From Hyphomicrobiales bacterium (lineage in GTDB: Bacteria > Pseudomonadota > Alphaproteobacteria > Rhizobiales > Xanthobacteraceae): a stretch of 64,000 nucleotides of DNA. Shown here piece after piece: positions 1-64,000 of this stretch. Each line of letters begins with the position of its first letter. Positions within the stretch are counted from its first letter, which is position 1. The position numbers and the translations under genes were made by a program. The notes beneath the pieces are model-generated. The model saw nothing but the letters and a program-made list of their open reading frames with translations, did no database searches and was not told the origin of the DNA. The stretch covers positions 124,001 through 188,000 of the forward strand of contig JAFKKG010000021.1 of assembly GCA_017305715.1 (NCBI GenBank), read 5' to 3'.

Positions 1-708
1 GCCGAGCGAGAGGATTTGCGCGAATCCCGTATAGAACCACATGCCCTCGAAGATCACGTAGAAGGCGACGAGGTCGCGCAGGAATGCCTGGTCGGCTTCC
101 GGCGTACCGGTCTTGAAATCAGGATCGTCGAGATGCTGGGTGTGCTTGATCGCCCATGCCGCCTTGTCGGTGATCGACGGCACCTCACGGTACATGTTGA
201 ACAGCTCGCCTTCATCGAGGCCGAGGCTCTCGACGATGTACTGGAAGGTGTGGGTATGAACCGCCTCCTCGAAGGATTGCCGCAGCAGATATTGCCGGCA
301 TTCCGGATTGGTCAGATGACGGTAGATCGCCAGCACGATGTTGTTGGCGACGAGGCTTTCGGACGCGGCGAAGAAGCCGAGGTTGCGCTTGATGGCGCGG
401 CGCTCGTCCTCGGTCAGGCCGTCGCGCGATTTCCATAGCGCGATATCCGCCTGCATCGAGACTTCGGTCGGCATCCAGTGATTGTTGCAGCCGGCGAGGT
501 ATTTCTCCCACGCCCATTTGTATTTCAGCGGCAGCAATTGATTGACGTCGGCGCGGCAGTTGATCATCCGCTTGTCGTCGACCGACACCCGGCCGCCGCG
601 GCGGTCGATGGTGCCGGGCCCGGTTTTGCCGGTTTCGGCAAGAGATGGCGCTACAAGGGGCGGCGGGACGTGGTGGGCGGGCGCCGAAGGTTCGGACCAG
701 TCAAGCAT
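1..708 (-). CDS. nrdB: Ribonucleotide reductase small subunit, class Ic-like (3' end cut by window)
   Basis: This gene encodes the radical-generating beta subunit of class I ribonucleotide reductase. Only the first 236 residues are in the window. The start is ATG at 708, preceded by GGGAGAAC, 25 nt after the nrdA stop, so the order is nrdA-nrdB in one operon. Diiron-family ligands are visible: Glu117 in FFAASE, Glu148 and His151 in EEAVHTHTF, and Glu221 in FEGMWF. The position four after His151, which is the radical Tyr in class Ia (E. coli Y122), is Phe155 (codon at 244-246). The first ligand, normally Asp (E. coli D84), is Glu117. Phe for Tyr together with Glu for Asp is the known hallmark of the Chlamydia-type class Ic enzyme with a Mn/Fe cofactor. 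The last two ligands lie outside the window. Family assignment is firm; the class Ic assignment is an inference from these residues. Confidence 0.95.
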
Positions 709-733
709 TGTTGTTCTCCCTGGTTGTCGCTGC

Positions 734-3652
734 TTACTGGCAGGCTTCGCATTCAGGATTGTCGATCGAGCACGCCATCGCCCCGGTCAGATCGGGCGCG
801 GTAACGGCGGATGTGACGTTGATCGCCGAATGACCGGACATCATCGTGACGGACGCGACGCTATTGAGCTTGCCGTCGGTGCCCTTGAGTGTCGATTTCT
901 CGACATGCGTGGCGCTGCGCGAGCGCAGGTAATACGTCGTCTTCAGCCCGCGGCTCCACGCCAGGCGATAGAGCGCGTCCAGCTTCTTGCCGGAGGGATT
1001 GGCGATGTAGAGATTGAGCGATTGCGCCTGATCGATCCACTTCTGCCGCCGCGCCGCCGCTTCGATCAACCAGGCGCTGTCGATCTCGAACGCCGTGGCG
1101 TAGAGTGCCTTGAGATCGTCCGGAATGCGGTCGATCGAACCGACGCTGCCGTCGAAATATTTGAGGTCATTGACCATGACCTCATCCCACAGCCCGCGCG
1201 CCTTGAGGTCGCGCACCAGGAACTCGTTCACGACCGTGAAATCCCCGGACATGTTGGATTTGACATAGAGATTCTGGTAAGCGGGCTCGATCGACTGCGC
1301 GACACCGCAGATGTTGGAGATCGTCGCCGTCGGCGCGATCGCCATCACGTTGGAGTTGCGCATACCGGTCGACGTCACGCGGGCCCGGAGCGCTCCCCAG
1401 TCGAGCGTGGTGTGGCGGTCCATCGCAACGCCGCCACGCGCCTGCGCCAGCAATTCGATCGAATCGATCGGCAGGATGCCCTGGCTCCACAGCGAACCGT
1501 CGAACGACGGGTAGCGGCCGCGCTCGGCGGCGAGATCGACGGAGGCCGAAATCGCATAATAGGAAATCGCCTCCATGCTGGTGTCGGCGAACGTCACGGC
1601 AGCATCGGACGCAACGGCGATCCGCAGCGCTTGCAGCGCATCCTGAAAACCCATCAATCCGAGGCCGACCGGGCGATGCCGCAGGTTCGAGCGTCGTGCT
1701 TCCGGGATGGTGTAGAAATTGATGTCGATGACGTTGTCGAGCATGCGCATCGCTGTGGTCACGCTCTTCTTCAGCCTGATCTCGTTCAGGCGGCCGTCCT
1801 GGATGTGATTGAGCAGATTGATCGAACCGAGATTGCACACAGCGGTCTCGTCGTCGGAGGTATTGAGCGTGATCTCCGTGCACAGATTAGAGGAATGGAT
1901 GACGCCGGCATGGCGCTGCGGCGAGCGCAGATTGCAGGGGTCCTTGAACGTGATCCAGGGATGCCCGGTTTCGAACAGCATGGTCAGCATCCTGCGCCAG
2001 AGGTCGGCGGCACGGATCTGCCTGAAGACGCGGATTTCGCCGCGCGCCGCCTTTGCTTCATAGAAGGCATAGCGCTCGGCAAACGGCTTGCCGTAAAGGT
2101 CGTGCAGATCGGGCGTCTCGTCCGGCGAGAACAGCGTCCATTCGCCGTCACTTTCGACCCGCTGCATGAACAGGTCGGGCACCCAATTCGCGGTATTCAT
2201 GTCGTGGGTGCGGCGGCGGTCGTCGCCGGTGTTCTTGCGCAGGTCGAGGAATTCCTCGATATCGATGTGCCAGGTCTCCAGATAGGCGCAGACCGCGCCC
2301 TTTCGCTTGCCGCCCTGGTTGACCGCGATGGCGGTGTCATTGGCGACCTTGAGGAACGGCACCACGCCCTGGCTTTCGCCATTGGTGCCCTTGATGTGGG
2401 CGCCAAGACCGCGCACGCGGCTCCAGTCATTGCCGAGCCCGCCGGAATATTTCGCGAGCAGCGCATTGTCCTTGATCGACTTGAAAATGCCGTCGAGGTC
2501 GTCGGCGACCGTCGTCAGAAAGCACGATGAGAGCTGCGGCCGCAGCGTGCCGGAGTTGAACAGTGTCGGCGTCGAGGCCATGAAGTCGAACGACGACAGC
2601 AGGTCGTAAAACTCGATCGCGCGCGCCTCGCGGTCGATCTCGCGCACCGCAAGGCCCATCGCGACGCGCATGAAGAACGCCTGCGGCAATTCGATGCGGT
2701 GGCCGCCCTCATGCAGGAAATAGCGGTCGTACAGCGTCTGCAGCCCGAGGAACTGGAACGCCAGATCGCGCTCCGGCTTCAGCGCCGCGGCGATGCGTTT
2801 CAAGTCGAAGCGCGCCAGATCGGGATCGAGCAGTTCGGCCTTGATGCCGGTCTTGATATAGGCCGGGAAATATTCGGCATAACGGCCGGTCATGTCGGCC
2901 TGCGAGGCATTGGTCGGCACGCCCTGCACATAGGACAAGACTTCGGTGCGCAATTTGTCGAGCAGCAGCCGCGCGCTCACATAGGCGTAGTTCGGCTCCT
3001 GCTCCACCAGCGTGCGCGCGGCCATCACGGAGGCCAGCGCCAGTTCATCCTGACTGATGCCGTCATAGATGTTGCGCTGGGTCTCCGCGATGACCGCCGC
3101 GGCATCGACGCCGTCGAGGCCGGCACATGCTTCGCCAGCGATCAGCACCAGCCGCGCGGTATCGAGCGGCACCCTGGTTCCGTTCGGCAACGTCACATGC
3201 AGCAGCGGTCCGGCCACGGGCTTTGCGGATTTGGCGGCGTCCTGCTCGGCGCGCTGCCTCGTGCGCTCGTCGCGATACAGCACGTAGGCGCGCGCCACCT
3301 TGTGGTGCTCGCTGCGCATCAATGCCAGTTCGACCTGGTCCTGCACGTCCTCGATGTGGAAGGTGCGGCCTTCGCTCATCCGGCGCGACAGCGCACCGAC
3401 GACTTCCGCGGTCAACTGCTCGACGACTTCATGCACCCGACGCGAGGCCGCCGCCGTGTGGCCCTCGACCGCGAGAAACGCCTTGGTCATCGCGACCGAA
3501 ATCTTGCTGGCGTCGAATTTCGAAACCGTGCCGTTACGGCGGATCACCTGCATCGGAAGCCCCGCTTCCGGCGCGGCTGATGATTCGGGACGCGACTGAA
3601 ACAAGGAAGCGGTTTTGGCTTCGAGCGACATGGATGCGGAAGATTCGGACAT
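734..3652 (-). CDS. nrdA: Ribonucleoside-diphosphate reductase, catalytic alpha subunit
   Basis: The catalytic subunit reduces ribonucleoside diphosphates to deoxyribonucleotides in the cytoplasm together with NrdB. It is 972 aa from ATG 3652 (MSESSASM). The open frame continues upstream to 3748, but that stretch lies in the riboswitch leader and has no family resemblance. An N-terminal ATP-cone ([16 protein letters not shown] onward, about residues 35-130) implies allosteric activity control. The barrel follows, with [15 protein letters not shown] and [10 protein letters not shown] carrying the active-site cysteines, Asn and Glu. The tail ends in CEACQ, the redox-active cysteine pair that re-reduces the active site. 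A cobalamin riboswitch sits in the leader, so expression probably falls when B12 is plentiful, as expected where a B12-dependent class II enzyme exists elsewhere in the genome. That class II enzyme is not in this window. Confidence 0.96.
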
Positions 3653-3779
3653 CGGCAGACCCCGTGATGTTGTTGAGGCGCGATGTCTTGAGGACGCTGC
3701 TGCGCACGCGCGGCAGCAAATGCCGGGCATGGACCTGCAAGCGGCCACCGGGACACCCCGCCCGTGGACGTTTTTTCGG

Positions 3780-3947
3780 TGTCGCGGCAGGTCTCCTGGC
3801 TCGCAGGTCGTAATTGTTTCCTGGTCTTCCCAATGCGAAGCCGCATCAGTGACTTAAAGGCGGAAACAACTCACTGCTTACAGTTGCGGGGGCAGCGCCG
3901 GAATCTCGCTGATAACATGCGGTTCACCGGCTTCCCTCTTAGCCACC
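3780..3947 (-). promoter_or_regulatory. Cobalamin riboswitch upstream of nrdAB
   Basis: On the minus strand the leader reads AGAGGGAAGCCGGTG, then GCCCCCGCAACTGTAAGC, then GTCACTGATG, TGGGAAGACC, and the 3' core GCGAGCCAGGAGACCTGCC. These are the conserved blocks of the AdoCbl riboswitch (B12 box and surrounding helices) in the right order and orientation. The 3' core ends about 130 nt before the nrdA start. Just downstream (3745-3772) is a G/C-rich stretch almost identical to one after the metE riboswitch, probably part of the expression platform. Inference: B12 binding shuts off the B12-independent reductase. Confidence 0.95.
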
Positions 3948-3977
3948 AAATCTTGCGACAAGGCGGACCGTGACATC

Positions 3978-4009
3978 TACATGTCGTGTTATTCGCGGTC
4001 GGGTGTCAA
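3978..4009 (-). promoter_or_regulatory. Candidate promoter for the nrdAB leader
   Basis: A perfect -35 hexamer TTGACA lies on the minus strand at 4009-4004, about 60 nt upstream of the riboswitch aptamer. The -10 region about 17 nt further on (CGACAT) is a poor match, so only the -35 element is convincing. Position and orientation are right for the riboswitch-nrdA transcript. Confidence 0.4.
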
Positions 4010-4098
4010 TGGGCACCGACGGCGATAGGCAGAAAATTTGGCAAGTTCCTCCACAGCTGTGAACAACGACGCGCGTGGCGACAGATGAGCCGGTCGAG

Positions 4099-4127
4099 TT
4101 GACGGGCGTGCCGCGTTGCCAGTAAGT
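4099..4127 (+). promoter_or_regulatory. Candidate promoter for the metE leader
   Basis: A -35-like TTGACG at 4099-4104 is followed 17 nt later by GTAAGT, a weak -10. It lies about 50 nt upstream of the metE riboswitch, mirroring the arrangement on the opposite strand. The call rests on position and the -35 hexamer only. Confidence 0.35.
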
Positions 4128-4149
4128 GGACGCGTCGTGGTTCTTCGGG

Positions 4150-4312
4150 ATGGTTTTCCCGAAGCTAAGAGGGAAGCCGGTGTGAAGCCGGAGCTGCCCC
4201 CGCAACTGTAAGCGGCGAGCCGCTGTCCAACAAAGTCACTGAGGCCTACCAAGGCTTTGGGAAGACCGGACAGCAGCATTGACCCGCGAGCCAGGAGACC
4301 TGCCTCGACAAC
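4150..4312 (+). promoter_or_regulatory. Cobalamin riboswitch upstream of metE
   Basis: The leader contains AGAGGGAAGCCGGTG, GCCCCCGCAACTGTAAGC, AAAGTCACTGAGG, TTGGGAAGACC and GCGAGCCAGGAGACCTGCC in order, which is the AdoCbl riboswitch consensus. It ends about 120 nt before the metE start. Several blocks are identical to those of the nrdA riboswitch on the other strand, and the stretch after the aptamer (4316-4343) matches 3745-3772 in 27 of 28 positions. Inference: B12 represses the B12-independent methionine synthase, as is known for metE in many bacteria that also have MetH. Confidence 0.95.
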
Positions 4313-4429
4313 ATAAACGTCCTCGGGCGGGGTGTCCCGGTGGTGCGGTTGCGATTCCGCGCGCCTCCTGACGCCAGGAATCCAGACGTGTCACTTCGGC
4401 CTTTGCCCCCAACTTTTGGGGTTAAGCCA

Positions 4430-6778
4430 ATGACTGCTTCTACAAATTCCACTGCCTCCTCACTACCCGTCGCTTCTCTCGGCACGCCGCGCATCGGTCC
4501 GCGCCGTGAGCTGAAGTTCGCGCTGGAAAGCTTCTGGTCGGGCACAACCGACGAGAGAGCATTGATCGAGACCGGTATCGGGCTTCGCGCCGCCAACTGG
4601 GCACGCCAGAAGAAGCTCGGCGTCAGCATCATCCCGTCGAACGATTTCTCGTTCTACGACCAGGTGCTCGACACCTGCGTGATGGTCGGCGCCATTCCGA
4701 AAGGCTACGGTTGGAGCGGCGGCACCGTTCCACTCGCCACCTACTTCGCGATGGCGCGCGGCGCGCAGCGCGAGGCGCATGACGAAGTTTGCAGCCATGC
4801 CCACCATGGACACGGCGTGCCGGCGCTGGAAATGACGAAATGGTTCGACACCAACTACCACTACATGGTGCCGGAACTGGAGAAGGACCAACGCTTCACC
4901 CTCGCCTCGCGCAAGCCGATCGAGGAATATCTGGAAGCCAGGGCGCTCGGCTATCAGACCCGTCCGGTGCTCATCGGCCCCGTGACATTCCTGAAGCTCG
5001 CCAAGTGCAAAGAGGCGAGCTTCAATACGCTCGCCCTGCTCGACCGGTTGCTGCCGGTCTACATCGAAGTCCTGCGCGAATTGGCGAAGGCCGGAGCGGA
5101 ATGGGTGCAGATCGACGAGCCCTGTCTCGTCCTCGACCTCGATATCGTAGCCCAACAGGCGCTGCACTATGCCTATACGGAGATCGCCAAGGCGGTGCCC
5201 GAACTCAAGATCATGCTGGCGACCTATTTCGGCGGGCTCGGCGCCAACCGCGACACGGCACGGGCGCTGCCCGTCGCCGGGCTGCATCTCGACCTCGTGC
5301 GCGCGCCCGAACAGCTTGCCGGCCTCGCCGATCTGGGCGGGGATCGCGTGCTGTCGCTCGGCGTCATCGACGGCCGCAATATCTGGCGCGCCGATCTGAG
5401 CCCGCTTCTCGACCGCCTCGAACCGGTGATCGGCAAGCTCGGAATGGATCGCGTGCAGCTCGCGCCGTCGTGCTCGCTGCTGCACGTCCCGATCGACCTT
5501 GCGCTGGAAACCGGCCTTCCCCCGGATGTGAAGAACTGGCTGGCATTTTCGGTGCAGAAGATCGAAGAACTGGCGGCATTGGCAACGGCACTCGCGCGCG
5601 GCCGTATCCATGCCGACGCCATGCTCAAGGCATCCGATGAAGCGGCGGCGGCACGCAAGGCCTCACCGAGGATTCACGATGCGAAGGTTGCGGCACGCAC
5701 CGCTGCCATCAGTGACGCGATGCGCGAGCGCGCCAGCGTATTCGCGGAACGCGCCGAGGTGCAACATCAGCGCTTCAATCTGCCGGCCTTCCCGACCACG
5801 ACCATCGGCTCTTTCCCGCAGACGGCCGATGTCAGGAACGCCCGCGCCGCGCACGCCAAGGGCGACCTGAGCGACGAGGCCTATAAACTGTATTTGCAAA
5901 ACCAGACCGCACGCGTGGTGCGCTGGCAGGAAACCATCGGGCTCGACGTGCTCGTACACGGCGAGTTCGAGCGCAACGACATGGTGCAGTATTTCGGCGA
6001 GCAGCTCGAAGGCTTTGCCTTCACCGCGCATGGCTGGGTGCAGTCCTACGGCTCGCGCTACGTTCGCCCGCCGGTCCTGTTCGGCGACGTGTCGCGCCCA
6101 AAGCCGATGACGGTCGAATGGTGGCGATATTCGCAATCGCTGACCGAGCGGCCGATGAAGGCGATGCTGACGGGGCCGGTGACCATTCTGAACTGGTCGT
6201 TCGTCCGCGACGATATTCCACGCAGCGAGGCGTGCCGCCAGATTGCGTTGGCGATCCGCGACGAGGTGGCCGATCTCGAAGCCGCCGGCGCCGGCATGAT
6301 CCAGATCGACGAAGCCGCGCTGCGGGAGGGGTTGCCGCTACGGAAAACGGAATGGAAAACCTATCTCGACTGGGCCGTCGACAGCTTTCGCATCTGCTCG
6401 TCGGGCGTGCGCGACGAGACCCAGATCCACACCCATATGTGCTACTCGGAGTTCAACGATATCATCGGTGCGATCGGCGCCATGGATGCCGACGTGATCT
6501 CGATCGAGACCTCGCGGTCGAAAATGGAGTTGCTCGACGCCTTCAAGGACTACCGCTACCCGAATGAGATCGGCCCGGGCGTTTACGATATCCATTCGCC
6601 ACGCATTCCCGAGATCGGCGAGATCACCGACCTGCTCAAGCTCGCCAGGCTGCGGCTCGCCGACAACCAGCTCTGGATCAATCCCGATTGCGGATTGAAA
6701 ACCCGGAAATGGGAAGAGGTGCGGCCCGCGCTGGCGAATATGGTCGCCGCCGCCCGCGAATTGCGGACGCTCGCCTGA
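4430..6778 (+). CDS. metE: Cobalamin-independent methionine synthase
   Basis: MetE transfers a methyl group from 5-methyltetrahydropteroyl-polyglutamate to homocysteine to make methionine in the cytoplasm, without B12. The product is 782 aa from ATG 4430 (MTASTNST); E. coli MetE is 753 aa. The frame is open upstream to 4340, but that part lies in the riboswitch leader and lacks family sequence. The N-terminal Meth_synt_1 and C-terminal Meth_synt_2 barrels are both present. The zinc and homocysteine site is intact: His669 and Cys671 (THMCYSEF), Glu693 (SIETS) and Cys754 (NPDCGLK). Each is exactly 28 residues beyond E. coli H641, C643, E665 and C726. It is divergent from nrdAB and controlled by its own cobalamin riboswitch. 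Confidence 0.98.
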   Translation: MTASTNSTASSLPVASLGTPRIGPRRELKFALESFWSGTTDERALIETGIGLRAANWARQKKLGVSIIPSNDFSFYDQVLDTCVMVGAIPKGYGWSGGTVPLATYFAMARGAQREAHDEVCSHAHHGHGVPALEMTKWFDTNYHYMVPELEKDQRFTLASRKPIEEYLEARALGYQTRPVLIGPVTFLKLAKCKEASFNTLALLDRLLPVYIEVLRELAKAGAEWVQIDEPCLVLDLDIVAQQALHYAYTEIAKAVPELKIMLATYFGGLGANRDTARALPVAGLHLDLVRAPEQLAGLADLGGDRVLSLGVIDGRNIWRADLSPLLDRLEPVIGKLGMDRVQLAPSCSLLHVPIDLALETGLPPDVKNWLAFSVQKIEELAALATALARGRIHADAMLKASDEAAAARKASPRIHDAKVAARTAAISDAMRERASVFAERAEVQHQRFNLPAFPTTTIGSFPQTADVRNARAAHAKGDLSDEAYKLYLQNQTARVVRWQETIGLDVLVHGEFERNDMVQYFGEQLEGFAFTAHGWVQSYGSRYVRPPVLFGDVSRPKPMTVEWWRYSQSLTERPMKAMLTGPVTILNWSFVRDDIPRSEACRQIALAIRDEVADLEAAGAGMIQIDEAALREGLPLRKTEWKTYLDWAVDSFRICSSGVRDETQIHTHMCYSEFNDIIGAIGAMDADVISIETSRSKMELLDAFKDYRYPNEIGPGVYDIHSPRIPEIGEITDLLKLARLRLADNQLWINPDCGLKTRKWEEVRPALANMVAAARELRTLA

Positions 6779-6819
6779 GCCGTCACACCTGCTCCGTCTC
6801 ATCATTGGAAGGATTCATC

Positions 6820-7017
6820 ATGCGCTTCTGGATCGAATGCACGAGATACGAGACGGGGCAGGCCACCCACATCAACATTGCCCTGGTCGGCAGCATGTGG
6901 CGCGACGGCGAGCGCACCGTGCTCGCCTTCGTCGGCGGCGACGGCCAGCGTGTCGAGGTCACGGAGACGCCGGACCAGATCATGGCCCTGCATCTCGGCC
7001 CTATCGCGAAAGCGTGA
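6820..7017 (+). CDS. Small hypothetical protein (65 aa)
   Basis: A short frame starts with ATG 6820 behind a good ribosome site (GGAAGGA at 6807-6813), 41 nt after metE. The product begins MRFWIECTRYETGQATHINI and is predicted soluble, with no signal peptide or membrane segment. I recognise no family. The clear ribosome site and codon bias argue that it is real. It may be read through from the metE transcript. The next gene is convergent. Confidence 0.65.
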   Translation: MRFWIECTRYETGQATHINIALVGSMWRDGERTVLAFVGGDGQRVEVTETPDQIMALHLGPIAKA

Positions 7018-7054
7018 CCGGTCGAGCGATCAGCCAGCCGGCCATCGGGCCCCT

Positions 7055-7333
7055 TCAAGTCCCCGCGGCGCTCGCGGCGTAGCGCCTGGTGCGCCTGCCT
7101 TCGTTGGGCACGAATTGGGCAAACACCTCCCTGACGCGGTCCGCCGGCGTCGCATCGCGCGTGAAGCGGGGCTCCGTCACGGTTTCCTCGATGAGCGGTG
7201 CGTAGATCGCGCTTTGATAGAGCGACCCGTCGAAGCGGGAATCGCTCTCGCTGTCACGCAAATAGGCGTCCGAAACAAACAACAATATCAGCAGCGCCGA
7301 TCCGACGACGGCAAAATACCTGAAAATGGGCAT
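7055..7333 (-). CDS. Small single-pass membrane or secreted hypothetical protein (92 aa)
   Basis: ATG 7333 is chosen because it follows AAAAGGAGG by about 10 nt and begins a clean hydrophobic N-terminus (MPIFRYFAVVGSALLILLFV). The open frame extends upstream to 7426 without support. Residues about 5-22 form one membrane anchor or uncleaved signal. The rest is hydrophilic, contains FDGSLYQSAIYAPLIEE and ends with a basic stretch, and probably faces the periplasm. I do not recognise a named family. It is convergent with the small gene before it. Confidence 0.7.
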   Translation of the reverse strand: MPIFRYFAVVGSALLILLFVSDAYLRDSESDSRFDGSLYQSAIYAPLIEETVTEPRFTRDATPADRVREVFAQFVPNEGRRTRRYAASAAGT

Positions 7334-7656
7334 CGCTTGTGCGCCTCCTTTTCTGGAAGCATGCATGCGCGCCATCAAGGCCGGGTTTAACGCCGTCCGG
7401 CTTTTGCCGGGACAGTTGTCCGCCAATTGTCAGTTTGCGTAAAATTTTAGGTAACCGCCGAAGCGCCGCCGAAGGCGTTCACGCCAGGGCGCGCCCATGG
7501 ACCCGCCGGATTGCGGTCCTCCCCCGGTGCAGGGATGGCCGGCTCCAACGCTCAGTGTGACGGACATCACAGCGCTCCCGGCCCCCTTCAAGCGAAAAAC
7601 GCTCAACAAGCGACAAACGTCCAACAGGAACAGGCTGGAACCGGTGGTGAGTCGTC
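7334..7656. other. Intergenic region, divergent promoter space
   Basis: These 323 bases separate two divergent genes. The only visible structure is an inverted repeat GGACAGTTGTCC at 7410-7421, with AATTGTCA shortly after. A short AT-rich patch (GTAAAATTTTAGG near 7439) could be part of a promoter. I see no RNA gene or coding frame with a ribosome site. Confidence 0.4.
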
Positions 7657-8706
7657 ATGGCTGACTCGAGATATGCTTGCTGGTCGAATGCGGTGCGCGG
7701 TTCGCTCGTGGCGATGCTGCTGGCCATCGCAAGCCTCGCGGCCGCCCCCGCCGGCGCGGAGATCATCCGGAAAGAAGATACGCTGCGCGGCATCACGATG
7801 ACGCGCGAGGAATGCGCCGCAAAACCGCAGACGCTGTGGCTCAACGTCTACGGCCAGGATTTCTGCGTCCGCTACTATCTCTCCACGGCCGGCGGCCAGG
7901 GCCCGCGCCCGGTGGTCATCCTGAACGGCGACCACAACGGTCCGGTCGATCTGGCCCGCTGGACCTGGGCGGATCCGTCCAAGGCCGCCGACATCAACAC
8001 CGACAATCTCGTCGCCATGGCCGATCATTTCTCGAAGATGGCCAGGACCACGGCGATCTATCTCGGCCGGATCGGCGTCGAAGGCACCTCGGGCAACCAT
8101 CTGTCGCGCAAAACCCTGCTTGAGCTGAGGCTGATGAACGCGGCGCTGGATGCGCTCCGGCAGCGCCATGGGTTCGAAGGTTTTCATCTGTTCGGGGAAT
8201 CCGGTGGCGGCCGGCTCGTGCTCGGCCTCGCGGAGATGCGCCGCGATATCGGTTGCCTGGTTTCCGGCTCCGGGCAGATCGCGGGCCGCGTCCCCGCCGC
8301 ACAGCCGCGCGATCCCGGCAGAGCCTATTTCGACATCATTGACGATGTGCAATTGCTCGAGCAGAACCGCGCCCTGCGCATGATGGTGATCAGCGACCCC
8401 AACGACCAGCAGGTGCCGACAGACCGCCAGCAGACCCCGATGGTGCGGATGCTGCGGCAGGCCGGTTACACCGTCCCCCACCTTTTCGTCGAAGCGACCG
8501 ATCCAAAGCGTCACTCGGTGGTCGAGTACGGCGCGGTCGCGATGGGCGGATGCGTGCTCGGCCGTCACGATCTCGAGATCGCGCAGGCGATCGGCACGCA
8601 GGTTCGCCGCAATGCCGACACCAACCGGCGTCTGCAGGACGAAGCGCGCGCCAAATCCTCGCCACAGACCGCTTCCGACACAACGCGCCAGCCGGGACGC
8701 TCCTGA
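7657..8706 (+). CDS. Secreted alpha/beta-hydrolase-fold protein
   Basis: The product is 349 aa with an N-terminal signal peptide (hydrophobic core SLVAMLLAIASLAAAPAGA, cleavage near residue 34), so it acts in the periplasm or outside. The core has an alpha/beta-hydrolase look: the strand PVVILNGDHNG, a nucleophile elbow GESGGG fitting GxSxG (Ser as nucleophile), an Asp-containing turn VISDPNDQQVP, and a His in DPKRHSVVEYG as the likely triad base. Four or more cysteines suggest disulfides. The substrate is unknown. It is followed 52 nt later by a secreted TPR protein in the same direction, so the two are probably co-expressed. Confidence 0.75.
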   Translation: MADSRYACWSNAVRGSLVAMLLAIASLAAAPAGAEIIRKEDTLRGITMTREECAAKPQTLWLNVYGQDFCVRYYLSTAGGQGPRPVVILNGDHNGPVDLARWTWADPSKAADINTDNLVAMADHFSKMARTTAIYLGRIGVEGTSGNHLSRKTLLELRLMNAALDALRQRHGFEGFHLFGESGGGRLVLGLAEMRRDIGCLVSGSGQIAGRVPAAQPRDPGRAYFDIIDDVQLLEQNRALRMMVISDPNDQQVPTDRQQTPMVRMLRQAGYTVPHLFVEATDPKRHSVVEYGAVAMGGCVLGRHDLEIAQAIGTQVRRNADTNRRLQDEARAKSSPQTASDTTRQPGRS

Positions 8707-8758
8707 CATGCGCACGCCCGGATCAACCACCAGACAGCCTCGATACAAGGAGCGCGCC

Positions 8759-9643
8759 ATGCGGGTTCTTGCCGGTGTGGTTCTCGCCGCGGCCGCGGTG
8801 TTCACGATGACGCCGGCCGCGCAGGCCGAGGCGCCGTCCGACCTGCGCGTGTGCCTGGACAACGCCACCCCCAACGCGCCGAGGGTTGCGGCATGTTCAC
8901 AGGTCCTCACCAATGCGCCGCCGGCCGATGCGAAGGAACTCGTCCGGATCTACTTCCTGCGCGGCAATGCCAATCTGGCCCTCGGGGTCTACGACCGCGC
9001 GCTGGCGGACTTCGATGCGGCGACCAGGATCAACCCGAACGCCTACGGTCCGTTCAACAGCCGCGGCGTCGTGTTCCTGCGCCAGAAGCAGGTCGATCGC
9101 GCCATCACGGAGTTCGACAGGTCCATCCAGCTCTTTCCAAAGGACCCCATCGCCTTCACCAACCGCGGCGACGCCTACCGCAGCAAGGGCCACTTCGACC
9201 GCGCGATGCAGGATTATGACCGGGCGATCGAGGTCAATCCGAAGTGGGTCGGGGCCTATTTTGGCCGGGCCGCGGCATTGCAACAGAAGGCCACCTCCGA
9301 TTTCGACGCCTTCGTCAACGAGGGCAGCTTCGAAGAGCTGGCCATCGCGGAATACGGCAAGGTCTTGCAACTCGCCCCGCGGCACGGCGGCGCGCTGAGC
9401 AACCGCGGCCTGCTCTACCATCAGCTGCGCAAATACCCGCTCGCCATCGCCGACTTCACGCAAGCGATCGAGATCGAGCCGGCGAACCCGATCTTTCTGC
9501 GCAACCGCGCGCTGACCTACCGGATGATCCGGCGGTTCGACCTTGCCATCGCGGACTATCGCAACGCCTTGGCGCTGACGAAGGATGCCGAAGGGCGCAA
9601 GCTGATCGGAGAACTGCTCGCGCAACTCGGCGCCGCTGCCTGA
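8759..9643 (+). CDS. Secreted tetratricopeptide repeat protein
   Basis: The start at ATG 8759 follows AAGGAG (8747-8752) and opens a signal peptide ending in AAQAEA. The mature protein is a string of TPR units (for example NANLALGVYDRALADFDAAT, NRGDAYRSKGHFDRAMQDYD and NRGLLYHQLRKYPLAIADFT), about six in all over 294 aa. TPRs are protein-binding scaffolds, and the signal puts this one in the periplasm. The open frame reaches back to 8612 inside the preceding hydrolase gene, which is a frame overlap and not the start. The partner is unknown; the neighbouring secreted hydrolase is the obvious candidate. Confidence 0.85.
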   Translation: MRVLAGVVLAAAAVFTMTPAAQAEAPSDLRVCLDNATPNAPRVAACSQVLTNAPPADAKELVRIYFLRGNANLALGVYDRALADFDAATRINPNAYGPFNSRGVVFLRQKQVDRAITEFDRSIQLFPKDPIAFTNRGDAYRSKGHFDRAMQDYDRAIEVNPKWVGAYFGRAAALQQKATSDFDAFVNEGSFEELAIAEYGKVLQLAPRHGGALSNRGLLYHQLRKYPLAIADFTQAIEIEPANPIFLRNRALTYRMIRRFDLAIADYRNALALTKDAEGRKLIGELLAQLGAAA

Positions 9644-9704
9644 GGACCGAAGCCTGAGGCGCTTTAACACCTAGCAAGGTCGTGGCCACACGGATGATCG
9701 AGGC

Positions 9705-10793
9705 TCAGCCCTTGCGCATTTTGCCGAGCAGATAGTTATCGTAATAGTTTTCCGCGATCTGCGTGTAGAACAGCACTTCCTTCATGTAGGCGTCGTGGCT
9801 TTCCTTCGTCTTCTTGAACAGCGGGCTCTTCTCGGCGATCTCGTTCAGGTGCTCCTGCGTGACCTTGTAGCAGGCCTCCATGACCGGCGGCGGGAAGGCG
9901 CGCAGTTCCGCGCCGCCCGCGATCAGCCGCTTCAGGGCGGCAGGATTCACGCTGTCGTATTTTTCGATCATCCAGGCGCCCGCCGCGGCTCCCGCCTGGC
10001 TGAGGATCGCTTGGTATTGCTTGGGCAGCGCATTCCACTTGTCGTCGTTGACGATCATGTGCAGCATCGCCCCGCCTTCCCACCAGCCCGGGTAATAATA
10101 GTATTTTGCGACCTTGTAGAAACCGAGCTTCTCGTCGTCATAGGGGCCGACGAACTCGGCGGCATCGAGCGAGCCCTTCTCCAGCGCCGAATAGACGTCG
10201 CCGCCGGCGATCTGCTGCGGGACGATGCCGAGCCTGGCGAGCACATGGCCGCCCATGCCGGCGATGCGGAATTTGAGGCCGTTGAGATCGTCGACCGTCT
10301 TGATCTCCTTGCGGAACCAGCCGCCCATCTGGGTGCCGGAATTGCCGCACAGGATCGCATGCGCCTTGAACGGCTTCAGCGCTTCGCTGCAGAGCTCGGC
10401 GCCGCCGCCGAACGTCCACCAGGAATGCTGATGGCGATGGTTCATGCCGAACGGCGCGCCGGTGGCATAGGCCAGCGCCGGCTCCTTGCCGATGTAGAAA
10501 TAGAGCGGCGTCTGGGCCATCTCGACGGTCGCGGTGCTCACCGCATCGAGCGCCTGCAGGCCGGGCACGATTTCGCCGGCGGCAAAGGTCTGGATCTGGA
10601 ATTTGTTGTCGGAGGCATCGGCGACGTATTTGGCAAAGGTCTGCGCCGTGCCGTAGATGGTGTCGAGCGATTTGGGAAAGCTCGAGGTCAGGCGCCACTT
10701 GATCTCGGGCGCGGCTTGCGCGATCGCAGGCGCTGCAACCAGCGCGGTCGCGCCGGCCACGGCGCCGCCCTTGAGGAACGTACGGCGTTTCAT
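9705..10793 (-). CDS. TRAP transporter substrate-binding protein, TakP-like (DctP family)
   Basis: This is the periplasmic receptor of a TRAP transporter. The N-terminus MKRRTFLKGG is a twin-arginine signal followed by a hydrophobic stretch and AIAQA, so it is probably exported folded. The ribosome site is AAGGGAGTG. The motifs QQIAGGDVYSALEKGSLDAAEFVGPYDD and the KYYYYPGWWEGG segment match the TakP subgroup, whose known member from Rhodobacter sphaeroides binds 2-oxo monocarboxylates. No DctQ or DctM membrane genes lie next to it, so it is an orphan receptor here. The ligand class is an inference. Confidence 0.9.
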   Translation of the reverse strand: MKRRTFLKGGAVAGATALVAAPAIAQAAPEIKWRLTSSFPKSLDTIYGTAQTFAKYVADASDNKFQIQTFAAGEIVPGLQALDAVSTATVEMAQTPLYFYIGKEPALAYATGAPFGMNHRHQHSWWTFGGGAELCSEALKPFKAHAILCGNSGTQMGGWFRKEIKTVDDLNGLKFRIAGMGGHVLARLGIVPQQIAGGDVYSALEKGSLDAAEFVGPYDDEKLGFYKVAKYYYYPGWWEGGAMLHMIVNDDKWNALPKQYQAILSQAGAAAGAWMIEKYDSVNPAALKRLIAGGAELRAFPPPVMEACYKVTQEHLNEIAEKSPLFKKTKESHDAYMKEVLFYTQIAENYYDNYLLGKMRKG

Positions 10794-11361
10794 AATGGGC
10801 TCACTCCCTTGAATGGCAGGTTCTGTTGGATTTTGGGTCTATCGAATTGCAGGTCTGTCGGCGCGGGGGCGTGTCTTCACCACCATTTGGCCCCACCATA
10901 GCCAACTCCAGGGCAGATGTGGAAGCGCTACCTTGCCCGCATCCTGCCCGCGCATGGCAGGCATTGGTCCAATCCCGAACCATGAGACGTTAGGCGCGAT
11001 ACGGACCTCATGCCTGCGTGGGCCCAAGCTCATCGCGGGAGGCACTTGCGAAGCCAGCGTCCCGAAGCATCGCGGCAAACGGATGACTCGCGGCCTATCC
11101 TCCGGGGCGCTGGCGCGCGAGTTCGGGAGGCGGTCCCGCCGCATCGCCGCCATCCCCCTGCCGATAAACCGAAGCGCAAACGTCAAGCGCCTGACGCATT
11201 TTTCGGCATGAATGGGAGCGTTCCCTCTGATTGTGACCTAGTTCACATTTCGCGGTCCGGGCGCGCATGATTTGCGCTTTGATCTCCCGGAATTTTGTTT
11301 CATACTTGCGCCATTCCTTCGAGATGGCCCCTCGGATTGGCTCTCGATAACAAAGCATTGC
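10794..11361. other. 568-nt intergenic region between divergent genes
   Basis: This is the longest stretch without a supported gene. It holds a perfect CRP-type palindrome at 11232-11247 (listed separately). Open frames within it on both strands lack ribosome sites and do not resemble proteins I know. A short AT-rich patch near 11290-11310 may contain the promoter of the plus-strand gene. No RNA gene is evident. Confidence 0.5.
11232..11247. promoter_or_regulatory. CRP/FNR-family operator, perfect palindromic match
   Basis: TGTGACCTAGTTCACA matches the CRP consensus TGTGA-N6-TCACA in all ten defined positions. It lies 115 nt before the start of the membrane spermidine-synthase-like gene and about 440 nt from the divergent TRAP receptor gene. 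Which CRP/FNR family member binds it cannot be told from the sequence. Confidence 0.55.
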
Positions 11362-13620
11362 ATGAGCGATCACGTTAAACCGGCTTTTGAAACCGCCTCT
11401 GCCAACCGCGCAACCTGGGTCATTCTGGTCTACACCGCAGCCATTTTTCTCAGCGCCGCGCTGCTGTTCGCCGTCCAGCCGATGTTCACCAAAATGGTGC
11501 TGCCGCGATTCGGCGGCTCGCCGTCGGTGTGGTCGGTGGCGATGGTGTTTTTTCAGGGCGTGCTGCTGGTCGGCTATGCCTATGCCGATTTTCTGACCCG
11601 GTTCGTGCCGGGCCGATGGGCACTGGCCATCCACTTGTGCGTGATGCTGGGAGGCGCCGCCTTCGTGCCGCTCGCGGTCGCGAACGGCTGGGGGCTGCCG
11701 CCCGCCGATCGCGAGGAGTTCTTCCTGCTCGGCATGTTCGCGGTCTCGCTCGGCTTTCCGTTCTTCGCGCTGTCGGCGAACGGCCCGCTCCTGCAGGCAT
11801 GGTTTGCCCGGTCGGGCCTGGCTCAGGCGGCCAATCCGTATTTTCTGTACGCCGCCAGCAATATCGGCAGCCTGCTGGCGCTGTTCGCATATCCGTTGCT
11901 GGCCGAGCCGCTCTCTACGCTAAGTTTTCAGAATGGCGTGTGGCGCTACGGCTATTATTTGCTGATCGCCCTCATCGCGCTATGCGGGAGCCTGGTTTTC
12001 TTCAACCGCGACAATGACGGTCCCGTTGCGCAGACGCAGGCCGTCGGCGCCGCGCCCGCGCTGCGGCAGATGGCTTACTGGGTGGCGCTCGCCTTCGTGC
12101 CCTCGGCGCTGATGATCGCGGTGACGACGCACATCACCGCCGATGTCGCCGCGGCGCCGTTCCTGTGGGTGCTGCCGCTCTCGCTCTATCTGATCAGCTT
12201 CATCCTGGTGTTCAGCCAGCGCACCTACATCTCGCAGGCGACCTGGATGAAGGCGCAGCCGGTGTTGCTGGCCCTGATCGTGCTGACGCTGGCGCTCGAT
12301 ATCCGCACCTGGCTGATGATCGATGTCGGGCTGCATCTCCTGACGTTCTTCGTCACCGCGATGATCTGCCATGGCCTGATCGCGGCCACCCGTCCGCAAC
12401 CGGCCTACCTCACGCGGTTCTATTTCTGCATGTCGCTCGGCGGCGTGCTCGGCGGCATCTTCTCCGGCCTGATCGCGCCGAACGTGTTCTCGTGGATCGC
12501 GGAATACCCCGTCCTGATCGTCGCTGCCGCGCTGGCGCGCCCGGCGGCTTCGTGGCCGAAGACGAAGGAAATGGCGCTGGCGATCGGGTTCATCGCGCTG
12601 GTCGTGCTGGCGAGCCTGCCCGGTTTCCGCGAGGGCTTTACGCTGCTTCCGCCGGCCAACTGGATCGTGTGGGGGGCCGTCTTGCTGCTGGTCGCGGCCG
12701 CCCTCGCGTTAAGCGCTTCGCCGCTCCGGCTCGCGGTGCTGTTCGGCGCCGCCTTCATCGTAACGCGGGCCTATCCGCCGAACGTCCGACACCTCGACAC
12801 CGTGCGCAGCTTCTTCGGGGTCCACAAGATCGAAGTCACCGAGGATGGCCGGTTTCGCGTGCTGCGTCACGGCATGGAGTTGCACGGCGCCCAGCGGCTG
12901 ACGACGGATGACGGCAAACCCGTGACCGGCCGGCCGGTGCTGTCGACCTATTATCATCCGGACTCGCCGATCGCCGAAGCGATCGACGCCGTGCAGGACA
13001 AGAAAAAGGGCCCGGTCCGGATCGCCGTGATTGGCCTCGGCGCCGGTTCGATCGCCTGCCTCGCCAAGCCGCAGGACCGTCTCGATTATTACGAGATCGA
13101 CGCGGACGTCATCCGGATCGCCAAGGACCCGGCCCGCTTCACGTTCCTGCGCGATTGCAAGCCGGAGACCAACATCACCCTCGGCGATGCGCGGCTCACG
13201 CTCGCCGGTGCCACCGACGCCCGCTACGACCTGATTATCGTCGATGCCTTTTCATCCGATTCCATTCCAGTGCATCTGCTGACCCGGGAGGCGATGCGGA
13301 TCTACCTGTCGCGCCTCAATCCGGACGGCGTCATCGTCACGCACATCTCCAACAACCATCTCGATCTGTCCGGCGTGGTTGCCGCGACTGCCGCGAGCGA
13401 GGGACTGCTCGCCCGGATCTATGACGAGGATGAGAAACCGAACCTCGATCCGATGATCAAGTTCTCGACGGTCATGGCGCTGGCGCGCAACAACAAGGAT
13501 CTCGGATTGCTGCAGGATTGGGATGTCGAGAAGCCTGCGCCCGGTCAGTCCCCCTGGAGCGACGATTTCTCGAACCTGCTCGGCCCGCTGCTTTCCAAGA
13601 TGAAGAAGGACAACGAGTAG
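11362..13620 (+). CDS. Membrane protein with C-terminal spermidine-synthase-like domain
   Basis: The protein is 752 aa from ATG 11362 (MSDHVKPAFE); the frame is open upstream to 11272 but that part lacks protein character. Residues about 15-480 are a polytopic membrane region with about a dozen helices. Residues about 500-740 form a class I methyltransferase-like fold of the spermidine synthase type: the nucleotide motif VIGLGAGSIACLA, the acidic strand-end DYYEIDADVI, and DLIIVDAFSSDSIPVHLLT. This fusion is known in many proteobacteria as fused MFS/spermidine synthase. Polyamine synthesis has not been shown for most members, so the reaction is open. It has its own promoter region with a CRP-type palindrome. 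Confidence 0.85.
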   Translation: MSDHVKPAFETASANRATWVILVYTAAIFLSAALLFAVQPMFTKMVLPRFGGSPSVWSVAMVFFQGVLLVGYAYADFLTRFVPGRWALAIHLCVMLGGAAFVPLAVANGWGLPPADREEFFLLGMFAVSLGFPFFALSANGPLLQAWFARSGLAQAANPYFLYAASNIGSLLALFAYPLLAEPLSTLSFQNGVWRYGYYLLIALIALCGSLVFFNRDNDGPVAQTQAVGAAPALRQMAYWVALAFVPSALMIAVTTHITADVAAAPFLWVLPLSLYLISFILVFSQRTYISQATWMKAQPVLLALIVLTLALDIRTWLMIDVGLHLLTFFVTAMICHGLIAATRPQPAYLTRFYFCMSLGGVLGGIFSGLIAPNVFSWIAEYPVLIVAAALARPAASWPKTKEMALAIGFIALVVLASLPGFREGFTLLPPANWIVWGAVLLLVAAALALSASPLRLAVLFGAAFIVTRAYPPNVRHLDTVRSFFGVHKIEVTEDGRFRVLRHGMELHGAQRLTTDDGKPVTGRPVLSTYYHPDSPIAEAIDAVQDKKKGPVRIAVIGLGAGSIACLAKPQDRLDYYEIDADVIRIAKDPARFTFLRDCKPETNITLGDARLTLAGATDARYDLIIVDAFSSDSIPVHLLTREAMRIYLSRLNPDGVIVTHISNNHLDLSGVVAATAASEGLLARIYDEDEKPNLDPMIKFSTVMALARNNKDLGLLQDWDVEKPAPGQSPWSDDFSNLLGPLLSKMKKDNE

Positions 13621-13631
13621 CTACGCCGTAG

Positions 13632-13657
13632 CCCGGATGAGCGCAGCGACATCCGGG
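13632..13657. repeat. Short palindromic intergenic repeat
   Basis: An 8-bp perfect stem (CCCGGATG / CATCCGGG) closes a 10-nt loop GAGCGCAGCG-type sequence just after the stop of the preceding gene. The surrounding string GTAGCCCGGATGAGCGCAGC is of a kind common between genes in Bradyrhizobium genomes. There is no T-run, so it is not a standard terminator. Confidence 0.6.
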
Positions 13658-13722
13658 ACTCTCGTCGCGACCGTGCCCGCATGTCGCCTACGCTCATGCG
13701 GCTACTTGGTCGTCAGACAACT

Positions 13723-14520
13723 TCAATAATATCCGTGAAAATGATGCACCGGCCCGTGGCCGTGACCGACGCTGAACCGGTCCGCCGCTGCGATCGCCGC
13801 GCTGATCCAGGCCTTGGCGTTGCGGACGGCGGTCTCCATGCCTTCACCCTTTGCCAATCCGGCCGCAATCGCCGATGACAGCGAGCAGCCGGTGCCGTGG
13901 GTGTTTTTGGTGACGACGCGCGGTGCGGCCAGCGTGATGGTTTTCCCGGCATCGACAAAATAGTCGGTGCTCTCGGCGCCCTGCCCGTGGCCGCCCTTGA
14001 TCAGCACCGCGCGGCAGCCCATCGCCAGCAGCCGCCTGCCCTGATCTTCGACCGCGGCCTCGCTTTCCGCCACCGGCTCGTCGAGCAACGCAGCGGCCTC
14101 GGGCAAATTGGGCGTGATGACGGAGGCGAGCGGAATGAGCTTGGTGCGCAAGGCTTCGACGGCTTCCGCGGCCAGCAGGCGGTCGCCGGACGTCGCGACC
14201 ATCACGGGATCGAGCACGACATGTTTCGGCGACCAGCGCGTCAGCCCGGCGACGATGGCATCGATGCTGGCGGGCTGCGCCACCATCCCGATCTTGACCG
14301 CGCCGACATCGAGATCGGAAAACACCGCATCAATCTGCGCGGTGATGAACTCGGCCGGGACCTGGTGGATGCCGCTGACACCCGTGGTGTTCTGGGCCGT
14401 GAGCGCCGTGATGACCGAGGCGCCGTAGACGCCGAGGGCGGCGAAGGTCTTCAAATCGGCCTGGATACCGGCGCCGCCGGACGAATCGGAGCCGGCGATG
14501 GTCAGCGCAATCGGCGTCAT
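13723..14520 (-). CDS. thiD: Hydroxymethylpyrimidine/phosphomethylpyrimidine kinase
   Basis: ThiD phosphorylates hydroxymethylpyrimidine twice to give HMP-pyrophosphate for thiamine synthesis. The product is 265 aa from ATG 14520, placed after GAGGCAGGCG. The open frame reaches 14589 but the family begins at [18 protein letters not shown]. Ribokinase-fold motifs are clear: the N-terminal [17 protein letters not shown] and the anion-hole signature [17 protein letters not shown]. No other thi genes are adjacent. The gene diverges from a small Lrp-domain gene. Confidence 0.95.
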
Positions 14521-14652
14521 CGCCTGCCTCGGGCAAATGGTGTGTCTGGAGCCATGAACTGTCCTAGCGCGGCCGGCCATTGGCAGCAAGTTGGCTTGCC
14601 ATAGGGCTTCGTTTTTGGCCTATTGGAATGAATAATTCCGGAGACGACAACC

Positions 14653-14898
14653 ATGGTTCCCTTTTTCGTCCAGTTCAAATGCAAGCTCGGCCAGTCCTAC
14701 AAGGTGGCCAATGCGCTCGCGGAAGCCGAGATCGCCTCGGAGATCTATTCCACCGCCGGCGACTACGATTTGCTGGTCAAGTTCTACGTCGATAACACCA
14801 CCGATATCGGCCATTTCGTCAACGAGAAGGTGCAGGTGATTCCCGGCATCCAGGACACCCACACCATCATCACCTTCAAGGCGTTCGGCGCGGGTTAG
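14653..14898 (+). CDS. Stand-alone Lrp/AsnC ligand-binding (RAM) domain protein
   Basis: This 81-aa protein consists only of the alpha/beta sandwich found at the C-terminus of Lrp/AsnC regulators. Visible elements are the first strand PFFVQFKCKLG, the central TAGDYDLLVKFYVDN, and the closing IPGIQDTHTIITFKAF. There is no helix-turn-helix. Such proteins form dimers or higher rings and may bind amino acids or pair with full-length regulators. It lies 132 nt from divergent thiD and 59 nt before an ABC importer operon; a functional link is not shown. Confidence 0.9.
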   Translation: MVPFFVQFKCKLGQSYKVANALAEAEIASEIYSTAGDYDLLVKFYVDNTTDIGHFVNEKVQVIPGIQDTHTIITFKAFGAG

Positions 14899-14957
14899 GA
14901 TCCTGCCCGCTTCGCACCGCCGCCGGCAACAACAAGAACAATCAACGGGGAAACAGG

Positions 14958-16277
14958 ATGCATCGGTTATTGATGCTGTCGCTTTGCGCAGCGCTGGTCT
15001 CGACCGTGGCTTTGGCGCAGGCGCCGACCGGCAAGGTCACGGTCATCACCTCCTTCGCCAAGGACGTCACCGATCCCGTCAAGAAGGCGTTTGAAGCGGC
15101 CGCACCCGGCGTGACGCTGGAAGTGCAGAACCGCAACACCAATGCCGGCGTGAAATATCTCGAGGAAACCAAGGCCAACAACCAGGTCGACCTGTTCTGG
15201 GCGTCGGCGCCCGACGCGTTCGAGGTTCTCAAGGGCAAGGGGCTGCTGCAGAAATACGCGCCCAAGGCGTCCGGTATTCCCGAGAAGATCGGGCAATTCC
15301 CGATCAACGATCCCGCCGGCTTCTATTTCGGCTTTGCCGCCTCCGGCTACGGTATCATGTGGAACGAGCGCTATGCGAAGGCCAACAAGCTGCCTGACCC
15401 GAAGGAATGGCAGGATCTGGCCAAGCCGGTCTATTACGATCACGTCTCGATCGCCGCGCCCTCGCGTTCCGGCACCACGCATTTGACCATCGAGGCCGTC
15501 CTGCAGGGCGAAGGCTGGGCCAAGGGATGGGGCACCGTGAAGGCGATGGCCGGCAATTTCCGCAACATCACCGAGCGCTCGTTCGGAGTGCCGGAAGCGG
15601 TCAATTCCGGGCAGGTCGGCTATGGCATCGTGATCGACTTCTTCGCGTTCTCGGCGCAGGCCTCGGGCTTTCCGGTCAAATTCATCTATCCGACCGTCAC
15701 CACGATCGTGCCGGCCAATGTCGGCATCGTCGCCAACGCGCCGAACAAGGCGGCGGCCGAGGCCTTCGTGGAATTCCTGCTGTCGCCGGCCGGCCAGCAG
15801 GTGCTGTTCGAACCGGGCATCCGCCGCCTGCCTGTCAATCCCGACATCTATGCCAAGGCGCCCGCGGACTACCCGAACCCGTTCAAGGACCCTCGGTTGA
15901 ATTCGATGATCAAGTTCGACGTCGCCAAGTCGGAGGCGCGCAACGACGTCGTCGACGTGCTGTTCGACCAGCTGATTTCGTTCCAGCTCGAACCGCTCAA
16001 AGCCGCCACCAAGGCGATCCACGAGGCCGACGCCGCCCTCGCCAAGAAGGACAATGCGCAGGCCCGCGCGCTGGTGGCGCAGGCGCGCGAGCTGATCGCT
16101 GCGATGCCGGTCGATGAAGCCACCGCCTCCGCCAAGGAGACCACTGCCGCCTTCACCGGCGGCAAACAGAAGGGCGCGCGGCAGGCCGAACTGGAGCAGC
16201 AATGGGCGGCGTTCGCCAAGCAACATTACGCGCAGGCGCAGGCCAAGGCCGAGGAAGCTTTGAAGCTGGCGAAGTGA
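14958..16277 (+). CDS. ABC transporter periplasmic binding protein with long C-terminal extension
   Basis: This is a 439-aa receptor behind CGGGGAAACAGG, with a signal peptide ending in ALAQA. The core (about 20-335) belongs to the iron/thiamine/2-aminoethylphosphonate group: KVTVITSFAKD, NNQVDLFWASAPDAFEVL, GYGIMWNERYAK and IPVNPDIY-like endings. The last 100 residues are unusual, an Ala/Lys/Glu-rich helical stretch (EADAALAKKDNAQARALVAQ and onward) beyond the normal family length of about 340. It is first in a set with a double permease, an ATPase and an Ldh-family dehydrogenase. The ligand is not evident. Confidence 0.88.
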   Translation: MHRLLMLSLCAALVSTVALAQAPTGKVTVITSFAKDVTDPVKKAFEAAAPGVTLEVQNRNTNAGVKYLEETKANNQVDLFWASAPDAFEVLKGKGLLQKYAPKASGIPEKIGQFPINDPAGFYFGFAASGYGIMWNERYAKANKLPDPKEWQDLAKPVYYDHVSIAAPSRSGTTHLTIEAVLQGEGWAKGWGTVKAMAGNFRNITERSFGVPEAVNSGQVGYGIVIDFFAFSAQASGFPVKFIYPTVTTIVPANVGIVANAPNKAAAEAFVEFLLSPAGQQVLFEPGIRRLPVNPDIYAKAPADYPNPFKDPRLNSMIKFDVAKSEARNDVVDVLFDQLISFQLEPLKAATKAIHEADAALAKKDNAQARALVAQARELIAAMPVDEATASAKETTAAFTGGKQKGARQAELEQQWAAFAKQHYAQAQAKAEEALKLAK

Positions 16278-16315
16278 TGCGAGGGCGCCCGCGTTTCTTG
16301 CGCATGTCTCTCACC

Positions 16316-16341
16316 GTCGTCCCGGCGAAGGCCGGGACGAC
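16316..16341. repeat. Palindromic intergenic repeat, GTCCCGGC family
   Basis: GTCGTCCCGGC, loop GAAG, GCCGGGACGAC: an 11-bp perfect stem, ending four bases before the likely GTG start of the permease gene. A shorter copy of the same family lies at 23456-23475. Such elements are common in rhizobial genomes. A hairpin this close to a start codon may affect translation of the permease. Confidence 0.7.
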
Positions 16342-16344
16342 ATC

Positions 16345-18075
16345 GTGGGTGGCCCGCACGTGAGCCTTGCCCTCGCCGCCCCTCGCGCCCGCGCAAGACG
16401 AACGGCAACGCCGGGACAGATCACGCTGGCGCTCGGCATCGCGGCGTTTCTCGCGCTGTTCCTGGTCTGGCCGGCGGCGACCGTGATCTATGTGGCGTTC
16501 ACGGAAAGAGGCGGCGGCGCCTTCACGCTGGTCAATTTCGTCGATTTCTTCCGCACCGATCTGTTCCTGCGCTCGTTCTGGAACTCGTTCTACGTCTCGG
16601 CGATGGCGGTCGCCGGCGCGTCGATCCTGGCGCTGCCGCTGGCCTACATCACGTCACGGTTTGCGTTCCGCGGCACCGTGCTGATCCAGACGCTGGGATT
16701 CCTGCCGCTGATCATGCCGCCGTTCGTCGGCGCGGTGGCGATGCAGCTGTTCTTCGGCCGCAACGGCAGCGCCAACCTGCTGCTGGATGATTGGTTCGGC
16801 TTCAAGATCGCCTTCATGGAAGGCCTCAACGGCGTCATCTTCGTGCAGTCGATCCATTATTTTCCGTTCATCCTGATCAACCTCTCGGCGGCGCTGCGCA
16901 ACATCGACGGCGCGATGGAGGAAGCGGCGCAAAATCTCGGCTCGTCCGGATTCCGGCTGTTTCGCCGCATCGTGTTTCCGCTGGCGATGCCCGGCTACAT
17001 CGCCGGCGCCTCGCTGGTATTCGTGAAAGTGTTCGACGATCTCGCCACGCCGTTGCTGCTGAACGTCAAGGACATGCTGGCGCCGCAGGCCTATCTGCGC
17101 GTCACCTCGATCGGCATCGCCGATCCCATGGGCTATGTGATCTCGGTGGTGCTGATCGTGGCTTCCGTCGCCGCGATGGCGCTCTCGGCGCTGGCGACCC
17201 GCGGCATCGACTATTCGACCGTGCAGCGCGGCGGCGGCGGCCTCGCCCGGCGGCGCTTGCGGCCTTACGAGAGCGCGCTCGCTTATCTCACCGTGGCGCT
17301 GATACTGCTGCTGGTGCTGGCGCCGCATGTCGGCCTGCTGCTGCTGTCGTTCTCGACCGTGTGGTCGTTCTCGCCACTGCCGGACGGCTATACGACGGCG
17401 CACTACGCGCGGATTTTCGGCGACAGCTCGCTCTACATCAAGAACACGCTGATCTATGCCTCGATGGCCGGCCTGATCGACGTCGTGCTCGGCACCGCGA
17501 TCGCCTATCTGGTGCTGCGCACCCGGCTGATCGGGCGCGACGCGCTGGACTGGGCGGCCTCGGCCGCCCTCGCGGTCCCCGGCATCGTGCTCGGCATCGG
17601 TTATTTGCGCGCGTTCTATGGCGTGAAACTGTGGGACGGCACGCCGCTGGCGGCGCTGTGGATCGTGATCGTGCTGGCGCTGGCGATCCGCCGCCTGCCT
17701 TACGCGCTGCGGGCCTGCTACGCGGCGCTGCAGCAGATATCGGTATCGCTGGAAGAGGCCGCGGAAAATCTCGGCGCCACCAAATTGCGCACGGTGCGCC
17801 GCATCGTGACGCCCTTGATGATGGGTGGCATTTTGGCGGGCTTCGTCACCAGTTTTGCCACCGCCGCCGTCGAACTCTCGGCAACGCTGATGCTGGTGCA
17901 GTCCAATTCCGATGCGCCGCTCGCCTATGGCCTGTACGTGCTGATGCAATCGGCGGCGGGCCGCGGGCCTGGCGCCGCGCTCGGCGTCATCGCCGTGGTG
18001 CTGGTGGCGGTCTGCACCATCCTGTCGCATGCCGTGATCGAGCGCGGCCGCGCGATGCCGCCAGCAGGACATTGA
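16345..18075 (+). CDS. ABC transporter permease, two fused transmembrane modules
   Basis: This is an inner-membrane channel of 576 aa made of two BPD_transp_1 modules in one chain, as in ThiP and FbpB. Each half carries its EAA loop, which contacts the ATPase: EEAAQNLGSSGFRLFRRIVF in the first and EEAAENLGATKLRTVRRIVT in the second. Ten to twelve hydrophobic segments are visible. The start is uncertain: GTG 16345 or GTG 16360; neither has a strong ribosome site, and a palindrome ends at 16341. It is followed 5 nt later by the ATPase gene. Confidence 0.93.
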   Translation: MGGPHVSLALAAPRARARRTATPGQITLALGIAAFLALFLVWPAATVIYVAFTERGGGAFTLVNFVDFFRTDLFLRSFWNSFYVSAMAVAGASILALPLAYITSRFAFRGTVLIQTLGFLPLIMPPFVGAVAMQLFFGRNGSANLLLDDWFGFKIAFMEGLNGVIFVQSIHYFPFILINLSAALRNIDGAMEEAAQNLGSSGFRLFRRIVFPLAMPGYIAGASLVFVKVFDDLATPLLLNVKDMLAPQAYLRVTSIGIADPMGYVISVVLIVASVAAMALSALATRGIDYSTVQRGGGGLARRRLRPYESALAYLTVALILLLVLAPHVGLLLLSFSTVWSFSPLPDGYTTAHYARIFGDSSLYIKNTLIYASMAGLIDVVLGTAIAYLVLRTRLIGRDALDWAASAALAVPGIVLGIGYLRAFYGVKLWDGTPLAALWIVIVLALAIRRLPYALRACYAALQQISVSLEEAAENLGATKLRTVRRIVTPLMMGGILAGFVTSFATAAVELSATLMLVQSNSDAPLAYGLYVLMQSAAGRGPGAALGVIAVVLVAVCTILSHAVIERGRAMPPAGH

Positions 18076-18080
18076 AGGCC

Positions 18081-19187
<1,107 letters not shown>

Positions 19188-19265
19188 GAATTTGCCACGA
19201 TAGTTCGTATCGCGCGCGGGCGCGCCATCAATAAAACGGGAGTTGGTATCCTGACCACATCGACA

Positions 19266-20315
19266 GTGACATTCGACCGGCTGCAAGCCTTCATCCGGGA
19301 AGCCATGACGAGACTGGGCCTGCCGGACGCCGATGCGGCGACCGTGGCAAGCCTGATGGCGGAAGCCGATCTGCAGGGTTCGGACGGCCACGGCGTCAGC
19401 CGGTTGCCGCAATATGCCCGCCGCATCAAGGCCGGCGGCTTCAACGTGCGGCCCGACATCAAGGTGGTGAGCGACTGGCCCGCCACCGCGCTGATCAACG
19501 GCGACAACGGCATGGGCCATCTCGTGATGAAGCGCGCGGCCGAACTCGCGATCGAAAAGGCGCGCACCACCGGGATCGCCTGGGTCAATTCGCAATACAG
19601 CAACCATGCCGGCCCGGCCTCGCTCTACGCGTCGATGCCGCTGAAGCACGACATGATCGGGCTGTATTTCGCGGTCGGCAACGCCAACCATCTGCCGCCC
19701 TGGGGCGGTCTCGACATGCTGCTGTCGACCAACCCGATCGCCGCCGCGATTCCGGCCGGCGAGGAGCAGCCGATCATCCTCGATATGGCGACCACGGTGG
19801 CAGCCTATGGCAAGGTGAAATCCAAGGCGCTGCGCGGCGAGACCATGCCGGAGGGCTGGATGATCGATCGCGCCGGCAAGCCGCTGACCGATCCGAAGCG
19901 CGCCGACGAAGGCATGCTGTTGCCGCTCGGCGGCATGGAGGCCGGCTACAAGGGCTACGGGCTCGCGATGATCATCGGCCTGCTCGCAGGGACCTTGGGC
20001 GGTGCGGCGATGGGCCGGGACGTCATCGACTTCAACCATGACGACGACAGCGTCACCAATACCGGCCAGGCGGTCGCGGCGATCAATATCGCGGCGTTCG
20101 GCGACGTCGGTGTGTTCAAGGCGAGCGTCGATGCGCTGGTGCGCGATTTCAGAAACTCCGAGCGGATTCCCGGCGTGGAGCGGATCTTCGTTCCCGGCGA
20201 ACGCAGCCAAGCCACGCGAGCGGCGCGGGCGCGCGACGGCATTCCGATTCCGGACGCGCTGATGGCTGGGCTTAACAAGGTTGCCGATGACCTTGGGATG
20301 ACAAGGCTGGCATAG
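19266..20315 (+). CDS. Malate/L-lactate dehydrogenase-family (Ldh_2) oxidoreductase
   Basis: A 349-aa NAD(P)-dependent 2-hydroxyacid dehydrogenase of the type seen in ureidoglycolate, sulfolactate and 2,3-diketogulonate reductases, a fold unrelated to classical LDH. Family marks are SDGHGVSRLPQYARRI (catalytic His), NSQYSNHAGPA, TNPIAAAIPAG and GYKGYGLAMIIGLLAG. The start is unusual: GTG 19266 is the first common start codon, but the ribosome-site-like CGGGAG (19237-19242) suits an in-frame CTG at 19251 better. It lies 78 nt after the ABC ATPase, which hints that the imported compound is, or becomes, a 2-hydroxy acid. The exact substrate is open. Confidence 0.88.
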   Translation: MTFDRLQAFIREAMTRLGLPDADAATVASLMAEADLQGSDGHGVSRLPQYARRIKAGGFNVRPDIKVVSDWPATALINGDNGMGHLVMKRAAELAIEKARTTGIAWVNSQYSNHAGPASLYASMPLKHDMIGLYFAVGNANHLPPWGGLDMLLSTNPIAAAIPAGEEQPIILDMATTVAAYGKVKSKALRGETMPEGWMIDRAGKPLTDPKRADEGMLLPLGGMEAGYKGYGLAMIIGLLAGTLGGAAMGRDVIDFNHDDDSVTNTGQAVAAINIAAFGDVGVFKASVDALVRDFRNSERIPGVERIFVPGERSQATRAARARDGIPIPDALMAGLNKVADDLGMTRLA

Positions 20316-20524
20316 ACCGAAAGTAGTAGCAGCTTTTCCGATTTCGGCCAGCGCAACGCGTCAAGCTGACGCGGATCAATGGCGCTCCCTTCCTTGCAGT
20401 GGTTGCGGAAATCCGCGAGCATTCGCGGCAATACGCAACGCTGGATCCAGCCGCGCCCTTGCGGGCAATGGCCGGCAGGCAACAACGCGTCTTGGGGCTG
20501 CAACGTCAGCCGCAAAGGGGAGGA

Positions 20525-21691
20525 ATGGAATTGCTCAATCCGATCATGAAGCTTGCCGCCATGGCGTTAGCCGGAACCGCGGTCGCGATGTCGCCCGCGG
20601 CCGCGCAGGTCAAATTGCCGTCCAGCGTGACGATGACCGCCTATGACACGGGGACCTCGGGCTTCAACATCACCGTCGCGGTCGGCAAGATGTTCAAGGA
20701 CAAATACGGCACCGATGCGCGGGTGCTGCCTGCCGGCAACGACGTCGCCCGCCTGCAGCCGCTGCGGCTTGGCCGCGCCAGCATCTCGGCGATGGGTGTC
20801 GGGGTCTATTTCGCGCAGGAAGGCGTGTTCGAATTCGCGACCCGGGAATGGGGACCGCAGGCCATCCAGATCACGCTGAGTTCGATCGACTGCAACGGCC
20901 TTTCGCTGGCGGTCGCCGCCGACACCGGCGTCAAAACCTATGCCGACCTGAAGGGCAAGCGCATCGGCTTCGTGGTCGGCTCGCCCGCGCTCAACCAGAA
21001 TGCGCTCGCCGTGCTGGCGTTCGCCAATCTGACGGCGAAGGACGTCAAGATCGTCGAGTTCGCCGGCAACAATGCGATGTGGAAAGGCCTCGTCAACAAC
21101 GATACCGATGCGGTATTCGGCTCGACGATCTCCGGGCCGGCCAAGGAATTGCAGACGTCGCCGCGGGGTATCACCTGGCCCGCCATGCCATTCGCCGACA
21201 AGGCCGGATGGGAACGGGTGCGCAAGGTCGGCCCCTACTTCACCGAGCATGACGCCACCTGCGGCGCGGGCGAATTCGCCAAGGACAAGCCGATCCAGAT
21301 GGGCACCTATCCATATCCGATCTACAGCGTCTATGGCAGCCAGTCCGAAGACGAGGTCTACACGCTGACCAAGGCGATGATCGACGGCTATGACGGCTAC
21401 AAGGACAACGCGCCGGGCGCCAGCGGGCTTGCGGTGAAGGCGCAGGTGAAGAACTGGGCGGTGCCGACCCACAAGGGCGCGGTCAAGGCGCTCAAGGAAG
21501 CGGGCGCCTGGAGCGACGACCAGGACAAGCACAACAACGCGCTATTGAAGCGGCAGGAGGTGCTGGCCGCGGCGTGGAACGGCTACACCAAGGGCAGCCC
21601 GGCTTCCGATCCCGCCAAATTCACCGAGGAGTGGATGGCCGTGCGCAAGGCGGCACTCGCCAAGGCCGGGATGATCAATACGTTCGAGTGA
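20525..21691 (+). CDS. TAXI-family TRAP transporter substrate-binding protein
   Basis: This is a periplasmic receptor of about 388 aa with a signal peptide ending in SPAAAQ. TAXI-family features include TAYDTGTSGFNITVAVGKMF, ARVLPAGNDVARLQPLRLGR and KTYADLKGKRIGFVVGSPAL. The ribosome site GGGGAGGA directly abuts ATG 20525, so translation may instead begin at TTG 20531 or ATG 20546; the frame is also open upstream to 20399 without support. No membrane subunit (DctQM fusion) is adjacent. TAXI receptors often bind glutamate or other carboxylates; the ligand here is unknown. Confidence 0.9.
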   Translation: MELLNPIMKLAAMALAGTAVAMSPAAAQVKLPSSVTMTAYDTGTSGFNITVAVGKMFKDKYGTDARVLPAGNDVARLQPLRLGRASISAMGVGVYFAQEGVFEFATREWGPQAIQITLSSIDCNGLSLAVAADTGVKTYADLKGKRIGFVVGSPALNQNALAVLAFANLTAKDVKIVEFAGNNAMWKGLVNNDTDAVFGSTISGPAKELQTSPRGITWPAMPFADKAGWERVRKVGPYFTEHDATCGAGEFAKDKPIQMGTYPYPIYSVYGSQSEDEVYTLTKAMIDGYDGYKDNAPGASGLAVKAQVKNWAVPTHKGAVKALKEAGAWSDDQDKHNNALLKRQEVLAAAWNGYTKGSPASDPAKFTEEWMAVRKAALAKAGMINTFE

Positions 21692-21746
21692 TGCGGCCAT
21701 AGGGTCTTCCATCAGAAAGCCAATAGCCGCGTAGACGTTTGGGTCA

Positions 21747-21770
21747 CCTCTCCCCGCTAGCGGGGAGAGG
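21747..21770. repeat. 24-nt perfect palindrome between convergent genes
   Basis: CCTCTCCCCGCTAGCGGGGAGAGG is a perfect 24-nt palindrome between two convergent stop codons. It can fold on either strand but has no T-run, so it is better called an intergenic repeat than a classic terminator. It may still limit read-through or protect 3' ends. Confidence 0.6.
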
Positions 21771-21776
21771 GAGAAA

Positions 21777-22703
21777 TCAGGACTTCTCCGGCTTCTTCGG
21801 CCGTGGCGGTCCCTCCACCGGCGGCAGCGATTTCAGATATTCCGCCATCGCCGCGCGGTCTTCCGCAGGCAGTTGTGACGTATTCCGGATCACGCGCGCC
21901 ATGGAGCCGCCGGCGGTGTCGCCCTCCGGCGTCATCCCGCTCTCGAGGAAATAGGCAAAATCCTTCGCGCTCCAGTCCGACATCCGCTTCTGCGTGATGT
22001 TGGGAACGAAGCCCTCGCCCTCCGGATTGGGCCCGCCGGCAAAGCGCTGTGCGTCGACGATGCCACCGAGGAAATTGCGCGGGCTGTGGCACTCCGCGCA
22101 ATGTCCCCAGCTGTTGACGAGATAGGCGCCGCGATTCCATTGCGCCGATTTGCCGGCATCGGGCATGAACGGCTTGCCGTCCATGAACAGGAATTTCCAG
22201 ACCCCGACATTGCGGCGGATGTTGAACGGGAACGGCACGTCGTGGTCGCGCGCTTTGCCCGCCACCGGCGCCAGCGTTTTCAGATAGGCAAAGAGGTCCC
22301 TGACATCCTCGAGCTTGGCGTGCTCGTAGGACGCGTAGGGGAATGCCGGAAAATAATGGACGCCCGAAGGCGACGTGCCCTTGAGCACGGCGGTGACGAA
22401 ATCCGCCTCGCTCCATTTCCCGATGCCGTCATTCGGATCGGGCGAGATGTTGGGGACATTGAAGGTGCCGAATGGCGAGGGGATCGGCAGGCCACCGCCG
22501 AGCTTCAGCCGGTCGGGCTGGTTCGGCACCGCGTGGCAGGAGGAACATCCACCGGCATTGAACGTTGTGAGACCGTTGGCGAGGTTGGGCGTGTATAGCG
22601 GCAACGACGTCGCAGCGATAACGGCCGGTATCGTCAGCCACCAGAAAATGCCGAGACCGGCGACGCCGGCCAGAACGGCGAGGAGAAGAAGTCGTTTCAA
22701 CAT
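21777..22703 (-). CDS. Membrane-anchored di-haem cytochrome c
   Basis: This 308-aa protein has an N-terminal membrane anchor (LLLLAVLAGVAGLGIFWWLT) and two haem c motifs, CSSCH near residue 53 and CAECH near residue 174, each followed by a Met-containing distal segment. The layout matches the cytochrome subunits of quinohaemoprotein or aldehyde/alcohol dehydrogenase complexes, which pass electrons from a periplasmic dehydrogenase to the respiratory chain. The C-terminus is Pro/Lys-rich (PPRPKKPEKS). No dehydrogenase subunit is adjacent, so its partner is elsewhere or unknown. It diverges from the CHRD gene. Confidence 0.92.
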   Translation of the reverse strand: MLKRLLLLAVLAGVAGLGIFWWLTIPAVIAATSLPLYTPNLANGLTTFNAGGCSSCHAVPNQPDRLKLGGGLPIPSPFGTFNVPNISPDPNDGIGKWSEADFVTAVLKGTSPSGVHYFPAFPYASYEHAKLEDVRDLFAYLKTLAPVAGKARDHDVPFPFNIRRNVGVWKFLFMDGKPFMPDAGKSAQWNRGAYLVNSWGHCAECHSPRNFLGGIVDAQRFAGGPNPEGEGFVPNITQKRMSDWSAKDFAYFLESGMTPEGDTAGGSMARVIRNTSQLPAEDRAAMAEYLKSLPPVEGPPRPKKPEKS

Positions 22704-22864
22704 TCACCAATCCGTCATCGAGCGTTTCGGTATGCGGCCAGTATGAACGGAATTTCCGCTGAACGCCTCCATCAAATTTCGTCAACTCCACGCCGTTTTC
22801 GGAATAAAGCCGAAACGCCGTTGTTTTGAAGCTGAACGTCGGTCGACACACAAGGGAGAGAACC

Positions 22865-23287
22865 ATGTCGAACAAACTCAGGCTTGCCACGTTGGCACTC
22901 GGTGCAGCCGTGCTCGTCGCCGGCCCTGCTTTCGCCGACAAGATGAAGGCAACGCTGGACGGCAAGAGCGAGGTGCCGCCAAACACCAGCGCGGGCACCG
23001 GCACGGCCGACATCGACTATGATGCCGCCAGCAAGAAGCTGAGCTGGAAGGTGACCTATTCCGGCCTCTCCGGTCCGGCGACCGCCGCACATTTCCACGG
23101 GCCCGCCGAGGCCGGCAAGAACGCCGGCGTGGCCGTTCCGATCGCGAATCCAGGCACGAGCCCGATCGAGGGGAGCGCCACGCTGACGGACGCGCAGGCC
23201 GCCGATCTCGTGGCCGGCAAGTACTATGTCAACATTCACACCGCAGCCAATCCGGGCGGCGAAATCCGCGGTCAGGTGACGAAGTAA
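22865..23287 (+). CDS. Secreted CHRD-domain protein
   Basis: A 140-aa protein that starts at ATG 22865 after AAGGGAG and has a signal peptide ending in GPAFA. The mature part is a single CHRD domain: LDGKSEVPPNTSAGTG, YDAASKKLSWKVTYSGLSG, AAHFHGPA, YYVNIHTAANPGGEIRGQV. CHRD domains are beta-rich and named from chordin; their bacterial role is not settled. The final codons and stop lie inside the first unit of a four-unit tandem repeat that runs past the gene and ends at a terminator. Confidence 0.92.
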   Translation: MSNKLRLATLALGAAVLVAGPAFADKMKATLDGKSEVPPNTSAGTGTADIDYDAASKKLSWKVTYSGLSGPATAAHFHGPAEAGKNAGVAVPIANPGTSPIEGSATLTDAQAADLVAGKYYVNIHTAANPGGEIRGQVTK

Positions 23288-23376
23288 ACTTCGCACCGAG
23301 GTGACGAAGCAGGTTCTTCGCACCCGTGACGAAGTAGGCTTCGCACCCGAGGTGACGAAGCAGGTTCTTCGACAGA
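23275..23376 (+). repeat. Tandem 25-26-nt repeats with hairpin arms (four units)
   Basis: Four head-to-tail units start at 23275, 23300, 23326 and 23351, each beginning (G)GTGACGAAG. They alternate between two forms, so the array is also two copies of a roughly 51-nt unit. Every unit contains a small hairpin: CGAAG, 4-6 nt, CTTCG. The first unit contains the last codons and stop of the CHRD gene, so the array appears to have grown from the gene's 3' end. Confidence 0.85.
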
Positions 23377-23387
23377 GAAAATAAAAA

Positions 23388-23423
23388 GGGCGGACGCTTG
23401 AATGCGCCGCCCCTATTTCTTTT
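23388..23423 (+). terminator. Rho-independent terminator of the CHRD gene
   Basis: GGGCGGACGC, loop TTGAAT, GCGCCGCCC gives a nine-pair stem with one bulged A, followed by CTATTTCTTTTT. It lies 100 nt past the CHRD stop, after the tandem repeats. Confidence 0.8.
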
Positions 23424-23455
23424 TGGTCGTACCGGAACGGCAACACCAACTCGTC

Positions 23456-23475
23456 GTCCCGGCGAACGCCGGGAC
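23456..23475. repeat. Palindromic intergenic repeat, GTCCCGGC family
   Basis: GTCCCGGC, loop GAAC, GCCGGGAC: an 8-bp stem, preceded by GTC as in the longer copy at 16316-16341. It lies between the CHRD terminator and the convergent cytochrome c' gene. A half-copy, GGCCGGGACGACG, is visible near 23560. Confidence 0.6.
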
Positions 23476-23578
23476 CCATAATCCCGGTCAGCTCTTGTTG
23501 AATGAATATCCCCGCTTCGTGCTCCAACGAGAAGCCGCGGTGTATCGGTCGCGGCTCAAGGCCGGGACGACGTTCAGG

Positions 23579-24028
23579 CTAGCTGTTCTTGACGCGGAAG
23601 GTTTCGTGGCAGCCGCCGCAGGCCTTGCCGATCGCGGGGAAGGTCGCCTTCAGCGATTCGGCGTCCTTGATCTTCGCCTTGGCCTCGGTCACGACGGCCG
23701 TGAAGTCCGAAATCTTGGATTTGAAACCGGCGGCGTCTTCCCAGATTTTCGGCGAGGGGCTGTAGTCGCCCTCGACCTTCACGCCCTTGCTGCTCGCAGG
23801 GAACATGGTCGGGAGCTTGCTGGCGGTATCGCCGAGTTGCTTGAGCGCTTCATCGACTGCCGCCTGGTCGTAGGGCTTCTCGCCCTTGAACATCGGCGCC
23901 AGCACGCCGCCCAGGGCCTTGCCGGTGGCCTTCATCACGGCCTGGTCCTGCTTGACCACGTCCTGCTGCGCAATGACGGCGCCGACACTGAGCAAAAGCG
24001 CTCCCGCAACCACCAAAACCCGTTTCAT
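23579..24028 (-). CDS. Cytochrome c' (c-prime) family protein
   Basis: A 149-aa periplasmic haem protein. ATG 24028 opens a clear signal peptide (MKRVLVVAGALLLSVG ... VIAQ). The single haem motif CGGCH is near the C-terminus, which is diagnostic for the four-helix cytochrome c' group, followed by ETFRVKNS. Members bind NO or CO and can protect against nitrosative stress; that role here is an inference. It is 107 nt downstream of the molybdenum hydroxylase gene, with a strong GC hairpin between. Confidence 0.93.
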   Translation of the reverse strand: MKRVLVVAGALLLSVGAVIAQQDVVKQDQAVMKATGKALGGVLAPMFKGEKPYDQAAVDEALKQLGDTASKLPTMFPASSKGVKVEGDYSPSPKIWEDAAGFKSKISDFTAVVTEAKAKIKDAESLKATFPAIGKACGGCHETFRVKNS

Positions 24029-24058
24029 TCGCCAGATCCCTGTTTTGTGACACAAGCT

Positions 24059-24080
24059 GGCCCGCGGACGCCCGCGGGCC
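24059..24080. repeat. GC-rich 9-bp hairpin
   Basis: GGCCCGCGG, loop ACGC, CCGCGGGCC between the molybdenum hydroxylase stop and the cytochrome c' start. There is no T-run on either strand. It could stabilise a 3' end or be a repeat remnant. Confidence 0.5.
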
Positions 24081-24135
24081 CTGCCTGAGCTAACAACACC
24101 ACGAGTTCAGATCCATTCCAACTGCGACCAAATAT

Positions 24136-26442
24136 TCAGAGGTTGTGCCGCTTCTGCGCCTCGCGAATCGCGATCCAGACCCGTTCGGCGGTCGCCGGCA
24201 TGTCGATATGGTCGATCTTGTATTCGCGCCACAGCCCCTCGATGATCGCATTGACCACCGCTGGACAGGAGCCGATGGCGCCGGCCTCGCCTGCGCCCTT
24301 CACACCCAGGGGATTGGTCGTGCAGGGAACGTTGTGAGTCTCGAAGTGGAATGACGGGCCGTCGGCCGCGCGCGGCATCGCATAATCCATGAAGGTGCCG
24401 GTGACGAGCTGGCCGTCGCTGCCGAACACCGCCTGCTCCATCAAGGCCTGGCCGATCCCCTGCATCGCGCCGCCATGGACCTGGCCGGCAAGCAGCAGCG
24501 GATTGAGCGTCACCCCGAAATCGTCGACGATGACATAGTTGACGATCTTGATGATGCCGGTAGCCGGATCGATCTCGACTTCGGCCAGATGCGTGCCGTT
24601 CGGATAGGTGCCGTCGGCCGAGTTGAACGTCGCGCTCGCATTCAGTTTTGACGGATCGACGCCCGGACGTTTCGCCAGATCGGCAAAACTCACCGAACGG
24701 TCGGTACCGGCGATCCGGATCCGGCCGTCGCTGATCTCGAGGTCGGCCGCACTGGTTTCCAGCGCTTCGGCCGCGATCTCCTTCAGCTTGCCGCCGAGAT
24801 CATGCGCCGCGCGCTGCACGCTGACGCCGCCGGTCGGGATCGAGGCCGAGCCGCCGGTGCCGAGACCGGTCGCCACGCGATCGGTGTCGCCCTGCACGAT
24901 ATGCACGCGCTCGGGCGGCAGGCCGAACTGCTCGGCGATCAATTGCGCATAGGCGGTCTGGTGGCCCTGCCCGCTCGACTGGGTGCCGATCAGGATCGTG
25001 ACGTCGCCATTGGGATCCAGCGCCACATTGGCGGTCTCATCGCCCATGGTGCCGCAGACCTCGACATAGCTCGCCATCCCGATGCCGCGCACCAGCCCCG
25101 CCTTCTTGGCGGCCTTGGCGCGTTTCGGAAATTCCTTCCAGTTGCCGACTTCCATCGCCCGCTTCATATGCGCTGCGAAATCGCCGGAATCGTAGACCTT
25201 GCCGGTCACGGTCTTGTAGGGCAGCGCCTTCGGCGGGATGAAGTTCTTGCGCCGGATCGCGTCAGGCGTCATGCCGAGTTTGCGCGCCGCCGCATCCACC
25301 AGCCGCTCGATCACGTAGGCGGCCTCGGGGCGGCCCGCGCCGCGATAGGCATCGACCGGCGGGGTGTTGGTGAACACGGTGCGGACGCGGCAATGGAAGG
25401 TCTGGATATCGTAGAGGCCCGGCAGCATGCCGGCGCCGCCATGCGGGATATAGGGACCGAAGGTCGACAGATAGGCGCCCATGTCGCCCATCAGGTCGAC
25501 ATCCATCGCCAGGAACTTGCCGTCCTCGGCGAGCGCCATCTTCGCCACCGTGACGTTGTCGCGCCCCTGCGCGTCACCCATGAAGTGGTCGGACCGGTCG
25601 GCGGTCCATTTGATGGTCTTCCTCAGCTTCTTGGCGGCCACGGCGATCAGCGCGTATTCGCGGTACGGAAACAGCTTGGTGCCAAAACCGCCGCCGACGT
25701 CGGGACAGATCACCCGCATCTTTTCCAGCGGCATCTTGAGCACCATGCCGCCGATGATCTCGCGCAGGCGATGGCTGCCCTGGCTGCCGATCGTCAGCGT
25801 CAGATGATCCCTCTTGGCGTCGTATTCGGCGACCGCCGCGCGCGTCTCCATGAAGTTGGTGATGACGCGCGGATTGACGATCGAGACTTCGGCAACCGCA
25901 TGCGCCTTGGCAAAGACGGCATCGGTTGCCTTCTTGTCGCCGATCGGCACGTCGAACAGCACGTTGCCGGCATGCTTGGGCCAGACCTGCGGCGCGCCCT
26001 TCTTCACGGCGTTGACGAGACCGACCACCGCCGGCAGCGGCGTCCAGTTGACCTCGATCGCCTCGATCGCATCGCGGGCCTGGTCGATGGTGTCGGCCAC
26101 CACGAAGGCGATGGAGTCGCCGACATGGCGGACTTCATCCTTGGCGAGGATCGGGTATGGAGGACCGGTGAACGGATCGACCTCGAAATTGAACAGGCAC
26201 GGCAGATCGCCGAGATCCTTGACATCGTCGGCGATCAGCACCGCGCCGACGCCGGGCATGCCGCGAGCCTTGGTGACGTTGATGGTGAACTTCGCATGCG
26301 CATGCGGCGAGCGCAGCATCAGCGCGTGCATCGAAGGTGACGGCGAGACGTCGTCGGTATAGCGGCCCTTGCCGCGAATGAGCGCATCGTCTTCCTTGCG
26401 CAGGACGCTTTGACCGACGCCGAATTTGATGGGAGCTGCCAA
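24136..26442 (-). CDS. Molybdopterin-binding large subunit, xanthine dehydrogenase family (CoxL form II-like)
   Basis: The molybdenum-cofactor subunit of an aldehyde/xanthine oxidase-family hydroxylase, 768 aa. I place the start at TTG 26442 (MAAPIKFGVG) because TTGGAGA lies 6 nt upstream; the frame is open to 26454. Features include the N-terminal a/b hammerhead (LRKEDDALIRGKGRYTDD), the active-site loop AYRGAGR and the catalytic Glu in GVKGAGEAGAIGS. AYRGAGR is typical of form II proteins; the AYxCSFR of true CO dehydrogenase is absent, so CO oxidation is unlikely. The FAD and iron-sulfur subunits normally encoded beside it are missing, so it must pair with products encoded elsewhere. Confidence 0.92.
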   Translation of the reverse strand: MAAPIKFGVGQSVLRKEDDALIRGKGRYTDDVSPSPSMHALMLRSPHAHAKFTINVTKARGMPGVGAVLIADDVKDLGDLPCLFNFEVDPFTGPPYPILAKDEVRHVGDSIAFVVADTIDQARDAIEAIEVNWTPLPAVVGLVNAVKKGAPQVWPKHAGNVLFDVPIGDKKATDAVFAKAHAVAEVSIVNPRVITNFMETRAAVAEYDAKRDHLTLTIGSQGSHRLREIIGGMVLKMPLEKMRVICPDVGGGFGTKLFPYREYALIAVAAKKLRKTIKWTADRSDHFMGDAQGRDNVTVAKMALAEDGKFLAMDVDLMGDMGAYLSTFGPYIPHGGAGMLPGLYDIQTFHCRVRTVFTNTPPVDAYRGAGRPEAAYVIERLVDAAARKLGMTPDAIRRKNFIPPKALPYKTVTGKVYDSGDFAAHMKRAMEVGNWKEFPKRAKAAKKAGLVRGIGMASYVEVCGTMGDETANVALDPNGDVTILIGTQSSGQGHQTAYAQLIAEQFGLPPERVHIVQGDTDRVATGLGTGGSASIPTGGVSVQRAAHDLGGKLKEIAAEALETSAADLEISDGRIRIAGTDRSVSFADLAKRPGVDPSKLNASATFNSADGTYPNGTHLAEVEIDPATGIIKIVNYVIVDDFGVTLNPLLLAGQVHGGAMQGIGQALMEQAVFGSDGQLVTGTFMDYAMPRAADGPSFHFETHNVPCTTNPLGVKGAGEAGAIGSCPAVVNAIIEGLWREYKIDHIDMPATAERVWIAIREAQKRHNL

Positions 26443-26509
26443 GACTATCTCCAAGTGCCTGATTGTTTCGCCCCATATTGGCGTGGTTCGCCGGGAAGCG
26501 CAAACGGCT

Positions 26510-28039
26510 TTAGCCGCGGATCAGCCTGGAAATCCAGCCTCGGCCGAACAGCAGCAGGATGCAAAAACCGTAGACAAAAAGCCCGCTCACCATCAGCAGC
26601 AGCAACGCGAGCTCGTCGCGGAACGTCTTCATTTGCGCGAAATAGGCATTGGCGAATTGCGCGGTCAGCCACAGGGCTGCGGCCAGCACGATGCCGGATA
26701 TGGCGAACTTGGCGAGCGATTTGAGCCACTCGCGATCCAGTTCGAGATACCCTCTTCGCACTGCAAAACCGAGCACCAGCAGCAGATTGATCCAGGCGCC
26801 GATGGCGGTCGCGAGCGCGAGGCCGATCTGGGCCAGCGTTCCCATCAGCGCGACTTTCAGGGCGACGTTGACGGCGACACCGGTCAGCGCCGCCTTGACC
26901 GGCGTGGCGGTGTCCTTGCGGGCATAGAAGGTCGCCACCGCGCTGCGGATCATCACGAAGGGAATGAGGCCGACGGCATAGGCGGCCAGCGTCGCGCCCG
27001 CGGCCGCGGCGTCGGCCCTGGAGAACGCGCCGCGGGCAAACATCGCCCGCATGATGACGTCAGGCACGGTGAGGAACGCGGCGACGAACGGGATCGAAAA
27101 CAGCAAAGTGAAATCGAAGGCGCGGCGCTGCGATTTCGCCGCGCCAGCGTGGTCGTCCGCGGTCAGGCGGCGCGACATTTCAGGCAGCAGCACGGTGCCG
27201 ATCGCAATCCCGATCACGCCGATCGGGAGCTGGTTGAGACGGTCGGCGTAATACAGCGCCGACAGCGCGCCGGCGGGCAGGAATGTCGCGATGATGGTGT
27301 CGGCGAACAGCGCCACCTGCGTGCCCATCGAGCCCAATGTCGCAGGCCCCAGCGTGCGGAAGAAGGCGCGGACGTCCTGGTCGAGCCGCGGCCGCGCAAA
27401 TCGCGGCAGGCCGCCATGGCGTGCGAGATCGCCGGCGAGCAGGAAGAATTGCAGAAAGCCGGAGATCAGGACGCCCCAGGCCGCGGCATGGCCGGCGCTC
27501 GGGAAGAACGCCGCCAGCGCCAGCGTCATCATCATGGCGAGATTGAGGAAGACCGGCGCGGCCGCGGCGCTGGCAAAGCGATGCGCCACGTTGAGCATGC
27601 CGCCATAGAGCGTAACCAACGTGATCAGCAGCAGATAGGGAAAGGTGATCCGCGTCAGCTCGATCGCGAGCTTGCGCTGCTCGGCATCCTCGGAAAAGCC
27701 GGGCGCCAGGACGCTGATGGCCTGCGGCATGAACAGCCAGGCCACGACGAGCAGGATCACCTGCGACAGAAACAGCAGCGTGAAGATGCGGTTGGAAAAC
27801 AGGCGCGCGGATGCCGGACCGCGCCCGCCCTGGACATGCGCGTAGGCCGGCACGAACGCGGCGTTGAAGGCGCCTTCGGCGAAGATGGCGCGGAAATGAT
27901 TGGGCAGCCGCAACGCGACGAAGAACGCGTCCGCGACCGGGCCGGCGCCGAGGATGGCCGCGAGCATGATATCGCGCGCAAAACCGGTCAGCCGCGAGAG
28001 GAGTGTATAGCCGCCGACGGTGAAGATGCGCCCAAGCAT
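26510..28039 (-). CDS. murJ: Lipid II flippase MurJ
   Basis: A polytopic inner-membrane protein of the MOP superfamily, 509 aa with about 14 hydrophobic segments, that flips lipid II for peptidoglycan assembly. The N-terminus RIFTVGGYTLLSRLTGFARD and AFFVALRLPNHFRAIFAEGAFNAAFVP are highly characteristic of MurJ/MviN. The conserved charged and Arg residues of the central cavity (TGFARD, RLPNHFR) are present. It follows the GnnB-like gene in the same direction with a 92-nt gap that contains a palindrome. Confidence 0.96.
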   Translation of the reverse strand: MLGRIFTVGGYTLLSRLTGFARDIMLAAILGAGPVADAFFVALRLPNHFRAIFAEGAFNAAFVPAYAHVQGGRGPASARLFSNRIFTLLFLSQVILLVVAWLFMPQAISVLAPGFSEDAEQRKLAIELTRITFPYLLLITLVTLYGGMLNVAHRFASAAAAPVFLNLAMMMTLALAAFFPSAGHAAAWGVLISGFLQFFLLAGDLARHGGLPRFARPRLDQDVRAFFRTLGPATLGSMGTQVALFADTIIATFLPAGALSALYYADRLNQLPIGVIGIAIGTVLLPEMSRRLTADDHAGAAKSQRRAFDFTLLFSIPFVAAFLTVPDVIMRAMFARGAFSRADAAAAGATLAAYAVGLIPFVMIRSAVATFYARKDTATPVKAALTGVAVNVALKVALMGTLAQIGLALATAIGAWINLLLVLGFAVRRGYLELDREWLKSLAKFAISGIVLAAALWLTAQFANAYFAQMKTFRDELALLLLMVSGLFVYGFCILLLFGRGWISRLIRG

Positions 28040-28062
28040 GGGCCCGCTTCTAGCGCATATTC

Positions 28063-28083
28063 GGCTCTGATGGCATCAGAGCC
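28063..28083. repeat. Perfect inverted repeat upstream of murJ
   Basis: GGCTCTGATG, one base, CATCAGAGCC: 10-bp arms. It lies 24 nt upstream of the murJ start and 49 nt after the aminotransferase stop. Without a T-run it is not a standard terminator. It may be an operator or an intergenic repeat. Confidence 0.55.
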
Positions 28084-28131
28084 GCCAGCATTTTTTGCGC
28101 ATTCCCCGATGAGAACGCTATGGGGCGAAAA

Positions 28132-29283
28132 TCAGGCGGAAAGCGCGCCGCGTACCGCCGCGATGACGCGGTCCTGCGTCGCCTCGTCGAGATAGGCGTG
28201 AATAGGCAGGCTGACCACGTCGTCCGAGAGCTGTTCGCTCACCGGCAGGCCGCCTTCCGCGACCGGGAATTCCCGGTAGGCGGTCTGCTGATGCATCGAT
28301 TTCGCGTAATAGACCATCGACGGAATGCCCTGCGCCTTCAGCGCCGCCACGAAACCATCGCGGTCGGTCCCCTCAGGCAGGCGGATGGTATACTGCGCCC
28401 AGATCGAGCTGCATCCGGACGCCAGCCGCGGCACGGTCACGAGGTTGCCAAGGCCGCGCGCATAGCGCTCCGCGACGCGGTTGCGGGCCGCGATCTCGTC
28501 CTCGAAAATCTTCAGCTTCTCGATCAGCACCGCCGCCTGCATCGTATCGAGGCGTCCGGTCAGGCCAAGGCGCACATTGTCGTATTTGTCGGAGCCCTGG
28601 CCGTGAACGCGGATGCTGCGCAGCGTCTCGGCAAGCTTGCCGTCATTGGTGAAGATGGCGCCGCCATCGCCGAAGCAACCGAGTGGCTTCGTTGGAAAGA
28701 AGCTGGTTGCGGTGGCAAGCCCGAACGTGCCGAGCTTGCGGCCCTTGTAGCTCGCGCCAAACCCCTGCGCGGCGTCGTCCAGCACGAACAGGCCCTCGGC
28801 CTGCGCGACCTCGGCGATCGCGTCGTGGTCGGCGCTTTGGCCGAACAGATCGACCGGGATCACGGCGCGGGGCTTCAGCCCGCGTTGCCGGGCCGTGGCG
28901 ATGCCGCGCTTGAGCGAGGCCGCATCCATGTTGAAGGTCTGCGCATCGACGTCGACGAAAACCGGCGAAGCCCCCGTCAGCGCGACGGCTTCACCGGTCG
29001 CACAGAACGTAAACGACGGACACAGCACGGCATCGCCGGGACCGACTTCCATGGCCATCAAGACCATCAGCAGCGCGTCGGTGCCGCTGGCGCAACTCAC
29101 GACATGTGCGGCGCCGGAGAATTCCGAAAGCGCCTTTTCCAGCGCCGTTACCTCCGGACCGTTGATGAACTGGCAATGACCGAGCACACGGGCGATCGAC
29201 TCGTCGATGGATGTCCCGAGCCGCCGGCGCTGCGACGCGAGGTCATAGAAGGGAACGGGTTCGGGGCGCATGTGCTGGTTCAT
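28132..29283 (-). CDS. DegT/DnrJ/EryC1-family nucleotide-sugar aminotransferase, GnnB/WbpE-like
   Basis: A PLP-dependent aminotransferase of 383 aa that adds an amino group to a keto-sugar nucleotide. Family motifs are SCASGTDALLMVL, PSFTFCATGEAV, LDDAAQGFGASYKG and the PLP Lys199 in TSFFPTKPLGCFGDGG. The best-known relatives that pair with a Gfo/Idh/MocA oxidoreductase are WbpE (UDP-GlcNAc3NAcA pathway) and GnnB (UDP-2,3-diamino sugar for lipid A). The partner gene is immediately upstream, 29 nt away. No WbpA, WbpD or WbpI gene is near, and Bradyrhizobium lipid A is known to have a 2,3-diaminoglucose backbone, so I favour the GnnB role. That choice is an inference. Confidence 0.88.
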   Translation of the reverse strand: MNQHMRPEPVPFYDLASQRRRLGTSIDESIARVLGHCQFINGPEVTALEKALSEFSGAAHVVSCASGTDALLMVLMAMEVGPGDAVLCPSFTFCATGEAVALTGASPVFVDVDAQTFNMDAASLKRGIATARQRGLKPRAVIPVDLFGQSADHDAIAEVAQAEGLFVLDDAAQGFGASYKGRKLGTFGLATATSFFPTKPLGCFGDGGAIFTNDGKLAETLRSIRVHGQGSDKYDNVRLGLTGRLDTMQAAVLIEKLKIFEDEIAARNRVAERYARGLGNLVTVPRLASGCSSIWAQYTIRLPEGTDRDGFVAALKAQGIPSMVYYAKSMHQQTAYREFPVAEGGLPVSEQLSDDVVSLPIHAYLDEATQDRVIAAVRGALSA

Positions 29284-29312
29284 GATGCCTTGCAGGACAG
29301 GATGGGAGTGGA

Positions 29313-30329
29313 CTAGCCGGCGATGCGGCGCGGACCCTTGCGGGCGGTGGAGGCTGCAGGCCGCGCCGGCGCTTCGAGGCAGCGGATCGCGATTTCGAGG
29401 CTGGCGACGCCCTCGTCGCCGGAAACCGCCGGCACGTTGCCGGACCTGACCGCATCGAGGAACGCAATCAATTCGGCGCGCAGCGGCTCGTCATGGCCGA
29501 CCGGCAGATGCCGCATCGAATAGCTGCCGTCGGGCTTGAAGCCGAAGCACTCCGTCACCTGGCGCGTCAACAGATCGCCCATCACATATTTGCCGCGGGT
29601 CGCGACCGTGACGTTGCGCGCCTTGAACGGGGTCAGCCAGTTGGTGTTGATGTGGGCGAGCACGCCCGAGGCGGTGCGGAATTGCAGCAGCGCGATATCC
29701 TCACGTTCGGCGATCGCGCTGGAGAGCTGCGGCTGCACCTCGACAATGTCGGATTCGGTGAACCAGCGGATCAGGTCGATATCGTGCACGGCCAGATCGA
29801 TCACGACGCCGACATTCGACATCCGCGGCGGAAATGGTCCGACCCGGGTGATGCCGATGGACAGGATGTCCTCGCCCGAGATCGCCTGCTTGATCGCGGC
29901 GACCGCCGGATTGAACCGCTCGACATGGCCGACCATCAGCGTGACGCCGGCACGGTGCGCGGCGTCGACGATGTCGCGCCCTTCCTTGACCGTCGGCGCG
30001 ATCGGCTTCTCGACCAGGATATGGATGTTGCGCGCGATGCAGGCGAGCGCGACCTCATGGTGCAGATGGGTGGGGGCTGCGATCGTCACCGCATCGACGC
30101 CCTCGGCCAGCAGCTCTTCGAGGCTTTCGAACGCGCGGCAGCCGGCGAGTTCGGTGGCGCGCACGCGATGTTCCGGCAGCGGATCGACGATGCCGACCAG
30201 CGTGACGCCGGGCAGCCCCGCCAGCACGCGGGCATGGTTGCTGCCCATCACGCCGGCACCGATCACGCCGACGCGCAATTGGCGCGCGCCGCCGCTGTTC
30301 GCGTCCGATCCGAACCTTTTGGAATTCAT
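29313..30329 (-). CDS. Gfo/Idh/MocA-family oxidoreductase, GnnA/WbpB-like
   Basis: A 338-aa NAD-dependent sugar dehydrogenase. It has the N-terminal Rossmann motif VGVIGAGVMGSNHARVL, the family signature VEKPIAPT (substrate and cofactor Lys) and DLAVHDIDLIRWF with the conserved His. In the known GnnA/GnnB and WbpB/WbpE pairs this enzyme oxidises the 3-hydroxyl of a UDP-N-acetyl-sugar and the aminotransferase acts next. The gene order here is oxidoreductase then aminotransferase. The C-terminus is Ala/Arg-rich (STARKGPRRIAG). The exact sugar is inferred. Confidence 0.88.
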   Translation of the reverse strand: MNSKRFGSDANSGGARQLRVGVIGAGVMGSNHARVLAGLPGVTLVGIVDPLPEHRVRATELAGCRAFESLEELLAEGVDAVTIAAPTHLHHEVALACIARNIHILVEKPIAPTVKEGRDIVDAAHRAGVTLMVGHVERFNPAVAAIKQAISGEDILSIGITRVGPFPPRMSNVGVVIDLAVHDIDLIRWFTESDIVEVQPQLSSAIAEREDIALLQFRTASGVLAHINTNWLTPFKARNVTVATRGKYVMGDLLTRQVTECFGFKPDGSYSMRHLPVGHDEPLRAELIAFLDAVRSGNVPAVSGDEGVASLEIAIRCLEAPARPAASTARKGPRRIAG

Positions 30330-30682
30330 ATTGTCGACCCCAACAGACTTTCATTGCCAGACCGGGATGACGGATCGTCATTCCAATCTATCGCCTTGTT
30401 CGAGCATGATCCCTGCGCAAACACGTTCCGCGCTTGCCGCAGGGAAAACCGGTTCCCGTCCCGCATCGCATGCGGGGCACGCTTTTCCGGGTCATGCTGC
30501 AATGCCCCGGCGGTTCTCTAGCACGCCGCCACAAATGTGGCGAACGCGATCCCTCCAATCCGGACACGTTTTGATTCAAAGAGTTACAGCCCGCACGGCG
30601 ATCCGGCGGGACTCACACGGGGCTTAGGCCATCGCAATATGGAGGAATTAAGTGCACCGGCCGGGGCTCCGGGGTCTTCCGG
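30330..30682. other. Intergenic region filled mainly by a rhizobial repeat
   Basis: These 353 bases contain the mosaic repeat at 30403-30498, then a patch without recognisable features. The promoter for the GnnA-like gene must lie here or within the repeat. I see no coding frame with a ribosome site and no RNA gene. Confidence 0.45.
30403..30498. repeat. Rhizobiales-type intergenic palindromic element
   Basis: The ends AGCATGATCC and GGGTCATGCT are inverted with one mismatch. Inside are two nested hairpins: CCCTGCG...CGCAGGG and CCCGCAT...ATGCGGG. AAAACCGGTTCCC and GCTTTTCCGGGTCATGC are typical blocks of the mosaic repeats scattered in Bradyrhizobium and relatives. It codes for nothing apparent. 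Confidence 0.7.
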
Positions 30683-32740
30683 CTAGCCGCCGGAGAGGCT
30701 TTCCCGCAGCCGGATCACCTGAGGCCGCAATTGCTCGCAGGCCAGTTCGCGCTCGAATCGGGCGACGTCTTCGCGCGACTGGCTGGCGCGCAGCCTGGCC
30801 AAAGTGGCCTTTTCCTCGTCGCAGCTCCGGACCTGAACGACCGGTCCGGGTGGCGCCGCCTTGGTCTCGGCCGGCGCGGACTGGGCAGACTGGGCGGGCG
30901 GACTGGCCACAGCAACCGCCGGCTGATCCGGCAGGTCCCTGGGCAGGCTCTCGCGCAGCCGCACGATTTGCGCCCGCAACCGCTCGCAGCTGAGCTCACG
31001 CTCGAGCACGGCCAGATCGGTCAACGACGGGTTGGCACGGATTTTTGCAAGCCTGGCTTCGTCGCGTTTGCAGTCGGCTGCCGGAGTCACCGTCGCAACG
31101 GCAACCCTTGGCGGTTCCGGCGGCTTCGGCGCGGCTTCCTGTTTCGGTGCGGCCGGCGGCGGAGCGACCACGACCGGCGGCACGATTTTTTCGGCAACCG
31201 GCGGTTTGCTCGGGGCTGCTGCGCCGGGCGCAAGATTGGCGGTCGACGACAGGCTTTCCCGCAACCGCATCACCTGCGCACGCAGCTTCTCGCACGCCAG
31301 GCTCGCCTCCAGCTGGATGACGCCTTCGAGCGACGGGTTGCTGCGCAAGTGCGCCAGCATGGCGCTGTCGCGGTCGCAGGGCTGATCCGCCACCGGTGGG
31401 GGCGCCGTCGGCGGAAGAGTCCTGATCTCCTTGGAGATGCCGGCAAGAGACGGACTGGTCGCGGCCAGCTTGGTGCGCGCCTGCTCTGCCGCCAATCGCT
31501 GCGCTTCTTCCTGCTGCTTGCGCTCGCGCTCGGCGGCAAGTCTTGCACGCTGCTCTTCCTGGGCTCTTGCGGCTTCACGCTGCTTGCGCTCGTTCTCGGC
31601 CACCAGCCGCAGGCGCTGCTCTTCCTGGGCCTGGGCGGCCTCGCGTTCCTTGCGGACCTTTTCGGCCGCCGCCTGCGCACGAAGGCTCTCCTGCCTGCGC
31701 AGCGCCTCCTCCTGCTCCGCCATCTTGCGCAGCGCCGCCTCGCGTTCGGCCTTGCGCTGCTCTTCCGCGAGCCGCGCTGCCTCCTGCGCCTTGGCCTGCT
31801 GGAGCTCGCGTTCACGAATGACAGCCTCGATACGCTGGATGCGGCCTTGCGCCTCCGCCACATAACTCGAGGTCGGGAATGCGGCGATAAAATCGCGGAG
31901 CGGCTCCGGATCCGGCGTGTCCTTGATCTTCTCGAACGCCATCCGGTCAGTCTGGTTGAGATAGTAATTGCTCAGCAGCGACACATAGGTCTCCGGCCGC
32001 TGGCGTCCGCCGGTCTGGGCGTTGACGTCGGCGGCGACGCGCCGGAACAATTGCTCGATTTCGAGGCCAGGCTCCTTGAGCCGCTTCAGGAAGGCCGCGG
32101 TGAACGGGCTGTTGCGGCCATCGCCGTCGGCGGCGACTTCATCCGCTGCGGTGGAATAGGCCACCACCATGCCCTGGGCCTTGTCGATCTTGGCGAGGCC
32201 GCCGCGCACGGCATCGATCGAGCGGGTGTCGCCCGCCTTCTTCTTGCGGCGGAGCGCATTGACGATCGGATTGTTGCGGCAGGCGTCGAGGACCACGATC
32301 TTGACGCCGTCGCCGCGATCAAGCGCGGCGCGCACGTCGTCGAGCGGCGTCATCTGATAGCGGAAGCTGATCTCGTCCTCGACCTCGGCGTCGGTCGGCA
32401 TCAGGTAGTTGCGGCCCTGATACTGCACGGCATGACCGGCGTAATAGAACAGCGCGGCATCGGCGTCGATGGCGAGGCGAGCGAACTTGGCCATGTTCAG
32501 ATCGAGATCGCGCTTGTTGGCGTCGATGACCTGCAGCACCTCGAAGCCAACGCCGCGCAGCGCGGCGGCGACGTCGGTGGCATCGTTCCTGGGATTGGAA
32601 AGGAACAGGCTCGAATTGGCGTAGTTCGAGTTGCCGACAACGAGCGCCACGCGCCGGTCAGCCTTCGCCACGCTGATCGAACAGGTCAGCAGCACGAGAC
32701 CATACAGAGCTGCAATCCAGATCGGACGACGGGTGCTCAT
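30683..32740 (-). CDS. Secreted caspase-fold (peptidase C14) protein with coiled coil and three Cys-paired repeats
   Basis: The protein is 685 aa from ATG 32740 (MSTRRPIW), with a signal peptide ending near KADRR. Residues 28-260 form a caspase-like p20/p10 domain: RRVALVVGNSNY, catalytic His103 in YYAGHAV and Cys154 in LDACRNNP, so the dyad is intact. Residues about 300-425 are a long charged coiled coil (Glu/Ala/Arg/Gln-rich). The tail has three 43-residue repeats (455-497, 557-599, 640-682), each with cysteines exactly 28 apart and ending LRESL, separated by Pro/Ala linkers. The overlap with a DUF4399 gene 25 nt upstream suggests one operon. Caspase-fold proteins cut after Arg, Lys or Asp; the target is unknown. 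A periplasmic caspase inside an LPS locus is notable. Confidence 0.9.
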   Translation of the reverse strand: MSTRRPIWIAALYGLVLLTCSISVAKADRRVALVVGNSNYANSSLFLSNPRNDATDVAAALRGVGFEVLQVIDANKRDLDLNMAKFARLAIDADAALFYYAGHAVQYQGRNYLMPTDAEVEDEISFRYQMTPLDDVRAALDRGDGVKIVVLDACRNNPIVNALRRKKKAGDTRSIDAVRGGLAKIDKAQGMVVAYSTAADEVAADGDGRNSPFTAAFLKRLKEPGLEIEQLFRRVAADVNAQTGGRQRPETYVSLLSNYYLNQTDRMAFEKIKDTPDPEPLRDFIAAFPTSSYVAEAQGRIQRIEAVIRERELQQAKAQEAARLAEEQRKAEREAALRKMAEQEEALRRQESLRAQAAAEKVRKEREAAQAQEEQRLRLVAENERKQREAARAQEEQRARLAAERERKQQEEAQRLAAEQARTKLAATSPSLAGISKEIRTLPPTAPPPVADQPCDRDSAMLAHLRSNPSLEGVIQLEASLACEKLRAQVMRLRESLSSTANLAPGAAAPSKPPVAEKIVPPVVVAPPPAAPKQEAAPKPPEPPRVAVATVTPAADCKRDEARLAKIRANPSLTDLAVLERELSCERLRAQIVRLRESLPRDLPDQPAVAVASPPAQSAQSAPAETKAAPPGPVVQVRSCDEEKATLARLRASQSREDVARFERELACEQLRPQVIRLRESLSGG

Positions 32741-32765
32741 ATCGGGCTCCGGAAACTCCCTTTGC

Positions 32766-33677
32766 TCAGTCCCAACGGCGATATCTGCGGAAGCGCTTCT
32801 TCCTCGCGGGCGGACGTCCGCTGGCGGTGACGGTGACGGTGATCGGCTCCGACAGCAGCGGCGGATCGTGCGGCACATGGTTCTCGTCGGCCAGCAGCAA
32901 TTGCAGCGTATGCTTGCCGAGCGGAAGCGTGATCTTGGCCTCGGTCTGGCCGGCGCCGAAGTGCAAATGGTTGAAGTCGCTCGGGATCGGCTGGTCGAGA
33001 TTCGGCACCTCGGTATCGATCAGCAAATGGTGGTGACCGGTGTTGACCTTCTCGAAACCGGCCGGTGCGATCCCCATGCCGATCAGGCCGAAACGGATGA
33101 CCGGCGTCGGCGAGACATAGCTGCGATTGGTCGGATAGACGAAATAGACCTTGGCGCCGGGCGGAGACTTCTTGCGGCCCGCGCTCGCGGAGCTGGGCGT
33201 GCCGGCGGCCGCCGGCGCCTGGGAGGCGGCGACGACGCGAATCTTGATCCGCTCGGAGATCAGCGGAATCGTATTCGGGATGTGGTCCTTGTCGCCGAGC
33301 ACCAGCTGCAGGGTGTGCTCGCCTTCCGGCAAGGTCACTTCGGCTTCGGTTTGCCCCGCGCCAAAATGCAAATGGTTGAAGTCGCTCGGGATCGGCTGAT
33401 CGAGCGGCGGCAGTTCGGTATCGATCAGCAGATGGTGGTGTCCGGAATTCGCCTTGTCGGAGCCGGCGGGTGCGACGCCCATGCCCTTGAGGCCGAAATT
33501 CACGGTGAAGGTGGTCGGGACGGTCTGGCCGTCCTTGAGGCCAACGAAGTAGACGGCCGCGCCGGGAGGCGAGGGATTCGGGCCGCCGGTCGGCTTTTGC
33601 TGCCCGTGGCTCGTTCCGATTGTTCCTGCCAGCATCAAAAGCGAAACAGCAATTGCGGTCGATACTTTCGAAAACAC
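32766..33677 (-). CDS. Secreted protein with two DUF4399 domains
   Basis: A 303-aa protein with a signal peptide (STAIAVSLLMLAGTIGTSHG) and two copies of DUF4399 at residues 36-149 and 171-284, joined by an Ala/Ser linker. Each copy carries GHHHLLIDTE, PLDQPIPSDFNHLHFGAGQT-type and HTLQLxLxD motifs. The many histidines suggest metal binding, which is an inference. The end is strongly basic (KKRFRRYRRW). The two copies share an identical 32-nt run in the DNA (32962-32993 and 33367-33398), so the duplication is recent or kept by gene conversion. The start is GTG 33677, only 3 nt after AGGAGG; an ATG at 33681 is in a different frame. It precedes the caspase gene by 25 nt. Confidence 0.88.
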   Translation of the reverse strand: MFSKVSTAIAVSLLMLAGTIGTSHGQQKPTGGPNPSPPGAAVYFVGLKDGQTVPTTFTVNFGLKGMGVAPAGSDKANSGHHHLLIDTELPPLDQPIPSDFNHLHFGAGQTEAEVTLPEGEHTLQLVLGDKDHIPNTIPLISERIKIRVVAASQAPAAAGTPSSASAGRKKSPPGAKVYFVYPTNRSYVSPTPVIRFGLIGMGIAPAGFEKVNTGHHHLLIDTEVPNLDQPIPSDFNHLHFGAGQTEAKITLPLGKHTLQLLLADENHVPHDPPLLSEPITVTVTASGRPPARKKRFRRYRRWD

Positions 33678-33988
33678 ACATACCTCCTGAAATCGCGACG
33701 GGCCGGCTGCTAAAATCTCAAATAACTCAAGAACTGTAATACGCCTGTGAAATAGTACACTGGATTTTCGCCCTTGAATATCGTCCCATCCCGGGAACCG
33801 CTAGCCGGCCCCAACCTGCGCACGAGTTCTCGTCGATTTGATCGCGGGACGACCCGTTCAGGGTAACAAGATACCGCAAAACTAACTGGCGATAGCCACA
33901 CAAGGACTTTTGATTTTATGAAGCGTTCCGGGCACGATGGACTGGCAGGCGGCGCGCAAGACGACCGGCGAGATTTAAGGCCGAGGGC
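33678..33988. other. Divergent intergenic region
   Basis: This 311-bp region lies between the DUF4399-caspase pair and the FGE-like gene. It must hold promoters for both directions. AT-rich patches near 33720-33770 and 33905-33920 are the likely sites. I find no strong palindrome, RNA gene or further coding frame. Confidence 0.4.
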
Positions 33989-34783
33989 ATGATGTTCAGA
34001 CTTTTTGCGTTTTTGATATTGCTGTTCGCGACCGGATCGGCCGCCGCCCAAACGGCTGTTGTGCCAGAACCCGGTGAATTGTTCCGCGATTGTCCGGATT
34101 GCCCGGAAATGGTGGTGGTGCCGTCGGGCGAATTCGACATGGGCGGCAAGGACTCTCCGTATGAGGGCCCGCAGCACCGGGTCACGATCGCAAAACCGTT
34201 CGCGATCGAACGGCGCGAAACCAGTTTCGCCGAATGGGACGCATGCGTCGCCGACGGCAAATGCAAACACCGGCCGGACGATCGCGGCTGGGGTCGCGGC
34301 GACCAGCCCGTGATCGACGTCAGCTGGGAGGACGCCAAGGCGTTCGTGCTGTGGCTAACGCAGAAGACCGGCCGCAACTACCGTTTGCCGAGCGAGGCCG
34401 AATGGGAATATGCGGCGCGCGCCGGCACCACGACCACCTATTGGTGGGGGAAAGAGATCGGCAAGTCGAACGCCAATTGCGACAATTGCGGCGATTCGCT
34501 GCGCCGGACCATGCGCACGGGATCCTACCGGCCGAACGGTTTCGGGCTCTATGACACATCCGGCAACGTCTACGAATGGGTCGAAGACTGCTGGAACGAC
34601 AATTACAAGGGTGCGCCCAAGGACGGCTCCGCCTGGACGCAGGGAAATTGCCGCCAGCGCGTAATGCGCGGCGGATCGTTCGCCAACAAGGCGAATACCG
34701 TCGCGTCGGCGGCGCGCTACCGCTACGATCTCGACGTGCGCTATTTCGCCAACGGCTTTCGCGTCGTGCGGGACGTTCAGTAG
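33989..34783 (+). CDS. Secreted formylglycine-generating-enzyme-fold protein without catalytic cysteines
   Basis: A 264-aa protein with a signal peptide (FAFLILLFATGSAAA) and one FGE-sulfatase (SUMF1-like) domain: EMVVVPSGEFDMGG, HRVTIAKPFAIERRETSFAEW, PVIDVSWEDAKAFVLWL, YRLPSEAEWEYAARAG, GLYDTSGNVYEWVEDCW, RVMRGGSF and FRVV. True FGE has two active-site Cys after the RGGS motif; the matching stretch here (NKANTVASAARYRYDLDV) has none, so sulfatase activation is unlikely. CPDC, NCDNC and other Cys pairs may form disulfides. The domain probably serves as a binding module. It is divergent from the DUF4399-caspase pair. Confidence 0.9.
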   Translation: MMFRLFAFLILLFATGSAAAQTAVVPEPGELFRDCPDCPEMVVVPSGEFDMGGKDSPYEGPQHRVTIAKPFAIERRETSFAEWDACVADGKCKHRPDDRGWGRGDQPVIDVSWEDAKAFVLWLTQKTGRNYRLPSEAEWEYAARAGTTTTYWWGKEIGKSNANCDNCGDSLRRTMRTGSYRPNGFGLYDTSGNVYEWVEDCWNDNYKGAPKDGSAWTQGNCRQRVMRGGSFANKANTVASAARYRYDLDVRYFANGFRVVRDVQ

Positions 34784-34823
34784 TCCCGCATCGAGCGTTT
34801 TCGAGCGAAAGAAAAATCCGGCG

Positions 34824-36236
34824 CTAGGTGCGCTGGTAATCATCCTCGATGCGGATGATGTCGTCCTCGCCGAAATAGCTGCCGGTCTGCACCTCGATCA
34901 GTTCGAGCTGGATCTTGCCGGGGTTTTCCAGCCGGTGCACCGCGCCGATCGGGATGTAGATCGATTCGTTTTCGTGCACGGTCTTGACCAGTTCGTTGAC
35001 GGTGACGCGGGCAGCGCCCCGCACCACGATCCAGTGCTCGGAGCGGTGATGGTGCTTCTGCAGCGAGAGCCGCCCGCCGGGCTTGACGATGATGCGCTTG
35101 ACCTGGTGACGCTCGCCATTGTCGACCGATTGATAGGAACCCCAGGGCCGGTGCACCTTGATGTGATCTTCGGTCACCTGCGGCGCCACGGTCTTCAATT
35201 TCGCAACCAGCCGCTTCAACCCGTTGGCGTCCTTTTGCCTGCTCACCAGCACGGCATCCTGGGTCGCGACCACCACGAGATCGTCGACGCCTTCCAGCGC
35301 CACCAGCGCGCGGTCGGTCGTGACGTTGCAATTGCGGGAATCCTCGAACACGGCGGCGCCGCGCGCGGCATTGCCCTGCCCGTCCTTGTCGGACAGTTCC
35401 CATACCGCATGCCAGGAGCCGACATCGGACCAGCCGCAGGCAACCGGCACCACCGCGGTCCGCGAGGTCTTTTCCATCACCGCATAATCGATCGAGATCG
35501 ATTTCGCCGATCCGAACGTCTCGGTATCGAGCTTGATGAAGCCGAGGTCGCTTCCGGCGCGCGCAACTGAATCCGCGACCGCCTGAACGCTTGCGCTGTC
35601 GACCTTGCGATACTCATCGAGCAGCACCGCGGCGCGGAACATGAAGTTGCCGCTGTTCCAGAGATAGCCCGATTTGACATACCCCGCCGCCGTCGCGGCG
35701 TCGGGCTTTTCGACGAACTTCGCGACGCTGCGGACCTTGCCGGAGATGGCCTCGCCGGGGCTGATATAGCCATATTCGGTGGCGGCCCGCTCGGGCTGCA
35801 CGCCGAAGGTCACGATGTGCCCGGCTTCCGCTGCGGCAAGTCCCTCGCGGCACGCGGCGACGAAAGCTGCGGTGTCGCGCACCACGTGATCGGCCGCCAG
35901 CGCCAGCACGATCGCGTCCCTGTCGCGTGTTTGCGCGAACGCTGCCCCCGCCGCGATCGCGGGACCGGAGTCGCGCCGCATCGGCTCCAGCAGCACGTCG
36001 GCCTCGAGGCCGATCTCCGCCAGTTGCTCGAGCACCATGAAACGATAGGCATTGTTGGTGATGATAACCGGACGCTCGAACAGCGCGGCATCCGAAACCC
36101 GCATCAAGGTGTCCTGGAACGTCGAGCGCGTTCCGAACAGCGGCAGGAACTGCTTCGGATGCACCTCGCGCGAAGCCGGCCACAGCCGGGTCCCGGCGCC
36201 GCCACACATGATCAGGGGAATAATTCTTCCGTTCAT
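34824..36236 (-). CDS. manC: Mannose-1-phosphate guanylyltransferase / mannose-6-phosphate isomerase
   Basis: This bifunctional type II PMI/GMP enzyme of 470 aa makes GDP-mannose from mannose-6-phosphate via mannose-1-phosphate, but phosphomannomutase is not nearby. The N-terminal nucleotidyltransferase motif CGGAGTRLWPASREVHPKQF and FVEKPDAATAAGYV are present. The C-terminal cupin isomerase domain shows HHHRSEHWIVVRGAARVT and YIPIGAVHRLENPG. It lies 7 nt after the UDP-glucuronate epimerase gene, so the two are co-transcribed. GDP-Man may feed O-antigen, core or the mannosylated lipid A known from Bradyrhizobium. Confidence 0.95.
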   Translation of the reverse strand: MNGRIIPLIMCGGAGTRLWPASREVHPKQFLPLFGTRSTFQDTLMRVSDAALFERPVIITNNAYRFMVLEQLAEIGLEADVLLEPMRRDSGPAIAAGAAFAQTRDRDAIVLALAADHVVRDTAAFVAACREGLAAAEAGHIVTFGVQPERAATEYGYISPGEAISGKVRSVAKFVEKPDAATAAGYVKSGYLWNSGNFMFRAAVLLDEYRKVDSASVQAVADSVARAGSDLGFIKLDTETFGSAKSISIDYAVMEKTSRTAVVPVACGWSDVGSWHAVWELSDKDGQGNAARGAAVFEDSRNCNVTTDRALVALEGVDDLVVVATQDAVLVSRQKDANGLKRLVAKLKTVAPQVTEDHIKVHRPWGSYQSVDNGERHQVKRIIVKPGGRLSLQKHHHRSEHWIVVRGAARVTVNELVKTVHENESIYIPIGAVHRLENPGKIQLELIEVQTGSYFGEDDIIRIEDDYQRT

Positions 36237-36243
36237 CGGGGCC

Positions 36244-37230
36244 TCAAACCTTGTAGTGGTCGCGATACCAGGCGACGAATTCGCCTATGCCGTCCTCGAT
36301 CGATGTCTGCGGACGAAAATCGATGTCGCGCGTCAGATCGTCGATATCGGCATAGGTCGCCAGTACATCGCCGGGCTGCATCGGTAACATCTCTTTCGTC
36401 GCCTTGCGGCCCAACGCCTTCTCCAGAACCGCCACGACATGCATGAGGTCTTCGGGCCGGTTGTTGCCGATGTTGTAGATCCGCGCCGGTGCACCGCCGA
36501 CTTCGGCGTTCCCCGGCACGTGATCGATCAGCCGCAATATGCCACGCGACACGTCGTCGATATAGGTAAAGTCGCGTTGCATCTTGCCATGGTTAAAGAG
36601 CTTGATCGGCGCGCCAGCCATGATCGCCTTGGTAAACAGGAAGATCGCCATGTCCGGCCGGTACCACGGCCCATACACGGTGAAGAATCGCAATCCGGTG
36701 GCGGGAATCCGGTAAAGATGGCTGTAGGAATGCGCCATCAATTCATTGGCCCTTTTCGTCGCCGCATAGAGGCTGACCGGATGATCCGCCCTGTCGGCCA
36801 CCGAAAACGGCAATTTGGTGTTGGCGCCGTAGACGGAAGATGACGACGCGTAGATCAGGTGGCCGCATCCGTGATGCCGGCAGCCTTCCAGCACGTTAAC
36901 GAAACCCTCGAGATTGGCGTCGGCATAGGCATGCGGATGGTCGATCGAATAGCGCACCCCGGCCTGCGCGGCGAGATGGATCACCCTCGAAAACCGGTGC
37001 CGGGCGAACAAGGCGGCGATCGACGCACGATCGGCGAGATCGATCCGCTCGAACGTGAAACCTGGTTGTGACAGCAGGATGTCCAGACGCGCCTGTTTCA
37101 GCGCCGGGTCGTAATAGGCGTTGAGGCTGTCCAGACCGACTACCGCGCGGCCTTCGGCCAGCAGCCGGCGGGCGACATGGAAGCCGATGAAACCCGCAGC
37201 ACCCGTGACCAATATTGTCTGATCCGACAT
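36244..37230 (-). CDS. NAD-dependent nucleotide-sugar epimerase, UDP-glucuronate 4-epimerase-like
   Basis: An extended SDR of 328 aa. I choose ATG 37230 (MSDQTILVTGAAGFIG); GTG 37248 is an in-frame alternative. The Rossmann motif GAAGFIG and the catalytic YAATKRANE (Tyr and Lys) are present, with SSSSVYG and TVYGPWYRPDMAIFLFTKAI. The GPWYRPDMA segment and overall length match UDP-glucuronate 4-epimerases (LpsL type), which yield UDP-galacturonate for LPS core or lipid A. It is followed 7 nt later by manC. A related 4,6-dehydratase or GalE role is less likely. Confidence 0.88.
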   Translation of the reverse strand: MSDQTILVTGAAGFIGFHVARRLLAEGRAVVGLDSLNAYYDPALKQARLDILLSQPGFTFERIDLADRASIAALFARHRFSRVIHLAAQAGVRYSIDHPHAYADANLEGFVNVLEGCRHHGCGHLIYASSSSVYGANTKLPFSVADRADHPVSLYAATKRANELMAHSYSHLYRIPATGLRFFTVYGPWYRPDMAIFLFTKAIMAGAPIKLFNHGKMQRDFTYIDDVSRGILRLIDHVPGNAEVGGAPARIYNIGNNRPEDLMHVVAVLEKALGRKATKEMLPMQPGDVLATYADIDDLTRDIDFRPQTSIEDGIGEFVAWYRDHYKV

Positions 37231-37554
37231 CACATTCCCGGGAGCCACCGCCCCTGCATGATCGTTTCAATCCGGCCCTGTTTAGCCACGGTGCGCTGGG
37301 TGTCGCAATACAAAGCTGCGCGGCTGGAGGCCTTTCCGTTCCGATCGAAACGGGGCTCCAGATTCCTGACCTGACGCGCTTTCCAGACGCGAACCGGCCT
37401 CCACCCCGGATCAGGTCCGGGGCAGGCTTTTGCTGGAAAACGCTCTATTGCCATGCGGCCTTTAAAACCATACCAAGGCGGCCAAGTTCGGCGCGTGGCG
37501 CCGATTTGCGCCGTTTTCTGACCACCTTTCTCACACCCTGCAAGCGCGGACGAG
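37231..37554. other. Divergent intergenic region with rhizobial repeat
   Basis: These 324 bases lie between the epimerase gene and a divergent membrane protein gene. About 115 nt (37331-37446) are a repeat of the rhizobial mosaic type. The remainder holds no recognisable gene; the promoters for both flanks must be here. Confidence 0.5.
37331..37446. repeat. Rhizobiales-type mosaic intergenic repeat
   Basis: Characteristic blocks are CTTTCCGTTCCGATCGAAAC, then CCCCGGA-TCAGG-TCCGGGG (37404-37422, a 7-bp hairpin) and TGCTGGAAAACGCTC at the end. The same hairpin-like motif in degenerate form occurs near 55315-55345. It appears non-coding. Confidence 0.65.
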
Positions 37555-38517
37555 ATGCGCCGAATCCTGCTTTCGACCGCCAAGATATTGATCTCCGCCG
37601 CGCTGCTTTATTTCTCGTTGCGCAAGATCGACCTGCACGCTCTCTTCTTGCGCATCAACAATGTCGAGAGCATCGGCTGGATCGCGCTCGCGATCGCCGT
37701 CACGTTCGTGCAGATTTTTCTCGGCGTGTTGCGCTGGCGTGAAATCAGCGCGGAATGCGGCGCGCCGCTCGAGACCAGGCAGGCGATGCGCTTCAACGTG
37801 ATCGGCACGTTCTTCAACCAGACGCTGCCGTCGTCGATCGGCGGCGACGCGGTTCGGCTCTGGCTGGTGGCGCGCGCCGGCGCCGGCTGGCGGGCCGCGA
37901 CCTATTCGATCTTCGTCGACCGCGCTATCGGCCTGATCGCGCTTGCGGTCGTCATCGTCGCCAGCCTGCCATGGAGCTACCAGCTGATCAGCGACCCCCA
38001 CGGACGGTCGGCGCTGCTGCTGGTCGATCTTGCCGCGCTGTCGGCCGGCGCCGGGTTCCTGATCCTCGGGGCATTGCCGTGGCCGTTTCTGAAGCGCTGG
38101 TGGGCGACGCATCACGTCCGCGCCTGCGCCGAGATCGCAAACCGGGTGCTTTTCAGCCGGGACCGCGGGCCGAAAATCGCGGTGCTCTCGCTGCTCGTTC
38201 ACGTTCTGACGGTCGTGATCGCCTGGTGCGTCGTGCAATCGATCGCCGCACCCGTGGTGTTCGGTCAGATCTTTCAACTGATCCCGCCGGTGATGCTGAT
38301 CACGATGCTGCCGATCTCGATCGCCGGCTGGGGCGTGCGCGAGGCGACGATGGGGCTGGCTTTCGGATATGCCGGGCTGATGACGAACGAAGGCGTCAAC
38401 GTTTCGCTGCTGTTTGGCGCGGTGTCGTTCATCGTCGGCGCCATCGGCGGACTGGTGTGGATCTTCAGCGCCGAAAAGGCCGCCCAGGGTGCAACGCCGA
38501 TCGAAGTTCCCAAATAG
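37555..38517 (+). CDS. Lysylphosphatidylglycerol synthase-type (UPF0104) transmembrane protein
   Basis: A polytopic inner-membrane protein of 320 aa with about eight helices and no soluble synthase domain. Family marks are SAALLYFSLRKID, LGVLRWREI, FFNQTLPSSIGGDAVRLWL and PISIAGWGVREATMGLAFGY. This is the LPG_synthase_TM (AglD/MprF flippase-like) family. Members move lipids or lipid-linked sugars across membranes or are of unknown role. It lies 35 nt before an undecaprenyl-phosphate sugar transferase in the same direction, which suggests work on a lipid-linked surface precursor (inference). Confidence 0.82.
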   Translation: MRRILLSTAKILISAALLYFSLRKIDLHALFLRINNVESIGWIALAIAVTFVQIFLGVLRWREISAECGAPLETRQAMRFNVIGTFFNQTLPSSIGGDAVRLWLVARAGAGWRAATYSIFVDRAIGLIALAVVIVASLPWSYQLISDPHGRSALLLVDLAALSAGAGFLILGALPWPFLKRWWATHHVRACAEIANRVLFSRDRGPKIAVLSLLVHVLTVVIAWCVVQSIAAPVVFGQIFQLIPPVMLITMLPISIAGWGVREATMGLAFGYAGLMTNEGVNVSLLFGAVSFIVGAIGGLVWIFSAEKAAQGATPIEVPK

Positions 38518-38552
38518 TTCACCTCAGTCAGTCATCTTCACCGTCGGGTAGA

Positions 38553-39575
38553 ATGCCCCATTTCCAATTGCCCCTGTCGCTGGTTGCCGCGGTTCTCGCA
38601 GCACTGCTGACGGCTGGCCTGATCCTGATAACCCGGCCGCTGCTGCTGCGGCATGCGATGGCGAGCCCCAACGCGCGATCGTCCCACCGCGTTGCGACGC
38701 CGCAAGGCGCCGGCATCGCGGTGATTGCGGCGACCCTGATCGCAGCCGGCGGCGTCATGCTGTTCGCCGGCGCGGTGGATGTGAAAATCCCGGTCGCGGT
38801 GTTCGGCGCGACGCTGTTCATCGCCATCGTCGGCTTTGCCGATGACCTCAAATCGATACCGGTGCTGCCGCGGCTCCTGCTGCAGGGACTCGCCGTCGCC
38901 GCGATCGTTTTTACCGCGCCCGACGATTTGCGGATCATTCCGGCCTGCCCGCTCTGGGCCGAGCGCAGCCTCGCGCTGCTGGCCGGTCTCTGGTTCGTCA
39001 ACCTGGTCAATTTCATGGATGGCCTCGATCTGATGACCGCAGCCGAAGCGGTGCCGATCACGGCCGCCATCGTGCTGCTCGGCTGGCTCGGAGAGACGCC
39101 GGCATCGACGATGATCGTCGCCGCGGCGCTGTGCGGCGCGATGCTGGGATTCTCGCCGTTCAATCGCCCGGTGGCGAAAATCTTTCTCGGCGATGTCGGC
39201 AGCCTGCCGATCGGCCTCTTGCTCGGCTGGTGCCTGCTGCAACTGGCCTGGCATCAGCAGCTCGCGGCCGCCCTGCTGTTGCCGCTGTATTATCTGGCCG
39301 ACGCGACCGTGACGCTGTTCCGCCGGCTGGTGCGCCGCGAACCGTTCTGGGCGGCGCATCGCACGCATTATTACCAGCGCGCGACCGACAACGGATTTTC
39401 GGTGTGGCGGGTGGTCAGCGAAGTCTTCGTCCTCAATCTCATTCTTGCCGCGCTGGCGATCATTTCAACGCGGACTCCGCAGATCGAAACTCAGGGAATG
39501 CTGGTCGTCATCGGCGCGTGCCTGGTTGGCTTCGTGATGATCCGCTTCTCGCAACGACGTTCGACGGCGGCCTGA
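38553..39575 (+). CDS. WecA/WbpL-type undecaprenyl-phosphate sugar-1-phosphate transferase
   Basis: A polytopic membrane enzyme of 340 aa from ATG 38553 (GGGTAGA upstream) in the MraY/WecA family. It starts O-antigen or other glycan assembly by placing a sugar-1-phosphate on undecaprenyl phosphate. Motifs are RSSHRVATPQGAGIAVI, the Mg-binding GFADDLKSI, NLVNFMDGLDLM, FLGDVGSLPIGLLLGW and the cytoplasmic FWAAHRTHYYQRA. This last block is typical of the WbpL/WreU subgroup, which accept UDP-QuiNAc or UDP-FucNAc. It ends 4 nt from the convergent SDR stop, placing it beside the likely UDP-QuiNAc genes. Confidence 0.92.
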   Translation: MPHFQLPLSLVAAVLAALLTAGLILITRPLLLRHAMASPNARSSHRVATPQGAGIAVIAATLIAAGGVMLFAGAVDVKIPVAVFGATLFIAIVGFADDLKSIPVLPRLLLQGLAVAAIVFTAPDDLRIIPACPLWAERSLALLAGLWFVNLVNFMDGLDLMTAAEAVPITAAIVLLGWLGETPASTMIVAAALCGAMLGFSPFNRPVAKIFLGDVGSLPIGLLLGWCLLQLAWHQQLAAALLLPLYYLADATVTLFRRLVRREPFWAAHRTHYYQRATDNGFSVWRVVSEVFVLNLILAALAIISTRTPQIETQGMLVVIGACLVGFVMIRFSQRRSTAA

Positions 39576-39579
39576 GCGA

Positions 39580-40524
39580 TCAACGCTGGCGCGGCGCGTC
39601 GACCGCCAGCTTGAGCCCGGCCTGCTGACTAAATTCAGGTCGCCAGCCGCTGGCAAGCGCCTTCGAGGAATCAACCTCCATCGAGCCGATCAGGCTGTCG
39701 CCGGCTTCCGCGCGGCCGGTCAATTTCAGGAGCCCGCGCAATAACGGCTCGGGGCTCGGCACCAGCCGGGCCGGCTTGCCGACCGCCATGGCAATCTGCC
39801 TGACGAATTCCGGCGTCGACACCTGCTCGTGATCGGCGACCAGAAAGGTCTCCAGCGTTCGGCCCGGCGCCGCAAGCCGGTGGGCAATGAAGGATGACAG
39901 GTTCTGGACCCCCAGAAATGCCCGGCGGTTGCGGATCGACGCGAATGGCAGCGGCACGCCGAGCCGCACCATCTTGACCAGGAGCCGGAAATTTCCGACC
40001 GCACCTCGCCCGTAGATCAGTGGCGGGCGGATGATCGACACCTGCATGCCGGTCTCTTCGGCGATGGCGGCGAGGCCGGATTCGGCCGCCGCCTTCGACA
40101 GGCCGTAGACGCCGCGCGGCTTTGGATCGTCATCCTCGCGGAACGGCCCGCGCCCCTCCGACGTGGCGCCATTGACGAGGATGGTGCTGAGATAGATGAA
40201 CCGTTGCACGCCCTCCGCCGCGGCGCTGCGCGCAAGCTGCAGCGTGCCCTCGGTATTGATGATGCGATAGATCTCGCCGGCGTTCTCTTCGTTCGGGTGA
40301 TGCACGCGGGCCGCCAGATGCACGACGGCTGAAACGCCATCGAGCGCCGCGCGCCAATCGGTTTGCGGCCCGATCGATCCGATCTGCACCTCCTGGGCGC
40401 CACCCGTCAGCACGCGCTGGGCGCGCCGGACGGTCCAGGCCCTGTCCTCCAGCACGGCCGAGAGGTGCCGGCCGACAAAGCCGTTCGCGCCGGTCACCAG
40501 GACAACAGGCCGGGCCTCGGTCAT
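39580..40524 (-). CDS. Extended SDR, nucleotide-sugar 4-reductase/epimerase (WbpV/WreQ-like)
   Basis: A 314-aa NAD-dependent epimerase/dehydratase-family protein. It has the Rossmann motif VLVTGANGFVGRHLS, VVHLAARVHH and the catalytic VYGLSKAAAE (Tyr-x3-Lys), with STILVNGA. It overlaps the upstream glycosyltransferase gene by 4 nt (ATGA), so translation is coupled. Next to a WbpM-like dehydratase and a WbpL-like transferase, the closest functional model is the 4-keto reductase that makes UDP-QuiNAc (WreQ of Rhizobium etli). A UDP-sugar 4-epimerase is the alternative. Confidence 0.82.
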   Translation of the reverse strand: MTEARPVVLVTGANGFVGRHLSAVLEDRAWTVRRAQRVLTGGAQEVQIGSIGPQTDWRAALDGVSAVVHLAARVHHPNEENAGEIYRIINTEGTLQLARSAAAEGVQRFIYLSTILVNGATSEGRGPFREDDDPKPRGVYGLSKAAAESGLAAIAEETGMQVSIIRPPLIYGRGAVGNFRLLVKMVRLGVPLPFASIRNRRAFLGVQNLSSFIAHRLAAPGRTLETFLVADHEQVSTPEFVRQIAMAVGKPARLVPSPEPLLRGLLKLTGRAEAGDSLIGSMEVDSSKALASGWRPEFSQQAGLKLAVDAPRQR

Positions 40525-41720
40525 GGATGGCCCCGCAGCAGCCCGAGAACGAGCCGCGCGTAGCTCTGCATCGCATCCGGCAGGTTGAAGCGCTGCGCGA
40601 TATCCGCGGCGCGCGCGCCCCGTGCGTCATCCGGCGACGACGCGGCAACGGATATCGCCTTTGCAAGTTCATCGGCCTGGCCCGGCGTGACCACCCATCC
40701 GATGTCGTGCTCGCGGACGATCTGCGCTGCCTCAGCCTCGGGTTCGGAAACCAGAATGACGGGACGTCCGATCGCGAGCAGATTATAGAAGCGGCTCGGA
40801 ACCGACACCCCTGCGAGATTCTTGCGATAAGGGATCACCCACACATCGGCTGCCGCGAGAAACATCTCGAGGTCGTGGTCCGGCACACGATCGACGAAGG
40901 TCACGTTCGGCAAGCTCGCTTCCCGCTGCATCTGCTTGAGGCGGTCGAAGCCGATGCCCCAACCGGACAGCAGGAAATGGATATCCGGCCTGTCGCGGAG
41001 CAACCGGGCGGCTTCGAACACGATGGCGGGATCATGCGTGAATCCGAGATTGCCGGAAAGCCCGGCCAGAAACCGTGCCGGCGCCGGTTTGCGATACGGA
41101 TTATCCGGCGCGATGGGGCGAACGGCGGGAGACAGCGTTGCCCAGTTCGGGATGAAATGCATTTTGTCACGCATCATCTCGCCGTAATGCAACAACAGCT
41201 TCCCGGTGTCGCGTCCGATCACGACCACGGCGGTGAGTGCGCGAAACATCAGCGCGTTCATGCCGCGCATGGCTTTCGCCGCCAGCGATTGCGGCTTCAG
41301 GAGTCCGCTCATCACCAGCACGTCGGGATAGAGGTCGTGCATGATCAGCACCGAGCCGGCGCGTTTCAGGCGCGCAGCGGCAGTGGCGGCGTAGGGCAGC
41401 ATGAAGGGCGCAGTGACCATCAGCACCACGTCGCCGCGCTTCAGTCGGATCAACAGCGCCACGAATATCCGCAGCGTAAACAATATCTCGGCCGCGGCGC
41501 GCCGGATCAACGCGGCCTTGCCGGGCATCCGGTTCCTGATTTCGACGACCGCCGGCTGACCCGGCGATCCCGGTGACGCTGAGCCCGGGAATCCCGAAAG
41601 CACCAGGACGGGAGCCTGCCGTGCAAGATGGCCCGCGATATCAGCCATGATCGCCGCGGTCGTGCTCAGGTCCGGCGGGAAATGCTGGGTGACGATGACG
41701 ACTTTTCCGGACACTTGCAT
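40521..41720 (-). CDS. Glycosyltransferase family 4 (WbuB-like)
   Basis: A cytoplasmic GT-B glycosyltransferase of 399 aa. The frame is open to 41792, but the family begins at ATG 41720 (MQVSGKVVIVTQHFPPD). The N-terminal acceptor domain has HFPPDLSTTAAI and HDLYPDVLVMSG. The C-terminal GT4 domain has LAGLSGNLGFTHD, FLLSGWGIGF and PYRKNLAGVSVPSRFYNLLA with the following E-rich loop. WbuB-type enzymes add L-FucNAc or similar residues during O-antigen assembly. It lies 37 nt after the WbpM-like gene and overlaps the SDR gene. The sugar added is not known. Confidence 0.88.
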   Translation of the reverse strand: MQVSGKVVIVTQHFPPDLSTTAAIMADIAGHLARQAPVLVLSGFPGSASPGSPGQPAVVEIRNRMPGKAALIRRAAAEILFTLRIFVALLIRLKRGDVVLMVTAPFMLPYAATAAARLKRAGSVLIMHDLYPDVLVMSGLLKPQSLAAKAMRGMNALMFRALTAVVVIGRDTGKLLLHYGEMMRDKMHFIPNWATLSPAVRPIAPDNPYRKPAPARFLAGLSGNLGFTHDPAIVFEAARLLRDRPDIHFLLSGWGIGFDRLKQMQREASLPNVTFVDRVPDHDLEMFLAAADVWVIPYRKNLAGVSVPSRFYNLLAIGRPVILVSEPEAEAAQIVREHDIGWVVTPGQADELAKAISVAASSPDDARGARAADIAQRFNLPDAMQSYARLVLGLLRGHP

Positions 41721-41757
41721 GTTGGCTTTCGAGGCAGCCTCGCGAGGCGCAAGCAAT

Positions 41758-43704
41758 CTAGGCGGCGTTCGATCCGAATTCGGGCACCGCATCCTTCAGC
41801 ACCGCCCTGATGGTGGCAGGATCGTCTCGTGCGATCGCTTCTTCCAGCATCGCGAGCCATTTGCGCAGCACCTGCATCGGCGGCTCGTTCGGCTTGGCGG
41901 CCATGACGCCGGCCACGCCGATCTCGATCGACGGCTCCTCGCTGGCGAACAATATCTCGTTCAGACGCTCGCCCGGCCGCATGCCGCTGAACACGATCTC
42001 GATATCATAGCCGGGCTGCAATCCGGACAGCCGGATCATGCGCTCGGCCAGATCGACGATCTTGACCGGCTGGCCCATGTTGAGCACGTAGACCGACACA
42101 TCGGGCCGCGCAGGCGTCATCGCGTGGGTCGCGGCCGTCAGCACCAGATCGCAGGCTTCGCGGATGGTCATGAAATACCGGACCATGTCCGGATGGGTGA
42201 CCGTCACCGGTCCGCCCGCCTCGATCTGCGCCTTGAACTTCGGCACCACCGACCCGTTCGACGCCAGCACGTTGCCGAAACGCACCGAGATCAGGCGCAT
42301 CCGCGGCTTGCCGTCCGGCTGCGTCGCCGGGTCGTGATCGAGTGCCTGGCAGTACATTTCGGCAAAGCGTTTGGTCAGGCCGAGCATCGACACCGGCTCG
42401 ATCGCCTTGTCGGTCGAAATCATCACCATCGCCTTGGCGCCCGCCGCCAGCGCCGCATCGGCGACATTGACCGAGCCGAAGATGTTGGTCTTGACCCCTT
42501 CGCTCCAGTCGCGTTCGAGGATCGGCACATGCTTCAGCGCGGCGGCATGGAACACGATATCCGGCTTGAACTCGCTCATCAGGCGCATGATCCGCTCGCG
42601 ATCGCGGATATCCGCGATCCGGCCATCGATCTCGGCAGCCGCCCCGCTCTCGATCAGCGCTTCGGTGATTGCATACAGCGCCGGCTCGGAATTCTCGATC
42701 ACCAGGAGCCGCGACGCGCCGAACGTCGTCACGCGTTCGCAGATCTCCGAACCGATCGATCCGCCGCCGCCGGTCACGATGACGGACTTGCCCTTCACCA
42801 GCGTTTCGAGGCGCGCATAGTCGATGGCCTCACTCGGACGCAGCAGCAGATCCTCGACTGCAACATTGGTCAGCCGCGGCGTTTCTCCGCTTTCCAGCGA
42901 CGGCAGCCGGCTCACGATCATGCCGAGCCGGCGGGCGCGCATCAGGATGGCCTCGGGCTTCGAGTCGGGTTCGAACGCCGACGGCGCCATCACGACCCGC
43001 GCGATCGGCTTGCCGCGCGCCTCGAAGTCGCGGATCACGTCCTCGAAATCGTCGATCGCGCCCAATACGGGGATGTTGCGGATGAACTGCCCGCGATCGG
43101 CCGGCGACGGCGACAGCACGCCAATCGGCCAGATGCGCTTGACCGCACCGCTTTCGATGCTGCGCAAGAGAACCTCGGCGTCGGCGGCGCGGCCGACCAG
43201 AAGTGCGGGCGCCGCGTTCTCCGCCCGCGCATGGTGCCGCGCGCGGGTATAGCGAAAATACCGGTAGGCGAACCGCAGCGCGCTCAGGAAGAACACCTGC
43301 AGGAACCAATAGAGGATGATGGTGATCTTGCCGAGAAAGAACGCGCCCTGCACGTTCGGGGCGACCGGCTTGCCATGGGTATTCGGGGCGACGAAAACAT
43401 AGTCGAGCACCACGAGGGCGAGCGTCAGGATCGTCGCCGCGCGCAGGATGTTGAGCGCGTCCGGCAGCGAAATGAAGCGCCATTTCGTCGTGGTCAGGTT
43501 CGAGACGTAGCAAACGACGACGCTGAACGCGACGAAGTACGGCAGGATGCGCAGGAGCAGCGGCAGGCGATCGGAGAACATGTCGCCTTCGAAGCGCAGA
43601 TAGAAGCTGGCAAACAACGCCAGCCCGGTCGCCAGCGCGTCATGCGTTGCGATCAGCAGGTTCCGCAACGTGAATTGGGGAAGACGTATCATGCGCTTGA
43701 TCAA
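41758..43704 (-). CDS. Membrane-bound nucleotide-sugar 4,6-dehydratase, WbpM/CapD family
   Basis: A 648-aa protein with four N-terminal membrane helices (to about residue 145), a CoA-binding-like Rossmann region (about 165-290) and a C-terminal SDR catalytic domain with TGGGGSIGSE (311-320). In this family UDP-GlcNAc is dehydrated to the 4-keto-6-deoxy sugar. The usual SDR Tyr of YxxxK is absent, as in WbpM. There the position is Met; here the aligned stretch SMLGLTK puts Leu441 four before Lys445, with Met at 440. The start is TTG 43704 or ATG 43692. It heads the glycosyltransferase-SDR run and so fits the first step to UDP-QuiNAc. Confidence 0.92.
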   Translation of the reverse strand: MIKRMIRLPQFTLRNLLIATHDALATGLALFASFYLRFEGDMFSDRLPLLLRILPYFVAFSVVVCYVSNLTTTKWRFISLPDALNILRAATILTLALVVLDYVFVAPNTHGKPVAPNVQGAFFLGKITIILYWFLQVFFLSALRFAYRYFRYTRARHHARAENAAPALLVGRAADAEVLLRSIESGAVKRIWPIGVLSPSPADRGQFIRNIPVLGAIDDFEDVIRDFEARGKPIARVVMAPSAFEPDSKPEAILMRARRLGMIVSRLPSLESGETPRLTNVAVEDLLLRPSEAIDYARLETLVKGKSVIVTGGGGSIGSEICERVTTFGASRLLVIENSEPALYAITEALIESGAAAEIDGRIADIRDRERIMRLMSEFKPDIVFHAAALKHVPILERDWSEGVKTNIFGSVNVADAALAAGAKAMVMISTDKAIEPVSMLGLTKRFAEMYCQALDHDPATQPDGKPRMRLISVRFGNVLASNGSVVPKFKAQIEAGGPVTVTHPDMVRYFMTIREACDLVLTAATHAMTPARPDVSVYVLNMGQPVKIVDLAERMIRLSGLQPGYDIEIVFSGMRPGERLNEILFASEEPSIEIGVAGVMAAKPNEPPMQVLRKWLAMLEEAIARDDPATIRAVLKDAVPEFGSNAA

Positions 43705-43793
43705 CTAAACCTGTCCTGCAACGTCGAACCCCGCTGATAGCTTATCTCGATCACCCAAACCAGCCTTTAGGGCTCGCGTGATTCGCTGATGTG

Positions 43794-45092
43794 TCAGCCG
43801 GTGGGCGCCGGGTTCGCGCTGCCGTCCTCGCCAGCCCTTTTATCCCTGGCCCTCAGTATCATGCCGCCGGCCACCCCGACACCCAGCACGTACATCCACC
43901 CCTCGTGGAAATCGAACAGATGCGAGTTGAACAATGAACTGAAGAAGTTTTGCAGGACGACCATCAGGCCGATCCAGGCCACCAGCCCTTCGCCGCGAAA
44001 CAGCAATAAATGCGCCAGCCACATGGCATACAAGATGACGACGCCGATGGAACCCCATTGAACCGCGACGTTGAGCGTCTGGTTATGGGGGTTTCCGATC
44101 ACCTGACCCTGGGCGAGCACGGCAGGCCCGGTGGCCGCGGCCTCGAACAGTCCACGCGTCGATCCGGTACCGTGCCCCATGATCGGCGCCTCGGCAAAAA
44201 ACCGCAGCGACTTTTCCCAGAATTCCAGCCGCAATCCGATCGACGTCGCCCGGTTGGTTTGCTTGTAGCTGCGGTATTCCTGCGTGAACTTCTCCGTCGT
44301 TGCCTGTAATTGAGGCGAAGCCATCCACGCCAGCGCGCCGAGCACGATCGCGGCCACAAGCAGCATCAAATTGGTCCGCCATGTCAGGTGCATCAGGGCA
44401 AATACCGCGAGCATGATCGGCATCGTGACCAGCGCGGTGCGCGACACGATGACGAACACCATGTTGGCGACGAGGCTTGAGGCAATCGCGACCAGCAGCA
44501 CGGCCTGCCAGACCCTGCGGTCCCGCAGCAGCCTGATGACGGGATAGGCGAGCACGACCGCGCACAGCGCGAATTCCTGGCTCTGGTCGATGTAGTTCTT
44601 GACGAAAATCCCGCGCTCGGCGTCGGCGTCCTTGAGCGTCAGGCCGGGATACATCAGCACCACCCAGGACATCAGCATCAGCAGCACGCAGGAAACCAGG
44701 AATGCCGTGAACACCCACATGCCGCGCGCAGAGCGCTCAAAATGATAGAACAGGAACGGCAGCGCCAGGAGCTTGATTGCAGGATTGAGCGCGTAGCTGC
44801 GCGCGCCCCAGGACGCCTCGGACCACAGCGTCCCGGCCAGCGCCAGCGCGAACAGCGCGATCGGCAACGCGCTGATCGGCCGCTTCAGCGATTGCAGGAA
44901 AACCCTGAAATCGAGCGTCGGCGCGAGCGTCGCCAACCAGACAACGGCGAGGATACCGACCAGCGAGGTCGACCACGGCAGCGAGAACGCGATCAGCACC
45001 GCGAAGACATCTGCGGTCTTCATCCAGGCCGCCTGATTGCGCCAGGCCGGCAGCGCCTGACCTGGCGATGAAGCTGTCGCAGTGGCGTTCAC
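43794..45092 (-). CDS. O-antigen ligase/polymerase family membrane protein
   Basis: A polytopic membrane protein of 432 aa with about 12 helices. It starts at GTG 45092, which overlaps the HldE stop in a GTGA arrangement, so translation is coupled. A periplasmic loop region contains the Wzy_C-type motif: [20 protein letters not shown] and [20 protein letters not shown] with the conserved His of the H[NS] motif. WaaL joins O-antigen to lipid A-core; Wzy polymerises O-units. The position between heptose genes and O-antigen sugar genes favours a ligase, but sequence alone does not separate them. Confidence 0.9.
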
Positions 45093-46561
45093 GCCGTGCC
45101 TCCGCGGGCACGATCGACCAGCGAGGTCGTCGAGTGCCCGGGCAGGATATCGATCAGCAGCACCTCGCCGCCATTGGCTTCGGCGACCTCGTGGCCAACG
45201 ACCTGCTCGCGGGTGTAGTCGCCACCCTTGACCAGCACGCTCGGCCTGATGCGCGTGATCAGGTCGATCGGCGTATCCTCTTCGAAGATCGCAACGAGAT
45301 CGACCGCCTCCAGCGCCGCCAGCACTTCGGCGCGCGCGCGTTCGTCCTGCACCGGACGCCCCTCGCCCTTCAGCCGCCTGACCGAAGCGTCGCTGTTCAG
45401 TCCGACGATCAGGCGGTCGCAGGCGCCACGAGCCGCGGTCAGGACCTTGACATGGCCGGGGTGCAGGATGTCGAAACAGCCATTGGTGAACCCGACGCGC
45501 AGGCCCTGTCTGCGCCACTCCGCCAAATGAGCGTCGAGGTCGCCGCCCGCAGCCACGATTTTTTCCTCGGCGGCCAGCGACGCGTGCGGCAGGATCTTTC
45601 GCCGCAGCTCCGCCGGCGTGACCGTGGCGGTGCCTTTCTTGCCGACCGCGACGGCGGCGGCGGCATTGGCCATCCGCAGCGCAGTCTCCCAATCGGCGTT
45701 GGCGGCAAGCGTCAATGCCAGCGCGGCCGCAACCGTGTCGCCGGCACCCGAGACGTCGCGCACCTTGACCGGAAGCGCCGGGACATGGATCGCCGGGCCG
45801 CCGCGCACGACCAGCGTCATGCCGTGCTCGCTTTGCGTCACCAGCATGGCTTCGCAATCGGCCAGAACCATCGCGTCCTGGGCGGCATCGGCAATGCCCT
45901 GTTCGGTGTCGGCGCGGCTGCGGGTCGCCTCCGCGAATTCCTTGCGGTTCGGCGTCAGCAGCGCCGCGCCGCGGTAGATCGCCAGATTGGCGCTCTTCGG
46001 ATCGACGATCACGCGCTTGCCGAGTTTCCTTGCGGCGTCGATGACGTTGCGGATCACGCGCGCCGTCAGCACGCCCTTGGCGTAGTCGGACAGCAGCACG
46101 ATATCGGCGCGCGGCAACAGCGGCAGGATGGCGTCGATCAGCTTCTGTTCGATCGCGGGCGCCGCCGGCTGCGCCAGTTCCCAATCCGCGCGCAGCATGT
46201 GCGTGGAAAAATGCTCGGAGACGAAACGCACTTTTCGCGTGGTCGGGCGGCTGGAATCCGAAACCAGCACAGCCTCGATGCGAGCTTCGCGCGACAGCTC
46301 GGCCTTCAGTTTCGCACCTGCTTCGTCTTCACCGATCAATCCCGCAAAAATGCAGCGCCCGCCGAGCGAGGCGATGTTGCGCGCGACGTTGCCGGCGCCG
46401 CCGACATTGGTCTCGCTGCGCTGGACCGCGATGACGGGCGCCGGCGCTTCCGGCGAAATGCGCGACACCTCGCCATAGACGAATTCGTCGAGCATGAGAT
46501 CGCCGACGCACAGCACGGTCCGGCTGGCGATGGCATGCGACAGGGCGTCAAAATCGAACAT
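45089..46561 (-). CDS. hldE: Bifunctional heptose-7-phosphate kinase / heptose-1-phosphate adenylyltransferase
   Basis: A cytoplasmic bifunctional enzyme of 490 aa. It phosphorylates D-glycero-D-manno-heptose 7-phosphate at C1 and, after GmhB acts, adds AMP to give ADP-heptose. The N-terminal PfkB/ribokinase domain has [19 protein letters not shown], the anion hole [14 protein letters not shown] and the aspartate base. The C-terminal nucleotidyltransferase domain has [16 protein letters not shown] (HxGH-like) and [13 protein letters not shown]. It lies 18 nt after hldD and overlaps the ligase gene by 4 nt. GmhA and gmhB are on the opposite strand 2-3 kb away. Confidence 0.97.
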
Positions 46562-46579
46562 GGTCTTACCTGTGGCCCG

Positions 46580-47560
46580 TCAGCGGAAGCGGTCGGTGCG
46601 GTCGAGGAAACCCTTCACATAGGCAGCGACCGAATCTTCCAGCGCCGTGAAGCCGCCATTATAGCCGGCGTGCCGCAACCGATCGATTTCGCCCTGGGTG
46701 AAATATTGATAGCTGCCGCGAATCGATTCGGGCATGTCGATATACTCGATGTTGGGATTGGCGCCGAGCGCGGCATAGGCCGACAGCATCAGATCGCGAA
46801 AACTGCGCGCGGTGCCGGTTCCGACATTGAAGAGCCCGCTGACCGATGGCGTCGCGAGCAGCCACATCATCACCCGGACGACATCGTCGACATAGATGAA
46901 ATCGCGGCGCTGATCGCCGTCGGCGATGCCCTCGCGATGCGACTTGAACAATTGCACTTTACGTCCGGCCTTGATGTCGTCGAAGCGCCGCGCCAGCACG
47001 CTCATCATCGTGCCCTTGTGATATTCGTTGGGGCCGAACACGTTGAAGAATTTCAACCCGGCCCATTGCGGCGGCAATTTCTCGCCGCGGGCCATCCGCT
47101 CGGCCACCGCCAGATCGAACAGATGCTTGCTCCAGCCGTACAGATTCATCGGCCGCAGTTTCTTCAACCCGTCGAGCGAACGATCGTCGCGAAAGCTCTG
47201 CTCGCCGTCGCCATAGGTCGCCGCCGACGACGCATAGATCAGCGGCGTCGCGTTTGCCGTGCACCAGTCGAGCAGCCGCAACGAGAGCCGAAAGTTGGTT
47301 TCGATCACGAGGTCGCCGTCGGTCGCGGTCGTCTCCGAAATGGCGCCGAGATGGATCACCGCGTCGAGCCGCCGGCCCCTCAGCCAGTCCATCAGTTCCG
47401 CAGGCGGCACGAAGTCGGCGAGCTGCCGCTTGGCCAGATTGCGCCATTTGCCGTCATGGCCGAGCACGTCGCAGACGGCGACGTCGGCGCGGCCCGCGTC
47501 GTTCAACGCGGCCACGACGTTCGATCCGATAAAACCGGCGCCGCCGGTCACCAGCAACAT
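46580..47560 (-). CDS. hldD: ADP-L-glycero-D-manno-heptose 6-epimerase
   Basis: HldD converts ADP-D-glycero-D-manno-heptose to the L-glycero form used in LPS inner core. It is 326 aa, starting ATG 47560 after AGGGGATGGC. Marks are LLVTGGAGFIGSNVVAALN, INLGAISETTATDGD-type HLGAISETT, the catalytic NLYGWSKHLFD (Tyr-x3-Lys), KFFNVFGPNEYHKG and MASV-type tail segments. It heads the minus-strand run hldD-hldE-ligase-dehydratase-glycosyltransferase-SDR. The divergent gene is waaF. Confidence 0.97.
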   Translation of the reverse strand: MLLVTGGAGFIGSNVVAALNDAGRADVAVCDVLGHDGKWRNLAKRQLADFVPPAELMDWLRGRRLDAVIHLGAISETTATDGDLVIETNFRLSLRLLDWCTANATPLIYASSAATYGDGEQSFRDDRSLDGLKKLRPMNLYGWSKHLFDLAVAERMARGEKLPPQWAGLKFFNVFGPNEYHKGTMMSVLARRFDDIKAGRKVQLFKSHREGIADGDQRRDFIYVDDVVRVMMWLLATPSVSGLFNVGTGTARSFRDLMLSAYAALGANPNIEYIDMPESIRGSYQYFTQGEIDRLRHAGYNGGFTALEDSVAAYVKGFLDRTDRFR

Positions 47561-47725
47561 GCCATCCCCTGCCTGATTGTCCGCGGCCAGCTTTGCCCCA
47601 CTCCTGCCCGGCAGGCAACTTGGGTTATTGGGGCGCGGTGAATAGCAAAGGCTGCGGCTTTACCTGCCGGTGCGGAGCGGTTACCGACGGAGCCGGAAAA
47701 CCGCCGGACATCAGACGTTTAAGCT

Positions 47726-48805
47726 ATGAACAGTGATTCAATAAATGGGATCGCGATGGAGGATTCGGCCGACACCCGGCCGATCCTGATCATCCCCTAT
47801 ATGTGGATCGGTGACTTCGTCCGCGGCCATACCGTGGTGCGTGTCCTCAAACGGCGCTGGCCGAACCGGCCGGTCGACCTGCTGGTGACCTCGCTGTGCG
47901 CCCCCCTGGTCGATTACATGCCCGGCGTCCGCGCCGGCATCGTCTGGGACCTGCCGCGGCGACGGCTGGCGGTGGCCAGGCAGCGCGGGCTGGCGGCCGA
48001 ACTGCGCTCGCGGAACTATGCGACCGCGCTGGTGCTGCCGCGGACCTGGAAGGCGGCCATCGCGCCGACGCTGGCCGGTATCCCCGAACGGGTCGGCTTC
48101 TTCGGCGAGGCGCGGTTCGGGCTGATCAACCGGATGCGCTGGGGCGAGAAGGCCCTGCCCCGGTTCATCGACAAGAACGCCGCGCTGGCGCTGCCGGATG
48201 GCGCCGCCCTGCCGCCGGAATGGCCGGTCCCGCAATTGGCGGTGCCGGCGGAGGCTGCGAGCCGCTGGCGGCAGGCCCATGGGCTGGGCAGCGGGCCTGC
48301 CATCGCGCTGGGGCCGGGCTCCGTCGGCGCCTCCAAGCGCTGGACCTATTACCCGGAGGCGGCCCGGCTGCTGGCCGAACGCGGCTTTGAGGTCTGGGTG
48401 GTCGGCGGCCCCGGAGAAAAGGCGCTGGCGCAGGAGATCGTGGCCGCAGGCGGTCCTCGCGTTCGCGACCTCACCGGCACGGATCTGCGTAACGGTATTT
48501 TGGCGATGGCGGCCGCCAGCGTCGCCATTTCGAATGATTCCGGCCTGATGCACATCGCGGCCGCGATCGGCACGCCGACCATGGGCATTTTCGGGCCGAC
48601 CAGCCCGTATCTCTGGGCGCCGCTGAACGGCCTAGCGGCGACGGTCGTTCAGACCAGATCCGAACTCACCTGCCAGCCCTGCCAGCGCACGGTCTGCACC
48701 ATGAACGATCATCGCTGCATGCGCGATATCCCGGCCTCCGACGTGGTCGACATAGTGCAACGCGTGTTGGGCGCAGCCCGCGCCCGCGCTCCGCAACCTT
48801 CGTGA
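47726..48805 (+). CDS. waaF: LPS heptosyltransferase II-like (WaaF)
   Basis: A 359-aa family 9 glycosyltransferase that adds heptose to the inner core. Marks are ILIIPYMWIGDFVRGHTVVRV, the nucleotide-binding LGPGSVGASKRWTYYPEAA and the sugar-donor site SNDSGLMHIAAAIGTPTMGIFGPTSPYLW. A C-terminal TCQPCQRTVCTMNDHRCM Cys-rich motif is typical of WaaF. ATG 47726 is the first start; an internal ATG 47756 has GGGA before it and is possible. It is the first of three plus-strand heptose genes and diverges from hldD. Confidence 0.94.
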   Translation: MNSDSINGIAMEDSADTRPILIIPYMWIGDFVRGHTVVRVLKRRWPNRPVDLLVTSLCAPLVDYMPGVRAGIVWDLPRRRLAVARQRGLAAELRSRNYATALVLPRTWKAAIAPTLAGIPERVGFFGEARFGLINRMRWGEKALPRFIDKNAALALPDGAALPPEWPVPQLAVPAEAASRWRQAHGLGSGPAIALGPGSVGASKRWTYYPEAARLLAERGFEVWVVGGPGEKALAQEIVAAGGPRVRDLTGTDLRNGILAMAAASVAISNDSGLMHIAAAIGTPTMGIFGPTSPYLWAPLNGLAATVVQTRSELTCQPCQRTVCTMNDHRCMRDIPASDVVDIVQRVLGAARARAPQPS

Positions 48806-48862
48806 GCTTGCGCATGAGCCGGGCGATCAGTACCAAGAATTCCCAACCCTGACGGTGGATTT

Positions 48863-49465
48863 TTGAGCCAGAATTCGAAAGACCCGATCGCAGCCCATCT
48901 GCAGCAATCGCTCGCCGCCTTCGAGCGCGCGACCAGCGATGCGCCGATGCTGGCCGCCGCGCGCGCCATCGCCGCCGCGATGACCACAGCGCTCCGCGCA
49001 GGCAACAAGGTTCTGATCGTCGGCAATGGCGGCAGCGCGGGCGATGCCCAGCACCTCGCCGCCGAGATCGTCGGCCGCTACAAGCAGGAGCGGCCGGGCT
49101 ACGCCGCGATTGCGCTCACCACCGACACCTCGGCGCTGACGGCGATCGCCAATGATTACGGCTTCGAACAGGTTTTCGCCCGGCAGGTCGAGGGCCTCGG
49201 CGTGCGCGGCGACGTGCTGCTCGCGCTCTCCACCTCGGGACGTTCGCCCAACATTCTGGCGGCGCTGAGGAAGGCACGCGGGCGCGGCCTGGTCACGATC
49301 GGATTTACCGGGAGCAAAGGCACCGCCATGGGCGCGGATTGCGATCACCTGCTGGTGGCGCCGAGCGACGATACCCCCGTGGTGCAGCAGATCCATCTCG
49401 CGGTCGGCCACGGCATTTGCGACGAGATCGAGCAGGCCATGATGCGCGGGGCATCGCGGAAATGA
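48863..49465 (+). CDS. gmhA: Sedoheptulose-7-phosphate isomerase
   Basis: GmhA makes D-glycero-D-manno-heptose 7-phosphate, the first step to ADP-heptose. The 200-aa SIS-domain protein has VGNGGSAGDAQHLAAEIVGR, STSGRSPNILAAL and the C-terminal HLAVGHGICDEIEQ with zinc and catalytic residues. The start is TTG 48863, with only a weak ribosome site (GGTGGAT). It overlaps gmhB by 4 nt, a coupled pair. Confidence 0.97.
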   Translation: MSQNSKDPIAAHLQQSLAAFERATSDAPMLAAARAIAAAMTTALRAGNKVLIVGNGGSAGDAQHLAAEIVGRYKQERPGYAAIALTTDTSALTAIANDYGFEQVFARQVEGLGVRGDVLLALSTSGRSPNILAALRKARGRGLVTIGFTGSKGTAMGADCDHLLVAPSDDTPVVQQIHLAVGHGICDEIEQAMMRGASRK

Positions 49466-50004
49466 GCGGCGCAGCTCCTGCCCGCGCCGTGCAAAAGCCC
49501 GCCGCGTTCCTCGATCGCGACGGCGTCGTGGTCTATGACGACGGCTTTGTCGGCACAAGCGAACGCATCCGCTGGATGCCGAATGCGGCGAAGGCGGTCC
49601 GCCGCCTGAACGAGGCCGGCTATCACGTGTTCTTCTTCACCAACCAGTCCGGCGTCGCGCGCGGCTACTTTACCGAAGCCGAACTCAACCTGCTGCACGA
49701 CTGGATGCGCGCCGAACTCGCCGCGCAAGGCGCCGTCATCGACGACATCAGATATTGCCCGCATCATCCCGGCGGCACGGTCGCGGGCTATCTGGAGGAT
49801 CATCACTGGCGCAAGCCGAACCCCGGCATGATCCATGATCTGATGGCACACTGGCCGGTGCGCCACGCCGGCAGTTTTGTGATCGGCGACCGCGCGAGCG
49901 ATATCGAAGCCGGACAAGCGGTGGGCCTGCCGGGTTTTCTGTTCGCCGGCGGCGACCTCGACGCGTTTGTCGCCGACGTGATCGCTCAAACCAGCGTGCG
50001 ATAA
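49462..50004 (+). CDS. gmhB: D-glycero-beta-D-manno-heptose 1,7-bisphosphate 7-phosphatase
   Basis: A HAD-family phosphatase of 180 aa that removes the 7-phosphate from heptose 1,7-bisphosphate between the two HldE reactions. HAD motif I is FLDRDGVVVYDDG, motif II is FFFTNQSGVARG, and IGDRASDIEAG is the metal-binding motif. The zinc loop YCPHHPGG is typical of GmhB. ATG 49462 overlaps the gmhA stop. Its 3' end overlaps by 19 bases the end of the convergent glycosyltransferase gene. Confidence 0.96.
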   Translation: MSGAAPARAVQKPAAFLDRDGVVVYDDGFVGTSERIRWMPNAAKAVRRLNEAGYHVFFFTNQSGVARGYFTEAELNLLHDWMRAELAAQGAVIDDIRYCPHHPGGTVAGYLEDHHWRKPNPGMIHDLMAHWPVRHAGSFVIGDRASDIEAGQAVGLPGFLFAGGDLDAFVADVIAQTSVR

Positions 50005-51032
50005 ACCGCCGCGATCGCGTTCGCCTCGGCATCGAGGCTGAATTTCTCCAGCACGCGCGCCCGTGCGCGCGCCCCCATCGCAGTCGCCAATGCGGGATCG
50101 CGCATCAATGGCTCCAGTGCCGCGACCAGCGCATCGACGTCGCCGGGCGGCGTCAGCACGCCGGTGACGCCATCCTCGACCACGAATTCCGCCGCACCCG
50201 CCCGCGACGCCACCAGTGCAGCGCCCGACGACATCGCTTCGATCAGCGTCAGCCCAAACCCCTCGTTGCGCGAGGTGAAGGCGTAGATCGTCAGCCGCTG
50301 ATACCAGCGCTGCACGTCCTCGATTGCGATCTCGCCGGTGATGATGATTCGTGACTGCAGACCGGCGGCCTCGATCTGCTGCTTCAGCGCGCTCGCAAAG
50401 CCCTGCTGCTCGGGCACCACGGCGCCGACGAGGATGGCGGTGAAATCCGGATAGCGCGGCAACAACCGGCACATCGCTGCGACGAACACGTCACTGCCCT
50501 TTTGCGCGCGCACGCGGCCGAAACAGCCGATCGCATAGCGGCCCGGCAATCCGCCTTGCGCAAACGCCGCCGCGCGATCGGCCGGCGGCGCGTAGCGGTC
50601 GGTGTCGACGCCATGCATCACGACCGTTGCATCGCGCTTGAGGAAAGAGGCCGAGAGCGCGCTGGTGGCGATGATCGCGTCCATGCGGCGGATCAGCCAG
50701 CGCGTCAGCGCCTTATGATGCCGCTGCGCCGCCGAGGTGAACACCAGTTTGAACGGCCAGCCGAGCACGCGCAGCAACACGCCTGCGATCATCTCGTCGT
50801 TGCGCCGCGCGTGCCAGATCAGCGGCGTGCGACGCCCCCAGAGTTTCAGCAGGCCCGCAAAGCCGATCCGCGCGATGCCGTCAGGGGCGTGGGAACCGAG
50901 CCATGCGGCGCGAAACATCCGGGCAAGTTTCGGCGCCACCATCCGGTTGGTTGCCGTGACGCCGGAATAGCGCCTGTGCAGATTCGGCACGATCAGCTGC
51001 AAATTCTCGGCTGAATTGTTCTCGATCGGCAC
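49986..51032 (-). CDS. Glycosyltransferase family 4, LPS core mannosyltransferase-like
   Basis: A GT-B glycosyltransferase of 348 aa. The start is GTG 51032, six bases after ACGGAG. The C-terminal GT4 domain is clear: GCFGRVRAQKGSDVFVAA, AILVGAVVPEQQ and SRNEGFGLTLIEAMSSGAAL with the E-x7-E donor motif. The N-terminal part has VPNLHRRYSGVTATNRM, similar to LpcC mannosyltransferases of rhizobia, which add mannose to Kdo in the core. The GDP-Man supplied by manC in this window fits, but the donor is an inference. Confidence 0.88.
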   Translation of the reverse strand: MPIENNSAENLQLIVPNLHRRYSGVTATNRMVAPKLARMFRAAWLGSHAPDGIARIGFAGLLKLWGRRTPLIWHARRNDEMIAGVLLRVLGWPFKLVFTSAAQRHHKALTRWLIRRMDAIIATSALSASFLKRDATVVMHGVDTDRYAPPADRAAAFAQGGLPGRYAIGCFGRVRAQKGSDVFVAAMCRLLPRYPDFTAILVGAVVPEQQGFASALKQQIEAAGLQSRIIITGEIAIEDVQRWYQRLTIYAFTSRNEGFGLTLIEAMSSGAALVASRAGAAEFVVEDGVTGVLTPPGDVDALVAALEPLMRDPALATAMGARARARVLEKFSLDAEANAIAAVYRTLV

Positions 51033-51161
51033 GTCGGGCTCCGTTTAGCGCGAGTTCTATACGCAACATTAAGCATAGTGGCCAGTTCACATCCGCCGAA
51101 ACCCACTCTTCACCGCGCCCCGGCTAGCATCGCCGACAACAATCGGGAGAAGAGTAAGCCC

Positions 51162-52175
51162 ATGACTGTGCTTGTCACCGGTGGCGCCGGCTATATCGGA
51201 AGTCATATGGTTCACGCGCTGGCGGAAGCCGGCGAAAGCGTCGTCGTGATCGACAATCTCTCCACCGGATTCTCCGCCTTCCTGCCCGAGGGCGTGCCGC
51301 TGTTCATCGGCGATGCCGGCGACGAAAACCTCGTCGAGGGCGTGATCGCCCAGCACGGCGTCGAGAGCATCATCCATTTCGCCGGCTCCGTCGTGGTACC
51401 GGATTCGATGCGCGATCCCCTGGCCTATTACCGCAACAACACCATGACGACGCGCAGCCTGCTGAACGCAGCCGTCAAGGGTGGCGTCAACCGTTTCATC
51501 TTTTCATCGACCGCCGCCGTCTACGGCAATCCGGATTTTGTGCCGGTGCCCGAACATGTGCCGACGCGGCCGCTGTCGCCCTACGGTTCTTCCAAGCTGA
51601 TGACCGAGTTGATGCTGCATGACGTCGCCGCCGCGCACGATCTGAAATATGTCGCGCTGCGTTACTTCAACGTCGCCGGCGCCGATCCCAAGGGACGCGT
51701 CGGCCTTGCCACCGTCGGCGCGACGCATCTTCTGAAGATCGCGGTCGAAGCGGCCACCGGACAGCGCGCCAAGATCGACGTCTACGGGACCGATTATCCG
51801 ACGCCGGACGGCAGCTGCATCCGCGACTTCATCCACGTCAGCGACCTCGCGCAGGCGCATCGCGCGGCGCTGTCCTATCTGCGTAGCGGTGGCAGCTCGA
51901 TCACGCTGAACTGCGGCTATGGCCGCGGTTATTCGGTGCTGGAAACCATCGAGGCGGTCCGCCGCGTCTCGATGCGCAATTTCGCCGTTCAATACGCGCC
52001 GCGCCGGCCCGGCGACATCATGACCATGGTGGCCGACACCGGTCGCATCCGCGCGACGCTGGACTGGACGCCGCAATATGATGATCTGGAGACCATCGCC
52101 ACCCACGCGCTGGCCTGGGAAGAGCGGCTGTTCCAGGAACGTGGCGGCCTCCTCCGGCATGCGGAATCGGCGTAA
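51162..52175 (+). CDS. galE: UDP-glucose 4-epimerase
   Basis: GalE interconverts UDP-glucose and UDP-galactose. The product is 337 aa from ATG 51162 after CGGGAGAAG; an upstream in-frame extension to 51078 has no family character. Marks are VLVTGGAGYIGSHMVHAL, DNLSTGF, STAAVYGNP, the catalytic SPYGSSKLMTE, YFNVAGADP and the C-terminal RRPGDI. It supplies UDP-Gal for surface glycans and is followed 108 nt later by an MsbA-like exporter. Confidence 0.96.
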   Translation: MTVLVTGGAGYIGSHMVHALAEAGESVVVIDNLSTGFSAFLPEGVPLFIGDAGDENLVEGVIAQHGVESIIHFAGSVVVPDSMRDPLAYYRNNTMTTRSLLNAAVKGGVNRFIFSSTAAVYGNPDFVPVPEHVPTRPLSPYGSSKLMTELMLHDVAAAHDLKYVALRYFNVAGADPKGRVGLATVGATHLLKIAVEAATGQRAKIDVYGTDYPTPDGSCIRDFIHVSDLAQAHRAALSYLRSGGSSITLNCGYGRGYSVLETIEAVRRVSMRNFAVQYAPRRPGDIMTMVADTGRIRATLDWTPQYDDLETIATHALAWEERLFQERGGLLRHAESA

Positions 52176-52283
52176 AATCAAGCTCTTATTTGGCTTGAAA
52201 ATGGTCCATTTAGCGGGCAAGCAGTCACCGTAGCAGCCCTGACACGCGGGGTCTTCACCCCCAGCGCCGTCAATGGAACGCGG

Positions 52284-54116
52284 ATGACCGAGCTTCCAAG
52301 AGAAACGCCGAAAGAGACTCCGAGAAAGATCACCGACGACCCCTATGGCGCGGCGATCCTGATTCGCCGCCTGGTGGCCGAACAGGGGCTCGCCTATTGG
52401 CGGCGCTATCTGCTGGCCTTCTCGCTGATGGGGGTTGCGGCGGCGACGACCGCGGGTTCCGCCTATCTGCTCGGCGAAGTCATCAACAAGGCCTATATCG
52501 ACAAGGACGTGCGCGGGATCGCGATCCTGTCGCTGGTCACCATCGTCATCTTCACGCTCAAGGGCGCGGCGACCTACGGCCACACCGTGATCCTGTCGCA
52601 GATCGGCAACGCGATCCTCGCCAACAACCAGCGCCGGCTGTTCGCCAAGCTGATGAGCGAAAACATCGCCTTCTTTTCCGAACGCCATTCCTCGGAATTT
52701 TTGGCGCGGCTGACCGCCGGTGCCACCTCGGTGACGCAGGTGCTCAACCTGCTGATCAACGCGATCGGCCGCGATCTGCTGTCGCTGATGGCGCTCGTCG
52801 TCGTCATGCTGATGACGGATCCCTATATGGCGATCCTCGGCTTCGGCGTGGCGCCGCCGGCGATGCTGGTGCTGCGCAAGCTCGTCAAGCGCATCAAGGG
52901 CCTGGCGCATAACCAGTTCTCCGGCACCGCCGACATCATGGAAACCATGCAGGAATCGCTGCAAGGCATCCGCACCGTGAAGGCGTTCACGCTGGAGCAG
53001 GCGATGCGCGAGCGGATCGACGCCAGCATCACCGCCGTCGAACGCAACGCCAACAAGATGGCGCGCGTTTCCAGCCGCTCCAGCCCGCTGATGGAAACGC
53101 TGGGCGGGTTCGCGATCGCGGGCGGGCTGATGTATGGCGGCTATCGTGTGGTCGCGATGGGCGCTTCCCCCGGCCAGTTCTTTTCCTTCCTGACCGCCTT
53201 CCTGCTGGCCTATGAGCCGGCCAAGCGGCTGGCCCGGCTCAATATCGAGATGAACAGCAATTTGATCGGCGCGCGCAAGCTTCTGGAAATCGTCGACAGC
53301 CCGTCCACCGAGCCGGTCGAGGACGACAAGCCGGCCTTGAAGCTGTCCGACGCGCGGGTCGAGTTTCGCGACGTGACCTTCGCCTACCGGCCGAACGAGC
53401 CGGTGCTGCATCGCATGAGTTTTATTGCCGAGCCCGGCAAAACCACCGCTTTGGTCGGCCCGTCCGGCGGCGGCAAGTCCACCGTGCTGGCGCTGCTGCT
53501 GCGGCTCTACGAGGTCCATGACGGCGCCATCCTGATCGACGGCCAGGAGATCTCGGGCGTCTCGCGCCACTCGCTGCGCCAGCAGACCGGCTATGTCGGC
53601 CAGGACGTCTACCTGTTCCGCGACACCATCGGCGCCAACATCGCGTTTGGAAAGGTCGGCGCCACCACGGACGAGATCGTGGCCGCGGCCAAGGCCGCCT
53701 GTGCCCACGATTTCATCATGGGTTTCCCGCTCGGCTACGACACCCCGGTCGGCGAGCACGGCACGCAACTGTCCGGCGGCCAGCGCCAGCGCATCGCCGT
53801 GGCCCGCGCCCTGATCAAGAACGCGCCGATCATCCTGCTGGACGAGGCCACGGCCGCCCTGGATTCCGAATCCGAGAAGCAGGTGCAGGAAGCCATCGAG
53901 CACCTCTGCCAGAACCGCACCACGATCGTGATCGCCCACCGCCTGCACACCATCATGCACGCCGACGCCATCCTGGTGGTCGAGGGCGGCGAGATCGTCG
54001 AGCGCGGCCAGCATGACGATCTGCTCCGGCGTGGCGGCCGCTACGCCTCGTTCTTCCGCCTGCAACAGCGCGATGGCAGTGTCCCCCGTCTGGCGCCGGT
54101 CAGCGCAACCGCGTAA
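52284..54116 (+). CDS. ABC exporter, MsbA-like (fused membrane and ATPase domains)
   Basis: An inner-membrane half-transporter of 610 aa that probably works as a homodimer. The N-terminal half has six membrane helices (about 45-330). The C-terminal ATPase has Walker A GPSGGGKST, the Q-loop YVGQDVYLF, the signature LSGGQRQRIAVARAL, Walker B IILLDEATAALD and the H-loop VIAHRLHT. Sequence and location in the LPS locus point to export of lipid A-core or another lipid-linked glycan. A general multidrug role cannot be excluded. Confidence 0.92.
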   Translation: MTELPRETPKETPRKITDDPYGAAILIRRLVAEQGLAYWRRYLLAFSLMGVAAATTAGSAYLLGEVINKAYIDKDVRGIAILSLVTIVIFTLKGAATYGHTVILSQIGNAILANNQRRLFAKLMSENIAFFSERHSSEFLARLTAGATSVTQVLNLLINAIGRDLLSLMALVVVMLMTDPYMAILGFGVAPPAMLVLRKLVKRIKGLAHNQFSGTADIMETMQESLQGIRTVKAFTLEQAMRERIDASITAVERNANKMARVSSRSSPLMETLGGFAIAGGLMYGGYRVVAMGASPGQFFSFLTAFLLAYEPAKRLARLNIEMNSNLIGARKLLEIVDSPSTEPVEDDKPALKLSDARVEFRDVTFAYRPNEPVLHRMSFIAEPGKTTALVGPSGGGKSTVLALLLRLYEVHDGAILIDGQEISGVSRHSLRQQTGYVGQDVYLFRDTIGANIAFGKVGATTDEIVAAAKAACAHDFIMGFPLGYDTPVGEHGTQLSGGQRQRIAVARALIKNAPIILLDEATAALDSESEKQVQEAIEHLCQNRTTIVIAHRLHTIMHADAILVVEGGEIVERGQHDDLLRRGGRYASFFRLQQRDGSVPRLAPVSATA

Positions 54117-54161
54117 AGTTGTTCCGCCGTTCCACCCCAAAACCCTGCCGAGACCCATTTC

Positions 54162-54863
54162 ATGAACGCCGCATCCTACGTGATACCCGCACCCCCGCAG
54201 CCTTCGCTTCCCGTCGTCGGCGAGGCGAAAGCCTACCCCGTGCGCCGCATCTGGTGCGTCGGGCGCAATTATCTCGAGCACATCCGCGAAATGGGCAATG
54301 ACGAGCGCGCGCCGCCGTTCTTCTTCGCCAAGCACGCTGACATGCTGGTGCCCGATGGCGCCACCATCCCCTACCCGCCGCTGACCAAGGATCTGCATCA
54401 CGAGGTCGAACTGATCGTCGCGATGAAGAGCGGTGGCCTCAATATTTCCGCGGACAAGGCGCTCGACCATGTCTACGGCTACGCCGTCGGCATCGACCTG
54501 ACCCGCCGCGACCTGCAGATCGCCTCGCGCAAGAAGGAGCGCCCGTGGGAGGTCGGCAAGTCGTTCGACTATTCGGCGCCCTGTTCCGCCATACAGCCGG
54601 CCTCGAAGATCGGCCATCCGTCAAAAGGCAAGATCTGGCTGACCGTGAACGGCACCGAAACGCAAAAGGGCGACCTCACCGAGTTGATCTGGAACGTGCC
54701 TGAAATCATCTGGCAGCTCTCCCAGCAGGTCGCACTCGCCGCCGGCGACATCATCATGACGGGCACGCCGGCCGGCGTCTCCCAGCTCAAGCCCGGCGAC
54801 AAAATCGAATGCGGCGTCGAAGGCGTCGGCACGCTGAAGGTGAGCATCGGCAATCCGGAATAG
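54162..54863 (+). CDS. Fumarylacetoacetate hydrolase-family protein
   Basis: A 233-aa cytoplasmic FAH-family enzyme, acting on acylpyruvates or fumarylpyruvate-type substrates by C-C bond cleavage, or as a decarboxylase. Marks are WCVGRNYLEHIREMG, FFFAKHADMLV, LHHEVELIVAM with the metal-binding Glu residues, GYAVGIDLTRRDLQ, KSFDYSAP and IIMTGTPAGV. Adjacency to the exporter (45 nt) may be only positional. It ends at a clear terminator. Confidence 0.93.
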   Translation: MNAASYVIPAPPQPSLPVVGEAKAYPVRRIWCVGRNYLEHIREMGNDERAPPFFFAKHADMLVPDGATIPYPPLTKDLHHEVELIVAMKSGGLNISADKALDHVYGYAVGIDLTRRDLQIASRKKERPWEVGKSFDYSAPCSAIQPASKIGHPSKGKIWLTVNGTETQKGDLTELIWNVPEIIWQLSQQVALAAGDIIMTGTPAGVSQLKPGDKIECGVEGVGTLKVSIGNPE

Positions 54864-54892
54864 ACGATTCCGAAGAGCCCGATGTAAAGCGA

Positions 54893-54919
54893 AGCCCCGG
54901 CCCGGCTCCGGGGCTTTTT
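54893..54919 (+). terminator. Rho-independent terminator
   Basis: AGCCCCGG, loop CCCGGCT, CCGGGGCT, then TTTTG: an 8-bp stem 29 nt after the FAH-family stop. This ends the galE/exporter/FAH stretch on the plus strand. Confidence 0.9.
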
Positions 54920-54944
54920 GTTACTACCGCGTAGATCCGCGGCT

Positions 54945-55100
54945 TCAGCCCCGCGCCATCGCCTGCAGGCCCTTGAAGGTCAGGCGCTTGGGGTCCTTGA
55001 CGCCGGCCAGATAGAGTCTGCGGATGAAGGCAACGACCGCGTCGCGGTCGCAATTCGTCAACGCCACCACGGCATCGACGGCAATTCGCTGGGCGTCCAT
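54945..55100 (-). CDS. Small hypothetical protein (51 aa)
   Basis: The frame runs from ATG 55100, with AGGAAGCCC just upstream as a ribosome site, to TGA at 54945-54947. The product starts MDAQRIAVDAVVALTNCDRD and continues with VVAFIRRLYLAGVKDPKRL. It looks helical and weakly amphipathic, with one Cys and no signal. Third-base GC is high, as in its neighbours. It could be a small regulator or adaptor. I do not recognise the family. Confidence 0.6.
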   Translation of the reverse strand: MDAQRIAVDAVVALTNCDRDAVVAFIRRLYLAGVKDPKRLTFKGLQAMARG

Positions 55101-55368
55101 GGGCTTCCTCGTGCTGTCAGTAGCCTCCGGCCCCTGCAGCGTAGGCGGCGCCGGTTAATCCGGCGTTAACCGTTCGGCAACCTTCGCCGATTCGCGTGGT
55201 CGCACGAATACGCGAAATTACGCATCGGACGATCGGGCACAGGGGCGCGCCTCCAGAGCCCCGTTCCGACGTAAACGGATGATTTGACACGCTTTCTTGA
55301 CGTGGACCGGTGGCCACCCCGCGGATCAAGTCCGGCGGGCATGCTTCGCTGGAGGACGCTCACTCCCG

Positions 55369-56826
55369 TCACGAATACTGCATCACCCCGTCGTCGATCT
55401 TGCCGTAGCGCAGCGTGACGAAGTCGAGCGCGTAGTTCTGGTAGAGCCGCCACGGCCGCTTGGAGCCTTGCTTGGGCATCTTGGCGATCGCGCGCTGCAC
55501 GTAGCCGGAGGAGAAATCCAGCGACGGCAGTTCCGAGATCGAGGGATCGAGGTTATGCGGCATGCATTGCCTGTAGCCGTGCCGGTCCATGTAGTTGATC
55601 AGGCGGCAGACATATTCGCAGGTGAGATCGCATTTCAGCGTCCACGACGCGTTGGTGTAGCCGAATGCGGAGGCCATGTTCGGCACGTCGGAATACATCA
55701 TGCCTTTGTAATTCAGCGTCCGCGCGAAATCGACCGGCCTGCCATCGACGCTGACGTCGAGGCCGCCGAGCACCTGCAGGTTCAGTCCCGTCGCGGTGAC
55801 GATGATATCCGCTTCGAGTTCGCTGCCGTCCTTCAGCTTGATGCCGCTCTTCGTGAAGGTGTCGATCTGGCTGGTGACGACGGAGGCGCGCTGGTCCCTG
55901 ATCGCCTTGAACAGGTCGCCGTCCGGCACCAGGCACAGCCGCTGCTCCCAGGGATTGTAGCGCGGCGTGAAATGCGTACCGATGTCGTAGTCCGGACCGA
56001 GCGCCATTTTGACGCCGCCCAGGATCAGCTGCTTGGCGCGATCCGGCTTGCGCCGGCAGAGCTGGAAGAAATACATGCCGAACAGCACGTTGCGCCAGCG
56101 GATCATGTGATAGGCGAGTTTTGCGGATAGATTGCGGCGCAGCTTGTTGGCGAGCGCATCCTCGGCCGGCCGCGCCACCACATAGGTCGGCGAACGCTGC
56201 AGCATGGTGACGTGAGCCGCCGTTTTCGCCATCTCCGGCACCAGAGTCACCGCGGTCGCGCCCGAGCCGATCACCACCACGCGCTTGCCCGCATAGTCGA
56301 TGTCTTCAGGCCATTTCTGCGGATGCACGATGCGGCCGGCGAAATCCGCCGTGCCGGCAAATTCCGGCGTGTAGCCTTCCTCATATTTGTAATAGCCCGA
56401 GCACATGAACAGGAAATTGCAGGTCAAGCGCACGGTCTCGGTGCCGCCCTCGCCGCTGCTGCGCTCGGCCTCCACGGTCCAGCGCGCCTCCTGCGACGAC
56501 CACGAGGCGCGCTTGACGCTGTGATGGAAGCGGATCTTCTTGTCGATGCCGTTCTCGGCGGCCGTCTGCCGCACGTAATTGAGAATGTTCGGCCCGTCGG
56601 CGATCGCCTTTGACTCGGTCCACGGCTTGAACGAATAGCCGAGCGTGAACATGTCGCTGTCGGAGCGGATGCCGGGATAGCGAAACAGGTCCCAGGTGCC
56701 GCCGATGCAGTCGCGCCCCTCGAGAATGGCGTAGCTCTTGCCCGGGCACTTCTGCTGCAGATGATACCCCGCGCCGATGCCGGACAGTCCGGCGCCGACG
56801 ATGAGGACGTCGAAATGTTCTGCCAT
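55369..56826 (-). CDS. Flavin-containing Baeyer-Villiger-type monooxygenase
   Basis: An NADPH- and FAD-dependent monooxygenase of 485 aa. ATG 56826 follows GAGGATC; an upstream extension to 56913 is unlikely. FAD motif VGAGLSGIG (10-18), NADP motif VIGSGATA (185-192) and, between them, FAGRIVHPQKWP (162-173), which fits the Baeyer-Villiger fingerprint FxGxxxHxxxWP. The DxxGGTW segment CIGGTWDLFRYPG is also typical. Such enzymes convert ketones to esters or oxidise sulfur and nitrogen. The substrate cannot be told. It is preceded by a terminator from ahcY. Confidence 0.93.
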   Translation of the reverse strand: MAEHFDVLIVGAGLSGIGAGYHLQQKCPGKSYAILEGRDCIGGTWDLFRYPGIRSDSDMFTLGYSFKPWTESKAIADGPNILNYVRQTAAENGIDKKIRFHHSVKRASWSSQEARWTVEAERSSGEGGTETVRLTCNFLFMCSGYYKYEEGYTPEFAGTADFAGRIVHPQKWPEDIDYAGKRVVVIGSGATAVTLVPEMAKTAAHVTMLQRSPTYVVARPAEDALANKLRRNLSAKLAYHMIRWRNVLFGMYFFQLCRRKPDRAKQLILGGVKMALGPDYDIGTHFTPRYNPWEQRLCLVPDGDLFKAIRDQRASVVTSQIDTFTKSGIKLKDGSELEADIIVTATGLNLQVLGGLDVSVDGRPVDFARTLNYKGMMYSDVPNMASAFGYTNASWTLKCDLTCEYVCRLINYMDRHGYRQCMPHNLDPSISELPSLDFSSGYVQRAIAKMPKQGSKRPWRLYQNYALDFVTLRYGKIDDGVMQYS

Positions 56827-56883
56827 GTTGATCCTCGGGGTCGCCGCGTTGACCGTCCAATTTGCCGTACCGACTCTAGAGAC

Positions 56884-56910
56884 GAAAATGCCCGGGACAA
56901 GCCCGGGCAT
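56884..56910 (-). terminator. Terminator-like hairpin after ahcY
   Basis: On the minus strand ATGCCCGGG, loop CTTGT, CCCGGGCAT, followed by TTTCG: a 9-bp stem with a short T-run. It lies about 100 nt after the ahcY stop and 62 nt before the monooxygenase start. Confidence 0.6.
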
Positions 56911-57009
56911 CACGAAATCAGCATGTGGTCATTCCGGGATGGTCCGAACGACCAGACCCGAAGTCTCGAGATTCCGGGTTCGGCGCTTCGAGGCCCCCCG
57001 GGACTATGC

Positions 57010-58386
57010 TCAGTACCGGTAGTGATCCGACTTGAACGGGCCTTCCGGCTTGACGCCGATGTAGTCGGCCTGGTCCTTGCGCAGCTCGGTCAGCTTGACG
57101 CCGATCTTGGCGAGATGCAGGCGGGCCACCTTCTCGTCCAGCGACTTCGGCAGCACATAGACTTCCTTCTTGTACTTGCCGTCCTTGTTGTTGGCGAACA
57201 GCTCGATCTGCGCCAGCGTCTGGTTCGTGAAGGAGGCCGACATCACGAACGAAGGATGACCCATCGCGTTGCCCAGGTTCACCAGGCGGCCTTCCGACAG
57301 CAAGATGATGCGGTGCTTGTCGGGGAATTCGATCTCGTCGACCTGCGGCTTGATGTTGGTCCATTTCAGGTTGCGCAGACCCGCGATCTGGATCTCGTTG
57401 TCGAAATGCCCGATGTTGCAGACGATGGCGCGATCCTTCATGGCGCGCATGTGCTCGATGGTGATGATGTCCTTGTTGCCGGTCGCGGTGACGAAAATGT
57501 CGGCGCGCGGAGCAGCATCTTCCATGGTGACGACTTCATAGCCTTCCATCGCCGCCTGCAGCGCGCAGATCGGATCGACTTCGGAGACCATGACCCGGCA
57601 GCCGGCCTGGCGCAGCGAGGCCGCCGAACCCTTGCCGACGTCGCCGAAGCCCGCGACCATCGCGACCTTGCCCGACATCATCACGTCGGTGCCGCGGCGG
57701 ATGCCGTCGACCAGTGATTCACGGCAGCCATAGAGGTTGTCGAACTTCGACTTGGTGACGCTGTCGTTGACGTTGATCGCCGGCCACAGCAGCGTGCCGG
57801 CCTTCTGCATCTTGGCGATCTCGGCGAAGTAGCCCTTCGGCTTTTCCTTGAGCTGCTTCTTCAGCAGCGCGAAGAAGACCTCCTCTTCTTCCGAAGCAGG
57901 CTTGTCCAGGAACGCGGTGTCGCCGTTCTCGGCGCGCAGACCGAGATGGACGTACATGGTGGCGTCGCCGCCGTCGTCGAGGATCATGTTCGGGTGACCG
58001 CCGCCGTGCCAGTCGAACAGCCTCGCGGTGTAATCCCAGTATTCGGTGAGGCTCTCGCCCTTGACGGCGAACACCGGAATGCCGGCGGCTGCGATCGCCG
58101 CCGCGGCGTGGTCCTGCGTCGAATAGATGTTGCAGGAGACCCAGCGGATATCGGCGCCGAGCGCCGCCAGCGTCTCGATCAGCACGCCGGTCTGGATCGT
58201 CATGTGCAGGGAGCCGGCGATACGCGCGCCCTTGAGCGGTTGTTTCGGGCCGTATTCCTCGCGGGTCGCCATCAGGCCGGGCATCTCGGTCTCGGCCAGC
58301 GAGAGCTCCTTGCGGCCGAAATCGGCGAGCGAGATATCCTTGACGATGTAGTCGGTAAAGGCAGGCTTCTTGGCGGCGGCGGTCAT
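57010..58386 (-). CDS. ahcY: S-adenosylhomocysteine hydrolase
   Basis: AhcY splits S-adenosylhomocysteine to adenosine and homocysteine, pulling all SAM-dependent methylations forward. The 458-aa protein starts at ATG 58386 after AAGGGATC. Marks are [14 protein letters not shown], the NAD-binding [19 protein letters not shown], catalytic Asp/Lys/His segments ([23 protein letters not shown]) and the conserved C-terminal KSDHYRY. It is downstream of metK with a 76-nt gap holding a 13-bp hairpin, so the two are likely co-transcribed. Confidence 0.98.
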
Positions 58387-58408
58387 GTGTTGATCCCTTG
58401 AAAAGGCA

Positions 58409-58440
58409 TATTCCGAAAAGCTTTGGGGCTTTCCGGAATA
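58409..58440. repeat. 13-bp hairpin between metK and ahcY
   Basis: On the minus strand TATTCCGGAAAGC, loop CCCAAA, GCTTTTCGGAATA, pairing over 13 bp with one G-U. It ends 22 nt before the ahcY start. It is not followed by a strong T-run. It may modulate ahcY translation, act as an RNase stop, or partly terminate metK transcripts. It does not match the SAH-riboswitch consensus I know. Confidence 0.7.
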
Positions 58441-58462
58441 CGCAAGACAGTTACGGAGAAAG

Positions 58463-59725
58463 TCAGACCGCGCCCTTCAGCGCGGAGACCAGATCGGTTT
58501 TTTCCCAGGAGAAGCCGCCGTCCTTTTCCGGCGCGCGGCCGAAATGGCCGTAGGACGCGGTGCGGCGATAGATCGGCCGGTTCAGCTTCAGCGTGCGGCG
58601 AATGTTGGTCGGCGTCAGCCGGAACAGTTGCGGCAGCACCTTCTCGAGCTTCTTCTCATCGACCTTGCCGGTGCCGTGGGTATCGACCAGCAGCGACATC
58701 GGATCGGCGACGCCGATCGCATAGGCGACCTGGATGGTGCAGCGATCGGCAAAGCCGGCCGCGACCACGTTCTTGGCGAGGTAGCGCGCGGCATAGGCCG
58801 CCGAGCGGTCGACCTTGGTCGGGTCCTTGCCGGAGAATGCGCCGCCGCCATGCGGCGCGTAGCCGCCATAGGTGTCGACGATGATCTTGCGCCCCGTCAG
58901 GCCGCAATCGCCGTCGGGGCCGCCGACCACGAAATTGCCCGTCGGGTTGACCAGGAAGTCGGAGGATTTCTGCGGCATCCAGCCCTTTGGCAGCGCGGAC
59001 TCGACCTCATGGGCGATCATGTCCTTGATCAGGCCGGGCGAATATTTCTTGCCGTTGCGGCTCTTCTCGTTGTGCTGGGTGGAGACGACCACCTTGGTGC
59101 AGCCGACCGGCTTGCCGTCGACATATTTCACCGTGATCTGGCTCTTGGCATCGGGCTGCAGATCGAACAGCTGGCCGCTGCGGCGCTTTTCCGACAGCAC
59201 TTTCAGAACGCGGTGCGCGAAGAAGATCGGCGCGGGCATGAAGCTGCCCTTTTCGTAGATCTCGCTCTCGTTGCAGGCGTAGCCGAACATCATGCCCTGG
59301 TCGCCGGCGCCTTCTTCTTCGCCGCTCTTCTTTTTCTTGGCATCGACGCCCATCGCGATGTCGGGCGACTGGCCGTGCAGCAGCACTTCGATGTCGGCGC
59401 CGTGATAGGAGAAGCCGTTCTGGTCGTAGCCGATGTCCTTGACCACGCCGCGCGCGATTTCGGAGATCAATTCGCGATCGACCACCGAGACGCCGTGAAT
59501 ATCGCGGAACAGCTGGCCGCGGCCCTCGCCGGCAATCACGATCTTGTTGGTCGTGCACAGCGTCTCGCAGCCGAGGCGGGTGTTGACCGCGCTATCGTCG
59601 GCAATGCCGAGCTTGACGTCCTTCTCGAGGAAGGCATCGAGGATCGCATCCGAGATCTGATCCGAAACCTTGTCCGGATGGCCCTCGGAAACCGACTCGC
59701 TGGTGAACAAATAGGACGCGCGCAT
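58463..59725 (-). CDS. metK: S-adenosylmethionine synthetase
   Basis: MetK makes S-adenosylmethionine from methionine and ATP. ATG 59725 follows AAGGGG; a TTG two codons upstream is less likely. The 420-aa product has [34 protein letters not shown] (signature 1), [19 protein letters not shown] (signature 2) and the C-terminal [13 protein letters not shown]. It is about 35 residues longer than E. coli MetK, partly from a Lys/Glu-rich insert ([12 protein letters not shown]). It lies between the HTH-methyltransferase gene and ahcY, all on the same strand. Confidence 0.97.
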
Positions 59726-59784
59726 CAACAACCCCTTGTTTCCGCCGAATCCCGGCGGCTATGTGTGTCATCTATCCCGGAATG

Positions 59785-61140
59785 TCAGTCGCGACGGCGC
59801 GAAATGACGTAGGATTCGTCGTAAAACCAAAGCCCATTATGCTTGCGCAGAACCTCTCTGGTGGCATCGAGGGTACGGCCGCTTTCAGTCATTTCCGTCA
59901 ACCGGTCGTCTTCGATCTGGGCGACATACACCGCCGCATTCCACGCTGCAAAAGCCGTCGAGGTTCCGATCGAGCCGGTGACCTCGTTGGGCAGCGCTTC
60001 CATATCATAACGGAAGATGGAACGGTTATCGGCGTACGCATTAAAGTTAAGGTCGCGCCCGGCCGATCCCAGCTCGTATTTCACGGTGCGCAATAGCTCA
60101 TGGCGGCTTACCGCGAAAGGATTTTCTCCGGGCCAGACCGCCTGGATGATTTCAAGGCCCGGATCCTGCCCGTGGGAGTGAATTCCAATCAGGCGGCCGC
60201 CGGCCCGCAACGCCCGCGCCAGCGGCGCGATGATGCGCTTGGCGCGGAAATTCACAGAGGATTTCGCCCGGTATGGCTGGGATGCGATGACGAGGTCGAA
60301 ATTGGCCTCGGTCCGGCCGGCCCGGGGGATGATCGAATCGAGCAGGAAGCGGTGGTCCTCGCGGTAAACCACCAGCGCCACCGGCCGCTCATAGGTCGGC
60401 ATGCCCGATTTGGGACTGATATTGGCCCGCCAATTCTGCTCCAGAAATGGGCCGAGTGCGGCGATCTGGGTCTCGAACTCGCCCGATGATGCGCCTTGCA
60501 GGGCGACCTCATGCCAGATCATCCCGGCGGCGGCCGCGGGGGACGCCGGCGTCAGCCAGGGCGCCTCGGCGTAATACATGTTGGTGAGGACGAAGACGGT
60601 CGCCGGGTGCTCGAACAGCCGGTCCGGTACCTTGTCGAGCGTCAGCCGCACGTCCTCCAGGCTGAGCTCCTTGCCCGCGATATAGAACGGCATATGGGGG
60701 AAGCGGCCGTGCATCGCGCGCATCACCCGCGCCAGCACCGTGCCGTCGCCGACACCGGCATCGAACACCCTGAGTGCCGGCGGCCGCGGATGCAGGCTCG
60801 ACAGCTCCAGCGCCACGCGATCGGCAATGATCCGCTTTTCGCTGCAGGTATGGACGAACAGCAAATATTTCTGCCGGTTCTCGAAGAAGCGGAAATTGCC
60901 CCTGGGATCGCGCTTTTCGGGCGGCACCTCGATCCCGCGCGGCGGCGGCAGCCCGCCCGGCGTGGAGGTTGCGATATAGGCCTGGATACGGTCCAGCGTG
61001 TCGATGGTGATGCGCTTGCCCTCGCGCAGGCGGTGCACCAGCTTGCCGTCATTGACCGCACGGCGCCCAAACGTCGTCTCCGCCATATCGGCCAGGCGGC
61101 AGAACTCCGATATCTGGCTGAGAATCTGGTCGTTTTTCAT
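59785..61140 (-). CDS. Uncharacterised HTH plus methyltransferase-like protein
   Basis: A 451-aa protein. Residues about 1-60 look like a small helix-turn-helix or helical domain (ISEFCRLADMAETTFGRRAV, DGKLVHRLREGKRITIDTLD). After a linker come a class I SAM-methyltransferase-type motif, LRVFDAGVGDGTVLARVM (123-140), and later strands DLVIASQPYRAK and LARALRAGGRLIGIHSHG. The expected acceptor-site residues are not recognisable, so the activity is open. Its gene is 59 nt upstream of metK and co-directional with metK-ahcY, which points to SAM sensing or SAM-dependent methylation. I do not know a named family. Confidence 0.8.
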   Translation of the reverse strand: MKNDQILSQISEFCRLADMAETTFGRRAVNDGKLVHRLREGKRITIDTLDRIQAYIATSTPGGLPPPRGIEVPPEKRDPRGNFRFFENRQKYLLFVHTCSEKRIIADRVALELSSLHPRPPALRVFDAGVGDGTVLARVMRAMHGRFPHMPFYIAGKELSLEDVRLTLDKVPDRLFEHPATVFVLTNMYYAEAPWLTPASPAAAAGMIWHEVALQGASSGEFETQIAALGPFLEQNWRANISPKSGMPTYERPVALVVYREDHRFLLDSIIPRAGRTEANFDLVIASQPYRAKSSVNFRAKRIIAPLARALRAGGRLIGIHSHGQDPGLEIIQAVWPGENPFAVSRHELLRTVKYELGSAGRDLNFNAYADNRSIFRYDMEALPNEVTGSIGTSTAFAAWNAAVYVAQIEDDRLTEMTESGRTLDATREVLRKHNGLWFYDESYVISRRRD

Positions 61141-61298
61141 CGGATAGGGTTTGGGACGCAGAGGTGGGCAGATGCAAGTGACCGGAACGTCCTACCACCA
61201 TCTGCCCACTTCCAGCAAGGGGGTGCGGCACTTGAACCGCCCGGCCGGATCCCGCCACCAAGCCAATGACGCAACGCCCTGATATTGAGGACAAATTG

Positions 61299-63017
61299 AT
61301 GCGCCGTTCGATCCTGCTGCTGACCGCGCTCGCCGCCGCGCTGTGGTCGGCGCCCTCGCTTGCCCAGTCCCGCAGCCAGCTCGGCCCGCTCTGCACCACC
61401 GACACCACGCCGGCCGACCAGCAGATCGACGCCTGCAACAAGATCATCGCGCTGAAAGTGTTTACCGGCGAGAAGCTTGCGACCATCTATTTCTGGCGCG
61501 CGGTCGGCTGGAACAAGAAAGGCAATTACGGCCAGGTGATCGCCGATGCCGGCGAGGCGATCAAACTCAAGCCGGACGTCGCGATCTACAATCTGCGCGG
61601 CTCGGCCTATTACGACAAGGGCGAGTACGACATCGCGATCGCGGACTTCAACGACGCATTGCGGATCGGACCACCCAGCGGCATCGTGTTTCACAACCGC
61701 GGCAACGCCTGGCGCGGCAAGGGCGAGTACGCCAAGGCGATCGCCGACTACGACGCGTCGATCAAGGCTGGCCCGAAATCCGCGTTTTCCTACCAGAACC
61801 GCGGCATCTCGAAACAGGCGCTCGGCGACCTCGATGGCGCGATGGCCGACATCAACGAGGCGGTTCGGATCGATCCCAGCCTGCCCCAGCCGCTGGTCAA
61901 CCGCGCCGTGATCTGGCGCACCAAGGGCGACATCGATCGCGCCATATCGGACACGACGGAGGCGATCCGCCTCGCCAGGGCGAAAGCGCCGGTCAACATC
62001 ATGACGCCGCCCGGCAGCGTCCTGATCTCGGCCTACAGCCAGCGCGGCTTTGCGCACGAGGCCAAAGGCGACTTCATCAATGCGAAGCAGGACTACGCCG
62101 CCGCGCTCGAAGGCAAGGCGTCGGACGCCGGCAGCAAATCCAACCAGGCCGCCGCCAGGGTTCGTCTGTCGCTGCTGACGGAGCCCACCCCACCGGCACC
62201 GAGAAACACGGCATCGGACACGCCATCGACAACGCCATCGGCGGCGGAAGGCTCAGCGAGCCCCGCTCCCGCCCCGGTGCAGGGCCAGTCGGCCACGCGG
62301 CGCGTCGCGCTCGTGATCGGCAACAGCGCCTACCAGCATGTCACGGCGCTGCCCAACCCGGTCAACGACGCCCGTGCGATCGCCAAAAGCCTGCGCGACA
62401 TCGGCTTCGTCGTGGACGAAGGCATCGATCTCGATCGCGTGCAGATGCGGTCGACGATCCGCGATTTCCTGCGCGATGCCGCGCGGGCGCAGGTGGCGGT
62501 GGTCTACTACGCCGGTCATGGCGTGGCGGTCGAGGGCCGCAATTATCTCGTGCCCGTCGACGTCGCCCTTCATGCCGGCAGCCGCATGACGGACGCGATG
62601 GTGGAAATGGATACGATCATGGCCGGGCTCGACGATCAGGTCCGCACCAACATCCTGATCATGGATGCCTGCCGGAATAATCCGATGGCGGCGACACAGG
62701 TCGCGTCCGCGGACGCCCATCGCAGCATCCAGGCAACCTCGGGCCTCGCCGCGCCGGCCAGCCTCGGCGCCGGTGCAACGCTCGGCGCGGGAACGCTGAT
62801 TGCGTATGCGACCGCTCCCGGCCAGGTGGCGCTCGACGGCCAGGGCGTCAACAGCCCGTTCTCGGCCGCGCTGTCGCGCCACATCGGCACGCCCGGATTG
62901 GAAGTCCAGCAGATGCTGACGCGCGTGCGTGCCGAAGTCGTCGCCGCCACCAAATCGAGGCAGGTGCCTTGGTCGAACTCGTCGCTGCTCGGCGAGGTCT
63001 ATCTGGCGGAGAAATGA
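61299..63017 (+). CDS. Secreted TPR-caspase fusion protein
   Basis: A 572-aa protein from ATG 61299 with GAGGA at 61286-61290 and a signal peptide ending SLAQS. Residues about 60-290 are TPR units (NLRGSAYYDKGEYDIAIADF, NRGNAWRGKGEYAKAIADYD, NRGISKQALGDLDGAMADIN). A Pro/Ala/Ser linker (about 295-332) leads to a C-terminal caspase-fold domain (335-572): RRVALVIGNSAY, catalytic His407 in YYAGHGV and Cys458 in MDACRNNP, both intact. It shares the caspase domain with the gene at 30683-32740 but has a different partner domain. The N-terminal 30 residues after cleavage hold two Cys. Its target and role are unknown. Confidence 0.92.
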   Translation: MRRSILLLTALAAALWSAPSLAQSRSQLGPLCTTDTTPADQQIDACNKIIALKVFTGEKLATIYFWRAVGWNKKGNYGQVIADAGEAIKLKPDVAIYNLRGSAYYDKGEYDIAIADFNDALRIGPPSGIVFHNRGNAWRGKGEYAKAIADYDASIKAGPKSAFSYQNRGISKQALGDLDGAMADINEAVRIDPSLPQPLVNRAVIWRTKGDIDRAISDTTEAIRLARAKAPVNIMTPPGSVLISAYSQRGFAHEAKGDFINAKQDYAAALEGKASDAGSKSNQAAARVRLSLLTEPTPPAPRNTASDTPSTTPSAAEGSASPAPAPVQGQSATRRVALVIGNSAYQHVTALPNPVNDARAIAKSLRDIGFVVDEGIDLDRVQMRSTIRDFLRDAARAQVAVVYYAGHGVAVEGRNYLVPVDVALHAGSRMTDAMVEMDTIMAGLDDQVRTNILIMDACRNNPMAATQVASADAHRSIQATSGLAAPASLGAGATLGAGTLIAYATAPGQVALDGQGVNSPFSAALSRHIGTPGLEVQQMLTRVRAEVVAATKSRQVPWSNSSLLGEVYLAEK

Positions 63018-63164
63018 TCACGCCGCACGCGACAGATAGGCCGTCGCGCTCTCCGCGATCCGCTGCGCCCCGCCAATCTCGCGCAACTGGCCGGTCGGCA
63101 CCGTGACCTGCCCGCGGCAATACAATCCGGGCATCGCGCTGGCCTGCCTTGTCACAAGCGGCAT
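63018..63164 (-). CDS. Possible small ORF or gene remnant (48 aa)
   Basis: A short frame from ATG 63164 to TGA at 63018-63020, beginning 9 nt after the MFS stop. GGAAGGAG (about 63178-63185) is upstream but rather far. The product, starting MPLVTRQASAMPGLYCRGQV, reads like a real protein end (VPTGQLREIGGAQRIAESAT) and could be the remnant of a larger gene. The family was not recognised. Low confidence. Confidence 0.3.
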   Translation of the reverse strand: MPLVTRQASAMPGLYCRGQVTVPTGQLREIGGAQRIAESATAYLSRAA

Positions 63165-63172
63165 GCCGCCGC

Positions 63173-64000
63173 TCAAATCTCCTTCCACCAGCGCCAGGTC
63201 GCGGCCATGGCCAGCAAGCCGAGAACGCCGGTCACGGCCGTGGCGTTGTGGGACCCGATGCGGTCCGCGAGCCAACCCAGCCACAGAAAGCCGATCGGGC
63301 CCGTGCCGATGCAGACGGTCAGGACGCCCAGGATTCGCGAGCGCATGTCCGGCGGCGCGGCGAGATAGACCAGCGTCGCCTGCATCGTCGCGAATGCGGC
63401 CCCACCCAAACCCGTCAGCAGCAATGCTGCGCCCGCCAGCGCCGGATCTTGCGCCAGTGCGAAAATCACCACCATGATCAGGTAGGAGATGACACCTCCA
63501 ATATAGGCTCTGCCGTACCATCGCGGGATCAGCCACAGCGCCGCCAGCAGCGCGCCCACGAACGCACCGATCCCGTCCATGGTCGCCAACAGGCCCACGC
63601 CCTCCGGACCCAGATGCAGACGGTCGCGCCCGATGACGGGGATCATGCCGGTAAAGGGCCAGGCGAAGATATTGAAGATCACGGTCACGACCAGCACGCC
63701 GATGACCCGCCTGTCGGCGCGAACCAAAGCGAGCCCCTCGCCGATCCGTGCGAGCACGGCGCCGGCGCCCGCGGCGCGGGGAATGCGCGAGCGGATGGTC
63801 AGGACCGCCCATAGCGCGGTGCCATACATCAGCACGCTCAGGATAAACGCGCCCTGAATGCCCGGCCCGGCGAGCAGGAATCCGCCGATGGCGGGGCCAA
63901 CCATGCGGCTTGCATTGGTGGCGCCGACGTCCAGCGACATCGCGGTGCCCATGTGTTCGCGGCCCACGACCTCGCCCATCATCACACGGCGCACCGGATT
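63173..64000 (-). CDS. MFS transporter (5' end cut by window)
   Basis: A major facilitator superfamily exporter of the EntS-like MFS_3 group. The 276 residues visible hold about eight membrane helices, running from mid-protein to the C-terminus (KEI, stop at 63173). Loop signatures include SLDVGATNASRMVGPAIGGFLL and PPDMRSRILGVLTVCIGTGPIG. The frame remains open to 64000, so the N-terminal half is missing from the window. The substrate is unknown. Confidence 0.88.
   Translation of the reverse strand, partial: NPVRRVMMGEVVGREHMGTAMSLDVGATNASRMVGPAIGGFLLAGPGIQGAFILSVLMYGTALWAVLTIRSRIPRAAGAGAVLARIGEGLALVRADRRVIGVLVVTVIFNIFAWPFTGMIPVIGRDRLHLGPEGVGLLATMDGIGAFVGALLAALWLIPRWYGRAYIGGVISYLIMVVIFALAQDPALAGAALLLTGLGGAAFATMQATLVYLAAPPDMRSRILGVLTVCIGTGPIGFLWLGWLADRIGSHNATAVTGVLGLLAMAATWRWWKEI

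Follow-up and report, generated by a model that had tools for sequence, protein, structure and literature searches.

The locus and its cobalamin riboswitches

The window analysed here is a stretch of 64,000 nucleotides from a 7.45-Mb draft genome in 51 contigs. It contains a pair of outward-facing cobalamin riboswitches, one over nrdA on the minus strand and one over metE on the plus strand. The first of these genes codes for the alpha subunit of a class I ribonucleotide reductase and is followed by nrdB, the second for the B12-independent methionine synthase, whose best named relatives belong to the genus Bradyrhizobium. To judge by these relatives, the genome is probably that of a Bradyrhizobium. 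All coordinates are collected in Table 1.

Both leaders are predicted adenosylcobalamin riboswitches and members of the Rfam family RF00174. The original prediction had placed two divergent riboswitches of this kind over nrdAB and metE, and the covariance model bears this out: it recognizes both aptamers at full length and above its gathering cut-off of 31.5 bits. Nothing else in the 64-kb window matches Rfam at gathering score. The B12 box (GCGAGCCAGGAGACCTGCC), a name also used in a passage of PMC2258182, is found in both leaders.

The two target systems had further been described as B12-independent isoenzymes. This agrees with the NCBIfam assignments of NrdA and MetE as well as with the remainder of the genome, which encodes the B12-dependent counterpart MetH (1745 bits) and an NrdJ-type class II reductase that scores above its cut-off. 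nrdAB and metE are therefore the B12-independent halves of two isoenzyme pairs, and it is in this way that the targets of the riboswitches are tied to B12. Isoenzymes of this type have been described before as a target class of cobalamin riboswitches, as a passage of PMC3766115 shows.

In total the genome has six RF00174 matches. Among the other four (L001, L002, L003, L005), three precede genes for TonB-dependent receptors and the fourth precedes a DUF1636 gene with cobW nearby. By eye, a CGGGG loop follows the aptamer in five of the six riboswitches on differing stems, and the sixth carries GGTGG(G). The hairpins of these other four, the GGTGG(G) one included, have stem sequences unlike those of the nrdA and metE leaders.

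Table 1. Coordinates of the genes, predicted RNA features and related loci discussed in the text. Positions are those of the window unless a locus is named.
Feature	Position	Strand	Basis or detail
nrdB, 5' part, runs beyond the window start	1..708	-	PF00268; L235 979-2109 (-)
nrdA, class I ribonucleotide reductase alpha	734..3652	-	NCBIfam NF005544, TIGR02506; likely start ATG 3652
nrdA predicted sequestor hairpin	3648..3687	-	GACATC 3687-3682 / GATGTC 3653-3648, start codon inside
nrdA predicted sequestor, inner stem	within 3648..3687	-	GCCTC 3679-3675 / GGGGT 3663-3659 (Shine-Dalgarno)
Shared element, most likely P13-L13, nrdA copy	3745..3772	-	stem CGGG 3764-3761 / CCCG 3752-3749; loop CGGGGTGT 3760-3753
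Predicted cobalamin riboswitch aptamer of nrdAB	3769..3987	-	RF00174, 124.5 bits (cmscan), full length
L5 region GCTGCCCCCGC, putative kissing partner, nrdAB aptamer	3886..3896	-	cmscan alignment
Predicted cobalamin riboswitch aptamer of metE	4121..4321	+	RF00174, 129.1 bits (cmscan), full length
L5 region GCTGCCCCCGC, metE aptamer	4193..4203	+	cmscan alignment
Shared element, most likely P13-L13, metE copy	4316..4343	+	stem CGGG 4324-4327 / CCCG 4336-4339; loop CGGGGTGT 4328-4335
metE predicted sequestor hairpin	4398..4432	+	GCCCC 4405-4409 / GGGGT 4418-4422 (Shine-Dalgarno)
metE predicted sequestor, outer stem	within 4398..4432	+	GGC 4398-4400 / GCC 4426-4428; adjoins ATG 4430
metE, B12-independent methionine synthase	4430..6778	+	TIGR01371, NF003556; ATG 4430
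scfR-prpDCB between riboswitches	L266, L267, L268, L269, L273, L275-L279, L281, L284, L286		13 loci
Rhizobiaceae downstream riboswitches	L029:7699, L034:8365, L039:7669, L042:8496, L060:8375		

A shared element behind both aptamers

The two leaders share a 28-nt element in which, as direct reading confirms, 27 bases match and a single A/T exchange makes up the difference. It follows the B12 box at a distance of 11 nt in metE and 13 nt in nrdA. The element is most likely P13-L13, the kissing-loop hairpin of cobalamin riboswitches, because its CGGGG loop is complementary to the CCCCG in L5 of the aptamer. In a passage of PMC10653944 P13-L13 is described as the hairpin that kisses L5 in these riboswitches, and along the same lines a passage of PMC2258182 has a C-rich loop form a pseudoknot with sequence outside the aptamer core.

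The complementarity is present in nearly all of 181 distinct nrdA and metE leaders from related loci. L5 reads exactly GCTGCCCCCGCAAC in 177 of them, and GGCGGGGTG is exact in 171, a count in which locus L017 figures as lacking L13 since the script picked the wrong box, while the loop is present there. Around this one loop the P13 stem occurs in the types CGGG/CCCG, CCGG/CCGG and CGGA/TCCG. The kiss between L5 and L13 very probably forms in these leaders as well. Both loops are near-invariant, so the case for it in these leaders draws nothing from covariation. Exchanging the halves of P13 between leaders is likewise uninformative because the element hardly varies: a stem of four or more forms in 98% of native and 93% of swapped leaders. 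Taken alone, the 26-nt P13 core folds no better than its shuffles (z +0.54 and +0.17), and for the metE copy P13 as drawn differs from the best fold of this core. Such poor folding in the model would fit a hairpin that needs the kiss.

Could the element simply be a general genomic repeat that is also found far from B12 leaders? With up to two mismatches allowed, the 17-mer CGGGCGGGGTGTCCCGG matches the window twice, both times exactly, whereas 100 shuffles average 0.07 matches. The whole genome holds two exact copies, both at the nrdA/metE pair; five further matches have two mismatches, which is no excess over a reversed-pattern control with seven in all. A search of relatives with a 20-base pattern and one mismatch allowed returned 33 copies in 19 of 60, and every one of the 30 that were fetched lies 10–15 nt behind a B12 box. 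A genomic repeat as the source of the element is rejected on these grounds.

The element is also found behind metE riboswitches elsewhere in the Rhizobiales, and variants of it occur in the same place in Caulobacterales, Sphingomonadales, Acetobacteraceae and Rhodospirillales. Many of these alphaproteobacterial metE riboswitches carry it at loci whose fetched flank shows no other riboswitch facing outward. It is absent behind two alphaproteobacterial metE riboswitches (L049, L059), and at three metE loci of the class (L055 from Rhodovulum, L081, L086) cmscan gave no RF00174 match. Rfam matches of other kinds were also seen near metE: the suhB (mmgR) sRNA at L026:3387-3460 (-) with 45.5 bits, and the ALIL pseudoknot in Rhodovulum at L055:6939-7055 (+) with 101.9 bits.

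For nrdA a sample of 108 loci (L127–L234) was picked from the stronger matches. A cobalamin riboswitch lies upstream of the gene in 107 of them, 106 found by motif and L175 by cmscan; L136 is the one locus where neither motif nor cmscan found any. At 30 of the 108 loci the fetched flank includes metE in divergent orientation, preceded by a riboswitch of its own, with 770–988 bp between the starts of the protein matches. Ten more have a second outward riboswitch 1.1–1.3 kb away, whose gene lies beyond the fetched stretch. The pattern CGTCC-N-CGGGCGGGGTGTCC can serve to mark cobalamin riboswitches that precede metE and nrd genes within this group.

A likely sequestor hairpin over the start sites

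About 60–90 nt behind P13, each leader can form a hairpin over the Shine-Dalgarno site of its gene, which is likely the OFF structure. The original prediction had taken the shared element itself for the regulatory switch. This stands insofar as the element forms part of the expression platform and keeps to B12 leaders, but it appears to supply the kissing-loop hairpin only, and the hairpin that would hide the start is this separate one further on.

For the own leaders alone the fold z-score is only -0.73 in nrdA and reaches -1.88 in metE. A plain-shuffle test of the Shine-Dalgarno hairpin was too weak (a score of 12 or more in 98% of native sequences and 67% of shuffles, 169 leaders), so half-swaps between leaders of the same gene were used instead. 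Within a set of 100 distinct or dereplicated leaders, the native sequestor was better in 41 of 59 nrdA leaders (P = 0.001) and 27 of 36 metE leaders (P = 0.00076). The inner stem is mostly CCCC/GGGG, but CCTC/GAGG, ACCTG/CAGGT and other paired changes also occur, and by eye the metE leader of L025 pairs a GTG start with CAC instead of CAT. RNAalifold returned almost no structure on a MAFFT alignment of 76 of the 106 nrdA platforms, probably because loop lengths vary, and the tests were therefore anchored on individual features.

Proposed coupling of the loop to the start site

How might the kissing loop and the start site be connected? In the scheme proposed here, B12 binding would let L13 (CGGGG) kiss L5 (CCCCG) of the aptamer and keep P13 closed. 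The sequestor hairpin could then form in the 3' part of the leader and hide the GGGG Shine-Dalgarno site, together with the start codon in the case of nrdA. Without B12, P13 would open; its loop and 3' strand would now bind the sequestor's 5' strand and leave the start accessible. With B12 plentiful, the two separate adenosylcobalamin riboswitches would repress translation of nrdAB and metE, and the cell would rely on NrdJ and MetH. We regard this scheme as a whole, with two B12 riboswitches, the P13-L13 kiss and a Shine-Dalgarno sequestor that controls translation, as highly probable.

The coupling itself was probed by blocking L13 in silico in 98 dereplicated leaders. The mean probability of the Shine-Dalgarno hairpin rose from 0.66 to 0.90 in nrd leaders (n=64) and from 0.70 to 0.85 in metE leaders (n=34). 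Random 7-nt blocks gave 0.73 in either group, below the L13 block (P 6e-9 and 2e-7). The effect rests on part of the leaders, since the probability rose by over 0.1 in 46 of 103 nrdA and 12 of 52 metE leaders and fell in 2 and 1. Mean exposure of the Shine-Dalgarno site changed little with L13 blocked (0.097 to 0.050 and 0.133 to 0.096, for 157 leaders from which those with no recognized L13 or Shine-Dalgarno motif had been dropped), and antisequestor duplexes were only slightly better than dinucleotide shuffles (median z -0.52 for nrd and -0.19 for metE). With the duplex tests weak, the exposure nearly unchanged and P13 alone at the level of shuffles, we only infer the ON structure, the antisequestor, and give it perhaps an even chance.

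A variant of this coupling starts from the similarity of the strands themselves. L13 might pick between near-copies, namely L5 (TGCCCCC) and the anti-Shine-Dalgarno strand, which in metE reads TGCCCCC too; the GGGG of the Shine-Dalgarno site would itself copy L13, and B12 would act by an exchange among four strands. The presence of GGGG in the Shine-Dalgarno zone of 150 of 157 platforms (the script favoured GGGG if present) suits this idea, as does the stronger effect of the L13 block compared with random blocks. The anti-Shine-Dalgarno strands of nrdA, however, often read GGCCCC or GCCTC instead, Caulobacter-type leaders combine an unchanged L13 with other Shine-Dalgarno stems, and the duplex z-scores are weak. 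Taken together, we treat such an exchange of partners as a tentative possibility.

In the literature, the introduction of PMC10653944 calls it not known how the kissing loop couples to the ribosome site, and a passage of the review PMC8123684 has the kissing loop itself cover it. More than 100 natural leaders, in which L13 is almost fixed and the sequestor varies, offer a test bed for this coupling.

Translation as the likely level of control

The Shine-Dalgarno site of either gene lies in a predicted hairpin that covaries, and a terminator search found no intrinsic terminator in 3600–4500 (shuffles gave a mean of 1.0); together these results favour control of translation. A sigma-70 promoter scan of the same interval returned no match. 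We infer, with high confidence, that B12 is the signal to which both genes respond and that it represses their translation.

Rho-dependent termination and RNA decay are known to be coupled to other riboswitches. Control of the leaders by one of these, and not at translation start, would agree with the lack of an intrinsic terminator in this interval. It nevertheless seems unlikely given the covarying hairpin at both genes, although the two modes do not exclude each other.

Origin of the pair

The near-identity of the shared element had originally been explained by duplication of aptamer and expression platform as one unit. If the pair had arisen here in this way, with the 28-nt match as its trace, the 27 identical bases would be expected, and overall similarity points in the same direction: the own nrdA and metE leaders are 73.7% identical, compared with 53–63% between each of them and the four other own riboswitches. 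From 34 loci with both genes, together with these four riboswitches, a 72-row tree of aptamer and P13 was built; 4 of 38 two-gene loci were left out as repeats of others. In this tree the nrd and met leaders jointly split from the four at 99/95.

The same tree, however, groups the leaders by gene across species, with 3 and 4 label changes compared with a shuffled mean of about 24. At two of its loci, L153 and L052, nrd and met leaders do stand side by side, with support that is not firm. A clade of the own two leaders is rejected, since forcing them together worsens the fit by 110.8 log units (AU P = 2.4e-38). A second tree of 142 rows, dereplicated from 197, mainly agrees (5 and 7 label changes versus 47 and 44 in shuffles); its bootstrap is unsettled and many deep branches are unresolved. 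Here three of the four other own riboswitches adjoin a metE leader (L025, 85/95), so the joint nrd and met group is itself not firm. Metabolic gene leaders with a single riboswitch, those of metE standing alone, retain the element too. A recent local duplication is rejected by the clustering by gene and the failure of the own-pair clade, and that the pair arose at this locus by duplicating one unit is very unlikely.

The gene-wise tree and the rejected clade instead mark the 28-nt match as the outcome of long-standing constraint and not of a recent local event. The metE and nrd leader subtypes may still descend from one old ancestor, perhaps through one ancient duplication. More generally, a conspicuous match between two leaders need not be the scar of a duplication and can instead be a functional part that is conserved.

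Gene starts and the wider neighbourhood

Two GTG codons, at 3748 (-) and 4340 (+), both within P13, are the starts of the longest nrdA and metE open reading frames. That translation begins at these codons, with L13 carrying the Shine-Dalgarno site and longer N-termini on NrdA and MetE, is scarcely credible and disfavoured despite the extent of the frames, with a stop codon between P13 and the conserved protein start in 16 of 43 metE loci and a conserved Shine-Dalgarno hairpin at the downstream ATG. Automatic annotation may therefore overextend both proteins. The distribution of class I nrdA across the genus is patchy: 83 of 242 genomes have a match, 23 of these matches are weak and partial (E above 1e-11), and with these set aside 60 of 242 genomes have one.

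Looking further out, 22 loci drawn from those nrdA loci with no metE in the fetched flank were inspected. At 13 of the 22, scfR-prpDCB separates the riboswitch of nrdA from that of metE; the selection carried some bias, as L266, L267, L273, L274 and L279 were known beforehand to have two outward elements 6–7 kb apart, and leaving out these five the count is 9 of 17. L271 and L272 have prp genes nearby in a different order or cut off. scfR-prpDCB is absent from the nrdA/metE locus of the own genome, and cmscan found no prp-specific riboswitch in two of the 13 loci. The prpDCB genes encode the methylcitrate cycle, through which propionate is processed without B12.

A different arrangement is seen at five Rhizobiaceae loci, where a riboswitch with a like element lies 2.7–3.6 kb downstream of the start of the metE match. 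Pfam identifies the gene that follows this riboswitch as NrdI in L029. By eye it is NrdI-like in L039, L042 and L060, and the frame in L034 ends like NrdE.

We consider the chances balanced that in Bradyrhizobium and its kin the locus is a 'B12-independence island' of genes that replace three B12-dependent routes, the outer two run by riboswitches, with a parallel in Rhizobiaceae, where another reductase (nrdHIEF-type genes) is paired with metE and lies behind it. In such an island nrdAB would stand in for NrdJ, metE for MetH and, in many species, prpDCB for methylmalonyl-CoA mutase. Its riboswitches would sense B12 and open the start-site hairpin through a kissing-loop platform that is clade-specific and hardly varies. 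Among the matches listed from open-licence PMC text, no paper deals with nrdA and metE as a pair or with an nrd-prp-metE cluster. That B12-free alternatives are grouped in this way hints at an influence of B12 supply on gene order in these bacteria.

Comparison with known systems

The mechanism is already known, and the nrdA/metE pair is a new instance of cobalamin riboswitches. Comparative studies by Vitreschak and by Rodionov reportedly date from 2003. With RF00174 the pair shares full-length aptamers far above the cut-off, a C-rich L5 and a G-rich L13 hairpin behind. It differs in that the Rfam model stops at the start of the P13 flank in these leaders, and in that P13-L13 and its flanks are near letter-identical among the relatives.

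The order of aptamer, P13-L13 and a hairpin over the ribosome site resembles that of Escherichia coli btuB, as described in a passage of PMC10653944, where the kissing loop stabilizes P13 and favours the hairpin over the ribosome-binding site. The genes here are metE and nrdA instead, the Shine-Dalgarno sequence is GGGG, the nrdA start codon lies within the hairpin, and 60–90 nt separate P13 from the hairpin.

With the Priestia megaterium metE riboswitch, also treated in a passage of PMC10653944, the metE leader shares its target, the B12-independent methionine synthase. The pairing proposed there between the 3' side of P13 and the 5' side of the OFF hairpin resembles the putative antisequestor of the present leaders. 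Transcription in Priestia megaterium ends at a terminator, in contrast to the interval scanned here, where none was found.

Caulobacter crescentus likewise has an alphaproteobacterial metE leader under B12 control: according to a passage of PMC6538847, reporters with the metE 5' UTR undergo B12-dependent shutoff of translation, and btuB and metE are its only two genes with B12 riboswitches. The CGGGG hairpin is present in the leaders of Caulobacter and Brevundimonas relatives (L041, L043, L044, L047).
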